Assembly (NCBI RefSeq): GCF_018678075.1
Contig: NZ_JAHHIR010000054.1
Location: 1 to 47,363 of the forward strand
From: Epibacterium ulvae
GTDB taxonomy: Bacteria; Pseudomonadota; Alphaproteobacteria; Rhodobacterales; Rhodobacteraceae
Length of the DNA stretch: 47,363 bases
Direction: 5' to 3'
Position 1 is the first letter of the stretch. Each line of letters begins with the position of its first letter. The translations under genes and the position numbers were made by a program. The notes beneath the pieces are model-generated. The model had not been told where the DNA came from. It made no database searches and worked only from the letters and a program-made list of their open reading frames with translations. Of the stretch, positions 1 to 47,363 are shown piece by piece.

Positions 1-197
1 GTGACCCCGGAATCTGTCATGTGAAGCTGATAGGCACGCAGATCGTCAGGCGTGGCCGTGTCCGGTGACCTCTTCAGCAACCCGGCAAAATCCTTGATCG
101 CCCGGATATGGGCCTTTTGCGCTTTATCGCCCATCTCATGGATGCGCATGTCTTCGATCATCCGCTCACGCAGCGGGGTTGTCTTCTCATGTGTCAT
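1..197 (-). CDS. Tyrosine recombinase/integrase of IS91-associated type, N-terminal part only
   Basis: Reading leftward from an ATG at 197, the frame encodes about 65 residues and runs off the window edge. It begins MTHEKTTPLRERMIEDM and contains LKRSPDTATPDDLRAYQLH. This matches the SAM-like N-terminal DNA-binding domain of the phage-integrase-type recombinases that accompany IS91-family transposases. A good ribosome binding site (AGGAGAG) lies a few bases before the ATG. The catalytic domain with its Arg/His/Tyr residues would be outside the window, so activity cannot be judged. By family, the protein cuts and rejoins DNA during movement of the element. The family call rests on remembered sequence similarity. 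Confidence 0.75.
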   Translation of the reverse strand, partial: MTHEKTTPLRERMIEDMRIHEMGDKAQKAHIRAIKDFAGLLKRSPDTATPDDLRAYQLHMTDSGV

Positions 198-373
198 GGA
201 AACTCTCCTGTCCGTTGATTGAGAAGGCTCAATCGTCAGACAGGTTCGCTAGATCTCAAAATCCACACCGCCAAAGTCAGCGCACAACAACCGCAGCAAG
301 CGCCATTGCCGCGCCAGCGGCTTCGTCCTTGTCCCGCGTTGCCGACGTAAAAGCAGAATCATTTGACGTTGGG

Positions 374-405
374 CAAACCAGCGCCCTAGATTGGCGCTGC
401 GTTTG
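374..405 (-). terminator. Terminator-like hairpin after purK
   Basis: CAAAC-c-AGCGCC (374-385) can pair with GGCGCT-gc-GTTTG (393-405) around a 7-base loop. It lies 18 bases beyond the purK stop. The run of T expected on the minus strand is weak, so this may only be a hairpin. Confidence 0.4.
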
Positions 406-423
406 TTTAATGAACCAAATACA

Positions 424-1500
424 TCAGCCTTTCGCGCCGACGATCCGGTTGATGTGGCCCATTTTGCGGCCCGGTTTGGCTTCGGCTTTGCCGTACATGT
501 GGATGGAGCTGTGTTTTTCCAGTGCGAGCTCTGCCACGCGGGTGACATCGTCACCTATCAAGTTTTCCATGACAACATCCGCATAACGTTCACCGGCACC
601 CAAAGGCCAGCCCACAACTGCGCGGATGTGTTGTTCAAACTGATCCACCGTACAGCCGTTTTGGGTCCAGTGACCTGAGTTGTGCACGCGCGGTGCGATC
701 TCGTTCACGATCAGACCGTCTGAGGTGACAAACAGCTCCACCCCCATGACGCCAACATAATCCAGCGCGTTGAGGATCTGACCTGCGAGCAGCACCGCGT
801 CCATACGTTGGCTGCCAGACAGGCGGGCAGGCACCGTGGTGGTGTGCAAGATACCGTCGCGGTGCACGTTTTCGCCTGGGTCGAAACAGGCAACCTGACC
901 GTCGGTGCCACGCACGGCAATGACGGAAACCTCGTGGCTAAACTCTACAAACCCTTCGAGGATCGCAGGCGCGCTGGACATATCCGACAGCGCCTTGGCG
1001 GCGTCATCGGGTGTCTTGATGCTGGCCTGTCCCTTGCCATCATAGCCAAAGCGCCGTGTCTTGAGGATCGCAGGCGCGCCGATGGTGGCGAGCGCAGCCT
1101 CGAGACTGGCCATATCGGTGATATCCGCAAAGGGCGCCGTTTTGAGGCCAAGCCTTTGCAAGAAGTTCTTCTCCGTCAGGCGGTCCTGGCTGACCCGCAG
1201 TGCTTCGCGGCCGGGGCGAATTGGTCGGATCGCCTCCAACGTGTCGAGCGCGGCGGTGGGGATGTTCTCAAACTCATAGGTGATCACATCGACATTGGCA
1301 GCAAAAGCTTTGAGCGCGGCCTCGTCTTCATAGGCGGCGGTTGTGATTTGATTGGCAACCTGACCGGCAGGCGGGGCCATACTGGGGTCAAAGATATGGG
1401 ATTTGAAGCCAAGACGCGCTGCGGCAACCGACAGCATCCGGCCCAATTGACCGCCGCCGAGGATGCCGATGGTTGAGCCTGCGGGCAGGGGGCTAGTCAT
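424..1500 (-). CDS. purK: N5-carboxyaminoimidazole ribonucleotide synthase (PurK)
   Basis: PurK uses ATP and bicarbonate to convert aminoimidazole ribonucleotide to N5-CAIR in purine synthesis, in the cytoplasm. The product is 358 residues, normal for the family. It has the N-terminal nucleotide-binding loop [12 protein letters not shown], then an ATP-grasp core with [26 protein letters not shown] and [15 protein letters not shown] chose the ATG at 1500 because homologous sequence begins there. The open frame extends upstream, but only as a shadow inside purE. The start overlaps the purE stop by 8 bases, so the two genes are translationally coupled and act in consecutive steps. Confidence 0.96.
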
Positions 1501-1981
1501 CGATGGGCTCCTCGGGAATGGAAGCAGAGAGGGCCGCGCGCCAGTCTTCCAGGCGCTGGGCAAGGTCTGCATCTTGATTGGCGAGGATCGCGGCGGCCAG
1601 TAGGCCTGCGTTTGCAGCACCTGCGGCACCAATGGCCATGGTGGCAACAGGGAAGCCCTTGGGCATTTGTACGATGGAATACAGGCTGTCGACCCCAGAC
1701 AAGGCACGGGTTTGAACAGGGACACCAACGACCGGAACGCGTGTTTTGGAGGCTACCATGCCGGGGAGGTGGGCTGCACCGCCAGCGCCGGCGATGATCA
1801 CCTGCAAGCCACGATCGGCGGCCGACTTGCCATAGTCCCACAGGCGGTCCGGAGTGCGGTGCGCCGAGACGATCTTGGCCTCATAGGGCACATTCAACTC
1901 GTCCAGAATGGTGGCGGCTTCCTTCATGGTGGGCCAGTCGGACTGGCTGCCCATGATGATGCCTACTTTTACATCGGCCAT
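1493..1981 (-). CDS. purE: N5-CAIR mutase (PurE, class I)
   Basis: PurE moves the carboxylate of N5-CAIR to carbon 4, giving CAIR, directly after PurK. The 162-residue protein starts [19 protein letters not shown], whose GSQSDWP loop is the class I PurE signature. SAHRTPDRL and [14 protein letters not shown] form the rest of the active site. AAGGAG lies about 10 bases before the ATG. It is the first gene of a two-gene purE-purK operon on the minus strand; its promoter should lie in the gap above 1981. Confidence 0.96.
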
Positions 1982-2482
1982 ACGCGAAAGGCTCCTTTTG
2001 GGTGGCAGGTCACCGGGCGACAGAGCGGCGAGTGACGGTCATGAATGCGCGCGCACTATAGTGATGCTGGGCGGTGGCGCAATGGCTTGCGAGCGGTATT
2101 CACGCCGACCAGCGCTACAATACCAAAAGCCAAAGGCTCCCGCGCCCATCGCGATGCATGGCATGCACCTTATGGCCTTGGGCATGGCACCCTGCAGCAA
2201 GCTGCAGGGTGCGGTCGCGCCAGACAGCGCCGGTGTGCTAATGGCGAACCGACGGATCGTGAGTGCCCGCAGCGCAAACGACCGCAGGTCGGCAGCGCTG
2301 CTAGGCCCAACACCTTGTGTGGGCGGGGCATTTGCCCCGGCTGCGCATGGGGGCGGGAGCATGCCCGTGTTTTAAGTGGTAGATCTTTTTAGCAACGCCA
2401 AAGCGGTCCATTCTAGACCTTGGGCTTCCAGCTGCAGGCGCGCTGAACAACAGCGATGACCTGCCGCCAAACCCGCTCTTTG
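1982..2482. repeat. 501-base gap with REP-like palindromes
   Basis: No convincing gene was seen. GCACCCTGCAGC (2187-2198) and GCTGCAGGGTGC (2201-2212) form a perfect 12-bp stem with a 2-base loop, preceded by TTGGGCATGGCA starting at 2179. CGGGGCA (2324-2330) pairs with TGCCCCG (2333-2339). GGGCGGGAGCAT follows near 2350. Two of these motifs recur near 22.4 kb, one of them inverted, which suggests a dispersed palindromic repeat family. The purE promoter must lie at the left end of this gap. A 107-codon minus-strand frame here is low-complexity and was not accepted. Confidence 0.5.
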
Positions 2483-2707
2483 TCAGGCGATGATGTCCGG
2501 CGTAAGCCGGTCCTCGATCTGTGCGATCACGTCTTTCAGTTGCAACTTCTGCTTTTTCAGGCGGCGAATGGTCAGCTGATCGCTGGTCGCTTTGTCTTCC
2601 AGAGCCGTGATTGCTTCATCCAGATCGCGGTGCTGCCTGCGAAAGACCTCCAGTTCGATTTTCAAAACCTCGTCGGTTTTCATCGAAAGATCGTTTTGCG
2701 CATTCAT
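2483..2707 (-). CDS. YdcH/SlyX-like small coiled-coil protein (DUF465)
   Basis: A 74-residue, highly charged, almost wholly helical protein. The pattern EVFRRQHRDLDEAI followed by TIRRLKKQKLQLKDVIAQIEDRL is the DUF465 (YdcH) signature, with two heptad-repeat helices. These proteins are common in alphaproteobacteria and their function is unknown. The start is uncertain: ATG at 2707 gives MNAQNDLSM, while an internal ATG at 2683 (MKTDEVLK) also fits, and neither has a strong ribosome binding site. It stands alone on the minus strand, divergent from the hsp20 operon. Confidence 0.85.
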   Translation of the reverse strand: MNAQNDLSMKTDEVLKIELEVFRRQHRDLDEAITALEDKATSDQLTIRRLKKQKLQLKDVIAQIEDRLTPDIIA

Positions 2708-2789
2708 TTCGTGACTCGGATACTGTGATTGCTACTTGTCCATTCATAAGGTTTTAACCGGTTTTTCGCTAGGCCTAGAGAGGGATGGC

Positions 2790-2817
2790 CTTGTGAAATC
2801 CGACAAACTGCCCATAT
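2790..2817 (+). promoter_or_regulatory. Candidate sigma-32 (RpoH) heat-shock promoter
   Basis: CTTGTG at 2790-2795 and CCCATAT at 2811-2817, separated by 15 bases, resemble the heat-shock consensus (CTTGAA, then CCCCATNT). The position, roughly 60-70 bases before the GTG start of the small heat-shock gene, fits. This is pattern matching by eye; the link to RpoH is inferred from motif and context. Confidence 0.5.
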
Positions 2818-2886
2818 TGGTCTGTATCAGGCAGCCGCTTTGGGGTCTGGTGCAAAGACGTCGCTTTGATTTGAAGGACGAGATAC

Positions 2887-3300
2887 GTGTCAAAACTTAC
2901 CTTGGGCTCTTACCCGCATATGTTGGGGTTTGAGCAATTGGAACGCCTTCTGGAACGCTCTGCCAAATCCGGCAACGAAGGCTACCCCCCGTATAATATC
3001 GAACAGACTTCGGATTTCTCTTATCGGATCACACTGGCCGTTGCTGGTTTTGCCGAAGAAGATCTGGCCATCACCATCGAGGATCGCCAACTGGTGATCC
3101 GCGGACGCCAAAGCGATGACAGCGAAGGCCGCGTGTTCCTGCACAGGGGCATTGCCGCGCGTCAGTTCCAGCGCATGTTCGTACTGGCAGATGGCGTAGA
3201 AGTGGGCGAGGCCGTTATGGAAAACGGCCTGTTGCATGTGGACCTGACCCGGTCCCGCCCGGAAACTGTGGTTCAAACGATCAACATAAAAAAGGGGTAA
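2887..3300 (+). CDS. Small heat-shock protein, Hsp20/IbpA family
   Basis: A 137-residue ATP-independent chaperone that by family binds unfolding proteins and holds them for refolding. The alpha-crystallin domain spans about residues 37-130: YNIEQTSDFSYRITLAVAGF, DLAITIEDRQLVIRGR, then the conserved ENGLLHVDL near the end. The N-terminal FEQLERLLERSAK is the usual IbpA-type start. Translation begins at GTG with AAGGA 8 bases upstream. DUF1150 follows after 6 bases, so the two form an operon. A heat-shock-type promoter lies upstream. Confidence 0.92.
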   Translation: MSKLTLGSYPHMLGFEQLERLLERSAKSGNEGYPPYNIEQTSDFSYRITLAVAGFAEEDLAITIEDRQLVIRGRQSDDSEGRVFLHRGIAARQFQRMFVLADGVEVGEAVMENGLLHVDLTRSRPETVVQTINIKKG

Positions 3301-3306
3301 CATCAG

Positions 3307-3531
3307 ATGCAGGCAGAATTCGAAAACGTCACCGGCGTGCAGCGCGTGGTCTATGTCAAAGCCGTAGATGTCGCAGCCCTGCCGCAAGAGGTGCAAGACA
3401 GTGCCGAAGGGCGCAGCCAGCTTTATGCGGTGCATGATGACAGCGGCGAACAGCTGGCGTTGGTTGCCGACCGCCGCATGGCTTTTGTGCTGGCGCGTCA
3501 AAATGATTGCTCGCCGGTGCCTGTGCACTAA
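3307..3531 (+). CDS. DUF1150 family protein
   Basis: A 74-residue soluble protein of unknown function. Its pattern, VYVKAVDVAALPQEVQ then LYAVHDDSGEQLALVADRRMAFVLARQND, is that of DUF1150, an alphaproteobacterial family usually placed directly after an IbpA-type chaperone, as here. Co-transcription with hsp20 implies heat induction and perhaps a role in protein quality control, but that is inference from neighbourhood only. A strong hairpin terminator ends the operon about 75 bases downstream. Confidence 0.85.
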   Translation: MQAEFENVTGVQRVVYVKAVDVAALPQEVQDSAEGRSQLYAVHDDSGEQLALVADRRMAFVLARQNDCSPVPVH

Positions 3532-3606
3532 CAGGCGCTGAACTACCTGCGCCGTCCCACTTTCGGGGCGTGGCATTCAGGTTGGAACGTAAAAATGTAA
3601 GCATAC

Positions 3607-3632
3607 AAAGGCGGGTTTTGACCCGCCTTTTT
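3607..3632 (+). terminator. Rho-independent terminator of the hsp20-DUF1150 operon
   Basis: AAAGGCGGGT (3607-3616) pairs perfectly with ACCCGCCTTT (3621-3630) around TTTG, and T residues follow. A classic terminator. Confidence 0.85.
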
Positions 3633-3679
3633 GGGGTGCCTAGGCTCTGGGCAACAAATGCCAGAACGGGAACTGCCGC

Positions 3680-4570
3680 ATGTCTACCACTGCTTTTGAT
3701 TTTGACTGGGTCGATGCCTTTACCGACCGTCCCTTTGGCGGCAATGGCTGCGCCGTTGTGCATGGCGGCGCAGATCTGCCCGAGGCCGTTGCCTGCGCCT
3801 TTGTGCGTGAGACTTCCCTTGTGGAGTGTACATTTACCGGCCCCTCTGAGCTTGCCGATTTCAATGTGCGTTACTTCCTGGCCAGCCGCGAAATCCCGTT
3901 TGCCGGACATCCCACGATTGCCACGGTTGCGGCTCTGCGCAGTCGTGGCCTGGTTCCGGGCAGCCATCTGACGCTGGAAACACAGGCCGGGATCGTGGCG
4001 ATATACCTCGACGGGGATGAGATCGAAATGACGCAGATCGCGCCTGTCTTTGGCACCATGGCCGACCCAAATCTGGTCGCCGCCGCAGTCTCGCTCCCGG
4101 TTGAGGCTATTGTTGGCCCGCCGCAAAAAGTCTCCACCGGGCTGCCGTTCTGCATAACCGTGCTAAAGGATCGCGCCAGCCTGGAAGCCGCTCAGCTGAA
4201 CCTTGACGCGCTGGAACGTTTGGGCCAATCCATTGGCGTAGAGGGCATTGATATGATGGAACCTTTCCTTGTCAATCTGGAAGGCGCGACAGAGGCAGGT
4301 GACACGTTGTCACGGCTGCTGATGGCGCCACCTAGCCCACCAGAGGACCCATTTACGGGGTCCGCGACTGGTGCAATGGCGGCCTATCTCTGGCACCACG
4401 GATTGATGCTCAAGGACAGTTTTATCGCAGAACAAGGCCACGGTTTGGGCCGCCCTGGACAGGCACGGGTCACGCGTGTAGGATCATCCGACGCCATAAC
4501 AGGCGTCAAAGTGGCGGGCCAGGGATTTGTCCTGATGTCCGGTGTCGCTTATTTGCCAAGTGCTCATTGA
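3680..4570 (+). CDS. PhzF-family isomerase/epimerase-like protein
   Basis: A 296-residue member of the PhzF family, a two-lobed diaminopimelate-epimerase-like fold. In phenazine producers PhzF isomerises trans-2,3-dihydro-3-hydroxyanthranilate, but most bacterial members have unknown substrates. Visible motifs are FTDRPFGGNGCAVV at the N terminus, ETSLVECTF (with the Glu expected to act as catalytic base), IPFAGHPTIATV, and DPFTGSATGAMAAYL in the second lobe. No phenazine genes are nearby, so a phenazine role is unlikely. The ATG has only a weak ribosome binding site. The last 7 bases overlap a convergent regulator remnant. Confidence 0.88.
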   Translation: MSTTAFDFDWVDAFTDRPFGGNGCAVVHGGADLPEAVACAFVRETSLVECTFTGPSELADFNVRYFLASREIPFAGHPTIATVAALRSRGLVPGSHLTLETQAGIVAIYLDGDEIEMTQIAPVFGTMADPNLVAAAVSLPVEAIVGPPQKVSTGLPFCITVLKDRASLEAAQLNLDALERLGQSIGVEGIDMMEPFLVNLEGATEAGDTLSRLLMAPPSPPEDPFTGSATGAMAAYLWHHGLMLKDSFIAEQGHGLGRPGQARVTRVGSSDAITGVKVAGQGFVLMSGVAYLPSAH

Positions 4571-4698
4571 CTATCTCGCCCCATCATCGCGGTGATCTCT
4601 TCCAACGAAAACCCAGTCTTCTTGGCCAGGGTGATCAGCGACAGATGAATCAGGGTTTGGGGGGCGAACAGGCGGCGTTTTGACAACCGCAATTTTTG
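4564..4698 (-). pseudogene. Remnant of a MerR-like regulator
   Basis: A 44-codon frame on the minus strand begins right after a stop and has no ATG at its start. It reads RLSKRRLFAPQTLIHL, then LITLAKKTGFSLEEITAMMG. This looks like the second half of the winged-helix DNA-binding domain of MerR-type proteins, where a pattern such as GFSLEEI is typical. The first recognition helix and the effector domain are missing. The stop lies inside the end of the phzF-like gene, so the two converge and overlap by a few bases. A TTG could in principle start a 42-residue protein, but decay is more likely. Confidence 0.45.
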
Positions 4699-4855
4699 TC
4701 ACCTGTGTTGTGTGTGCCGAACCTCGGTCTGAGGGGAGGCTCTTACTATGCGGTGCAGGTCATAGGGCTCATGGCCTCGACCGTTGGTTAGGCCCTGTAC
4801 GGTTGGCGCGATGCGGCAAAGGCGGCTTTGCAGCGTCCCTAACGGGCGCGTGCCT

Positions 4856-5764
4856 CTATCGAGCGGCCCAAATCGAGGATTTTCCGACCTTCTCCAGCAG
4901 GAAATCCATGAACACCCGCACTTTGGCCGACAGGACATTGGCCTTGGGGTAGACCAGCCACAGGGCCGTATCCTGGGAGGCGCGGTAGTCCGGCAGAACG
5001 TGGATCAGGCGGCCCTCACTCAGGTCCTGATGCACGCTCCAGCGCGAGTTCACCGAAATGCCGGCCCCGGCTACGGTGGCCAGTTTCTGGCTGAGACCGT
5101 CGTCAAAGATCAGATTGCACGCCGCAGCACGTGGGTCAAATGGCGCGATGTGCCCGTCCGTTCCAAACAGCGGCCTGCGTGCTAAGGATTTGAACGCAAT
5201 GAGCGTGTGATCCATCAGGTCGCCGGCTGTACTGGGTGAGCCATGCTGTGCCAGATAATCAGGGGACGCACAGAGGATCCGTTCATCATCTGCCAGCTTA
5301 CGCCCTTTGAGACTGGTATCCTCCAGCGGCATATTGCGCAGTGCCAGATCAAAGCTGCCCTCGATCAAATCATAGGCCGTATCGGACAGTCGCAAATCCA
5401 GGGTGACGTTGGGGTGGTCCCGCAGGAACTCGGGCAGGATGGGGGCGATGTAGAGCTGGGCAAAGGTGCTGGGCGCGGTAAAGCGCAACGTGCCCGTAGC
5501 CTGCGGTTGTCCAAGTCCAAGGGCTGCGCGTCCAGAGTCTTCCTGCGCCAGCATTTCGCGGGCAAAGGGCAGAAATTCCGCGCCTTCTTGGGATAGGGAA
5601 ACCTTGCGCGTGGACCGATGCAGCAGATCCGCGCCGAGCTTATGTTCCAACTTCGCAAGCCGCGCGCTGGCCACCGCTGGCGCCATGCCCAATTGCCGAC
5701 CGGCGGCGCTGATGTTTAACTTGTCTGCGGCCAAAACAAACAGGCGAAGGCTGTCAGTGTCCAT
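4856..5764 (-). CDS. LysR-family transcription regulator
   Basis: A 302-residue LysR regulator. The N-terminal helix-turn-helix runs over about residues 1-60: LRLFVLAADKLNISAAGRQLG, MAPAVASARLAKLEHKLGADLLHRSTRKVSLSQEG. A periplasmic-binding-like effector domain follows from about residue 90, with GTLRFTAPSTFAQLYIAPIL and DLALRNMPLEDTSL. It belongs to the CrgA/AaeR-like group that often controls a divergent oxidoreductase. It is divergent from the SDR gene with 132 bases between, the normal arrangement for a LysR protein acting on its neighbour and on itself. The inducer is unknown. Confidence 0.92.
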   Translation of the reverse strand: MDTDSLRLFVLAADKLNISAAGRQLGMAPAVASARLAKLEHKLGADLLHRSTRKVSLSQEGAEFLPFAREMLAQEDSGRAALGLGQPQATGTLRFTAPSTFAQLYIAPILPEFLRDHPNVTLDLRLSDTAYDLIEGSFDLALRNMPLEDTSLKGRKLADDERILCASPDYLAQHGSPSTAGDLMDHTLIAFKSLARRPLFGTDGHIAPFDPRAAACNLIFDDGLSQKLATVAGAGISVNSRWSVHQDLSEGRLIHVLPDYRASQDTALWLVYPKANVLSAKVRVFMDFLLEKVGKSSIWAAR

Positions 5765-5811
5765 ATATTATATCCAAAATACGAATTATCCATCGCTAAA
5801 TTGGGCATTTT

Positions 5812-5831
5812 TATTCGAAATTCAATGAATA
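5812..5831. promoter_or_regulatory. Candidate LysR box
   Basis: TATTC (5812-5816) and GAATA (5827-5831) form a dyad with 10 bases between, inside the 132-base divergent gap between the LysR gene and the SDR gene. The T-N-A layout fits a LysR-type site. It was recognised by eye and is not proven. Confidence 0.35.
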
Positions 5832-5896
5832 GATTACTTGCAGACGAGCAGGCGACCATTTGCAGGGGCCTCAAGACGCCCATTCAGGAGAGTGTC

Positions 5897-6685
5897 ATGA
5901 CCAAGACGATTTTGATAACCGGATCCACCGATGGGATCGGCCTGCTGACGGCCAAGACGCTTGCGGCGCAGGGGCATCACATCCTGCTGCACGGGCGTAG
6001 CCCCGCGAAACTGGAGGCCGCAGTGGCCGAGGTCGGCGGTGATAGCGAGCCGTTCTTGGCGGATATGTCGCGGATGGCCGATGTGGTTGATCTGGCAGAC
6101 GGCGTGGCGGCGCGCGCTGCCGGGTTGGATGTGGTGATCAACAATGCAGGTATTTACGAGACGCCCGAACCCCGCATGCCTGACGGGCATGACATCCGGT
6201 TCATGGTCAACACATTTGCCCCCTTTGTGCTGACACAGCGTTTGATGCCGATCCTGCCCCAAGAGGGTCGCGTTGTGAATGTCTCCTCTGCCGCGCAGGC
6301 GCCAGTGGATCTGGATGCGCTGGCTGGAACGGGGACGCTCGGCAGTTTTCCAGCTTACGCCCAAAGCAAACTGGCGCTGATGATCTGGACGCAAGAGTTG
6401 GCCAAAGAACATCCCAACGGACCCGTTGTTGTCTCGGTCAATCCGGGCTCATTGCTGGCGTCCAAGATGGTCAAGGATGGCTTTGGTGTTGCCGGCAATG
6501 ATCTGGCTATCGGAGCGGATATCCTGGCACGCGCCGCTTTGGGTCCGAGTTTTGCCGATGCGTCGGGACAGTATTTCGACAATGACGCAGGCCAGTTTGC
6601 ACCACCCCATGTTGCAGCCCAAAACCCCGACCATGTGGCCGAGGTGATGGATGTCATGAAACGCACCATAGCCACGCTGATGTAA
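5897..6685 (+). CDS. Short-chain dehydrogenase/reductase
   Basis: A 262-residue NAD(P)-dependent oxidoreductase of the SDR superfamily. The cofactor loop is TGSTDGIG (TGxxxGxG) near residue 8. NNAG follows near residue 83, then NVSSAAQ with the catalytic Ser, and YAQSK with the catalytic Tyr and Lys. The substrate is unknown. The sequence resembles retinol-dehydrogenase/WWOX-like members with a conserved VVSVNPGSLLASKMV after the active site. I chose the ATG at 5897 because AGGAG lies 6 bases upstream and the TGxxxGxG motif then sits at the usual place. It is likely controlled by the divergent LysR protein. Confidence 0.9.
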   Translation: MTKTILITGSTDGIGLLTAKTLAAQGHHILLHGRSPAKLEAAVAEVGGDSEPFLADMSRMADVVDLADGVAARAAGLDVVINNAGIYETPEPRMPDGHDIRFMVNTFAPFVLTQRLMPILPQEGRVVNVSSAAQAPVDLDALAGTGTLGSFPAYAQSKLALMIWTQELAKEHPNGPVVVSVNPGSLLASKMVKDGFGVAGNDLAIGADILARAALGPSFADASGQYFDNDAGQFAPPHVAAQNPDHVAEVMDVMKRTIATLM

Positions 6686-6788
6686 GGCCGGCCAACCCCA
6701 AACAGAAAACCAACCCTCTCCAGCCTGTGGCTGCGCTTGGACCCATTCGGTCCGAGTGGTGAGGGATATTGTCAAAGGAGATAAAGAC

Positions 6789-7775
6789 ATGAAAGCAATG
6801 ACACTTACGCAATACGGGCCAGAGGCAGCATTTCAACCCGTGGATCTGGATCGCCCTATTGTCACACCGGGTCATGTGGTGTTGCGGGTGGTCGCGACCA
6901 GTGTGAACACGGTCGATACGATGATCAAAACCATGGGCAAGGACCTGCCCTTGTCGCCCGATCTGCCTGCGGTTCTGGGGATGGATTTTGCCGGAATCAT
7001 CGAAGAGGTCGGCCCCGGTGTGAGCGGCTTCTCTGTCGGGGATGAGGTCTATGGCTGTGCAGGCGGGCTTGCCGATCTGCAAGGCGCGCTGGCGGAATAC
7101 ATGCTGGCGGATGCGCGTTTGATTGCACTGAAACCAAAATCCTTGACCATGCGCGAAGCCGCTGCGCTACCGTTGGTTGGGATCACCGCATTCGAAGGCT
7201 TGCAACGTGCGAATGTGGCCGCGGGGCAAAAAGTTCTGGTCCAAGGTGGGGCAGGCGGCGTTGGTCATGTTGCGGTGCAACTGGCCCAAGACCTGGGCGC
7301 GGACGTCTTCACAACCGCGTCTGGCGCACCGCAGCATGAAATCCTGCGCGGCTATGGCGCGACGCCAATTGATTACCGTGTGGAGCAGGTCGCCGATTAT
7401 GTCGCCAAACACACCGGCGGCGCGGGGTTTGATGTGGTGTTTGATTCCGTCGGCGGTGCCAATGTGGCCAAGTCTTTTGAGGCTGCCGCGTTGAACGGTC
7501 ATGTGGCCACAACGGTGGCAATGGTGGAGCTGGATCTGACCCTGGCCCATATGAAGGGTCTATCACTGCATGTGGTCTTTATGCTGATCCCGATGCTACA
7601 CGATGCCCACCGTGCCACACATGGTGCCATCTTGGCTAAACTGGCCGAAATCGCAGATCGCGGCGCGTTGAAACCCTTGCTCGACAGTCATGAGTTTGCT
7701 CTGGACGAGGTTGGTGCGGCCTATGAACGTCTGATGGGCGGCGGTGCGATGGGTAAGGTCGTGATCAGCGTCTGA
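6789..7775 (+). CDS. Quinone oxidoreductase-like, zinc-independent MDR-family dehydrogenase
   Basis: A 328-residue medium-chain dehydrogenase. It has the N-terminal GroES-like domain (GMDFAGIIEEVGPGVSGFSVGDEVYG) and a Rossmann domain with VQGGAGGVGHVAVQLAQ. It lacks the structural and catalytic zinc cysteines of alcohol dehydrogenases, as expected for NADPH:quinone reductases. It probably reduces quinones or enals with NADPH, but the substrate is not known. AAAGGAG lies about 9 bases before the ATG. It sits 103 bases after the SDR gene on the same strand, so both probably form one regulon under the LysR protein. Confidence 0.9.
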   Translation: MKAMTLTQYGPEAAFQPVDLDRPIVTPGHVVLRVVATSVNTVDTMIKTMGKDLPLSPDLPAVLGMDFAGIIEEVGPGVSGFSVGDEVYGCAGGLADLQGALAEYMLADARLIALKPKSLTMREAAALPLVGITAFEGLQRANVAAGQKVLVQGGAGGVGHVAVQLAQDLGADVFTTASGAPQHEILRGYGATPIDYRVEQVADYVAKHTGGAGFDVVFDSVGGANVAKSFEAAALNGHVATTVAMVELDLTLAHMKGLSLHVVFMLIPMLHDAHRATHGAILAKLAEIADRGALKPLLDSHEFALDEVGAAYERLMGGGAMGKVVISV

Positions 7776-7800
7776 TCCAAACAGCATGAAACACCAAGCA

Positions 7801-7829
7801 AATGGCGGGCCTATGGCCCGCCATTTGTG
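7801..7829 (+). terminator. Terminator after the quinone oxidoreductase gene
   Basis: AATGGCGGGCC (7801-7811) pairs perfectly with GGCCCGCCATT (7815-7825) around TAT, followed by TGTGTTTT. Confidence 0.8.
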
Positions 7830-7860
7830 TTTTGCCGGAGCATGCGCAATGCGTTCGGTT

Positions 7861-7898
7861 GGTCAAAAGAAAACGCCCCACCCAATGGGTGGAGCGTT
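7861..7898 (-). terminator. Terminator after the sulfate-activation gene
   Basis: AACGCCCCACCC (7872-7883) pairs with GGGTGGAGCGTT (7887-7898) with one mismatch around a 3-base loop. On the minus strand it is followed by TTTTCTTTT. It faces the previous terminator across a convergent gene pair. Confidence 0.8.
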
Positions 7899-7925
7899 CA
7901 ATCTGTTAGACACTGAAGCCGAAGC

Positions 7926-9641
7926 TTAGCCTTTGATCAGGCCCATGCTTTCGAGCTTCAGGATCACCTGATGGGCGCAATTGTCCACATCTGTGCCTTC
8001 AGTCTCAACACGCAGTTCGGGGCTTTCTGGAACGTCATAGGGGTCCGAGATGCCGGTGAACTCTTTGATCTTGCCTTCACGCGCCAGCTTGTAGAGGCCC
8101 TTGCGGTCGCGGCGTTCGCATTCCTCGATCGAGGTTGCAACGTGCACTTCGACAAACGCACCATACTGTTCGATGCCCTGACGGACCTGACGGCGGGTGG
8201 TTGCATAAGGTGCAATCGGTGCACAGATCGCGATACCACCGTTTTTGGTGATCTCGGATGCGACATAGCCGATACGCTGGATGTTGAGGTCGCGGTGCTC
8301 TTTGGAGAAGCCCAGCTCGCTCGACAGGTTCTTACGCACGATGTCACCATCAAGCAGGGTCACCGGACGGCCACCCATCTCCATCAGCTTGACCATCAAA
8401 GCGTTTGCAATGGTGGATTTGCCTGAACCAGAGAAGCCAGTGAAGAAGACGGTGAAACCTTGGTCCGCACGTGGCGGTTTGGTCCGACGCAGCTCTTTCA
8501 CAACTTCCGGGAAGGAGAACCATTCCGGGATTTCCAGGCCTTCCGCCAGACGGCGGCGCAGCTCGGTGCCCGAGATGTTCAGGATGGTGATGTCATCCTT
8601 GTCTTCGATCTCGTCGATGGCCTCATATTGGGCACGTTCCGCAACCCAGACCATATGTTTGAACGGCACCATTTCGATGCCCATTTCTTCTTGGTGTTCT
8701 TTGAAGAGATCCTGGGCGTCGTAGGGGCCGTAGAAATCTTCGCCCTGGCTGTTTTTGCCGGGGCCCGCGTGGTCGCGGCCAACGATGAAATGGGTCAGCC
8801 CGTGGTTTTTACGGATCAGACCGTGCCAAACGGCTTCACGAGGGCCAGCCATACGCATCGCCAGCGGCAGCAGCGACATGGAGGTGGTGGCTGCTGGATA
8901 TTTGTCCAGAACCGCCTCGTAGCAGCGGACGCGGGTGAAGTGGTCCACGTCGCCAGGCTTGGTCATGCCAACAACCGGGTGGATCAGCAGGTTTGCCTCA
9001 GACTCGCGCGCGGCGCGGAACGTCAGCTCCTGGTGGGCACGGTGCAGCGGGTTGCGTGTTTGGAACGCAACGATCTTGCGCCAGCCCAGCTTGCGGAAGT
9101 AAGCGCGCAGCTCGTTTGGCGTATCACGACGGGCACGGAAATCGTAGTGCACCGGCTGTTGGATACCGGTGACAGGGCCACCGAGGTAGATTTTACCAGT
9201 CTGATTGTGCAGGTAGTCCACTGCCGGGTGGGCAATGTCATCTGCGCCAAAGACTTTTTCAGCTTCGACCGATTTGTTCGGCTCCCAGCTGTCTGTGACG
9301 GTCATGGTCGCAAGGATCACACCTTCCTGGTCACGCAGGGCAATATCTTCGCCAATTTCCAGCGATTGCGCGAAATCTTCTGAGACGTCCAGAGTAATCG
9401 GCATGGGCCACAAGGAGCCGTCCGCCAGACGCATGTTCTCAACAACACCATTATAGTCAGCTTCGCCAAGGAAGCCTTTGAGCGGGTTGAACCCGCCATT
9501 CATCAAAAGTTCAAGGTCACAAATCTGGCGCGGGCTAAGGTCATGGCTTTTGAGGCTTGCGGCCTCAACCTTTAGCTTTTGCGCGGACTCATACGATACA
9601 TATAGCTCCGGAATGGGAGCCAAGTTACTCAATGTGGACAT
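7926..9641 (-). CDS. sat: Bifunctional sulfate adenylyltransferase / adenylylsulfate kinase (Sat-CysC fusion)
   Basis: A 571-residue cytoplasmic enzyme that activates sulfate to APS and then phosphorylates it to PAPS for assimilation or sulfation. Residues 1-390 are a Sat-type ATP sulfurylase, with QTRNPLHRAH at 194-203 and GRDHAGPG at 288-295. Residues 391-571 are an APS kinase, with Walker A GFSGSGKST at 402-410, DGD at 431-433 and APIAPY at 474-479. All key motifs are intact, so both activities are expected. I chose the ATG at 9641; the frame extends upstream but unrelated to the family. No other sulfur genes are in the window. The same fusion is common in Rhodobacterales. Confidence 0.95.
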   Translation of the reverse strand: MSTLSNLAPIPELYVSYESAQKLKVEAASLKSHDLSPRQICDLELLMNGGFNPLKGFLGEADYNGVVENMRLADGSLWPMPITLDVSEDFAQSLEIGEDIALRDQEGVILATMTVTDSWEPNKSVEAEKVFGADDIAHPAVDYLHNQTGKIYLGGPVTGIQQPVHYDFRARRDTPNELRAYFRKLGWRKIVAFQTRNPLHRAHQELTFRAARESEANLLIHPVVGMTKPGDVDHFTRVRCYEAVLDKYPAATTSMSLLPLAMRMAGPREAVWHGLIRKNHGLTHFIVGRDHAGPGKNSQGEDFYGPYDAQDLFKEHQEEMGIEMVPFKHMVWVAERAQYEAIDEIEDKDDITILNISGTELRRRLAEGLEIPEWFSFPEVVKELRRTKPPRADQGFTVFFTGFSGSGKSTIANALMVKLMEMGGRPVTLLDGDIVRKNLSSELGFSKEHRDLNIQRIGYVASEITKNGGIAICAPIAPYATTRRQVRQGIEQYGAFVEVHVATSIEECERRDRKGLYKLAREGKIKEFTGISDPYDVPESPELRVETEGTDVDNCAHQVILKLESMGLIKG

Positions 9642-9907
9642 GCGAATTCTCTCATCGTTCTCGCAGAATTGGTCAAGGTAGGAGCCTTTTCCAATTGGGG
9701 GCATACAGGTAACAGGACGTTGATGTCCACCACACCAATGTAAAAAGGACAAGATGTGCTTCTGCTTGCTCATCTAGACCCGTGTTCGGCCTTTTTGATG
9801 AGCTTTAGGACGAGATTATGGGTTTTTTGCGAAATTCGGGTGGAATGTGTTTGTAAATCGCATATTACCGCCTGTTTTTCGGTCGGTCGCGTAACGATTG
9901 CGTGAAA

Positions 9908-11584
9908 TTACCCCATTTGCGGTAGTTCGCCGCGTAAATATGAGGCGCTTTCTAACGGCCAGGCCCGCACCGGCAGCGACACTCCCCGCAGCTCGAACGT
10001 GCGCAGTTCTTTGCCGGCCAGTGTAACATTCGCCGCGCGCAGCAGGCTTTCGGACACTAACAGCTCGACACGCAGCTCTTTGCACATGGCTTCCAGTCGG
10101 CTTGCGGCGTTGACGGTCCCGCCGATGATTGTACGTGGTGCAGCGGCTCCGCTGCCGATTTCCCCAACAACCACCTGACCAAGATGAAGACCCATGCCAA
10201 TTCTGACCGCTGTGTCACCGGCCGCTTCCAGGCTCTCATTGAAGGTTTTTAGGGCTTCAGAAATTCCACAGGCCGCCGTTAGGGCCGCCCGCGCAGACGA
10301 GCGGGGATCTGGGGTTTCAAACACCGCCAACAGACCGTCCCCCATGTATTTGTCCACATTCCCGCCGGCTTTGGTGATTTGCGGCACAATGGCATCAAAA
10401 AAACGGTTCAACAGGAAGACAACGTCATAAGGCAGCAGGCCAGCAGTGCGTTGGGTAAAGCCACGCATGTCCAGAAACAGAATTGCGATCTGACGTTCTT
10501 CGCCCTGGCTTGCATGTGCACGATGCCGCCCGCCTTTGGGGCGAAAAACCCGGTAGGCTGTGACAGGTTGGTCGGGCCGGATCTGGCAGGCCAGGCGCAT
10601 ATTGGGTGATGCCTTGACCGCCTGCAGTGACCGGGCCTCTGCCAGCGATGGGGGCGGCAAGGTCTCAGCACCTTCTTCGATGACCACACGGCAGGTGGTG
10701 CAGCGCCCTTTGCCACCACAAAGCGCGGTGTGGGGCACGCCGTGGGTTTGCGACATCTCTAACAGGGTCATACCGCGATCCCCGTCCACGATGGGGCCGC
10801 CGACATAATTGATCTTTACCGCGCGGCGGCGACGCATCAGGCGACGTAGAACATAGAGTGCTGCAAGCGCGCCCAACAGGATCCAGTAGGACTGCACGCT
10901 GCCGTCCATCAACTGCACCAGAAAACCACGCGCCTCTCCATCGGGCCAATTGAAATCGGCGCGCATTTCTGCGGCAAACCCGTCCTCATAGGCAAGATCG
11001 GCCAGACGGCGTCCTTCGACCAAAAAACCAGTCAGCGCGAAGAACGGCACAAAAACAGCGACCCCGATCGCATAGGGAATGATCGCCCGCCACCAGTTCG
11101 CGAGGCGCAGCCAGTGATGCAGACCAATGCAGCCGTGCACCCAGACAACCAGCAACAGCGCAGATTGATACCAAGCGGACTGGCTGCCCCAGATCAGCAA
11201 GATCATATAGCCGTATTCGTCATCCACGCCAAAGATCTCATGCGCGAAGCGGGTGAAGACAATATGGCCCAGCAATTGCAGTGGAATAACAAGCCCAAGG
11301 ATAACCTGAAGCCACTGATGGGTCGGCATGCGTAACGTGCGGCGTTGCACCAGCCCATAAAAGGCCAGGCCCGCGTGCCCCAGAAGCGCCAGACCCAGGG
11401 CAATGGACCCAGGCAGGCTGCGCGTCACAACAGTGCGCGCATCCTGCATTGCATCCATCCATTCAAAGGATATCAGCCCCAAGCCCAGATTTACGAAATG
11501 CAGGAAGGAATAGAATAAAAGGATCAACCCGGTGATGATCCGCCACTTGGTAACCTGGTCACCGTGCCACAGCTGTTTTGCCAA
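9908..11584 (-). CDS. Membrane-bound class III adenylate cyclase with [2Fe-2S] ferredoxin domain
   Basis: A 558-residue three-part protein. Residues 1-250 hold about six membrane helices carrying histidines (H29, H70, H107, H150, H156, H157), with WVHGCIGLHHWLRL resembling the heme-ligand helix of succinate dehydrogenase anchors. Residues 255-345 are a ferredoxin domain with C289-x5-C295-x2-C298 and C333, the adrenodoxin-type spacing. Residues 365-545 are a class III cyclase with metal aspartates D372 and D416, purine-selecting K412 and T485, and transition-state N492 and R496, so it should be active and make cAMP. The related CyaC of Sinorhizobium meliloti is known as a quinone-responsive diheme cyclase. 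I infer that quinone or electron-transport state controls cAMP here. Heme binding is a prediction. Confidence 0.88.
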   Translation of the reverse strand: MAKQLWHGDQVTKWRIITGLILLFYSFLHFVNLGLGLISFEWMDAMQDARTVVTRSLPGSIALGLALLGHAGLAFYGLVQRRTLRMPTHQWLQVILGLVIPLQLLGHIVFTRFAHEIFGVDDEYGYMILLIWGSQSAWYQSALLLVVWVHGCIGLHHWLRLANWWRAIIPYAIGVAVFVPFFALTGFLVEGRRLADLAYEDGFAAEMRADFNWPDGEARGFLVQLMDGSVQSYWILLGALAALYVLRRLMRRRRAVKINYVGGPIVDGDRGMTLLEMSQTHGVPHTALCGGKGRCTTCRVVIEEGAETLPPPSLAEARSLQAVKASPNMRLACQIRPDQPVTAYRVFRPKGGRHRAHASQGEERQIAILFLDMRGFTQRTAGLLPYDVVFLLNRFFDAIVPQITKAGGNVDKYMGDGLLAVFETPDPRSSARAALTAACGISEALKTFNESLEAAGDTAVRIGMGLHLGQVVVGEIGSGAAAPRTIIGGTVNAASRLEAMCKELRVELLVSESLLRAANVTLAGKELRTFELRGVSLPVRAWPLESASYLRGELPQMG

Positions 11585-11748
11585 ATGCCCCTCCGCTCGC
11601 GTTTGTTCTATAACTGTGGCGCTGGGCGGCGGGGGTCAAGTCACTTTGCGTTCCGAGGCTGCGATGGTTTGAAACTTACAAAAGGGCTATGGGTGTATGG
11701 CTGCCCGTTTCGGTGGCACACAAACGCGCCACCGATGTGGTTAGTATT

Positions 11749-12174
11749 TTATGATGGGATCAAAAGGTAGCTCAACGCTGAGGATCCCGCAGACAATTCC
11801 CGCTGGGCCGCGCTGCACAGATCACCATTGCGCTCGAGGTAAGCTTCACGATGGGCTCTTGATGCCTGCAGGATCTCTTGGCGTCGTCCGATGGCAGAGA
11901 ACGATCCACGTCCCAAGGCATTGCGACGCTCATTCAGCTCCAGGTCCAGGCTCACGTTTTTGGACAATCCTGGGCATTGATTGTGAATATTGCTGGCAAG
12001 AGACGAGGTTTGATAAAACGCGACAACCGGCATGTTCAACAGTTGCTGGTGGCGTGGGTCCGAAGTCGCGGCACTTTGCCAGACCTGCGTGGAGCTGTTT
12101 GGTGTGACACAGGCGGAAAGTAAGGAAACAATGGCAACTGACGCAGAAACGGTCAGGGTTCTATGTAAATTCAT
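11749..12174 (-). CDS. Small lipoprotein of unknown function
   Basis: A 141-residue protein starting MNLHRTLTVSASVAIVSLLSAC. The signal peptide ends in the lipobox LSAC, so the mature protein should be a lipid-anchored periplasmic or outer-membrane protein. The mature part is helical and polar and has two cysteines (NQCPGLSKNVSLDLELN and NGDLCSAAQREL). The spacing weakly recalls the Rhodobacterales DUF5333 proteins, but I am not sure. The ATG at 12174 is chosen because it puts the signal peptide at the start; the frame opens further upstream. Its ribosome binding site is weak. Confidence 0.65.
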   Translation of the reverse strand: MNLHRTLTVSASVAIVSLLSACVTPNSSTQVWQSAATSDPRHQQLLNMPVVAFYQTSSLASNIHNQCPGLSKNVSLDLELNERRNALGRGSFSAIGRRQEILQASRAHREAYLERNGDLCSAAQRELSAGSSALSYLLIPS

Positions 12175-12286
12175 GGTTCTATCCAGTGCGTTAAAAAACT
12201 CAGTTCTGGGTGGAACATGAATGAGCGAAAATTTTGGCAAGAATACTGCCATAAGATGAACGATGCGGTTTTTAACTCACATTGAA

Positions 12287-12321
12287 CCAAAGGCGGCGAT
12301 GACAATACCCGCCGCCTTTGG
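12287..12321 (-). terminator. Hairpin after trxB
   Basis: CCAAAGGCGGC (12287-12297) pairs perfectly with GCCGCCTTTGG (12311-12321) around a 13-base loop, just past the trxB stop. There is no strong T-run, so termination efficiency is uncertain. Confidence 0.6.
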
Positions 12322-12330
12322 CAATTTGGG

Positions 12331-13275
12331 TCAGTCTTCCTGCTCAGCCAGGAAACGTTCGGCGTCCAGCGCGGCCATGCAACCCATACCGGCCGAGGTC
12401 ACGGCCTGGCGGTATTTGTGATCCGTCAGGTCGCCAGCCGCAAAAATGCCGGGCACCGAGGTCTCGGTTGTGCCGGGTTTGACCGAGACGTAACCGCCGT
12501 TGTGCAGCTCCAACACGTCTTTGACCAGCTCGGTCGCCGGGGCGTGACCGATGGCAACAAAGACACCTTTGCACGGCACGTCGTTGATTTCGCCGGTCTT
12601 GACGTTCTTGACCTTTACGCCTTCGACGCCCAGTGGCGTGTCGGTGCCGTAGACCTCATCCAGTTCGTGGAACCACAGGGTTTCGATCTTTTCGTTTTTC
12701 ATCAGGCGGTCTTGCAGGATTTTTTCGGCGCGCAGCTCGTCGCGGCGGTGGATCAGCGTAACCTTGGAGGCGAAGTTGGTCAGGAACAGCGCTTCTTCGA
12801 CAGCGGTGTTGCCGCCGCCGATCACGACAATTTCTTGGCCGCGATAGAAGAAACCATCACAGGTCGCACAGGCAGAGACGCCGAAGCCTTTGAATTTCTC
12901 TTCGGTCTCAAGACCCAGCCATTTGGCGCGCGCGCCAGTCGCCAGGATGACTGCTTCCGCGGTGTAGGTTGTGCCGCTGTCGCCGGTGGCCACAAAGGGG
13001 CGCACGGTTGTGTCGAGGTTGGTGATCAGGTCACCCACAATGTCACAGCCCATCGCAGCCGCATGTTCCTGCATTTTGACCATCAGGTCGGGGCCCTGGA
13101 CCTCGGTAAAGCCAGGGTAGTTTTCCACTTCGGTTGTTGTGGTCAACTGGCCGCCTGGCTCCATGCCCTGAACCAGTACCGGTTCCAGCATCGCACGGGC
13201 GGCATATACCCCCGCGGTATAGCCCGCAGGACCGGAGCCGATGATCAAAACCTTGGTGTGGCGCGTCTCAGACAT
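12331..13275 (-). CDS. trxB: Thioredoxin-disulfide reductase
   Basis: A 314-residue FAD enzyme that uses NADPH to reduce thioredoxin in the cytoplasm. The FAD loop GSGPAG is at 13-18, the redox-active pair C136-A-T-C139 is followed by DG, and the NADPH loop GGGNTAVEE lies at about 153-161. C-terminal [10 protein letters not shown] binds FAD. The length is normal. It is divergent from an Lrp-type regulator, an arrangement repeatedly seen in alphaproteobacteria, so that regulator may control it. Confidence 0.96.
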
Positions 13276-13510
13276 ATGAATTCCTCAAGTAGCAAAACGG
13301 GCTTGCCGTCCAGTTGCGTTGCATATAGCTGCCGCATGCGGTTGCTTAAACCCCTTAGAATGCGCAAAGACCAACATCCTATCATTGACAGATTGCCGGT
13401 ATTTTTGTTCTTGCTTTGACGAAAGAAGAATAATGCTGCGCGGCTGTGAAACAATATTGCGCAAATAAGCTGGGTTGCTATAACAAACCTGATTTTACGG
13501 GAGCATGATA

Positions 13511-14011
13511 ATGGTCACTACGCGACTGGATCCGATTGATCGTATGATTTTGTCGGAGTTGCAGGCCGATGGGCGCATGACCAATGTGGAATTGGCAAAG
13601 CGTGTTGGCATTTCTGCGCCACCTTGTCTGCGTCGTGTGCGCGCGTTGGAAGAGGCCGGGTTGATCCGCGGCTACCATGCCGACGTGAACGCGCGCGAAC
13701 TGGGATTCGAAGTGCAGGTTTTTGCAATGGTCGGGCTGGAAAGCCAGGCCGAGCATGAATTGAGCGCGTTTGAACAGCAGTGCCGCAACTGGCCGTTGGT
13801 GCGTGAGTGTCACATGCTGAACGGTGAGGTGGATTTTATCCTGAAATGCGTGTCGCCGGACCTGTCGACCTTTCAAAGCTTTCTGACCGGGCAATTGCTC
13901 ACCACGCCAAATGTCGCCAGCGTCAAAACGTCTTTGGTCATTCGCGGTGCGAAAGATGAACCGGGCGTCCCATTTGAAACGCTGGAAGAGCGTTTGGCGC
14001 GCGAGGCATAA
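13511..14011 (+). CDS. Lrp/AsnC-family transcription regulator
   Basis: A 166-residue regulator. The N-terminal helix-turn-helix reads LDPIDRMILSELQADGRMTN then VELAKRVGISAPPCLRRVRALEEAGLI. The C-terminal RAM domain (EVQVFAMVGLESQAEHEL to VKTSLVIRG) forms the effector-binding and oligomer surface. I chose the second ATG, at 13511, because GGGAG then has normal spacing; an ATG at 13505 lies too close to it. The gene is divergent from trxB with about 235 bases between. The effector is unknown, amino acids being usual for the family. Confidence 0.92.
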   Translation: MVTTRLDPIDRMILSELQADGRMTNVELAKRVGISAPPCLRRVRALEEAGLIRGYHADVNARELGFEVQVFAMVGLESQAEHELSAFEQQCRNWPLVRECHMLNGEVDFILKCVSPDLSTFQSFLTGQLLTTPNVASVKTSLVIRGAKDEPGVPFETLEERLAREA

Positions 14012-14069
14012 AGACTGGAGGAGCATCACTTGGTGCGCGTCTTCCAATCGCTGCAGGTGGCAGCACCAA

Positions 14070-14101
14070 AAAACCGGGGCTTGTTGACCCCGGTTTTGTT
14101 T
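14070..14101 (+). terminator. Terminator after the Lrp gene
   Basis: AAAACCGGGG (14070-14079) pairs perfectly with CCCCGGTTTT (14088-14097) around an 8-base loop, followed by GTTTGTT. Confidence 0.85.
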
Positions 14102-14151
14102 GTTCAATGACCTGTGATGTTTGGCAGCCGACCAACTTGAGATTGCTGCTA

Positions 14152-14946
14152 TCAGACCATCGACGGCGGCATGTTGCTCTTGGCATCCGGCATTTCCATA
14201 CGGGGATGACACAAGGGGCCAAAATCCGCAGCCGTCTCAATATGGGTGAACAGGTTCAGATAGAGCGTTCTAATCGCATGGCTGACCAGTTTCAGCGCGT
14301 CTGGTCCGGGGTGATAAGTCTCAAACGGAAGACCGCCGACCCGAATGACGCAATGCTGAGGCAGGCAAAGATGGTACATTTCGACAGGCGTCGGAGGCGC
14401 CGTTTCAACGATGTTCATCCCATCCAGGAATTCGCCCACCGGGGTTAGCAGCCCCTCGGTGGTTTCGTCTCCGCGCAGGTGAGCAGGGGTGCGCATGAGA
14501 CGGGCGGCCGGACCTGCGACAACGCAGGCGGCGGGTTTTGCAAGCCCGAGGCTGTCGGGCATAAAGCTGATCAATTGCTGACGTTCGCCGCGCGCATTGG
14601 GGCGCGTCGGCAGAATTGTCGTACACCCTTTCCAAATCAGCGGCTGCGGTTCTCCGTCGATGTTCATGACCTCATCCCCAGGCAGGAGGTCTTCGACAGC
14701 GATCGGCCCATGGGTCGTATCCAGCAAAGATCCGCGACAAAAGGCGGTGAACGCCTGTTCGAACAGCGGCATCGCGGGCGCCGTATGGCGGGTCTCGGCG
14801 ATGTTGCCGTTGGGCAGAAGGCTCATCACGTCATAACGCCGCAGCTGCGGTTTCGTCGCGCCACGCATTGATGCCGGGTCCTGCAGCAGGGCCTGGGATT
14901 CAACTAAGTTTGCCGCTGCGCGTTGCAGCGAGTAAGGAATGGTCAT
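14152..14946 (-). CDS. Hint-domain (hedgehog/intein-like) protein
   Basis: A 264-residue protein with a Hint module from about residue 65. FCRGSLLDTTHG carries the nucleophile-type C70 that begins Hint folds, AVEDLLPGDEV is the usual following block, and YHLCLPQHCVIRVGGLPFET is the late Hint block. Hint domains in inteins and hedgehog proteins cleave and splice themselves. In Rhodobacterales this architecture is common, and its role is unknown. There is no clear signal peptide or C-extein, so I cannot say what would be cleaved. The ATG is at 14946. Confidence 0.8.
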   Translation of the reverse strand: MTIPYSLQRAAANLVESQALLQDPASMRGATKPQLRRYDVMSLLPNGNIAETRHTAPAMPLFEQAFTAFCRGSLLDTTHGPIAVEDLLPGDEVMNIDGEPQPLIWKGCTTILPTRPNARGERQQLISFMPDSLGLAKPAACVVAGPAARLMRTPAHLRGDETTEGLLTPVGEFLDGMNIVETAPPTPVEMYHLCLPQHCVIRVGGLPFETYHPGPDALKLVSHAIRTLYLNLFTHIETAADFGPLCHPRMEMPDAKSNMPPSMV

Positions 14947-15013
14947 CTAAAACGACCCTTTTTGTTTGCACCACGCAAAAGCAGCCAGTGTTGTACACGT
15001 CCCCATCCCAGCC

Positions 15014-15142
15014 ATGGCAGAAGGCCAGCGGGAAGCATGGGACCTGTACAAGTTACACAACCGTGAGGGTCGGTTCTGCAACATGGACTGCGATGTCCTG
15101 CTTGGCTCCGATTTGCAATCGACGTTAGGCGAAATCTCCTAA
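15014..15142 (+). CDS. Possible 42-residue small protein or gene fragment
   Basis: An ATG at 15014 opens a 42-codon frame reading MAEGQREAWDLYKLHNREG and then FCNMDCDVLLGSD. The composition is protein-like, with two cysteines spaced FC-x3-C. The frame is open back to a stop at 14948 without another ATG, so it may have a TTG start (14966) or be the tail of a lost gene. No ribosome binding site is visible. It is divergent from the Hint gene. I do not recognise the family. Confidence 0.28.
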   Translation: MAEGQREAWDLYKLHNREGRFCNMDCDVLLGSDLQSTLGEIS

Positions 15143-15270
15143 CGAATGGTCATCATCCGAATTTTGCCGGCTCAGACGGGGAGGTCGTCTGGTGCTGTGG
15201 CGTCTGCACGGGAAAGCATCTCTTTCGCGCAGAGGTCGATTTCATTGAAATCGGCACTTAACAATTCGCA

Positions 15271-15408
15271 TCATGCACTTTTGCGTTGCGGAGCAAGGTC
15301 TTGGTTTCGTGGAGCTGAAGTACCGCGTGTTGAACCGCGTGCAATTACAAGAGGGGCTTTGTGCGCGCGGGCAATGGCTATCACGGATTTCAAAAAACGG
15401 CTTTTCAT
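15271..15408 (-). CDS. 45-residue basic small protein, conserved-looking
   Basis: A 45-residue protein too short for most gene finders. It begins MKSRFLKSVIAIARAH, then KAPLVIARGSTRG, and is strongly basic (many Arg and Lys). A very good ribosome binding site, AAGGAG, stands 5-6 bases before the ATG. Similar short proteins beginning MK-x-RF-x-KSV are, as far as I recall, annotated as hypothetical in other Rhodobacterales, but I cannot check this. Function unknown. The 300-base AT-rich stretch upstream looks like a promoter region. Confidence 0.6.
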   Translation of the reverse strand: MKSRFLKSVIAIARAHKAPLVIARGSTRGTSAPRNQDLAPQRKSA

Positions 15409-15730
15409 GTCTTCTCCTTAGTCAACTCATCACACAAACAGGGTATTAAAGGGTTATTGTTGTTTACCTTATGGGCGGGGTTTGTGCCTGCATTGTGGCG
15501 TGGCAGAGGAAATAGCGAGGTGGCGTAAATCTTACGGCCATTTTGCCACCTTTGTTTTACTCTTTTGATTTTCTGCAATAAAATAGTATTTGCGCTAACT
15601 TTAAGGGCGCAATTTCTACGTCAAATGAGGCTGAAACAGGTCCGTTAACGTTCTGTTCGCGAAAATGTCGCCAAATTTCATTAAGTTTTACGTTGCGGCA
15701 TGCGCGTAGCGTCGCAATGTAATGTGATCG
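15409..15730. other. 322-base AT-rich non-coding stretch
   Basis: No gene was seen. The stretch is much richer in A and T than its surroundings. It holds an interrupted dyad, AGGTGGC-GTAA (15518-15528) and TTAC (15532-15535) with GCCACCT (15545-15551), followed on the plus strand by TTTGTTTT, so it could end a short plus-strand transcript. The promoter of the 45-residue gene is expected here. Confidence 0.4.
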
Positions 15731-16492
15731 TCAAAGGCGAATGCAGGAAATTAATCTACCGTAATCGACTTCGCTCGCGTGGGTCGTGCGGCGATAGGAA
15801 TAAAACCGCGCCGCGTCTTGATAAGTGCAGTGGCCTGTCCATGCGGCGGAGGCAATTCCGGCTGCGTTCAATTTTGACAGCCCCAGTCCGGGAAGGTCGA
15901 ACATATACCGATCGCCTTTTCCGGCTTGGAAGAAATGGCTGTTGCCGGGGCTTTGAGACATGAAGCTGTCAAAAAACTCGGGACCCACTTCATAAGCGGC
16001 TTGTGAAATGCTGGGACCGATGACGGCGCGGATCTTGTCGCGGCGGGCACCGATGTCCACCATCGCGTCAATGGTGGCTTCCAAAACGCCATCCAAGGTG
16101 CCGCGCCAGCCCGCATGGGCCGCTCCAACCACACCGGCGTCGGGTTCCGAGAAAAGAACCGGCTGGCAATCCGCTGTCAGAATGCCCAGTACAAGCCCCG
16201 GGACATTGGTCACCATCCCATCGGCGCGGGGGCGGTCCTCGCCTGATTGGGGTTCGACAATTGTGGTAACGGTTGGCGAATGCACTTGATGAATGCCGAT
16301 CAAGGCGTCCTCAGACGCGCCCATCGCCTCGGCCACGCGTGCGCGGTTGAGGGTCACAGCCTCGCGCTGATCGCTGGAGCCCAGGCCACAGTTCAACCCG
16401 TCGAAAATACCAGATGACGCACCGCCTTTGCGGGTGAAGAAGCCATGGGTCACAGGCGACAGCAAGTCCGAGGTCAGAATTTCCAGCGTCAT
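15731..16492 (-). CDS. pgeF: Peptidoglycan editing factor / purine nucleoside phosphorylase-like laccase-domain protein (PgeF/YfiH)
   Basis: A 253-residue protein of the YfiH/PgeF (DUF152) family. In Escherichia coli PgeF removes mis-incorporated amino acids from peptidoglycan precursors; other members act on purine nucleosides. The metal-site residues H71 (IHQVHSP), C109 (ILTADCQPVLF) and H126 (GAAHAGWRG) are all present. The start ATG overlaps the stop of the upstream methyltransferase gene by 4 bases, so it is the third gene of lgt-midA-pgeF. Confidence 0.92.
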   Translation of the reverse strand: MTLEILTSDLLSPVTHGFFTRKGGASSGIFDGLNCGLGSSDQREAVTLNRARVAEAMGASEDALIGIHQVHSPTVTTIVEPQSGEDRPRADGMVTNVPGLVLGILTADCQPVLFSEPDAGVVGAAHAGWRGTLDGVLEATIDAMVDIGARRDKIRAVIGPSISQAAYEVGPEFFDSFMSQSPGNSHFFQAGKGDRYMFDLPGLGLSKLNAAGIASAAWTGHCTYQDAARFYSYRRTTHASEVDYGRLISCIRL

Positions 16493-17556
16493 ACGTCCAA
16501 TCCGGGTGGGGGTGTCAGCGCCTTGGGGAACAGTCCCATGACCTTGAACAGATTTCCCATTTCCTGCGGGTGCGTCAACCGTCGATGTGCGGCAATCAAG
16601 TTTTCCAGTGCGTCACCGCTGAGGGCGGCGGCCAAACTTTGCGCGCGGTTTGTGATGCCGAGCCGTTCGAGAAAGATCCCCTGTGGCGTGATCCGGGAAA
16701 AGGCGCAGTTGGCAGCCGCCGCCGCAACCGTCAGCGCCTCAAAATCCACATGGGTGGTGAGATCCGCCGCGCCGGGGTCTTGCAATGGGTCTGTCGGCGC
16801 ATGGGCCCGCAGCGCTTGCAAAGTATCCCCAAGGGAGCGCCAATCGCCATAGTCAATCACTAGCGCCGCACCGCCATGGGTCGCAATCCGGGTGCAGACT
16901 TCCGTCATAATGGGATGCGCCGTGGTGCAAATCTCGACCAGGTCGCCGACTTTGGTGTCGTCCAGCCGGTGATCCAATGCGGGTTGCGGCGTGGGCTCGG
17001 CCAGACCAAAAGACAGGGCCCCGTCCGTGAGGCCGACGCGTTTCTCAGCCCAGCCCATGTCCTGGCGGATAAACTGGCGCACAGGCAGCGCGTCAAAGAA
17101 TTCATTGGCCACCAAAAATAGTGGTTGCTGCGGCAGGTCTGCGACGTGATCGCTCCATGTCACCGGGTAATCGGCCAGGGCGTCTTTCTGCGCGGCACGC
17201 AGGGTAGGGGAGGCCTCGATCAGGTGGAGTTGAAGGGCGGCGTGAAACCCCGGAACACCGCGGGTGGCGCGCAGGACATCCCCCATCAAGGTGCCGCGAC
17301 CGGGGCCAAGCTCGGCCAGTGAAAAGGGGGCAGGGGAGTCCTGGTCCATCCAAGCCTGCGCCAGTGACAGGCCGATCAATTCGCCAAACATCTGGGAAAT
17401 CTCGGGCGCTGTGATGAAATCCCCCTGTGCGCCCAGGGGATCGCGGGTGGTGTAGTAGCCAAATTCCGGATGCAGCAAACAGTCCGCCATGTAATCGGCG
17501 ATGGACAAAGGGCCGTCGGTGATGATCCGGGATTTCAGGTGGTCCAACAGGCTCAT
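16489..17556 (-). CDS. SAM-dependent methyltransferase, NDUFAF7/MidA family (DUF185)
   Basis: A 355-residue class I methyltransferase. The N-terminal signature is [23 protein letters not shown], here [20 protein letters not shown] with [20 protein letters not shown]. The SAM-binding loop is [14 protein letters not shown], and [14 protein letters not shown] follows. Human NDUFAF7, in this family, methylates an arginine of complex I; the bacterial role is not settled. It overlaps lgt upstream and pgeF downstream by 4 bases each, which points to tight translational coupling. Confidence 0.9.
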
Positions 17557-18458
17557 GCGCGCGCCTCTTTGCTGTGAACACTACGGGCGCGCAGCACAAA
17601 ATAGACGCCAAGCGCGATCATCGGCAAAGACAGCGCCTGTCCTTGAGTGAGGCCATACCCGTTAATATGCCACGCCAGCCCCAATGGGTTGCCAAGGGAG
17701 ACGAATTGGAAATCGGGCTGGCGGAAGAATTCCACCAGAAACCTTGCGCAGCCATATCCCGCGAGAAACACGCCAACCACCAGCCCGGGGCGCAGGAACG
17801 CATGGCGCCGGTAGACAAGGAACAGAATGAGTGCACCAAGGACGAGACCTTCCAAGGCGGCCTCATACAGCTGGCTGGGATGGCGCGCGCAGATGTCGCC
17901 CACCGCTTGGCCGCAGTTTTGCGCGGCGCGTCCCGGAAAAGCGACGCCCCAGGGCAGGGTGGTCGCCCGCCCCCAAAGCTCGGCATTGATGAAATTCGCA
18001 AGCCGCCCCAGCATCAGACCCGGAGCCACGGTATGGGCCACCAGATCCGCCATCTGTATTTTGGGAATATTGTTCAGTGTCGCATAGACCCAAGAGGCGA
18101 CAACAACACCCAGCAATCCACCATGAAACGCCATGCCGCCCTGCCAAATCAGCAAGATCTCCATCGGGTTCGCCAAATAATAGGCCGGTTGATAAAACAG
18201 CACGAACCCCAACCGTCCGCCCAGAACCACGCCAAGGATGATCCAGGTGATCAGATCCTCCACCTGTTTCGGCTGCATCGGCGCAGTCTGACCTGGCCAC
18301 AGCGCTGGGCGTGTCACGGCCATAACAGCCAGCCTCCAGGCAATCAGGATACCGGCGATATAGGCCAGGGCATACCAACGCAGGGCGAATGACGCGCCGC
18401 CGATAGAGATGGAGAAGATCTCGGGCGAAATTTCGGGAAATGGGATCAAAGCGTGCAT
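17553..18458 (-). CDS. lgt: Prolipoprotein diacylglyceryl transferase
   Basis: Lgt transfers diacylglycerol from phosphatidylglycerol to the lipobox cysteine, the first step of lipoprotein maturation, in the inner membrane. The 301-residue protein has about seven membrane helices. Family motifs are [10 protein letters not shown] near the start, [11 protein letters not shown] with the essential His, and [13 protein letters not shown], the Lgt signature. I chose the ATG at 18458 ([15 protein letters not shown]) because family members begin like this; the frame runs on upstream into the divergent ubiK region. It would process the lipoproteins encoded elsewhere in this window. Confidence 0.94.
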
Positions 18459-18555
18459 ATTGGGTGAATGCCTTTGCAACAGGTCCAAAGTCAACGGCTT
18501 GCCGTTGGCGATTTGCTTGCCCATATAGGGGGTAAGCTTCACACGGAGAAGACAT

Positions 18556-18804
18556 ATGCAGACTCGCAATAAGATCCTGGACGATATTTCGCAGCTGATG
18601 ACCAACGCCATGGGCGTGGCGCAGGGTGCGCGCGACGAGGCAGAGACCGCCGCCAAAAGCCTGGTGGACCGCTGGTTGGCCGACCGCGACTTTGTTACAC
18701 GCGAAGAATTCGATGCGGTACGGGCCATGGCCCAGAAGGCGCGCGAAGAAAATGAAGCGTTGAAAACACGTTTGACGGCGATCGAAGAAAAGCTGAACGG
18801 CTAA
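18556..18804 (+). CDS. ubiK: Ubiquinone biosynthesis accessory factor UbiK (BMFP family)
   Basis: An 82-residue, helical protein of the BMFP/YqiC group. It reads [20 protein letters not shown], then [20 protein letters not shown] and ends [14 protein letters not shown], a typical coiled-coil trimerisation end. UbiK promotes aerobic ubiquinone synthesis by joining the Ubi metabolon, and related proteins bind membranes. It is divergent from lgt with 97 bases between, and has a strong terminator. Confidence 0.88.
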
Positions 18805-18847
18805 GGCTCCTTCCGTCGATCTGACATTGCATCGCGTGCGATGTGTG

Positions 18848-18876
18848 GCGCGTCCTTTTTGGGCGCGCGCTTTTTT
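18848..18876 (+). terminator. Terminator after ubiK
   Basis: GCGCGTCC (18848-18855) pairs with GGGCGCGC (18861-18868), with one G-T pair, around TTTTT and is followed by GCTTTTTTG. Confidence 0.85.
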
Positions 18877-18918
18877 GTGGCTGACTGTGGGGTCCGTTTC
18901 CCCATTGTGATCCCGCCG

Positions 18919-18938
18919 ACACATGTTGTGACATGTGT
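18919..18938. promoter_or_regulatory. 20-bp perfect palindrome, candidate operator
   Basis: ACACATGT (18919-18926), TGTG, ACATGTGT (18931-18938). This perfect dyad lies in the 337-base gap between ubiK and yjhX, about 200 bases before yjhX. The size suits a dimeric repressor. No binding protein is known; this is pattern evidence only. The rest of the gap holds the ubiK terminator and no gene. Confidence 0.4.
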
Positions 18939-19141
18939 TGATCCACCGAAATGTTTGGCCTTCTCATCCTGCGACGTGCGGGTTTAAAGGGGGGAGAAAC
19001 CAACCCAATTCGGGAATTGTTGATGTTCGGGCTTGCCGCTCACCACTGATCCCTTGCTTTCTTTGCAAGGTCTCACCTGTCACCGCTGGGCGCTCTTGTG
19101 TCCGGGCGCTGTGGCGTTGTGGTTTGACACAGGCACTTACA

Positions 19142-19399
19142 ATGAACATCTCAAAAAACGAACAGCGCGTGTTGCACGCGTTGGCCCAAGGCGGCCAGAT
19201 CCGATATCTACGCTCATCCAATGGCCGTGTGGTCGAGGTCACCTGCTTTACCCGTGACGGTATGGTTTTGACCAATTGTACCTTGGAGGTCTTTGGCAAG
19301 CTCAGACGGAAACGGCTGATCGAATCCAAAAACTCGAACCCTTATCGGATCTCTGAACGTGGGCGACGCTCTGTGCGCGCGCAATTGGACAACCGCTGA
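19142..19399 (+). CDS. yjhX: YjhX-family protein (UPF0386), toxin-like
   Basis: An 85-residue protein matching YjhX along its whole length: MNISKNEQRVLHALAQGGQI, VVEVTCFTRDGMVLTNCTLE, KLRRKRLIESKNSNPYRISERG and C-terminal RAQLDNR. In Escherichia coli YjhX is reported as a toxin paired with the acetyltransferase-like YjhQ. No such partner lies next to it here, so its role may differ. The structure suggests a winged-helix fold. I chose the ATG at 19142 from family alignment; a frame upstream is not family-like. The ribosome binding site is poor. Confidence 0.88.
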   Translation: MNISKNEQRVLHALAQGGQIRYLRSSNGRVVEVTCFTRDGMVLTNCTLEVFGKLRRKRLIESKNSNPYRISERGRRSVRAQLDNR

Positions 19400-19714
19400 G
19401 GATACATCTGGCTTCGGGGGTGGGCGCGGGCTCACCCCGACTTGCTCTTACGGGTCATTGATGCTGGCGTTTCGCAGCCCACCGCTCTGTTTGCGGTGGA
19501 TTTTCGCTCCATAGGGCGTGGGGCGATATTTTGCGCGCTTCCACAGATCATCCACAACTTATTGTCGTTATCCCCAAATAAAGGGTTGCCAGATCCTTTC
19601 TGCATCTTCACCATATTTTGTAGGGAGGCGGCATTCTGCCCCTTTCTATTGAGCAGAAAACTAACCGTTGGGGTGCTGCCACGCCCGATTGTTAGAAGCG
19701 AAAGAGGTGGACCC
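19400..19714. other. 315-base gap with hairpin and two DnaA-box-like sites
   Basis: No convincing gene was seen. A GC-rich hairpin, TCGGGG with CCCCGA around 19414-19440, follows yjhX and could be its terminator, though no T-run follows. TCATCCACA (19548-19556) and TTATCCCCA (19568-19576) each differ by one base from the DnaA box TTATCCACA. The promoter of the ybjN-proC operon should lie toward the right end. A 94-codon minus-strand frame here was not accepted. Confidence 0.4.
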
Positions 19715-20215
19715 ATGTCCCTTTCCGAGCAACAACTCTTCGAAGATTCCCATCCAATTGATATTGTCGAACACCTGGCGTCACATCATGAGTGGGATTT
19801 CGACCGGATTGCCGATGATCAGATCGCTATGGCCGTTGAAGGCCAATGGCGGACCTATTCATTGACACTGGCCTGGTCGGATTACGAAGAAACCCTGCGT
19901 ATGGTCTGCAGTTTTGAGATGGACCCGCCCCAGGACAAATTGTCGGGGCTTTATGAACTGATCAACAAGATGAACGATCAGTGCTGGACCGGTGCATTTA
20001 CCTATTGGCCGGACCACAAACTGATGCTGTATCGCTATGGCTTGCTGCTGAGCGGCGGCCAGACGGTGACCCCCCAACAGATCGACAGTCTGATGAATAT
20101 GGCTGTGGCCAATTGCGAGCGCTACTATCCTGCGATCCAGCTGAATGTCTGGGGCGAGCGAAAGCCCGAGGACGCGATGCAAGTCGCCATTGCAGAGGCC
20201 TACGGCCGGGCGTAA
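19715..20215 (+). CDS. YbjN domain protein
   Basis: A 166-residue soluble protein with a YbjN domain (PF10722-like): HPIDIVEHLASHHEWDFDRI, VEGQWRTYSLTLAWSDYEETL and ELINKMNDQCWTGAFTYWPD. YbjN proteins are linked to stress responses and may act as chaperone-like adaptors (type III secretion chaperone-like fold), but the function is unclear. GAGGTGG is a good ribosome binding site before the ATG at 19715; the upstream extension of the frame is not family-like. It begins a plus-strand operon with proC, a tRNA-binding protein and a dehydrogenase. Confidence 0.85.
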   Translation: MSLSEQQLFEDSHPIDIVEHLASHHEWDFDRIADDQIAMAVEGQWRTYSLTLAWSDYEETLRMVCSFEMDPPQDKLSGLYELINKMNDQCWTGAFTYWPDHKLMLYRYGLLLSGGQTVTPQQIDSLMNMAVANCERYYPAIQLNVWGERKPEDAMQVAIAEAYGRA

Positions 20216-20256
20216 TGATTTGTCCCAAACCAAACGACTGATGGAGAGGGGTAACC

Positions 20257-21072
20257 ATGGATATGACAGAATTCGCGGCCCGCGGGCTAGTGCTGTTGGG
20301 TTGCGGCAAGATGGGATCCGCCATGCTTGCCGGGTGGTTGGACAGCGGGCTGCCGGAAAATGCGGTCTGGGTCGCTGACCCACTCCCTTCTGACTGGGTT
20401 AAAGGCACCGGCGTCCACGTGAATGCGGCGTTGCCTAAGAAACCCTCGATTGTGTTGATCGCCGTAAAACCACAGATGATGGAAGAAACGCTGCCCGTGC
20501 TGAAAATGTATGGCGGTGGCGGGACATTGTTTATTTCCGTCGCTGCGGGCACTTCCCTGGCGACCCTGGCTGATGTTTTGGGCGAACAAACTCCCATCGT
20601 GCGGGCCATGCCAAACACACCGGCTGCCATCGCAAAAGGGATCACAGCCGTGGTTGGCAATGCGCATTGCAGCGCGGATGACGTTGTTCAGGCAGAGATT
20701 TTGCTGACCGCTGTAGGTCAGGTTGTGCGTCTCGATGCAGAAGACCAGATGGACGCGGTGACCGCCGTATCAGGATCAGGCCCAGCCTATGTGTTCCATC
20801 TTATAGAAACGCTTGCGGCCGGCGGCGTGGCGCAGGGGCTTCCCGAGGCCTTGGCCCTGCAATTGGCAAAAGCAACCGTCGCAGGCGGTGGCGCGCTGGC
20901 TGAGGCGGTTGAAGCAAGCCCAGGCCAGTTGCGTGAGAATGTGACCAGTCCTAATGGGACGACGCAGGCCGCTCTGGAGGTCTTGATGAACGAAGTAGAC
21001 GGCTTCCCACCGTTGTTGAAACGCGCGGTTGCAGCTGCAACTGAACGGTCCAAGGAGCTTTCCCGTGGCTGA
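20257..21072 (+). CDS. proC: Pyrroline-5-carboxylate reductase
   Basis: ProC reduces pyrroline-5-carboxylate to proline with NADPH, the last step of proline synthesis. The 271-residue protein has the Rossmann loop LGCGKMGSAMLAGW at the N terminus, AVKPQMM, VRAMPNTPAAI, and the helical C-terminal domain with VSGSGPAYVFHLIE and ENVTSPNGTTQAAL, the ProC signature. It follows ybjN by 41 bases. Its stop overlaps the start of the tRNA-binding gene. Confidence 0.95.
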   Translation: MDMTEFAARGLVLLGCGKMGSAMLAGWLDSGLPENAVWVADPLPSDWVKGTGVHVNAALPKKPSIVLIAVKPQMMEETLPVLKMYGGGGTLFISVAAGTSLATLADVLGEQTPIVRAMPNTPAAIAKGITAVVGNAHCSADDVVQAEILLTAVGQVVRLDAEDQMDAVTAVSGSGPAYVFHLIETLAAGGVAQGLPEALALQLAKATVAGGGALAEAVEASPGQLRENVTSPNGTTQAALEVLMNEVDGFPPLLKRAVAAATERSKELSRG

Positions 21073-21415
21073 TGTTTCCTTTGATGACTTTATGAAAGTG
21101 GATGTGCGCACCGGTTGCGTGGTGCGCGCAGAGGCCTACCCCGAGGCGCTCAAACCGGCGATCAAGATGTGGATCGATTTCGGCGATGAGATTGGCGAGA
21201 AAAAGACCTCAGCCCAAGTCACGGCGCATTACGATCCTGACAGTCTGGTGGGCAAGCAGGTGCTTGCCGTGGTGAACTTTCCCCCCCGTCAAATCGGCAA
21301 GTTCATGTCCGAGGTGCTGGTGCTGGGCCTGCCGGATGAAAACGGTGAGATTGTGCTGATCGGCCCGGACGGTGACGTCGAAGTGGATGTCCCCCTGGGC
21401 GGGAGATTGCATTGA
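21065..21415 (+). CDS. tRNA-binding-domain protein, CsaA-like
   Basis: A 116-residue protein that is almost entirely one OB-fold tRNA-binding domain: FDDFMKVDVRTGCVVRAEAY, KPAIKMWIDFGDEIGEKKTS, and NFPPRQIGKFMSEVLVLG. Related CsaA proteins act as export-related chaperones and bind tRNA. Translation starts at GTG at 21065 with AAGGAGC a few bases before it; this start overlaps the proC stop by 8 bases. The role of stand-alone members in alphaproteobacteria is not settled. Confidence 0.86.
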   Translation: MADVSFDDFMKVDVRTGCVVRAEAYPEALKPAIKMWIDFGDEIGEKKTSAQVTAHYDPDSLVGKQVLAVVNFPPRQIGKFMSEVLVLGLPDENGEIVLIGPDGDVEVDVPLGGRLH

Positions 21416-22371
21416 CCAAGGTTCTGATCGCACGCCGCATGACTGCGGATGTGGAGGCGCGCGCAAAGGAAGAATTCGACGCCGCTATCCGCATGGAGAC
21501 CGCGCCGATGTCCAAGGGCGAAATGGTCGCGGCCTTGTGTGACTATGACGTGGTCATGATATCGCTGGGCGATCATTTCACGGCCGAGGTCTTTGCCGAG
21601 GCTGGACACGTAGTGCGCTGCAAACTGCTGGCGAATGTTGGCGTTGGCTTCAACCATATCGATGTCGCGGCAGCCACAGCCGCTGGCGTGGCGGTCACCA
21701 ACACGCCCGGCGCGGTTACCGATGCTACGGCGGACATCGGGCTGACCTTGATGCTGATGACAGCGCGTCGCGCTGGCGAGGGGGAGCGTGCTGTGAGGGC
21801 CGGAGCATGGGAGGGCTGGCACCCGGTGCAATTCTTGGGCACCCATATGAGCGGACGACACGTCGGCATTCTGGGCATGGGCCGCATCGGTCAAGCAATT
21901 GCACGGCGCTGTCATTTCGGTTTTGGCATGGTGGTGTCTTATGTGGCACGCAGCGACAAAGAATTGAGCTTTCCAGCAACGCGCTGCGCAGACGTTCAGT
22001 CCTTGGCAGCTTCCGTGGACTTCTTGGTAGTGGCGGTACCCGGCGGTTCTGAAACCCAGCATCTGGTCGACGCGGATGTGTTTGAGAGCATGAAAAGCAG
22101 CGGCTTTCTGATCAACATCGCGCGCGGCGAAGTTGTCGATGAGGCCGCGTTGATCCATGCGTTGGAGACCAAACAGATCGCAGGTGCAGGACTCGACGTC
22201 TACGAGTTTGAACCAAAAGTACCCGAAGCCTTGTCGTGTAGGGAAAACGTAACCCTGTTGCCGCATCTTGGCACGGCGGCAGAGGATGTGCGCAGTGATA
22301 TGGGGCAAATGGCGCTGGACAACGTCGCGGCCTTTATCAACGGGCAAACATTGCCAAACAGCGTGTCGTGA
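21412..22371 (+). CDS. D-2-hydroxyacid dehydrogenase (glyoxylate/hydroxypyruvate reductase-like)
   Basis: A 319-residue NAD(P)-dependent enzyme. The substrate domain is at both ends and a Rossmann domain lies in the middle with GILGMGRIGQAIARR. The catalytic set is visible: Arg in NIARGEVVDE, Glu in GLDVYEFEP, and His in LPHLGTA. The sequence looks closest to the glyoxylate reductase / D-glycerate dehydrogenase group, but the substrate is not certain. The start is TTG at 21412, overlapping the previous stop by 4 bases (TTGA), so it is translationally coupled. It is last in the operon. Confidence 0.88.
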   Translation: MTKVLIARRMTADVEARAKEEFDAAIRMETAPMSKGEMVAALCDYDVVMISLGDHFTAEVFAEAGHVVRCKLLANVGVGFNHIDVAAATAAGVAVTNTPGAVTDATADIGLTLMLMTARRAGEGERAVRAGAWEGWHPVQFLGTHMSGRHVGILGMGRIGQAIARRCHFGFGMVVSYVARSDKELSFPATRCADVQSLAASVDFLVVAVPGGSETQHLVDADVFESMKSSGFLINIARGEVVDEAALIHALETKQIAGAGLDVYEFEPKVPEALSCRENVTLLPHLGTAAEDVRSDMGQMALDNVAAFINGQTLPNSVS

Positions 22372-22388
22372 TCAATTGACACGGTGAA

Positions 22389-22468
22389 GGCAGATGCTCC
22401 CGCCCGTCGCAGACGCGCAAATGCGCATCACTTCCCGTTGGGCATGGCAGCGCACCTGCGGTGCGCTG
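22389..22468. repeat. REP-like palindromic element
   Basis: GCGCA-aa-TGCGC is a short perfect hairpin near 22416-22428. TTGGGCATGGCA (from about 22438) leads into CAGCGCACC (22448-22456) paired with GGTGCGCTG (22460-22468). The 12-base leader is identical to the one before the large palindrome near 2180. ATGCTCCCGCCC (22393-22404) is the reverse complement of a motif near 2350. Confidence 0.5.
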
Positions 22469-22530
22469 AAGGCAGATTGAGGCAGACGTTTCGCGATGTA
22501 AGCGGTTAAAGAACACTAGGAGTAATACAA

Positions 22531-22608
22531 ATGCGTATTGTTATGACGGTCGTTAGCCTAAGCCTGTTGGCAGCTTGTAACGGAGTGCCGTTGGTGCCGC
22601 TGATCTAG
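22531..22608 (+). CDS. 25-residue lipoprotein
   Basis: The ATG at 22531 opens MRIVMTVVSLSLLAACNG then VPLVPLI. This is a complete signal peptide with lipobox LAAC, leaving a mature peptide of only about 10 residues after lipid attachment. AGGAG lies 8 bases before the ATG. Very short lipoproteins ending ACNGVP-x-VP are, as far as I recall, widespread as hypothetical proteins in Rhodobacterales. It should be matured by Lgt and placed in the periplasm-facing membrane. It is too short for usual gene calling. Function unknown. Confidence 0.62.
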   Translation: MRIVMTVVSLSLLAACNGVPLVPLI

Positions 22609-22659
22609 GATCCGCGATTTTACCTCACCTCTTCCTTCGTTTCGTGCGAAATGCCGTGG

Positions 22660-22772
22660 CTTATGTTGGAGTGCCAATGCGCCGGGCTTGCCCGGCGCGC
22701 AGCCCAAGGCCGCATAAGTGGGGCTTGACGCAGTCAAGGCACACGCGGGCGCGGGAGTGCCACGCCTGCGTG
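22660..22772. other. Cluster of stem-loops between the small lipoprotein and arsH
   Basis: CTTATG (22660-22665) can pair with CATAAG (22713-22718), enclosing a perfect GCGCCGGGC / GCCCGGCGC stem (22679-22698). CTTGAC-gca-GTCAAG follows at 22724-22738. A stem CACGC-g-GGCG with CGCC-t-GCGTG spans 22742-22772. This could be a structured RNA, the shared terminator of the convergent genes, or more repeat-family units. There is no clear T-run after any stem. Confidence 0.4.
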
Positions 22773-22789
22773 GGTGTGATCATTTGATT

Positions 22790-23539
22790 TCAGAGTTTGG
22801 AGACGCGTGTATGGGTATCTGTGACCGTCTCAACACGTTCTGAGTAGCGGTCGACAAGGTGGTCTTTGCGTCCGCGCACCAGGTAGGTGAATTTCACCAA
22901 CTCTTCCATCACATCGAACACGCGGCGATAAAATGGACCTTCGGGCAGGCGGTCGCCTTCTTTGAATTCAAGCCAGGCTCTTGCGATCGAGCTTTGGTTC
23001 GGGATCGTCACCATCCGCATCCAGCGGCCCAGGATGCGCATCTGGTTGACAGCGTTAAAGCTTTGCGACCCACCAGACACCTGCATCACCGCAAGGGTCT
23101 TGCCCTGGGTTGGACGGATCCCCCCTTGGACCGACAAAGGCAGCCAGTCGATCTGGGTTTTCATGATCCCGGTCATGGCCCCGTGGCGTTCGGGTGAGGA
23201 CCAGACCATACCTTCGCTCCAGATTGCGAGATCGCGGAGTTCGGCCACTTTGGGATCGTCCGCCGCCCCTTCGTCATCGGGGAAGGGAAGCCCGGATGGA
23301 TTGAAAATCTTTGCCTCACAGCCAAGCGCCGTCAGAATGCGGGCACATTCTTCAACCACTTTTCGCGAATAGCTCACATCTCGCAGTGAGCCATAGAGCA
23401 ACAAAATCCGTGGCGGATGCCCCGGATCGTCACTTGCAGCAAGGGCTGAGGCATCTATAGGCTGAAACGCGTCTGCGTTTACTGCCGAAAGGTCGCTCAG
23501 ATCTGGTGTCCCAGATCCTAAGTCGTTTATGTCAGGCAC
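22790..23539 (-). CDS. arsH: ArsH-type NADPH-dependent FMN reductase
   Basis: A 249-residue flavodoxin-like protein. The FMN loop is [38 protein letters not shown] is the ArsH signature, and [14 protein letters not shown] matches the family tail. Known ArsH enzymes oxidise trivalent organoarsenicals or reduce quinones, azo dyes and chromate with NADPH. None of arsR, arsB or arsC is near. The gene instead overlaps by 8 bases with a small DNA-binding protein upstream, so they are one operon. The substrate here is therefore open. Confidence 0.88.
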
Positions 23540-23990
23540 TGTCTTCTTCCAAGTGAAGCTTCATGTCGAGCAACACTTGCTGCAAAAGCACCGTTTCTTT
23601 CAAGAGACGTTTTGCCTCATTCACGGTAATAATGCCGTCTTCCATCGCAGACTGATATTCGCTCATCAAAGTTGCAAAACGCTGGCTGAGCGCAATGACG
23701 TCTGCGTTCACCCCACCAGGGCGCGATGTGCAGTCCGCGTTAGTTCCATAAGACAAGGTAATGTTGCGCAGATCCGCCAGGGCAGATGTGACATGCGGGA
23801 AAGAAGCCGAGCCTTCTAGGCGTGCAACTGCGTCCACTGGCATGAAGCGGTCTGAATGCTCCGAGTTCTCGGAGTAGTATCGCCCCAGAGTCGCCTTGGA
23901 TTTCCCGGTGATTTCGCAGGCTGCTTCGATGCCAACATCCTTCACCAGTGCTTCAGTGTGCTTCTTCAGATATGTACCAATGTCTGCCAT
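23532..23990 (-). CDS. Small helix-turn-helix regulator, phage CII-like
   Basis: A 152-residue helical protein. [20 protein letters not shown] looks like a DNA-recognition helix pair, and [23 protein letters not shown] recalls the region after the helix-turn-helix of phage CII/CP76-like regulators. The C-terminal third is a coiled coil ([21 protein letters not shown]) that may form dimers. Similar proteins occur in Rhodobacterales as conserved hypotheticals. It is the first gene of an operon with arsH. A large dyad just upstream suggests that it represses itself. The phage link is weak. Confidence 0.55.
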
Positions 23991-24042
23991 TCTCGTCCTT
24001 CACCACTCGCCCTTGTCCCATTTCTTGGGGAACTCGCGGAAT

Positions 24043-24080
24043 AATTTCCCATTTCAGATGTGTAAAGGAAATGCGAAATT
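24043..24080. promoter_or_regulatory. 38-bp near-perfect dyad, candidate operator
   Basis: The left half is AATTTC-c-CATTTC (24043-24055) and the right half is GAAATG-c-GAAATT (24068-24080), with 12 bases between; 12 of 13 positions pair. It is centred 70 bases before the start of the small regulator gene. It fits two dimers bound side by side, and autoregulation is the simplest reading. Confidence 0.5.
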
Positions 24081-24486
24081 CTGACCATCCCTACTGGGTT
24101 TAGTGGGGTTGTGAGTAGAGAGGCGTGGCGAAATCGCATCCTTGCTTACGTATAGGTCGTCGGATCAGTGAGTGGGCGACGACCTTTTCAGGGCAATTGG
24201 TCTGCCATTTGAGTGCATTCCGGCCGCACGGGTTAATCATGTGCCGTCGTAGGTTGTAGTACTGGTTTTGCAGAATCAGCGGCAACCGACCGTCTGAACG
24301 AGTATTGAAGTTGGTCGGAATGCGCCATTTTTCAAAGGTTTGGCAGTTTTTTGCCCTGTAGTTGTCCGGGTCTTTTGGCACGGGGCGTCTTCGTTTTGAC
24401 CGAAAGCGATGCACAGCTGGAGCCCGAGGGCTGCGCGGCCAGTGCAGGCTCTTCCCGAATCCGCATAGGCTCGGTAAACGGCTTTT
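24081..24486. other. 406-base gap before tdk
   Basis: I see no gene, repeat or clear terminator here. Minus-strand frames across it continue into a shadow of tdk and are not accepted. The tdk promoter should lie near the right end, but no motif stands out. Confidence 0.4.
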
Positions 24487-25065
24487 ATGGCCAAACTCTA
24501 CTTCAATTATTCCACCATGAACGCGGGCAAGTCGGCGATGTTGCTGCAGGCATCCCACAATTATCGCGAAAATAATATGCACACTTATCTGCTGACGGCG
24601 GATTTTGATGATCGGGCAGGGGCTGGAAAAATTGCCTCGCGAATCGGTATCGCCGCTGAGGCCGATTCGTTTTCTCCCACCGACGACCTGTTTGAGCGGA
24701 TCGCCAGCGTCTTGGCCGAACACCAACTTGCGGCCGTTTTTATTGATGAAGCGCAATTTCTCAGCAAGGAACAGGTCTGGCAATTGGCGCGTGTCGTGGA
24801 TGATCTGAAAGTCCCGGTTCTGTGTTACGGCCTGCGTGTCGATTTTCGTGGTGAGTTGTTTCCAGGTTCTTCGGCGCTGCTGGCGCTGGCGGATGAAATG
24901 CGCGAGGTGCGCACCATTTGTCACTGCGGAAAGAAAGCCACGATGGTGGTGCGCAAGGGCGCGGATGGGCACATTCTGACCGACGGCGACCAGGTACAAA
25001 TCGGCGGGCAAGAAAGCTATGTATCGCTGTGTCGAAAGCACTGGCGTGAGGCGATGGACAGCTAG
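24487..25065 (+). CDS. tdk: Thymidine kinase (type II, TK1-like)
   Basis: Tdk phosphorylates thymidine with ATP in the pyrimidine salvage route. The 192-residue protein has the Walker A region STMNAGKSAMLLQ close to the N terminus, VFIDEAQFLSKEQV with the Walker B aspartate and catalytic-site Glu, the lasso region YGLRVDFRGELFPGS, and cysteines CHC and CRKH that bind the structural zinc. Length is normal. It stands on the plus strand before rimO, separated by about 90 bases. Confidence 0.94.
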   Translation: MAKLYFNYSTMNAGKSAMLLQASHNYRENNMHTYLLTADFDDRAGAGKIASRIGIAAEADSFSPTDDLFERIASVLAEHQLAAVFIDEAQFLSKEQVWQLARVVDDLKVPVLCYGLRVDFRGELFPGSSALLALADEMREVRTICHCGKKATMVVRKGADGHILTDGDQVQIGGQESYVSLCRKHWREAMDS

Positions 25066-25152
25066 CTTTCGCGCATCGTCGACGGGGCGCTGGCCGCCCT
25101 CATGCAAAATGATGCATTCCAATGTGGGCCGCAGCGTATTATACGCGCGCCC

Positions 25153-26553
25153 ATGACCAGCAATCCGCCAGAGCTTCGCCCCGACCTTGCCCCCAAACCC
25201 ACGCTGTCTGATGCACCTCGCGAAGGGCAGCCGACATTGGGGATGGTGTCGCTTGGCTGTCCCAAAGCCTTAGTCGACAGTGAGCGGATCCTGACCCGTC
25301 TGCGCGCCGAAGGTTACGGTATCTCACCGGACTATTCCGGTGCCGATGCGGTGATCGTCAACACCTGCGGTTTCCTGGACAGCGCCAAGGCCGAAAGCCT
25401 CGATGCGATTGGGGAAGCGCTCAAGGAAAACGGCAAGGTGATTGTGACGGGCTGTCTGGGTGCAGAGCCGGATTACATCCGCGAACACCACCCGCGTATT
25501 CTGGCAGTGACCGGCCCCCATCAATATGAACAAGTGCTGGACGCTGTACACACGGCAGTGCCGCCAAGCCCGGATCCGTTTGTTGATTTGCTTCCCGCCT
25601 CTGGCGTCAAACTGACCCCGCGCCATTTCAGCTATCTGAAGATTTCCGAGGGCTGCAACCACAAGTGCAAATTCTGCATCATCCCGGATATGCGCGGCAA
25701 ACTGGCGTCACGTCCGGCCCATGCGGTTCTGCGCGAAGCTGAAAAGCTGGTTGGGGCAGGGGTGCGTGAACTGTTGGTGATCAGCCAGGACACCTCGGCC
25801 TATGGGTTGGATCGCAAATACGACACCCACCCGTGGAAAGATGGTGAGATCCGCAGCCACATTCAGGACCTGACCCGCGAGCTGGGGCGTCTGGCACCGG
25901 CGGATGAGCTGTGGGTGCGTCTGCACTATGTCTACCCCTATCCGCATGTGCGCGAGCTGATCCCGCTGATGGCGGATCCCGACAATGCCGTGCTGCCCTA
26001 CTTGGATATTCCGTTCCAACATGCCCACCCGGATGTGTTGAAACGCATGGCCCGCCCCGCTGCTGCCGCCAAAACACTGGATGAAATCCGCGCCTGGCGC
26101 GAGACCTGTCCGGACATCACCCTGCGCTCGACTTTTATCGTGGGCTACCCGGGTGAGACCGAAGCAGAATTCCAGCATCTTCTGGACTGGATGGAAGAAG
26201 CGCAGCTCGACCGTGTTGGCTGTTTCAAATACGAAAACGTCGCCGGGGCTCGGTCGAACAATCTGCCGGATCACGTGCCGGAAGAGGTCAAGCAAGAGCG
26301 CTGGGAGCGGTTCATGCAGACCGCACAGGTGATTTCCGAGGCCAAGCTGGAGGCCAAAGTCGGCCAGCGCATGCAAGTGATTGTCGATGACATCGACGAA
26401 GACGGCATTGCCACCTGCCGGACCAAGGCAGACGCGCCGGAAATCGATGGCAACCTGTTTATCGACGAAGGCACCAAGGCGTTGAATGTGGGCGATCTGG
26501 TCACCGTCGATGTCGATGAGGCTGGCGAATATGATCTGTGGGGGCGGCTCTAA
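25153..26553 (+). CDS. rimO: Ribosomal protein S12 methylthiotransferase
   Basis: RimO is a radical-SAM enzyme that adds a methylthio group to an aspartate of ribosomal protein S12. The 466-residue protein has the three N-terminal cluster cysteines C36, C72 and C101 ([21 protein letters not shown]), the radical-SAM triad C168-x3-C172-x2-C175 ([10 protein letters not shown]), and a C-terminal TRAM-like domain from about residue 400. I chose the ATG at 25153 because family members begin nearby; an upstream in-frame ATG at 25102 lacks support. Confidence 0.94.
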
Positions 26554-26573
26554 GGCCTCACAGATCAGGTCCT

Positions 26574-26888
26574 TTACCCGTCGTTCAGTATCTTTGCGAG
26601 CCGATCAAGCAGTGCTTTGTTTGGGCAAAAATCCTGCACCTCGTCCTGTCGCCCACTTGGCAAGGCAGAGACATGCAGCGCGCAAGTATTGTCACAGCCG
26701 GAACTGCGGCATTGGGTGACCAGATTTGAATAGTTGCGTGGATCCAACTGCCCGGAATGCATCGCGGCGCTCAGATCTACCCCAACGGAGGCGGCGACTT
26801 CTTTGGTCAGCCACATGTGACGATGCACCTGCCCAAGGGGGTAGCGGCGGCTGGTTTCCCTGTCAGCTTCGCGTTTCTGCGAGCTCAT
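26574..26888 (-). CDS. DUF6455 cysteine-rich small protein, second of pair
   Basis: A 104-residue protein with cysteines C60, C65, C69 and C88 (CRSSGCDNTC, then FCPN). It shares its overall plan with the gene before it: an N-terminal helical part with LTKEVAASVGVDLSAAMHSG, then the cysteine cluster. DUF6455 proteins have no known function; the four cysteines suggest a metal or iron-sulfur site, or a redox role, which is inference. The ATG follows the previous stop after 1 base, so translation is coupled. Both genes lie downstream of an FNR-type box. Confidence 0.82.
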   Translation of the reverse strand: MSSQKREADRETSRRYPLGQVHRHMWLTKEVAASVGVDLSAAMHSGQLDPRNYSNLVTQCRSSGCDNTCALHVSALPSGRQDEVQDFCPNKALLDRLAKILNDG

Positions 26889-26889
26889 G

Positions 26890-27186
26890 TCAGCGGGCCT
26901 GATGCAAGTAGGAGAATAGATCAGCGTTGCGGCAGTATTTAGGCGTGCGATCCACCTTGAGCGCTGACCCTGCAGTTTCCTCTAACTGGCCGCGTGCCTC
27001 GTTTTGGTCGAGCCAGCCTTGGCAGGCCTGCGGTGCGCTGCAGCGACTGCACCGCATAACGGCTTCGGCGATCTCTTCAAATTGGAGGTGGCCGGAAGTA
27101 GCTTCTTCTTCCAGGTCAAGTCCCACAGCTTTGCCCATCCGGTCGAACAGCTGCACGTGCTTTTTGATCTTGGCCAAGTCGGTCAT
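26890..27186 (-). CDS. DUF6455 cysteine-rich small protein, first of pair
   Basis: A 98-residue protein with cysteines C46, C49, C55 and C85 (MRCSRCSAPQAC, then KYCRNADLF). The N-terminal part, LFDRMGKAVGLDLEEEATSG, matches that of its neighbour, so the two arose by duplication and diverged. I chose the ATG at 27186, with AAGGAG 8 bases before it, over a longer frame start at 27252, because the longer start would bury an FNR-like box. Function unknown; control by oxygen or electron-transport state is likely. Confidence 0.82.
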   Translation of the reverse strand: MTDLAKIKKHVQLFDRMGKAVGLDLEEEATSGHLQFEEIAEAVMRCSRCSAPQACQGWLDQNEARGQLEETAGSALKVDRTPKYCRNADLFSYLHQAR

Positions 27187-27245
27187 CACAACACTCCTTT
27201 TGCTTGGGGTCAGATCTTTCTTAGCAAAGGACGCATCGTGGTTTC

Positions 27246-27259
27246 TTGACATGTATCAA
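27246..27259. promoter_or_regulatory. FNR/FnrL-type box upstream of the DUF6455 pair
   Basis: TTGAC-ATGT-ATCAA is a 14-base dyad one base away from the FNR consensus TTGAT-N4-ATCAA. It is centred about 66 bases before the start of the first DUF6455 gene. FnrL, Dnr and Crp proteins of this lineage bind such sites. Which one acts cannot be told from the sequence. Confidence 0.6.
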
Positions 27260-27402
27260 TCAAAACAGATTATCCGAGATACAGATTTCCGTATGAGGTT
27301 AATCATGTTGTTTTGCAGATGCTTAACCCGTGTGGGTGAGGCGTATTTGCCCGTGCCACGAATGGCAGAAGCTTCGATAAACCGACGAAACCCCGTTGAG
27401 GC

Positions 27403-27789
27403 TTAGCCCTTCAGCGCATCCAGGTAGGCGCGCGTGGCGTCTTGAACCCGGCGAAACCGATCCCCGCCGAGCTTTTTGCCGCCGTACCACCGGGTGACTA
27501 TGATCACGTGATCCGTCAGCTCTTCGCGTTCCATCATACGTAGGATCACCATCGCGGCGCCGCTTTCGCCATCGTCGGCTTTCAGCCCGCCCGTCGGCAA
27601 TATTGCCGCCCAAGTGTTGTGGGTGGCTTTGGCGTAGCTGCGGTCAGATTTCAAATCACGCAGCACTGTGTCCACATCGGCGCGCGATTGCACCGACGCG
27701 CCGCTCACCGCGTATTTGGAACCTCGATCGGTCAGCAAAACGCCGAGTTGGCGCAGTTCCGGCAGTTGGCCCGTGTCTGAAACGGCCAT
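27403..27789 (-). CDS. YigZ/IMPACT-family protein
   Basis: A 128-residue protein of the UPF0029/YigZ family (the bacterial relatives of yeast Yih1). The signature DRGSKYAVSGASVQSRADV is followed by KATHNTWAAIL, DDGESGAAMVILRMME and TRWYGGKKLG, the last block being the hallmark. The C-terminal ferredoxin-like domain of longer members is absent. Function is unclear; links to translation and ribosome binding are suggested for the family. The ATG overlaps the stop of the upstream peptidase gene by 1 base (TGATG). Confidence 0.87.
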   Translation of the reverse strand: MAVSDTGQLPELRQLGVLLTDRGSKYAVSGASVQSRADVDTVLRDLKSDRSYAKATHNTWAAILPTGGLKADDGESGAAMVILRMMEREELTDHVIIVTRWYGGKKLGGDRFRRVQDATRAYLDALKG

Positions 27790-28490
27790 CAATTCAGACC
27801 GTATTTACGAATAGTGGCCTGAACCACTTTGACACGATCCGGGTTTGACGGGTGGCTGCCCAGAAACCGATCTCCGGGATCTGGCAGGCGGTAGAAGAAC
27901 CTGACCCCCTCGCTTGGACGATAGCCCGCGCGGTGAGTGATAATGGTGCCCAACTCATCCGCCTCCAGTTCGAACTCTTTGGAATAGCCACGTGCGCCCA
28001 CTGTCGCGCCAAGGTCTTGCGCATTGGCGACATCTAACGAGGTGCCGCCGGCAAGGGTGGCGAGGCCTCCCAGAATAATCGCGCCCGATATGGCGTTTTG
28101 ACGTTGGCGTGCCAGGTGATTGCGGATGTGATGGGCGGCTTCATGCGACATGACAAAGGCCAGCTCGTCCCGGTTTGCCAATTGCCGCAGCATGGCTTGG
28201 GTAAAGACTATGCGCGGGCGGCCATTCTTGTCGAGGGTCTGAAAGGCGTTGGGCGGCGCGTTGCGATCGGGATCGATGCTAACATGGAAATCGCAGTTCA
28301 GCCCGGACGTACGGTTGCGGCACTCACGCTCTGCCACGGGTTCCACAACGGACTGCACCGACGCAAAAGCCGCGCGGTCAACACCCTTGGAACTGCGCGC
28401 TTGCTGCGCTGTGGTGACCTGAGGCTGTTCAATGACCACATCACAGGCTGCAATCGACAACACAGCCATTAACATCAAGAGCCGGCGCAT
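27789..28490 (-). CDS. M48-family metallopeptidase lipoprotein
   Basis: A 233-residue protein with a signal peptide ending in lipobox AAC (C16), so it should be a membrane-anchored periplasmic peptidase. The zinc motif HEAAH is at 116-120 (H116, E117, H120) and the third ligand is E174 in ELEAD. Related proteins such as BepA/LoiP act in outer-membrane quality control. It overlaps the next gene (YigZ type), so the pair is co-transcribed. No regulator is visible. Confidence 0.9.
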   Translation of the reverse strand: MRRLLMLMAVLSIAACDVVIEQPQVTTAQQARSSKGVDRAAFASVQSVVEPVAERECRNRTSGLNCDFHVSIDPDRNAPPNAFQTLDKNGRPRIVFTQAMLRQLANRDELAFVMSHEAAHHIRNHLARQRQNAISGAIILGGLATLAGGTSLDVANAQDLGATVGARGYSKEFELEADELGTIITHRAGYRPSEGVRFFYRLPDPGDRFLGSHPSNPDRVKVVQATIRKYGLN

Positions 28491-28640
28491 TTTTGATCCT
28501 TTTCCCTTCCGGAATTCTAACCCCGATCATAACCCGTTTGGACCGCAAGGATCAATCTCTGCGCAGCCTTTAACCGGATGGGGGCAGCCGTCACATTGCT
28601 GTGCCTTGCCAGCATCGCAATCCCATGCCAGTCTGAACCC

Positions 28641-28892
28641 ATGTTTACAATCGAACATGAATTCGACTCCACGGTGATCACTCTGGTTGATGAGGGGAAA
28701 ACCCCATTGCAAGAGGACATCGTCGTCAACGCTTTCTCTGAATGTGTCACGGTAGAACAGATGGATCCCCGAACCGATCAGCTGATGCGCTTGACGTTGA
28801 GCCATGAACAGGTGCGTGATCTTGCGGCGGCTCTTGATCTGCCCGAAGGGATCTATCGTTTGGTGGAAGACGACGAGGACGAAGACGACTAG
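28641..28892 (+). CDS. 83-residue acidic protein, conserved hypothetical
   Basis: MFTIEHEFDSTVITLVDEG opens an acidic protein with VNAFSECVTVEQMDPRTDQL, LSHEQVRDLAAALDLPEGIYRL and a run of Asp/Glu at the end. I recall similar short proteins in other Rhodobacterales but know of no function. The ATG at 28641 is chosen because homologous-looking sequence begins there; the frame opens upstream. It has no obvious ribosome binding site, so an upstream start is possible. It is convergent with DUF167 on the other strand. Confidence 0.6.
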   Translation: MFTIEHEFDSTVITLVDEGKTPLQEDIVVNAFSECVTVEQMDPRTDQLMRLTLSHEQVRDLAAALDLPEGIYRLVEDDEDEDD

Positions 28893-28914
28893 GTGAGACG
28901 GCAGATCAGGGCCG

Positions 28915-29127
28915 TCAAGCTCTCGTCACGTGAAACAGCTTGTCACGGGCTGTTGCGCCGCGCACAAGTTCCCATTGCGACGGCGCTATGCCAATTGCGG
29001 TCGCCAGCATGTCCCGCACGGCGTCATTGGCCTTGCCATTTTCCGGCACCGTGGTGACTGAGACCTTCAATGCAGGAGCGGCCAGATGCGTCAGATCCGG
29101 TAGGTCTTTCTTGCGTGGTTTGCCCAT
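28915..29127 (-). CDS. DUF167 (YggU) small protein
   Basis: A 70-residue protein of the YggU/DUF167 family. The pattern LKVSVTTVPENGKANDAVRDML then VRGATARDKLFHV matches the family (V-x-x-x-P-E-x-G-K-A-N and G-x-x-x-R-x-K). Function unknown. I chose the ATG at 29127 (MGKPRKKDLPDL); the frame opens further upstream with non-family sequence. Confidence 0.8.
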   Translation of the reverse strand: MGKPRKKDLPDLTHLAAPALKVSVTTVPENGKANDAVRDMLATAIGIAPSQWELVRGATARDKLFHVTRA

Positions 29128-29314
29128 GTCATCCAAAATCCGGGGTCGTTTGTGTTGTCCGGATCCTTGACGGGGACAGATCATGCGTGCAAGTCGAACA
29201 TCACCGGCCATCCCATAGAAATCTTAGCGAAACCTCAGCTAGGACGGGATTGCACCTTGAACTTGAGCCTGTGACAACAGACATAGGCTACGCCCATGTA
29301 AAGAGGTTTCACAT

Positions 29315-29893
29315 ATGAGCACCCGAAACGACGCAGCCCTCGACTTCCTTCTGACACGGCGCTCGCGTCCCGCCAAGACACTGGTTGCTCCGGCACCGAG
29401 CCGCGCCGAACTGGCCCCGATCCTGACGGCCGCGGCACGCACGCCAGATCATGGAATGCTGGTGCCCTGGCGGTTTATCGTCGTGGAAAAAGGCGCCATG
29501 GCGCGGATGGCAGAGCTGACGGTCGCGGCGGGGCAGCGTTTGGGCAAATCAGACGAAGACATTGCCAAAGGGCGCAGCCAGTTTGATCTGGGGCATCTGG
29601 CTGTGGTTGTGGTCGAAGTACAGACCCCATCCCCCAAGATTCCGGCGGTTGAGCAGTGCTATGCCGCCGGAGGTGCCTGTCTGTCGCTCTTGAATGCGGC
29701 GCTGGCGGCGGGGTGGGGTGCCAATTGGCTGTCGGGTTGGGCAAGCCACGATCATGACTTCTGCAAGGCGGCGTTTGATTTGCAAGACAACGAGCGCGTT
29801 GCTGGCATCGTCCATATCGCGACCGAAGGCCCGCGTCCGCCGGAACGCCCGCGTCCCAACCTTGACGACATTACCACTTGGGTATCCGAGTAA
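29315..29893 (+). CDS. Nitroreductase-family FMN oxidoreductase
   Basis: A 192-residue FMN enzyme of the YdjA-like subgroup. The N-terminal motif LLTRRSRPAKTL carries the first FMN-binding arginines, DHGMLVPWRFIVVE follows, and AAGGACLSLLNAALAAGWGANW is the helix region typical of the family. Such enzymes reduce nitro compounds or quinones with NAD(P)H, but the natural substrate is unknown. It is followed after 33 bases by the EI24 membrane protein on the same strand. Confidence 0.88.
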   Translation: MSTRNDAALDFLLTRRSRPAKTLVAPAPSRAELAPILTAAARTPDHGMLVPWRFIVVEKGAMARMAELTVAAGQRLGKSDEDIAKGRSQFDLGHLAVVVVEVQTPSPKIPAVEQCYAAGGACLSLLNAALAAGWGANWLSGWASHDHDFCKAAFDLQDNERVAGIVHIATEGPRPPERPRPNLDDITTWVSE

Positions 29894-29926
29894 ACACCAC
29901 GACTGGCAGGAAGGCCGCAGTACCTC

Positions 29927-30628
29927 ATGATTTTGGATTCTTTTTTCAAGGCTCTGGCCCAGCTCGGTGACCCACGGTTTCGCCATGTTCTGTTCAAGGG
30001 GATTGGCCTGACAATCGCCTTGCTGTTTGGCGCATATGCTTTGGTGTTTGTGGCGATCAACACGCTGGTTGGTGGTGAGACGACGTTGCCGTTGATCGGG
30101 CAGGTGGCTTGGGTGGATGATCTTTTGTCCTGGGGGTCGATCATCCTGATGATCTTGCTGTCGACGGTCCTGATGGTGCCCGTCGCATCCGCCATCACGT
30201 CGATGTTTTTGGAGGACGTGGCCCAGGCGGTTGAGGACAAACACTATCCGTATCTTCCCGCTGCCGAGAGCATTCCTTTCCTGACGGCATTAAAAGACAC
30301 GTTGAATTTCCTCGGCGTGTTGATCGTTGCCAACCTATTGGCCTTGATCCTTTATGTGATGTTTGCCCCTGCAGCGCCCTTGATTTTCTGGGCTTTGAAC
30401 GGGTTTTTGCTGGGGCGTGAGTATTTCACACTGGTCGCCAGCCGTCGGATCGGCATCACCGCGGCGCGGGCTTTGCGATCCAAACATGCGGCAACGATCT
30501 GGCTGGCAGGTGCGCTAATGGCCATCCCGCTGTCGGTCCCCTTGGTGAACCTGATTGTTCCGATCCTAGGCGCTGCGACCTTTACCCATGTGTTCCACCG
30601 GTTGAACACGCGGGTGGTTGCGGCGTAG
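29927..30628 (+). CDS. EI24/CysZ-like membrane protein
   Basis: A 233-residue protein with four or five membrane helices: a first pair near residues 25-50 and 70-100, then two near 130-165, and a last one near 195-220. WALNGFLLGREYFTLVASRR is the EI24/CysZ family block. CysZ imports sulfate in enterobacteria; whether this member does so is not known, though a sulfate-activation gene is in this window at a distance. It probably forms a transcription unit with the nitroreductase gene. Confidence 0.82.
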   Translation: MILDSFFKALAQLGDPRFRHVLFKGIGLTIALLFGAYALVFVAINTLVGGETTLPLIGQVAWVDDLLSWGSIILMILLSTVLMVPVASAITSMFLEDVAQAVEDKHYPYLPAAESIPFLTALKDTLNFLGVLIVANLLALILYVMFAPAAPLIFWALNGFLLGREYFTLVASRRIGITAARALRSKHAATIWLAGALMAIPLSVPLVNLIVPILGAATFTHVFHRLNTRVVAA

Positions 30629-30803
30629 TCGGGTTGCCTTTTCAGGTGATACTCGCATGCCTCGCGTGATTGGCAAAAAAGTGCAGGGAATTTGCGTTAG
30701 CCCGCTGTTTGCCCGGAAATGCGGCACTGCAGGATCCCGAAACAGGCGCAAAACATGGTTTTACTGGGCGATTTGCGAAAACCAGACGTAGCTTGAATAT
30801 GCG

Positions 30804-30872
30804 GGGGCGCTCTTGCGCTCATTCCCAGCGCCCTCACACTCGCACGGCGGCCCTTCTCCAGCTAGGGCCGCC
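30804..30872. other. Two tandem stem-loops after the EI24 gene
   Basis: GGGCGCT (30805-30811) pairs with AGCGCCC (30827-30833). GGCGGCCCT (30846-30854) pairs with AGGGCCGCC (30864-30872). They lie between convergent genes in a 298-base gap that has no gene. They may form a shared terminator or a small structured RNA. There is no T-run. Confidence 0.4.
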
Positions 30873-30926
30873 ACCCCAATCCCCAAGCGGTTTGGATGAG
30901 GCGGCACGATCCTAACGGCTGAGCCC

Positions 30927-31202
30927 TTAAACGGGATCTGGGATCCGGTCGAACCAATCAAAATCATTCACCGAAATCACCCCGGACAAGATGATGGCTG
31001 CTATAACCGCCCATAAAACGGCGGCAACACCCGTGGTGATCAGCGCCTTGGCCTTGAGGTGGTGTTGTTCCGGCGCACCTGCATGGGTTCCGGGAACGAT
31101 TTCGCCGCGGTCCCCTTGAGTCTCAATCCGGATTGGAATGATGATCAGGAAGGTCATGAACCAAATCACCGCATAGAGAACGAGCCCAGACGTAATCGCC
31201 AC
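30927..31202 (-). CDS. DUF1467 small membrane protein
   Basis: A 91-residue protein with two membrane helices, at about residues 5-25 (VLYAVIWFMTFLIIIPI) and 50-75 (ALITTGVAAVLWAVIAAIIL). It has the DUF1467 middle GDRGEIVPGTHAGAPEQHH, which is highly conserved. The family is limited to alphaproteobacteria and has no known function. It follows the methylmalonyl-CoA epimerase gene by 87 bases, a pairing seen repeatedly in Rhodobacterales. Confidence 0.87.
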   Translation of the reverse strand: MAITSGLVLYAVIWFMTFLIIIPIRIETQGDRGEIVPGTHAGAPEQHHLKAKALITTGVAAVLWAVIAAIILSGVISVNDFDWFDRIPDPV

Positions 31203-31289
31203 TTTTTTCTCCCATCAGATATCTCGACGCCGGGTATGAGACCCGCGTTATATGTCCCGCGCCCAGATCAGGCGCAGGGCTTTATCGTC

Positions 31290-31694
31290 TCACACTTCTT
31301 CGAGTTCAACCAGACAACCGTTGAAATCTTTGGGATGCAGGAAAAGAACCGGTTTGCCATGGGCACCGATTTTTGGCTCGCCCGATCCCAGAACGCGTGC
31401 GCCTTGTTCTTTCAAGTGATCGCGCGCCGCCAGAATGTCATCCACCTCATAGCAGACATGGTGGATGCCACCGGTCGGGTTTTTTGCAAGGAAGCCATTG
31501 ATGGGGGAGTCTTCTCCCATCGGATAAAGCAGCTCGATCTTGGTGTTCGGCAATTCGATAAAGATCACAGTGACGCCGTGGTCGGGTTCATCCTGAGGTG
31601 CGCCAACTTTGGCACCAAGGGCATTGCGGTATTGATCCGCCGCCGCCTCCAGATCCGGTACGGCAATTGCCACGTGGTTCAACCGTCCAATCAT
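31290..31694 (-). CDS. mce: Methylmalonyl-CoA epimerase
   Basis: Mce interconverts the two methylmalonyl-CoA epimers so that propionyl-CoA carbon can enter central metabolism through methylmalonyl-CoA mutase. It is a 134-residue vicinal-oxygen-chelate enzyme. RLNHVAIAVPDLEAAADQY carries the first His, IELLYPMGEDSPINGFL and GGIHHVCYEVDDI the middle ligands, and CLVELEEV the last Glu. I chose the ATG at 31694, with GGAGGAGG about 6 bases upstream; an upstream extension is not family-like. Confidence 0.94.
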   Translation of the reverse strand: MIGRLNHVAIAVPDLEAAADQYRNALGAKVGAPQDEPDHGVTVIFIELPNTKIELLYPMGEDSPINGFLAKNPTGGIHHVCYEVDDILAARDHLKEQGARVLGSGEPKIGAHGKPVLFLHPKDFNGCLVELEEV

Positions 31695-31833
31695 TGCTTC
31701 CTCCTCCTGTCGCAGTGCATGGGTTTGCTGAGTTTTAAGTGGCATGTTTATGCGTGCCGCACCGCAGCAACGCAAGTGCGGCACATCGGCGCTTGTAACA
31801 ATCGACGTAAGTCAGCGCGAAATACGACTGCAG

Positions 31834-31848
31834 TTAACTTCTAATTAG
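31834..31848. promoter_or_regulatory. Candidate CtrA-type site
   Basis: TTAA (31834-31837), 7 bases, TTAG (31845-31848): one base off the CtrA box TTAA-N7-TTAA. It lies 55 bases before the response-regulator gene. Weak evidence, one mismatch, by eye. Confidence 0.28.
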
Positions 31849-31902
31849 CCTCGTTTTCCTAGCCTCGATTCGGAACACATTCGACCTGGAGCATGTAAAG
31901 CC

Positions 31903-32622
31903 ATGGAAGATTCGGAACTCTTTGCCGCCGCCCAACGTATGCCGACATCCCGTCGACCGTTGCTTGGGTTGACCGTATTGGTTGTAGAAGACAGCCGTTT
32001 TGCATGTGAGGCTATGCGCCTTTTGTGCCTGCGAAGCGGGGCCCGGATCCGACGCGCGGACTGTTTGAAATCAGCACGTCGTCATCTGCAGGCCTATCGC
32101 CCCTCGGTAGTGATTGCCGATTTGGGCCTGCCCGATGGCAGCGGGACCGAATTGATCGCAGAATGCGCCGAGGTAAACCCACGCGTGGGCGTCATTCTGG
32201 GGACTTCCGGTGATCTGGGTCGCGAAACTGAGGCGCTGGATTCCGGGGCCGATGGGTATTTGCAAAAGCCGATCGCGACCCTGGGTCAGTTCCAAGCGGC
32301 AATCCTGCGCCATCTACCGCCAGACTGGCAATTGCGACGACCAACGCCGCTGTCTGACGAAGCGGTGGAACCGGATATGCTGGCGTTCCAGGATGATCTG
32401 GCTCATGCCGCCGATATCCTGAGCGAGGGCGACGACGCCAAGAGCTTGGATTACGTGGCTCAGTTCGTGGGCGGTGTCGCACGCAGCATTGGGGATCAGA
32501 CGCTGGCAGATGCTGCGATCACCCTTGCCACCGCACGTTCCGAGGGCCAGCCCCTGGGTACAGCTACGGCCGCAATGGCAGGTCTGGTACAAGACCGCTT
32601 GGAAAAACGAGTCGCGATTTGA
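31903..32622 (+). CDS. Response regulator with unassigned C-terminal domain
   Basis: A 239-residue protein. Residues 23-140 are a receiver domain with acidic pocket E29-D30, phosphoacceptor D73 (VVIADLGLPDGSG), T101 and K122, all in place, so it should accept phosphate. Residues 150-239 are alanine-rich and helical (DDLAHAADILSEGDDAKSLD then QFVGGVARSIGDQTLADA) and could be a histidine-phosphotransfer-like or protein-binding bundle, but I see no output-domain signature and no DNA-binding domain. No kinase is adjacent. A possible 38-residue membrane peptide follows after 2 bases. Confidence 0.85.
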   Translation: MEDSELFAAAQRMPTSRRPLLGLTVLVVEDSRFACEAMRLLCLRSGARIRRADCLKSARRHLQAYRPSVVIADLGLPDGSGTELIAECAEVNPRVGVILGTSGDLGRETEALDSGADGYLQKPIATLGQFQAAILRHLPPDWQLRRPTPLSDEAVEPDMLAFQDDLAHAADILSEGDDAKSLDYVAQFVGGVARSIGDQTLADAAITLATARSEGQPLGTATAAMAGLVQDRLEKRVAI

Positions 32623-32624
32623 TC

Positions 32625-32741
32625 ATGATGGAAGCCGTCGTCGTTGTATTTGCCACATTGGGCATCAGCTTGTCCCTGCAATCCTTTGCCCATGCAAAAG
32701 AGGCGCGCCGATTCCGGCGCAAAGGTTCAAAAACTAGCTAG
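32625..32741 (+). CDS. Possible 38-residue membrane peptide
   Basis: Starting 2 bases after the response-regulator stop, MMEAVVVVFATLGISLSLQS is a single membrane helix, followed by FAHAKEARRFRRKGSKTS, a basic tail. The topology fits a small membrane protein. The two adjacent ATGs (32625 and 32628) have only weak support from an upstream GGAAAAA. Function unknown; it could also be a random frame. Confidence 0.4.
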   Translation: MMEAVVVVFATLGISLSLQSFAHAKEARRFRRKGSKTS

Positions 32742-32834
32742 GGCATAGCGCCAGTGCGGACAGACCGTCACCTTGAACGCAAACGGGCCACCACAATTGG
32801 CAGCCCGCCACAAAAAACTGTCTGACCAGCTGAT

Positions 32835-34685
32835 TTAGTCCTGCGGGATCACGCGCAGGTTCAGCTCCATCAGCTGCTCGGCGAGCGGCTCGGATGGTGC
32901 GGACATCATCAGATCTTCGGCGCGCTGGTTCATCGGGAACATGATAACTTCGCGAATGTTAGCCTCATCCGCCAGCAGCATCACCATACGGTCGATACCG
33001 GCCGCGCAACCACCGTGGGGGGGGGCACCGTATTGGAAGGCGTTGACCATCCCGCCAAAGCGTTTCTCGACCTCTTCCTTGCCGTAACCAGCGATCTCGA
33101 AGGCTTTGAACATGATCTCGGGGCGGTGGTTACGGATCGCGCCTGACACCAGCTCGTAACCGTTACAGGCCAGGTCATACTGGTTGCCGCGCACGTCTAA
33201 CGGATCACCGTCGAGCGCGTCCATACCGCCTTGCGGCATGGAGAATGGGTTGTGTTCAAAGTCGATCTTGCCGCTTTCTTCATCCTGCTCATAGATCGGG
33301 AAATCCACGATCCAGGCAAAGGCAAAGCGGTCCTTGTCGGTCAGTTTCAGCTCTTCGCCGATCACGTTACGGGCACGACCTGCAACGCTTTCAAAGGTTT
33401 TGGGCTTGCCGCCCAGGAAGAAGGCCGCGTCGCCGACGCTGAGACCCAATTGCTGACGGATCGCCTCGGTACGTTCGGGGCCGATGTTTTTCGCCAGCGG
33501 ACCGGCCGCTTCGTTGCCCAGTATAATTTCACCGGATTTAACCAGCGCATTGACTTCTTTGACCGAGATCCCGCGTTCTTGGGCAATGGAGTCTGCGGTC
33601 TGTTTGCGCCAGAAGATATAGCCCATGCCGGGCAGGCCTTCTTGTTGCGCGAATTTGTTCATCCGGTCGCAGAATTTCCGCGAACCACCAGTTGGGGCTG
33701 GGATGGCGCGTACTTCGGTTCCGTCTTGCTCCAACAGTTTGGCAAAAATCGCAAATCCGGATCCGCGGAAATGTTCGGAACAATCCTGCATTTTGATCGG
33801 GTTGCGCAGGTCGGGCTTGTCCGAGCCATACCATCTCGCCGCGTCCTTATAAGAGATCTGCGGCCACTCGCTGTCGACCTTGCGGCCTTTGCCGAACTCT
33901 TCAAACACGCCTTGGATCACCGGCTGGATGGTGTCGAACACATCCTGTTGGGTGACAAAGGACATCTCCATGTCGAGCTGGTAGAAATCGGTGGGCGAGC
34001 GGTCAGCGCGCGGGTCTTCATCGCGGAAACAAGGCGCGATCTGGAAGTATTTGTCAAAACCCGAGACCATCATCAGCTGTTTGAACTGCTGCGGCGCTTG
34101 GGGCAGGGCGTAAAATTTGCCCGGATGCAGACGCGACGGCACCAGGAAGTCACGTGCCCCTTCGGGCGAAGACGCGGTGATGATCGGGGTCTGGTATTCG
34201 TTGAACCCTTTGTCCCACATGCGTTTGCGGATCGACTGCACCATGTTGGCGCGCAGAACCATGTTCTGCTGCATCTTCTCACGACGCAGGTCGAGATAGC
34301 GATAGCGCAGGCGGGTTTCTTCCGGATATTCCTGATCGCCGAAAACCATCAGCGGCAGCTCTTCGGATTGACCCAGGATCTCCAGATCGCGGACAAAGAC
34401 TTCGACTTCGCCGGTTGGGATCTTGGTGTTCACCAGGCTCTCGTCGCGCGCTTTTACGTTGCCGTCGATGCGGATACACCATTCCGAGCGGACTTTTTCG
34501 ACGTCTTTGAACACCGGGCTGTCCGGGTCGCACAGCACTTGGGTTATGCCGTAGTGATCGCGCAAATCGATAAACAGCACCCCGCCGTGATCTCGGATCC
34601 GGTGGACCCAGCCCGCCAGGCGGACGGTCTCTCCCACGTGGGATTTGTTCAGGTCGGCGCAGGTATGGCTGCGATATGCGTGCAT
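32835..34685 (-). CDS. aspS: Aspartyl-tRNA synthetase
   Basis: AspRS charges tRNA-Asp. The 616-residue protein has the N-terminal OB-fold anticodon domain ([20 protein letters not shown], then RSEWCIRI), the class II catalytic core with [51 protein letters not shown], and the bacterial insertion domain, ending with [17 protein letters not shown]. The size and inserts are of the bacterial type. I chose the ATG at 34685 ([15 protein letters not shown]) with AAAGGG 8 bases before it; the longer frame is not family-like. Downstream of it on the same strand no gene follows. Confidence 0.95.
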
Positions 34686-34782
34686 GGTCATCATCCCTTT
34701 GGACGGCATCTGTGGTCGCGGTGAGAAAGCGTGGATGGGCGGCAAAGTCAAGGGAGTGCAGAGCAGGCGGCGCCCATTCTTC

Positions 34783-35424
34783 CTAAAAAGGGCGCACCAC
34801 ATTGCCAGAGTAGAAATAGACACCCATTCCAACAGTGAAAAGCAGGTTGCCGGCGATCGCGTGCAGCAAAACCGCATAAAGGAAGGACCCCCGCGTGCGA
34901 TAGGCATGGGAAAAGACAAAACTGCCGACAAAGGTGATCAGCGCCACAACCCAGCTCCAATACATCAAATGGGCAAAGGAAAAGACCGCAGCGTTCAACA
35001 CATCCGCGCCGATGCCAGTTGGCAAAATGATCCGGTACCGGCGAAAGAACAGCACCCGAAACAACAGCTCCTGCGGCAGGGCTGAGAGAAACGGGTAAAA
35101 CAGCCAGATCATGCCCAAAAGCTGTGGACGGTCCGCCACCAGAAAAAAGGCAGCCTCAGGGCGCAGCAGGTAGATCAGCGCGCTAAAGCCGAGAATACAG
35201 ATCAGGGTGAAGCCGAGAAATTCGCGCAGGTTCCAATTGCGTGCGCCGTCCAACAAACGCGCCCAGTGAAAGCGCGGTGTCACGGCCAAAAGCACCAGAC
35301 CAAGGGCGGTGAATGCAAAAAGTGCCGGGAACATCTGCCGTGGCGGCAGAAAGATCGCAATCAAGGCCGGTGACAGCAGATAAAAAAGACTGAACTCCAG
35401 CCACAGACGGTTTTTGACGGTCAT
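34783..35424 (-). CDS. CPBP-family intramembrane protease-like protein
   Basis: A 213-residue membrane protein with about six helices. The CPBP (Rce1/abortive-infection) core reads [14 protein letters not shown], then [11 protein letters not shown] and [10 protein letters not shown]. The family motif is usually EExxxR; here Q118 replaces the first Glu while E119 and the Arg remain, and H152 is present. So it may be a reduced protease or a non-catalytic member. Substrate unknown. It is encoded on the minus strand between pabC and aspS. Confidence 0.8.
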
Positions 35425-35559
35425 GTCTTGATGCTGCCTTGCTGCAAATAGTCGAAAGTCTCAATGAGATGGGCGTTATAGCTTTGGATGTAAGGCCAAT
35501 AGGTAACAAGACTTCAAATTCTGATTGGCCCGCTGAGTCAGCAGCTCACAGAAGACGGA

Positions 35560-36255
35560 TCAGCCCGCCCACTTTTTCAGATCCTGCAAAACCTTGCAAT
35601 CTGGCGACCAGCTGGCGCTGATCTCTCCGCGCAGGGCGTTGGTGAAAAACACCCGTTTCGCCTCTCTCAAATCCTGCAGGGTCAGCGCGGCTTCACGCAG
35701 TTTTCCGTCCCGCAGCAAGCTTTGGCGGTAGACACCCGGCAAACAGCCCGAACACAGCGGCGGCGTCAATCGGGCGCCATCCGGCGTTTGGATGGCGAGA
35801 TTGGTGATGGTGCCTTCGCAAAGTTCGTTCTGCTCGTTCAAAAACACCCATTCATCTACGCCTTCTGGCAATGCGTTGCGGGCGTCGTTGTAAATGGCGC
35901 GCCGTGATGTTTTGTGCGCCAGAAACGGATCACCGGCCGCCAGACGCTGTTCGGCAACCGCAAACCACCAATGGGACACAGGCGCTGGCATCGGCGCCGC
36001 TGCCAGCGACAGCACGCCGTCGACAGACAGGGTCATGCGGCAGCGCAATGGAGTCGTGTGCGTCAAAGCGCGGACTTTTGCCCGTGCAGCGCGCGGATCA
36101 AAGGAAATGCCAAAATACCGCGCCGATACTGTCAGCCGATCCAGATGCATCGACAGGCGGGCGACACCAGTTTGCGGCGCGTATTCAAAGGTCTCGATCA
36201 GGTGAAAGTCCGGATCCGAGGCAATTAGCTCAGATCCGTGAACCGGGCTTTCCAT
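35560..36255 (-). CDS. Aminotransferase class IV protein, likely aminodeoxychorismate lyase (PabC-like)
   Basis: A 231-residue PLP enzyme. The lysine in LAHKTSRRAIYNDAR is the expected PLP-binding residue, and LCEGTITNLAIQ with GCLPGVYRQSLL matches class IV aminotransferases. It overlaps the end of pabB by 31 bases, and this context points to aminodeoxychorismate lyase, which releases pyruvate to make p-aminobenzoate for folate. A branched-chain or D-amino acid aminotransferase is less likely. AGGAA lies before the ATG, so translation begins within the pabB gene. Confidence 0.85.
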   Translation of the reverse strand: MESPVHGSELIASDPDFHLIETFEYAPQTGVARLSMHLDRLTVSARYFGISFDPRAARAKVRALTHTTPLRCRMTLSVDGVLSLAAAPMPAPVSHWWFAVAEQRLAAGDPFLAHKTSRRAIYNDARNALPEGVDEWVFLNEQNELCEGTITNLAIQTPDGARLTPPLCSGCLPGVYRQSLLRDGKLREAALTLQDLREAKRVFFTNALRGEISASWSPDCKVLQDLKKWAG

Positions 36256-37334
36256 AGCGCTTCCTCGTATTCAGAGGCGGCTGTGCTATCCCAAACCACC
36301 CCTCCGCCGACATTGAATGTCGCTGTGTCATCATCGGTGATGACGGTGCGGATGGCCACATTAAACTCAGATCGCCCATCAGGTGCCGCCCAGCCAATGG
36401 TGCCGCAGTAGATTTCGCGCGGGTCCGGTTCCAGCTCCGCCAGGATTTCCATGGCACGGATTTTGGGAGCACCAGTGATGGATCCGCAGGGGTAGAGGGC
36501 GGCGAAAATCTCGGCCAGGCCGATGTCCTTGCGCAATTGCGCCTGCACCAGAGAAACCATCTGATGCACAGTGGCATAGGTTTCCACATGGAACAGCTCT
36601 GGCACGGTGACGGATCCTGTTTCGGCCACACGCGAGATATCATTGCGCAGCAGATCGACGATCATCAGGTTCTCGGCGCGGTTCTTTTCGTCGCGGGTTA
36701 GAAAGGCTTTGCGCCGGCTGTCCTCGACCGGATCAATGCTGCGAGGTTGGGTGCCTTTCATCGGGCGGGTCTGGATCAAACCATCAGCGGTGGTGCGAAA
36801 GAACAGCTCGGGCGAGCGGGACAGAAGATCCGGCAAATCTTGCTGCTCGACCAACACGCCGTGCCCAACTGGCTGTTGCGCGACCAATGCCGCATAAAGG
36901 GCTTGGGATGTGCCGGTGACACTGGCGTCGATTGGAAAGGTCAGATTGGCTTGGTAAATGTCGCCCTGGCCAATGTTGCGTTTCACCTCGGCAAAGGCCT
37001 TAGCATAACGGCTCAATTCCCAGCGCGGCAGGGGCGGCGAAATCTCGGCCGCGCCCACGTGCAACGTATCCGGCGCGCGCGGAGCATCATAGACGCCAAA
37101 GCGCAACAATGGCAGCGCGCGCTTGGTCGGCAAGTGCTGCATCAGACGCGGTTCAAGCACATAGCCCAGCTCATATGTGGCATATCCCGCAACCCAGGCA
37201 CCGTCCCGGCGCGCGGCATCAAGGGCCGTCAGGACCTTTGGAACCTCCTCAGGCTCCCAGGCTTCCAGCATGGCGGATGGCCCTTCAAAAAGGCTAGGCT
37301 GCCCCAAAGGTCCGGCGTCAAAACGCAGTTTCAT
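36225..37334 (-). CDS. pabB: Aminodeoxychorismate synthase component I
   Basis: PabB converts chorismate and ammonia (or glutamine nitrogen through PabA) to aminodeoxychorismate for folate. The 369-residue protein has the chorismate-binding core: QTRPMKGTQPRS, KNRAENLMIVDLLRNDISRV, and PCGSITGAPKIRAMEIL, ending GGGVVWDSTAASEYEEALWKA. The start is uncertain; ATG at 37334 (MKLRFDAGP) is preferred, but ATGs at 37346 and 37352 are in frame and none has a strong ribosome binding site. It is the first gene of the pabB-pabC pair and is divergent from carB. Confidence 0.9.
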   Translation of the reverse strand: MKLRFDAGPLGQPSLFEGPSAMLEAWEPEEVPKVLTALDAARRDGAWVAGYATYELGYVLEPRLMQHLPTKRALPLLRFGVYDAPRAPDTLHVGAAEISPPLPRWELSRYAKAFAEVKRNIGQGDIYQANLTFPIDASVTGTSQALYAALVAQQPVGHGVLVEQQDLPDLLSRSPELFFRTTADGLIQTRPMKGTQPRSIDPVEDSRRKAFLTRDEKNRAENLMIVDLLRNDISRVAETGSVTVPELFHVETYATVHQMVSLVQAQLRKDIGLAEIFAALYPCGSITGAPKIRAMEILAELEPDPREIYCGTIGWAAPDGRSEFNVAIRTVITDDDTATFNVGGGVVWDSTAASEYEEALWKARFTDLS

Positions 37335-37569
37335 TTTGCCATGCATCGTCATGGGAATGGCGATATAATGAATTTGCAGAATGGAAAAGGCAAAGAATGC
37401 GGCATTCTCGGATCGTAAAACGGTCAGCGCCTGTCGATCCAAGAAACAGCACGCGCCCCCTTGCACCTTTCGCGTCGCTCCCTATAACGCAGGACAATTT
37501 GGGCGCTTGGTGGTGTGCCCGACTCGTTACAAATAAAATTCGCGCGCGGAAAATCGAAGGGTTAAGCCT

Positions 37570-40500
37570 ATGCCAAAGAGAACGGACATCCAGTCTATCA
37601 TGATCATCGGGGCGGGCCCCATTGTGATTGGCCAGGCCTGCGAATTCGACTATTCCGGGGCACAGGCCTGTAAGGCGCTGCGCGAAGAGGGCTACCGTGT
37701 TGTTCTGGTGAACTCGAACCCGGCCACGATCATGACCGACCCCGGTCTGGCGGACGCCACCTATATTGAGCCGATCACGCCGGAAGTTGTGGCCAAGATC
37801 ATCGAAAAAGAACGCCCTGACGCGCTCTTGCCGACCATGGGCGGTCAGACCGGTCTGAACACATCCCTCGCTCTCGAAGAAATGGGCGTGTTGGACAAGT
37901 TTGGGGTCGAGATGATCGGCGCGAAACGTGACGCCATAGAAATGGCCGAAGATCGCAAATTGTTCCGCGAAGCGATGGACCGTCTTGGCCTCGAAAACCC
38001 ACGGGCCACAATTGTAACGGCTCCGAAACTGGAAAACGGCAATGCCGATCTGGAAGCTGGGGTGCAGATCGCCCTTGAAGCGCTGGACGACATTGGCTTG
38101 CCTGCGATTATCCGCCCGGCCTTTACCCTGGGCGGCACCGGCGGCGGTGTGGCTTTCAACCGTGAGGACTACATCCACTTCTGCCGTTCTGGCATGGATG
38201 CATCGCCTGTGAACCAGATCCTGGTGGATGAAAGCCTGCTGGGTTGGAAAGAATACGAGATGGAAGTGGTCCGCGACAAAGCGGACAATGCCATCATCGT
38301 CTGTTCCATCGAAAACGTGGATCCAATGGGCGTGCACACCGGTGACTCGATCACCGTGGCGCCCGCGCTGACCCTGTCGGACAAAGAATACCAAATGATG
38401 CGCTCCGCCTCGATTGCGGTTCTGCGTGAGATTGGTGTTGAGACCGGCGGTTCAAACGTTCAATGGGCGGTGAACCCAAAAGACGGCCGTATGGTTGTGA
38501 TCGAGATGAACCCGCGCGTGTCACGTTCCTCGGCGCTGGCGTCCAAGGCGACCGGTTTCCCAATCGCCAAGATCGCGGCGAAACTGGCCGTTGGCTACAC
38601 GCTGGATGAGCTGGACAATGACATTACCAAGGTGACGCCTGCCTCGTTTGAGCCGTCCATCGACTATGTTGTCACCAAGATCCCGAAATTCGCCTTTGAG
38701 AAATTCCCAGGTTCTGAACCTTACCTGACCACCGCGATGAAATCCGTGGGTGAGGCGATGTCGATCGGCCGCACAATCCACGAGAGCTTGCAAAAAGCCC
38801 TGGCGTCGATGGAATCTGGTCTGACCGGTTTTGATGAGGTCGAAATTCCCGGTATCGCCGTGGGCCTGTGGGAAGATGCCACAGCCGGTGACAAAGCCGC
38901 CGTTATCAAGGCGATCAGCAAGCAGACACCCGACCGGATGCGCACCATTGCCCAGGCCATGCGTCATGGATTGTCGGACGACGAAATCCAAAGTGTCTCC
39001 AGCTTTGACCCGTGGTTCCTGGCGCGGATCCGCGAAATCGTTGACGCCGAACGCGACATCCGCAAAAACGGCTTGCCGGTGCGCGAAGACGAGCTGCGCG
39101 CGATCAAGATGCTGGGCTTCACCGATGCCCGTCTTGGCAGTCTGACCGGTCGCGACGAAGACAACGTGCGCCGCGCCCGTCTGAACCTTGGCGTCAAAGC
39201 CGTGTTCAAACGGATCGACACCTGTGCGGCTGAGTTCGAGGCGCAGACGCCCTATATGTACTCCACCTATGAAGCCCCAATGATGGGTGAGGTCGAGTGT
39301 GAGGCGCGCCCCTCGGAGCGTAAGAAAGTTGTGGTTCTCGGCGGTGGTCCAAACCGGATCGGCCAAGGGATCGAGTTTGATTATTGCTGCTGTCACGCCT
39401 GTTTCGCGCTGGCGGACGCCGGTTACGAAACCATCATGATCAACTGCAACCCCGAAACCGTGTCGACCGACTATGACACCTCGGACCGTCTGTATTTCGA
39501 ACCGCTGACCTTTGAACATGTGATGGAAATCCTGCGGGTTGAGCAGGAGAACGGCAATTTGCACGGTGTGATCGTTCAGTTTGGCGGTCAGACCCCGCTG
39601 AAACTGGCCAACGCATTGGAAGCCGAAGGTATTCCGATCCTGGGCACCAGCCCGGACGCCATCGATCTGGCCGAAGACCGTGAACGCTTCCAGGCGCTGG
39701 TCAACGAACTTGGCCTGAAGCAGCCGCACAATGGTATCGCGTCCACCGACACCCAAGCGCTGGAAATCGCCGAAGACATCGGCTTCCCGCTGGTGATCCG
39801 CCCGTCGTATGTTCTGGGTGGTCGCGCGATGGAAATCGTGCGCGATATGGACCAGTTGAAACGCTACATCGCCGAGGCGGTTGTGGTCTCGGGCGATAGC
39901 CCGGTTCTGCTCGACAGCTATCTGGCGGGCGCGGTTGAACTGGATGTTGACGCGATCTGTGACGGCACTGACGTCCATGTGGCTGGCATCATGCAGCACA
40001 TCGAAGAGGCCGGCGTTCACTCCGGTGACAGCGCGTGTTCCCTGCCGCCATATTCGCTTTCGGATGAGGTTCTGGCCCGCGTCAAAGAGCAGACATTTGC
40101 TCTGGCCAAAGCGCTCAAAGTTGTCGGCCTGATGAACATTCAGTTCGCGATCAAAGACGGCGACATCTACCTGATCGAGGTCAACCCACGTGCATCGCGC
40201 ACCGTGCCGTTTGTGGCCAAAGCAACCGACAGCGCCATCGCGTCGATCGCCGCGCGTGTTATGGCGGGTGAGCCGCTGACGAATTTCCCAGAGCGTGCGC
40301 CTTACAGCGAAGACGCAGGGTATGACGTCAACACCCCTATCGCTGACCCGATGACACTCGCGGATCCGGCGATGCCCTGGTTCTCGGTCAAGGAAGCCGT
40401 GCTGCCCTTCGCCCGCTTCCCCGGCGTTGACACCATTCTGGGCCCAGAGATGCGCTCCACCGGCGAAGTCATGGGCTGGGATCGCTCCTTTGCGCGCGCC

Positions 40501-40932
40501 TTCCTCAAGGCGCAACTGGGTGCGGGCATGGTTCTGCCATCGTCGGGCACCGCGTTCATCTCGATCAAGGATGCGGATAAAACTCCGGACATGATCGAAG
40601 CGGCGCAAATCTTGGTGGGCCAAGGGTTCGATCTGGTTGCAACTCGCGGCACCCAAAGCTGGCTGGACGGGCAGGGCGTGCCCTGTGCGCTGGTCAACAA
40701 AGTCTATGAAGGTCGCCCCCACGTTGTCGACCTGATGAAAGACGGCAAGGTGCAGCTGCTGATGAACACCACCGAAGGCGCGCAAGCGGTTGAGGACAGC
40801 AAAGACATGCGCTCGGTCGCGCTGTACGGCAAGATCCCGTATTTCACCACCGCCGCAGGCGCCCATGCCGCAGCATTGGCGATCCAGGCACAGGCAGAAG
40901 ACGACATCGAAGTCAAAAGCCTGCAAGGGTAA
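37570..40932 (+). CDS. carB: Carbamoyl-phosphate synthase large subunit
   Basis: CarB makes carbamoyl phosphate from bicarbonate, ammonia and two ATP, for arginine and pyrimidines, with ammonia supplied by CarA. The 1120-residue protein has two homologous ATP-grasp halves: the first opens [20 protein letters not shown], the second [19 protein letters not shown] near residue 590. A C-terminal methylglyoxal-synthase-like domain from about residue 960 is the allosteric region. carA is not in this window. GGG-rich sequence precedes the ATG. A strong terminator follows. Confidence 0.97.
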
Positions 40933-40982
40933 ACCGGTCTTCGGGGCGGGCTGCAAGGTCCCTCAACCGGCAACAGCATTGG

Positions 40983-41012
40983 AACGCCTCCCAGTTTTGG
41001 GGGGCGTTTTTT
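40983..41012 (+). terminator. Terminator after carB
   Basis: AACGCCTCCC (40983-40992) pairs with GGGGGGCGTT (40999-41008), with one G-T pair, around AGTTTT and is followed by TTTT. Confidence 0.85.
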
Positions 41013-41099
41013 GTCCGGAATGACCCAAGCGCGCGCTATGTTATTGCGTTGCAGTGCTGCTCTTTCTAGTCTGGGCTCCAAAGGTGGCAGGAGGTCCCT

Positions 41100-43037
41100 A
41101 TGCGATTGATCATTCGAGTAATTTCAGCAGTTTTCTTTGCCGTAGCTTTGCTGCTGGGACTGGTGCTGTTGCTGCCGGGGGAGAAGATCGCGAACTTGGC
41201 CGCCGACCAGTTGGAAAGACAGACCGGGCGCACCTTGAATTTTGCGGGCCCTGTGCGGTTTATCTTCTGGCCGACTCTGGGGATGAAGGCGGACGGGGTG
41301 ACGCTCTCCAACGCAGACTGGGCCGGACCTGAACCGATGTTGCGGGCCGAACGGGTCACGATTGGCCTGGCTGCGGCTGACCTGATCAGAGGCGACATCC
41401 GGGTGACCGAAGTCTCTGCCATCCTGCCGGAACTGAACCTCACCACCCGCGAAGACGGCGTCGGCAATTGGATGTTTGATGACGCTCCGGCCAGCACGTC
41501 CGGGGCCACAGACAGCACGCCGAGCGAGCCCTTGGACCTCACCGTCGAAAGCCTCACGTTTATGGGCGCAAGCTTGCGATATGCCGCCCATGGTGCAGAA
41601 TCGGTGGAGATGACACAGATCGACCTGCGCGCCCAATGGCCGGACCCACAAGGCACCGCTGCCGTCGACCTGACCCTGCGCCCAGCGGGGGCGCCAGTGC
41701 GCCTGCAGGGGGAGATCGGCACATTTGCGCAGTTCCTGACGGGCGCGGTTTCCTCGGTTGGAATGAGAATCGAAACACCAGGCGGAACAGCCCGATTTGA
41801 TGGCAACGCAGATCTGGCGGGGGACGTTCAGGGGCGTTTGACCGCGGAGGCTGAGGACCTGAGCGCGGTTTTGGCTGCCGTTGGTCAATCCATGGAGTTG
41901 CCCGCCGGTCTGGGCCCAAATGCGGTTCTGGCGGCGGATGTGACCTACACCCAAGAGGGCAATCTGAGCCTGCGTGACATGTTGGTCGGATCCGGTGCCA
42001 ACCAACTGCGCGGTGCATTGGATTTCAACACATCGGGTGAACGCCCCAAACTGACGGCGCAACTGACTGCCGATGCGTTGGATTTCTCGGCCCTAACCAG
42101 CGCCTCAAACAGTGGGGACAGTGCGAGTACGTCGTCTTCGTCAGGCTGGTCTACCGATCCGATTGATGCGAGCGCCCTTGGCCTGATGGACGCCAAACTG
42201 GGCCTGTCTTTTAACAACCTGAAAACAGGCGAAGTGGTGTTGGGCGCCTCGGCTCTGACGTTGACCATTGATCGCGCCCGTGCTGTGCTGGGCTTGCAGC
42301 CTGCCACCGGATTTGGCGGCACACTGGAGGGCGAGTTGGTTGCCAATAACCGCAATGGCCTGTCGGTGGGCGGCACACTTGCTTTCAACAATATCCGCCT
42401 TGAACAGGCGTTGGGGCAGCTGGCGGGATTTGACAATATGAACGGCACCGTGCTGGGGGAGGTCAATTTCCTAGGCGTCGGCAACAATATGGACGCGATT
42501 ATGAACTCGCTGTCTGGCAAGGGCTGGTTCGAAGTGGGCAAAGGGTTCTACACCGGCTTTGACCTCGAAGCCTTGATGCGCACGGGGGGCGGCAATGGTG
42601 GCAGCACCGTGTTTGATGGCCTGTCTGCCAGCTACACCATTGCCGATGGCATTGTCCAAAACGACGACCTGTCTGCTGAGGTCAAAGGCGCAACTGTCAC
42701 AGGCGAAGGGCAGGTGATGCTCGGCGCGCAGGCGTTGGACTATCTGTTCAAACCCACGCTGTCACGCGACGGCGGATCCGCCTTCACGATCCCTGTCAAA
42801 GTTACCGGTCCATGGGCTGACCCAAGCATTCGCCCAGACTTAGAGGGCGCGTTGAAACCACGTTTGGAAGAGGTGGAGACCCAAGTCAAAGAAGAGGTCC
42901 AAGAGAAGCTGCGTGAGAAGATCAGCGAAGAATTGGACACTGTGATCGAGCCAGAGCAGGACCTGAATGAAGTGCTGAAAAACCGGATCGAACAGGAAGC
43001 AAAAGACCAGCTGCTCAAGCTACTTGGCGGCAATTGA
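41100..43037 (+). CDS. AsmA-family inner-membrane protein
   Basis: A 645-residue protein anchored by one N-terminal membrane helix (VISAVFFAVALLLGLVLLLP) with the rest in the periplasm. It starts in the AsmA way: NLAADQLERQTGRTLNFAGP, with FIFWPTLGMKADGVTLSNAD after it. The C-terminal AsmA domain holds AFNNIRLEQALGQLAGFDNM and LSGKGWFEVGKGFYTGFDLE. AsmA proteins are thought to affect outer-membrane assembly or lipid transport. A Ser/Thr-rich linker lies near residue 345. The last 50 residues are coiled and charged (EEVQEKLREKISEEL). Confidence 0.88.
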   Translation: MRLIIRVISAVFFAVALLLGLVLLLPGEKIANLAADQLERQTGRTLNFAGPVRFIFWPTLGMKADGVTLSNADWAGPEPMLRAERVTIGLAAADLIRGDIRVTEVSAILPELNLTTREDGVGNWMFDDAPASTSGATDSTPSEPLDLTVESLTFMGASLRYAAHGAESVEMTQIDLRAQWPDPQGTAAVDLTLRPAGAPVRLQGEIGTFAQFLTGAVSSVGMRIETPGGTARFDGNADLAGDVQGRLTAEAEDLSAVLAAVGQSMELPAGLGPNAVLAADVTYTQEGNLSLRDMLVGSGANQLRGALDFNTSGERPKLTAQLTADALDFSALTSASNSGDSASTSSSSGWSTDPIDASALGLMDAKLGLSFNNLKTGEVVLGASALTLTIDRARAVLGLQPATGFGGTLEGELVANNRNGLSVGGTLAFNNIRLEQALGQLAGFDNMNGTVLGEVNFLGVGNNMDAIMNSLSGKGWFEVGKGFYTGFDLEALMRTGGGNGGSTVFDGLSASYTIADGIVQNDDLSAEVKGATVTGEGQVMLGAQALDYLFKPTLSRDGGSAFTIPVKVTGPWADPSIRPDLEGALKPRLEEVETQVKEEVQEKLREKISEELDTVIEPEQDLNEVLKNRIEQEAKDQLLKLLGGN

Positions 43038-43058
43038 CCTGCACAGGGTACAGCAAAC

Positions 43059-43092
43059 AAAGGACGCGCCCAACGTATTGGACGCGCTCTTT
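43059..43092. terminator. Possible bidirectional terminator between asmA and kdsA
   Basis: AAAG-ga-CGCG (from 43059) can pair with CGCG-ct-CTTT (to 43092) in an imperfect stem between convergent genes. GGACGCGC also occurs twice as a direct repeat here. Confidence 0.35.
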
Positions 43093-43115
43093 GACATGTA
43101 AATTCTGATGACGTT

Positions 43116-43949
43116 TTAGATCTTGACCGGGTGCGCTTTGGCGATCTTGTCAAATTGCATCAGGGTCTCGACCAGTTCAGGCATCTGATCCAAATAGATC
43201 ATATTGGGGCCGTCGCTGGGGGCCGTATCAGGATCTTCGTGGGTTTCGATAAATACTGCTGCCACACCAATCGCGACAGCTGCACGTGCCATCACCGGTG
43301 CGAACTCACGTTGGCCACCAGATGACCCGCCGCGGCCGCCAGGCTGTTGTACGGCATGCGTTGCATCCATCACGACCGGGTATCCGGTTTGACCCATGAT
43401 CGGCAGCGAACGCATGTCAGCCACCAGCGTATTGTATCCAAAGGAGGAGCCGCGCTCGGTCAGCAGGATCTTATCGTTGCCGGTGCTTTCGATCTTGGTG
43501 GTGATGTTCCCCATCTCCCACGGGGCTAGGAACTGGCCTTTTTTCACGTTGATCACAGCGCCCGTTTTGCCCGCAGCCAACAACATGTCGGTCTGGCGGC
43601 ACAGGAATGCGGGGATCTGCAGGATGTCTGCGGCTTCGGCAGCTAGGGCGCATTGCGCTTCGGTATGGACATCGGTCAGGACCGGAACGCCGAACTCTTT
43701 GCGGATGCTGTCCAGCACCTGCAGGCCTTTTTCGATGCCCAGACCGCGTTTGCCCGCAAGGGATGTGCGGTTCGCCTTGTCATAGGAGGCTTTGAACACA
43801 TACTGCGCACCTGCCTTGGCGCAGGCCTCTTTCATTTTTCCGGCAATCATCTGCGCGTGATCGGAGCTTTCCAATTGGCAGGGGCCAGCAATGACTGTCA
43901 GCGGTTGGTCGTTGCCAAGGGTGATACCGGCGATGTCGATGTTTTTCAT
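43116..43949 (-). CDS. kdsA: 3-deoxy-8-phosphooctulonate synthase
   Basis: KdsA condenses phosphoenolpyruvate with arabinose-5-phosphate to make Kdo-8-phosphate, the precursor of Kdo in lipopolysaccharide and some capsules. The 277-residue protein has VIAGPCQLES near the N terminus, KASYDKANRTSLAGKRGLG, VPVLTDVHTEAQ and LTERGSSFGYNTLVADMRS, all family blocks. The Cys in AGPC suggests the metal-dependent class. Its ATG follows the kpsE stop after 3 bases, so it is part of the capsule export operon, which implies a capsule anchored through Kdo. Confidence 0.94.
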   Translation of the reverse strand: MKNIDIAGITLGNDQPLTVIAGPCQLESSDHAQMIAGKMKEACAKAGAQYVFKASYDKANRTSLAGKRGLGIEKGLQVLDSIRKEFGVPVLTDVHTEAQCALAAEAADILQIPAFLCRQTDMLLAAGKTGAVINVKKGQFLAPWEMGNITTKIESTGNDKILLTERGSSFGYNTLVADMRSLPIMGQTGYPVVMDATHAVQQPGGRGGSSGGQREFAPVMARAAVAIGVAAVFIETHEDPDTAPSDGPNMIYLDQMPELVETLMQFDKIAKAHPVKI

Positions 43950-43952
43950 AAC

Positions 43953-45611
43953 TTACGAAGAGACCTGTTCTCGGAGGATTGATGCAGTGAGCGAGCACAT
44001 CAAGTAAATACCCGAAAAGATCAAGAAGGCCAAAACCGTATTTTCAAACTTGCGCGGATAGGACGGTTCTTCGCTTGCCACGGGCGCCACTGAGGTGGTC
44101 AGATATCGCACTTGTCGGTTGGCTTCCATGCGTGTGGTGTCGACCTGTTGCAACGCAGACTGCAGGATCAAATCGCGCGTTGCCAGATCGGCCTGGGCCA
44201 TCTGGATCTGCACCCGCAGGTTCGCCAACGAATTCTCACCCTCGGAGGCATTGATCATCTTGGAATTCAGTTCCGTGATGACGTCCCGCAGACGCTGTAC
44301 ATCGCCTTCAACGCCTGCAACTTTGGCGCGGTTGGGACGCAAGTTGTCTTTCAACGCCGCCAATTCCAGTTGTTTTTCCTGCAGTTGCAGCTCGAACGTG
44401 GAAATTTGCGAACGAAGCGAGGCAATCACGCCTTCGGGGTCGAGAACCGACCCTTGTTGCTGCAACAAAACGAGCTGCCGCTGCGCTTCGCGGCGTTTGG
44501 CCTCGGCATCGGTCAGCGTGGCTTCGGCGTCGCCCATCTGATCGCGGCGCTTTTGTTGCGACAAGTTGTTCACACGTTCCTGGGCATAGGAAATCAACTG
44601 TTCCGAGAAGGCGGCGGCGATCTGTGGATCTGCTGCGGTCACTTCCATTCGGACAACGCCTTCGGTCGGATCATAGCCGATCTTCACGTTGCGCCCGTAC
44701 ACCTTGTACGCTTTTTCATTGCTGGCTTCGGGATCCAAGCGTTGGATCGGGTCAATCCACTCTTGTTGAAAATGGGTCGTGAACCCCAGCTCTTCGTTGA
44801 GGCGCAGCATCGCCTCTTTGGATTCCAGGTAGCTTTGCACCGCGATGGAATCTTGGCTGGTGGCAAACTGGGTGCCGCTGAACAAGCCACCCACAGAACC
44901 AGACGCGCTGTCGGCCTTCAGGACCAGAAACTCGGATTTGGACGAATACATCGGTGTCGCGACCGAGTAATAATAGTAGCCCGCAACGATCGTGGGCGCG
45001 AAGACAAAGAAGCTCAACCGACCCAGCAAAAGCCCAAGACGGCGGCGACGGCGGCGACCAATGTCGCGCTGGATCTCCTGGATCTCACGCTCGCGGCGTT
45101 CCGCCGGGCTGAGTTCCGTGGAGGGCAGGGAGGTTTTGCCCGCAGGAAGGGTCTGCGGCAGCTGCACCTTGCCCGGAGCGACAGGCATGCCGGTGGGCTG
45201 GGCCTCGTTTTTGGGAACGACAAGTTCCAGCATATTGGCATGTTGGAACGGGTCGATGCCTTTGGTGCGCAGCAGGCGCACCGCATCAAAATCGGACGTC
45301 GGCGACAGCCCATGTTTCTGGGCCAGGCGACGCGCCATACGCAGCTGGCGCCCTGTCAGCCCCTCTTTGCGAATGGCGTCGACATCGGTTTCCATGCTGG
45401 TTTCACGACGGCTGCTGACCATGCCGGACAGCGCGGGTTTCGTGTCGTGGCTTGTTGCTTTGGGGGCCGATTTTTGCACAGGCTGTGCCGGAGCGGTAGG
45501 GCGCGCCTCGGCAGGTGCCTGGGGCCCCGGAACGGCACGTGGTTTGGGCGCGTCCTCACCTGAGGATGCGCTGGACCGCCGGATGCGGAATTTCTTAGCC
45601 TTGGGTTTCAT
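43953..45611 (-). CDS. kpsE: Capsule polysaccharide export inner-membrane protein, KpsE/Wzz-like
   Basis: A 552-residue export protein. Residues 1-190 are a cytoplasmic, proline/alanine-rich region with a conserved helical stretch (EGLTGRQLRMARRLAQKHGL) and a poly-Arg end. Membrane helix 1 lies at about 193-215, followed by a large periplasmic coiled-coil domain (LTDAEAKRREAQRQLVLLQQ), and helix 2 near the C terminus at about 522-545. This is the KpsE/BexC/CtrB plan, joining an ABC exporter to the outer membrane. The N-terminal extension is much longer than in E. coli KpsE. It overlaps kpsT by 17 bases. Confidence 0.88.
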   Translation of the reverse strand: MKPKAKKFRIRRSSASSGEDAPKPRAVPGPQAPAEARPTAPAQPVQKSAPKATSHDTKPALSGMVSSRRETSMETDVDAIRKEGLTGRQLRMARRLAQKHGLSPTSDFDAVRLLRTKGIDPFQHANMLELVVPKNEAQPTGMPVAPGKVQLPQTLPAGKTSLPSTELSPAERREREIQEIQRDIGRRRRRRLGLLLGRLSFFVFAPTIVAGYYYYSVATPMYSSKSEFLVLKADSASGSVGGLFSGTQFATSQDSIAVQSYLESKEAMLRLNEELGFTTHFQQEWIDPIQRLDPEASNEKAYKVYGRNVKIGYDPTEGVVRMEVTAADPQIAAAFSEQLISYAQERVNNLSQQKRRDQMGDAEATLTDAEAKRREAQRQLVLLQQQGSVLDPEGVIASLRSQISTFELQLQEKQLELAALKDNLRPNRAKVAGVEGDVQRLRDVITELNSKMINASEGENSLANLRVQIQMAQADLATRDLILQSALQQVDTTRMEANRQVRYLTTSVAPVASEEPSYPRKFENTVLAFLIFSGIYLMCSLTASILREQVSS

Positions 45612-46254
45612 AGTCATAGAGCTGCTTCGCTTCTTCCAAGGTATCAAACATATACAATTGCCCGTCCAGCAACACTGCGGCAGATCGCGCGAATTTTTCA
45701 AGCGTCTTGGCTTGGTGCGACACGATCACGATGGTGGTGGTGGCCAGTCGCTCTTGCAGGATCGAGCCCGCTTTTTTGTTAAACTCCACATCTGTGGTGC
45801 TCGGCATGCCTTCGTCGATCAGGTAAATGTCGAAATCCAGGGCCAGCATCAAGGAGAAGTTGAACCTAGCCCGCATGCCCGAGGAATATGTGCCCACAGG
45901 CTGGTCGAAATACTCACCAAGCCCACACAGCCAGCGGCAATAGGCTTCGACATAATCGGGATCAAGCCCGTAGATTTTGGCGATGTAGCGCGCATTCTCC
46001 ATCGCGGACAGACGACTGACGACGCCGCCCATGAACCCCAGTGGAAAGGAGACTTTGCAGCTGCGCCGGATCGCGCCTTCGTCAGGTTTCTCAAGCCCAG
46101 CCATCATATTGATCAACGTGGTCTTGCCGGTGCCGTTAGGCGCAAGGATGCCGATGGAATTGCCGAGTTCAACGCGAAAAGACACGCGATCAAGGATAAC
46201 CTTGCGCTGCTTCCCGGTCCAAAAGGACTTACTTACGTTTTCAAACTCCAGCAT
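45595..46254 (-). CDS. kpsT: ABC transporter ATP-binding protein for capsule export (KpsT-like)
   Basis: A 219-residue ATPase. Walker A is GILAPNGTGKTTL, the signature block is TYSSGMRARFNFSLML (KpsT-type, in place of the usual LSGGQ), and Walker B is DIYLIDEGMP. It would power export of a capsular polysaccharide together with KpsE and a KpsM permease, which is not in the window. It is the first gene of a kpsT-kpsE-kdsA operon on the minus strand. The start at 46254 has the family's usual opening MLEFENVSKSF. Confidence 0.92.
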   Translation of the reverse strand: MLEFENVSKSFWTGKQRKVILDRVSFRVELGNSIGILAPNGTGKTTLINMMAGLEKPDEGAIRRSCKVSFPLGFMGGVVSRLSAMENARYIAKIYGLDPDYVEAYCRWLCGLGEYFDQPVGTYSSGMRARFNFSLMLALDFDIYLIDEGMPSTTDVEFNKKAGSILQERLATTTIVIVSHQAKTLEKFARSAAVLLDGQLYMFDTLEEAKQLYDYETQG

Positions 46255-46599
46255 TTTAAATGCCCGATACTGCTCAAATCGTCCCGTCTGGGGCTCTGTT
46301 TTGGTTGGCTGACAAGAACTTAGACTTTGTCGTGTCAGATTTTAACCACAGACAGTTAACCAATTACGCGGCGACTTTGTTTTTATTATGTCTAATTCTC
46401 CACAAATGGAGCTACGTCTTGTTAACCTATTTTCGGGGCTTTGCGCAGCCCTAACTGGGGTTTTGCGCAAGGATTGGCGCCCAATTGCGCGGGTTTCGCG
46501 CTTTTGTGAACGTCCAGAACGGCAGTTTGTGCGAATGCTCCCGTTCAAAACGTCGGTCACATGCAGCCCTTTGGCCGAAGGTCTGCTACTAAAAACATC
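46255..46599. other. 345-base non-coding stretch upstream of kpsT
   Basis: No gene was seen. The left part must contain the kpsT promoter. TTAACC occurs at about 46342 and 46357, separated by 9 bases, and once more near 46423; these could be regulator half-sites, but spacing does not match a known box. The right part leads into the glycosylase fragment. Confidence 0.4.
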
Positions 46600-46881
46600 A
46601 TGGCGAACGTAGCTTCAGAATTGGTGAACAACATCCGCGACTGCCGCCAATGCGCAGAGCGGTTTTCGCTGACCCATACCCGGCATCAACCGCGTCCCGT
46701 TGTCTGGTTTCGCCCGTCGGCACGCATTTTGATTGCCGGACAAACGCCGGGAATGCGGGTCCATGGGGAAGGTCGCCCCTTTGCAGATGCCTCCGGTGAT
46801 CGGCTGTGCGACTGGTTGGACCTCACGTTGAAGGAATTTTACGACCAAGACCGGGTGGCAATTGTTCCCATGGCCTTTTGT
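46600..46881 (+). pseudogene. Truncated uracil-DNA glycosylase family gene
   Basis: From ATG 46600, 94 codons match the uracil-DNA-glycosylase-like family: IRDCRQCAERF, PRPVVWFRPSARILIAGQTP, GMRVHGEGRPFADASGDR and RVAIVPMAFC. The match stops at about 46881. The same frame then runs open to 47088 but reads unrelated sequence with an inverted repeat, so the second half with the family's later motifs is missing. Loss through an insertion or deletion is likely. DNA repair by this copy is not expected. Confidence 0.7.
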
Positions 46882-46948
46882 TATCTCATGTCCAGAATGT
46901 CTACGGACTTTAGCGTGAAATTTGGCTTGCAGAACCAAGTGCGACATA

Positions 46949-47001
46949 GCTTTGGCCAGAAGCGCGTAGACCTCAAATATCGCAGCGTTTCTGGCCAAAG
47001 C
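46949..47001. repeat. 16-bp inverted repeat in the sequence that replaced the glycosylase tail
   Basis: GCTTTGGCCAGAAGCG (46949-46964) and CGTTTCTGGCCAAAGC (46986-47001) are complementary with one mismatch across a 21-base loop. The surrounding 46882-47162 has no recognised gene and looks like a short interspersed or degenerate element of the kind found in alphaproteobacteria. Confidence 0.5.
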
Positions 47002-47162
47002 GGCCCATGGGGACGGACCTTCGTTGCAAATCATATTCGAATAGCTGGTGAGGCCAAACTCTGTGGCCTTGCAGTCTTTCAAGTTTAGCACTCTAAAACT
47101 AGCGCCTTTGATCTTGGGACCGGGTGATCAGGATTTGCAATCCCAGCCCCCCAGTCGAAAAC

Positions 47163-47223
47163 GTCACCGCTTGATCACGCCGTGCTCCTCATAGGTCTTC
47201 AATAGTGTTTCCGCGAACGCTGC
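47163..47223 (-). pseudogene. C-terminal fragment of an unknown gene interrupted by the IS
   Basis: From the IS end, the minus strand reads AAFAETLLKTYEEHGVIKR and stops (TGA at 47163-47165). This looks like the natural last helix of a protein cut by the insertion. The family cannot be named from 19 residues. The missing 5' part would lie beyond the IS, outside the window. Confidence 0.5.
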
Positions 47224-47363
47224 TGAAGTGGTCCTGCTTTTAAGGACAGGTTTGCGGCTCAGCTAAGATGTAATCTGGTTGGATTCATGCGGCCTTCTGC
47301 GTCTGTTCTGTTGTGAAGAATGCGTCGTCGGGTGATCGTTCGTCGAGAGCAGTGTGAGGCCGC
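47224..47363 (-). mobile_element. IS3-family insertion sequence, right end only
   Basis: The element ends with TGAAGTGGTCCTG at 47224-47236, the typical start of IS3-type terminal repeats, followed by about 50 non-coding bases and the end of the transposase gene. The rest lies outside the window. Its insertion split the gene whose tail is at 47163-47223. Confidence 0.75.
47285..47363 (-). CDS. IS3-family transposase (orfB), C-terminal end only
   Basis: The last 25 codons read RPHTALDERSPDDAFFTTEQ then TQKAA and stop. RPH-x-AL with a following P-D/E motif is the well-known end of IS3-family orfB integrase-type transposases. The N-terminal and catalytic DDE part is outside the window. Confidence 0.75.
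   Translation of the reverse strand, partial: RPHTALDERSPDDAFFTTEQTQKAA

Follow-up and report, generated by a model that had tools for sequence, protein, structure and literature searches.

The window analysed here, a stretch of 47,363 nucleotides from Epibacterium ulvae, contains a gene whose product joins a membrane part with several histidines, a [2Fe-2S] domain and an adenylate cyclase in one chain. This layout raises the questions whether the iron-sulfur domain is an addition peculiar to this protein, how it might take part in redox sensing, and whether the part in front of the cyclase also occurs with other outputs. We found that the window protein is a member of the CyaC family, a design already in print, and that the new lead is a stand-alone form of its anchor-ferredoxin module with an MscS-family channel as partner. 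The features of the locus are collected in Table 1.

Table 1. Features of the cyaC locus in the window, with strand and supporting observations
Feature	Position	Strand	Basis or context
CyaC-type (probably redox-sensing) adenylate cyclase gene, 558 aa, TTG start	9908..11584	(-)	
Six-helix membrane anchor, residues 1-250	10835..11584	(-)	Invariant His, helices in model, fold match of stand-alone paralogue
Adrenodoxin-type [2Fe-2S] domain, residues 251-350, C289/C295/C298/C333	10535..10834	(-)	Pfam Fer2 E 2.3e-8, Cys 50/50 rows, PDB sequence matches
Class III (IIIb-like) cyclase domain, residues 356-558, D372/D416/K412/T485/N492/R496	9911..10519	(-)	
Fused ATP sulfurylase / APS kinase (sat-cysC), downstream neighbour	7926..9773	(-)	Kept beside cyaC in G022
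Thioredoxin reductase-like (trxB), upstream neighbour	12331..13275	(-)	Kept near cyaC in G022
Hint-domain protein	14152-14946		PF13403, E 7.9e-28

A GGAGG motif lies 5 bases 5' of the TTG start, and on this ground a wrong start of the window gene was rejected; the in-frame stretch upstream of the TTG meets a stop after 17 codons. In the Pfam scan of the window protein, Fer2 covered residues 267-337 (E 2.3e-8) and Guanylate_cyc residues 363-517 (E 1.1e-13), and no family matched the first 250 residues, also when the anchor was searched alone. The Fer2 domain carries C289-C295-C298-C333 in the pattern C-x5-C-x2-C-x(about 34-37)-C, a spacing range that is characteristic of adrenodoxin-type ferredoxins, and its sequence matched Fdx, adrenodoxin and putidaredoxin in the PDB. 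All six catalytic residues (D372, D416, K412, T485, N492 and R496) are present; we take the two Asp to serve the metal, Lys and Thr the adenine, and Asn and Arg the transition state. The initial annotation had called these six residues intact, and had listed them together with the four cysteines and six histidines (H29, H70, H107, H150, H156 and H157); every one of them was found where it had been placed.

The source genome (4.09 Mb, 107 contigs) holds a single full-length copy, besides 4 other cyclase-domain loci, 1 weak ferredoxin-region match (E 3.5e-4) and 7 cyclic-nucleotide-binding domains. In a protein search with the window protein, 1896 of the 8000 candidates scored were homologues at E<=1e-20. 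Both Pfam domains were present in 120/120 of the homologues among the matches listed (of the 1896), and chance co-occurrence of the domains in one frame was therefore rejected. The window protein brings to the family a CyaC-type redox cyclase of a lineage whose closest named homologues, among the matches listed, came from Ruegeria and other Rhodobacteraceae.

We then compared the candidate cofactor residues in a class alignment of 50 rows, a subset of the matches in 289 class genomes that comprises the window, the 29 next-best places and 20 chosen lower matches (46 full-length, 2 stand-alone forms, 2 cut or split). H29, H70, H107 and H150 were identical in 50/50 rows, as were C289, C295, C298 and C333. 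H156 was His in 32/50 rows and H157 in only 2/50; neither is conserved, and both were rejected as heme ligands, so that of the six histidines proposed as heme sites only the first four remain candidates. Exactly 4 histidines were invariant over 27 anchors taken from the cyclase and stand-alone branches, and in the structure model the four lie one per predicted helix in the first four helices. That the window gene might encode a plain membrane-anchored cyclase devoid of cofactors, a reading to which the lack of any Pfam match for the anchor lends itself, is hardly credible against these invariant His and Cys sets and against the hemes and quinone response reported for Sinorhizobium meliloti CyaC in PMC10463352.

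Within the cyclase domain, 42 of the 50 rows have Thr at T485, and the others have Ser (4), Gln (2) or a gap (2). At K412, Lys stands in 35 rows and Gln in 7; of the remaining rows, 4 carry other residues and 4 are gapped. Lys at this place is presumably the adenine-specifying residue, and therefore substrate use might change in the 7/50 rows with Gln. Residue 489 of the window protein is Gly, as in its near homologues P0002, P0005 and P0006, against Asp in 44/46 full-length rows. In two family members, L039 (G079) and L038 (G287), either the gene is truncated or its anchor-ferredoxin part and its cyclase are out of frame with each other, which may reflect sequencing or assembly errors.

The anchor is probably a cytochrome b of the fumarate reductase type. 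The model of the stand-alone paralogue (pTM 0.82) gave fold matches to the diheme chains 1qlb_C and 5xmj_C of quinol:fumarate reductase (QFR), while the full-length window model gave no anchor match among the matches listed, all of which were to cyclases. At the level of sequence, Pfam Sdh_cyt was matched by 3/27 anchors (best 6.4e-5) and not by the window anchor. The anchor profile aligned weakly with 5xmj_C (E 7.2), with H29, H70 and H107 falling on His of that chain.

The initial annotation had presented the iron-sulfur domain as an extra over Sinorhizobium CyaC, and this part of it does not hold. A homologue named CyaC by its source, P0335 (Ensifer sp. P24N7; uniref name Sinorhizobium, 122 member sequences), is 37% identical to the window protein over residues 13-558 (E 2e-107), and all His, Cys and catalytic residues of the window protein align with it. 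Pfam places Fer2 at 266-331 of P0335, between anchor and cyclase, with the same Cys pattern. The figure legend in PMC10463352 already gives S. meliloti CyaC with two hemes and a [2Fe-2S] cluster, the text ascribes to it heme B and an activity responsive to the quinone redox state (content also found in PMC9552081), and a 2016 eLife study (PMC4821796) sets apart, as its cluster 1, 30 class IIIb cyclases in which a 6TM anchor with four intramembrane histidines is followed by a ferredoxin and then by the cyclase. A ferredoxin newly added to CyaC was rejected on these grounds. What is supported in the initial annotation is a CyaC-like enzyme, probably diheme and responsive to quinone, that has an electron-transfer domain placed between its anchor and its cyclase.

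A scan of eight neighbours of the window gene showed an SDR, a zinc alcohol dehydrogenase, sat-cysC, a small protein (without a Pfam match), trxB, an Lrp/AsnC regulator, the Hint-domain protein and one with a laccase domain. G022, a relative within the same family, has sat-cysC, cyaC, trxB and lrp in the same order with 3 further genes, and the small protein and the Hint protein had no match there. Five other loci tested for the window gene order gave only cyaC and weak SDR matches. The cyaC gene of S. meliloti adjoins the TetR-type cycR, whereas that of the window sits between sat-cysC and trxB, with no cycR among the eight scanned neighbours; the downstream cAMP route may therefore differ there. 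A TetR gene also adjoins the cyaC homologue of Rhizobium sp. Leaf453, but such a neighbour is not known to be a defining trait of CyaC-type cyclases.

For the window protein, the architecture, the homology, the eight invariant cofactor residues and the presence of the catalytic residues are established, and by analogy with S. meliloti CyaC it is very probably quinone-redox-responsive. We infer its cofactor occupancy, electron path and sign of response as follows. The six-helix anchor would bind two b hemes, H29 and H107 presumably holding the one in the periplasmic half and H70 and H150 the one in the cytoplasmic half, and these hemes would exchange electrons with ubiquinone, as has been published for S. 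meliloti CyaC. The [2Fe-2S] domain may sit below the cytoplasmic heme, at the place of the iron-sulfur subunit of fumarate reductase / complex II, and would accept or donate the next electron, with a flow from heme to cluster. The oxidation state of hemes and cluster could then change how the short linker at about 346-360 is arranged and, through it, how active the homodimeric cyclase is; if the sign follows that of S. meliloti CyaC, oxidised quinone would give more cAMP, and the state of the respiratory chain would be reported as cAMP. We consider this scheme as a whole, a diheme quinone-reading anchor with a [2Fe-2S] relay and a cyclase output, to be highly probable.

The unit in front of the cyclase was also found on its own. 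In 2/289 class genomes, the open frame that holds the anchor and ferredoxin match was short, 380-386 residues. At these two loci, L036 (from the window's own family) and L037, no cyclase was found in 12 kb, and the module gene is followed by an MscS-family channel gene with a 4-bp overlap. Of 8000 proteins scored in a search with one stand-alone protein, 553 had E<=1e-15; the best 120 of the 553 were 359-398 aa long, with Fer2 as the sole precomputed Pfam domain. Many of these 120 are named adenylate cyclase by their source.

Named genomes were then scanned with an alignment of stand-alone sequences, which yielded 38 loci; as the scan patterns were built from stand-alone sequences, more distant modules with other partners could be missed. 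At 34/38 loci the module lacks a cyclase and its downstream side is present (with 5' truncation in three of them, L109, L114 and L120), and MscS was the next gene on the same strand in 34/34. Of the other 4, L113 lies at a contig end, L122 is a cyclase fusion, and L121 and L123 matched in the ferredoxin only. With L036 added, and L037 being the same stretch as L086, MscS was the next downstream gene in 35/35 distinct loci (L036, L086-L112 and L114-L120). An in-frame channel start giving the 4-bp overlap was present in 33/36 rows measured (32/35 distinct), a count that takes the start nearest the overlap, some channel frames being open further upstream; in the exceptions, the nearest channel starts lay at -1 (L114), +7 (L107) and +68 (L097). 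All partners scanned (9/9) were MscS by Pfam with no other domain listed, a cyclic nucleotide domain being absent from all nine. Record titles of the stand-alone loci include Rhizobium, Allorhizobium, Alsobacter, Labrys, Sulfitobacter, Rhodoferax and Betaproteobacteria. No paper on a diheme/ferredoxin-MscS pair was found in the literature searched, which mostly excludes subscription journals.

In the phylum sample, the anchor profile matched in 45/398 genomes, all at E 2.3e-50 or better, with 44 of the matches in open frames >=557 and one in a frame of 380. In a same-sized phylum draw, a cyclase match was present in 29/30 loci examined (of 45), the test being on the locus rather than the frame, and the exception was the 380 frame. 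When 15 genomes behind named loci were searched with the window protein, 5/14 with the MscS kind also held the cyclase kind. In two Labrys genomes (L205 and L206), cyclase-type and MscS-type modules lie about 8.5-8.7 kb apart.

A module-only tree of 66 rows was built from the window, 28/45 other full-length cyclase loci, 5 database cyclases and 32 MscS-linked modules; partial loci, duplicates and loci of a different kind, eight in all, were excluded. The 34 cyclase rows and the 32 MscS rows fell on opposite sides of one branch (SH-aLRT 99), a clean split that partly reflects how the two sets were collected. The eight cofactor residues were kept in 34/34 cyclase rows and 32/32 MscS-linked rows.

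These data bear on what the ferredoxin does. In other class III cyclases, helical linkers pass signals with no ferredoxin involved, and redox control could likewise run from the hemes through the last helix, with the ferredoxin a mere spacer or dimerisation element; we regard this as very unlikely, as a spacer has no need of C289, C295, C298 and C333, which are invariant in 50/50 and 66/66 rows. Another possibility is that only the hemes sense quinone and the [2Fe-2S] domain is a separate input for the cytosolic redox or iron state, receiving no electrons from heme; the signal would then be electrons from a soluble reductase, or loss of the cluster. Adrenodoxin-type ferredoxins are indeed usually fed by soluble reductases. 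We nevertheless hold such a separate input to be unlikely: anchor and ferredoxin travel as one unit in the cyclase and channel branches with all eight ligands invariant, and the well-predicted paralogue model suggests a fixed arrangement of the two. The relay from heme to cluster is the reading that we prefer. The module is conserved and its output exchangeable across branches, which supports a sensor role over an accessory one.

It is quite possible, if short of probable, that the diheme plus [2Fe-2S] module senses the quinone redox state as a portable unit and serves two outputs or more. In the branch of the window it is fused to a cyclase; in the sister branch it is a protein of its own, about 360-400 aa long and encoded by a gene that overlaps an MscS-family channel gene, and there it would gate this channel or set its tension threshold. 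In a mirror-tree comparison, module and channel pairwise distances were correlated (r 0.92, 32 pairs, 0/1000 permutations as high), and shared species descent would also give such an r. Against the channel reading, homologues from the same large MscS family often occur without the redox gene (57/289 class genomes at E<=1e-40); among 19 MscS loci examined, a redox gene lay within the fetched 1.5-kb flank in 1, and 18 had none there. The paired channels required three label changes on the MscS tree, which has three long branches; either the channels may have become paired on several occasions, or the tree is noisy. One MscS gene with no redox gene in its fetched flank (L155) falls on a long branch beside the paired channels.

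If the module does control MscS, the pair would be a redox-gated mechanosensitive channel, in which a sensor made of respiratory-chain parts links respiratory state to ion or solute release. Such control would change the reading of MscS paralogues with unknown trigger, and would provide a second readout for testing diheme/[2Fe-2S] signalling.

The window protein resembles CyaC of S. meliloti (SMc01818), for which P0335 served as a stand-in, in having a six-helix, probably diheme anchor, a [2Fe-2S] domain and a class III cyclase in one chain, and differs from it, as judged through P0335, in about 63% of residues. Compared by description with cluster 1 of PMC4821796 (R. palustris Q132R4), it has the same layout, and no difference in kind was seen. 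With the diheme cytochrome b of fumarate reductase / succinate dehydrogenase the anchor shares one His in each of the first four helices and probably the fold, which was matched by the stand-alone paralogue; in contrast to these enzymes, it carries its own ferredoxin and output domain on the chain and has no flavoprotein subunit. The stand-alone pair recalls MscS-superfamily channels with added sensors, such as the cyclic nucleotide-gated bCNG, in placing an MscS channel under a signalling module. Here, by contrast, the channel is partnered by a diheme/[2Fe-2S] protein that has its own gene, in most cases one that overlaps the channel gene.
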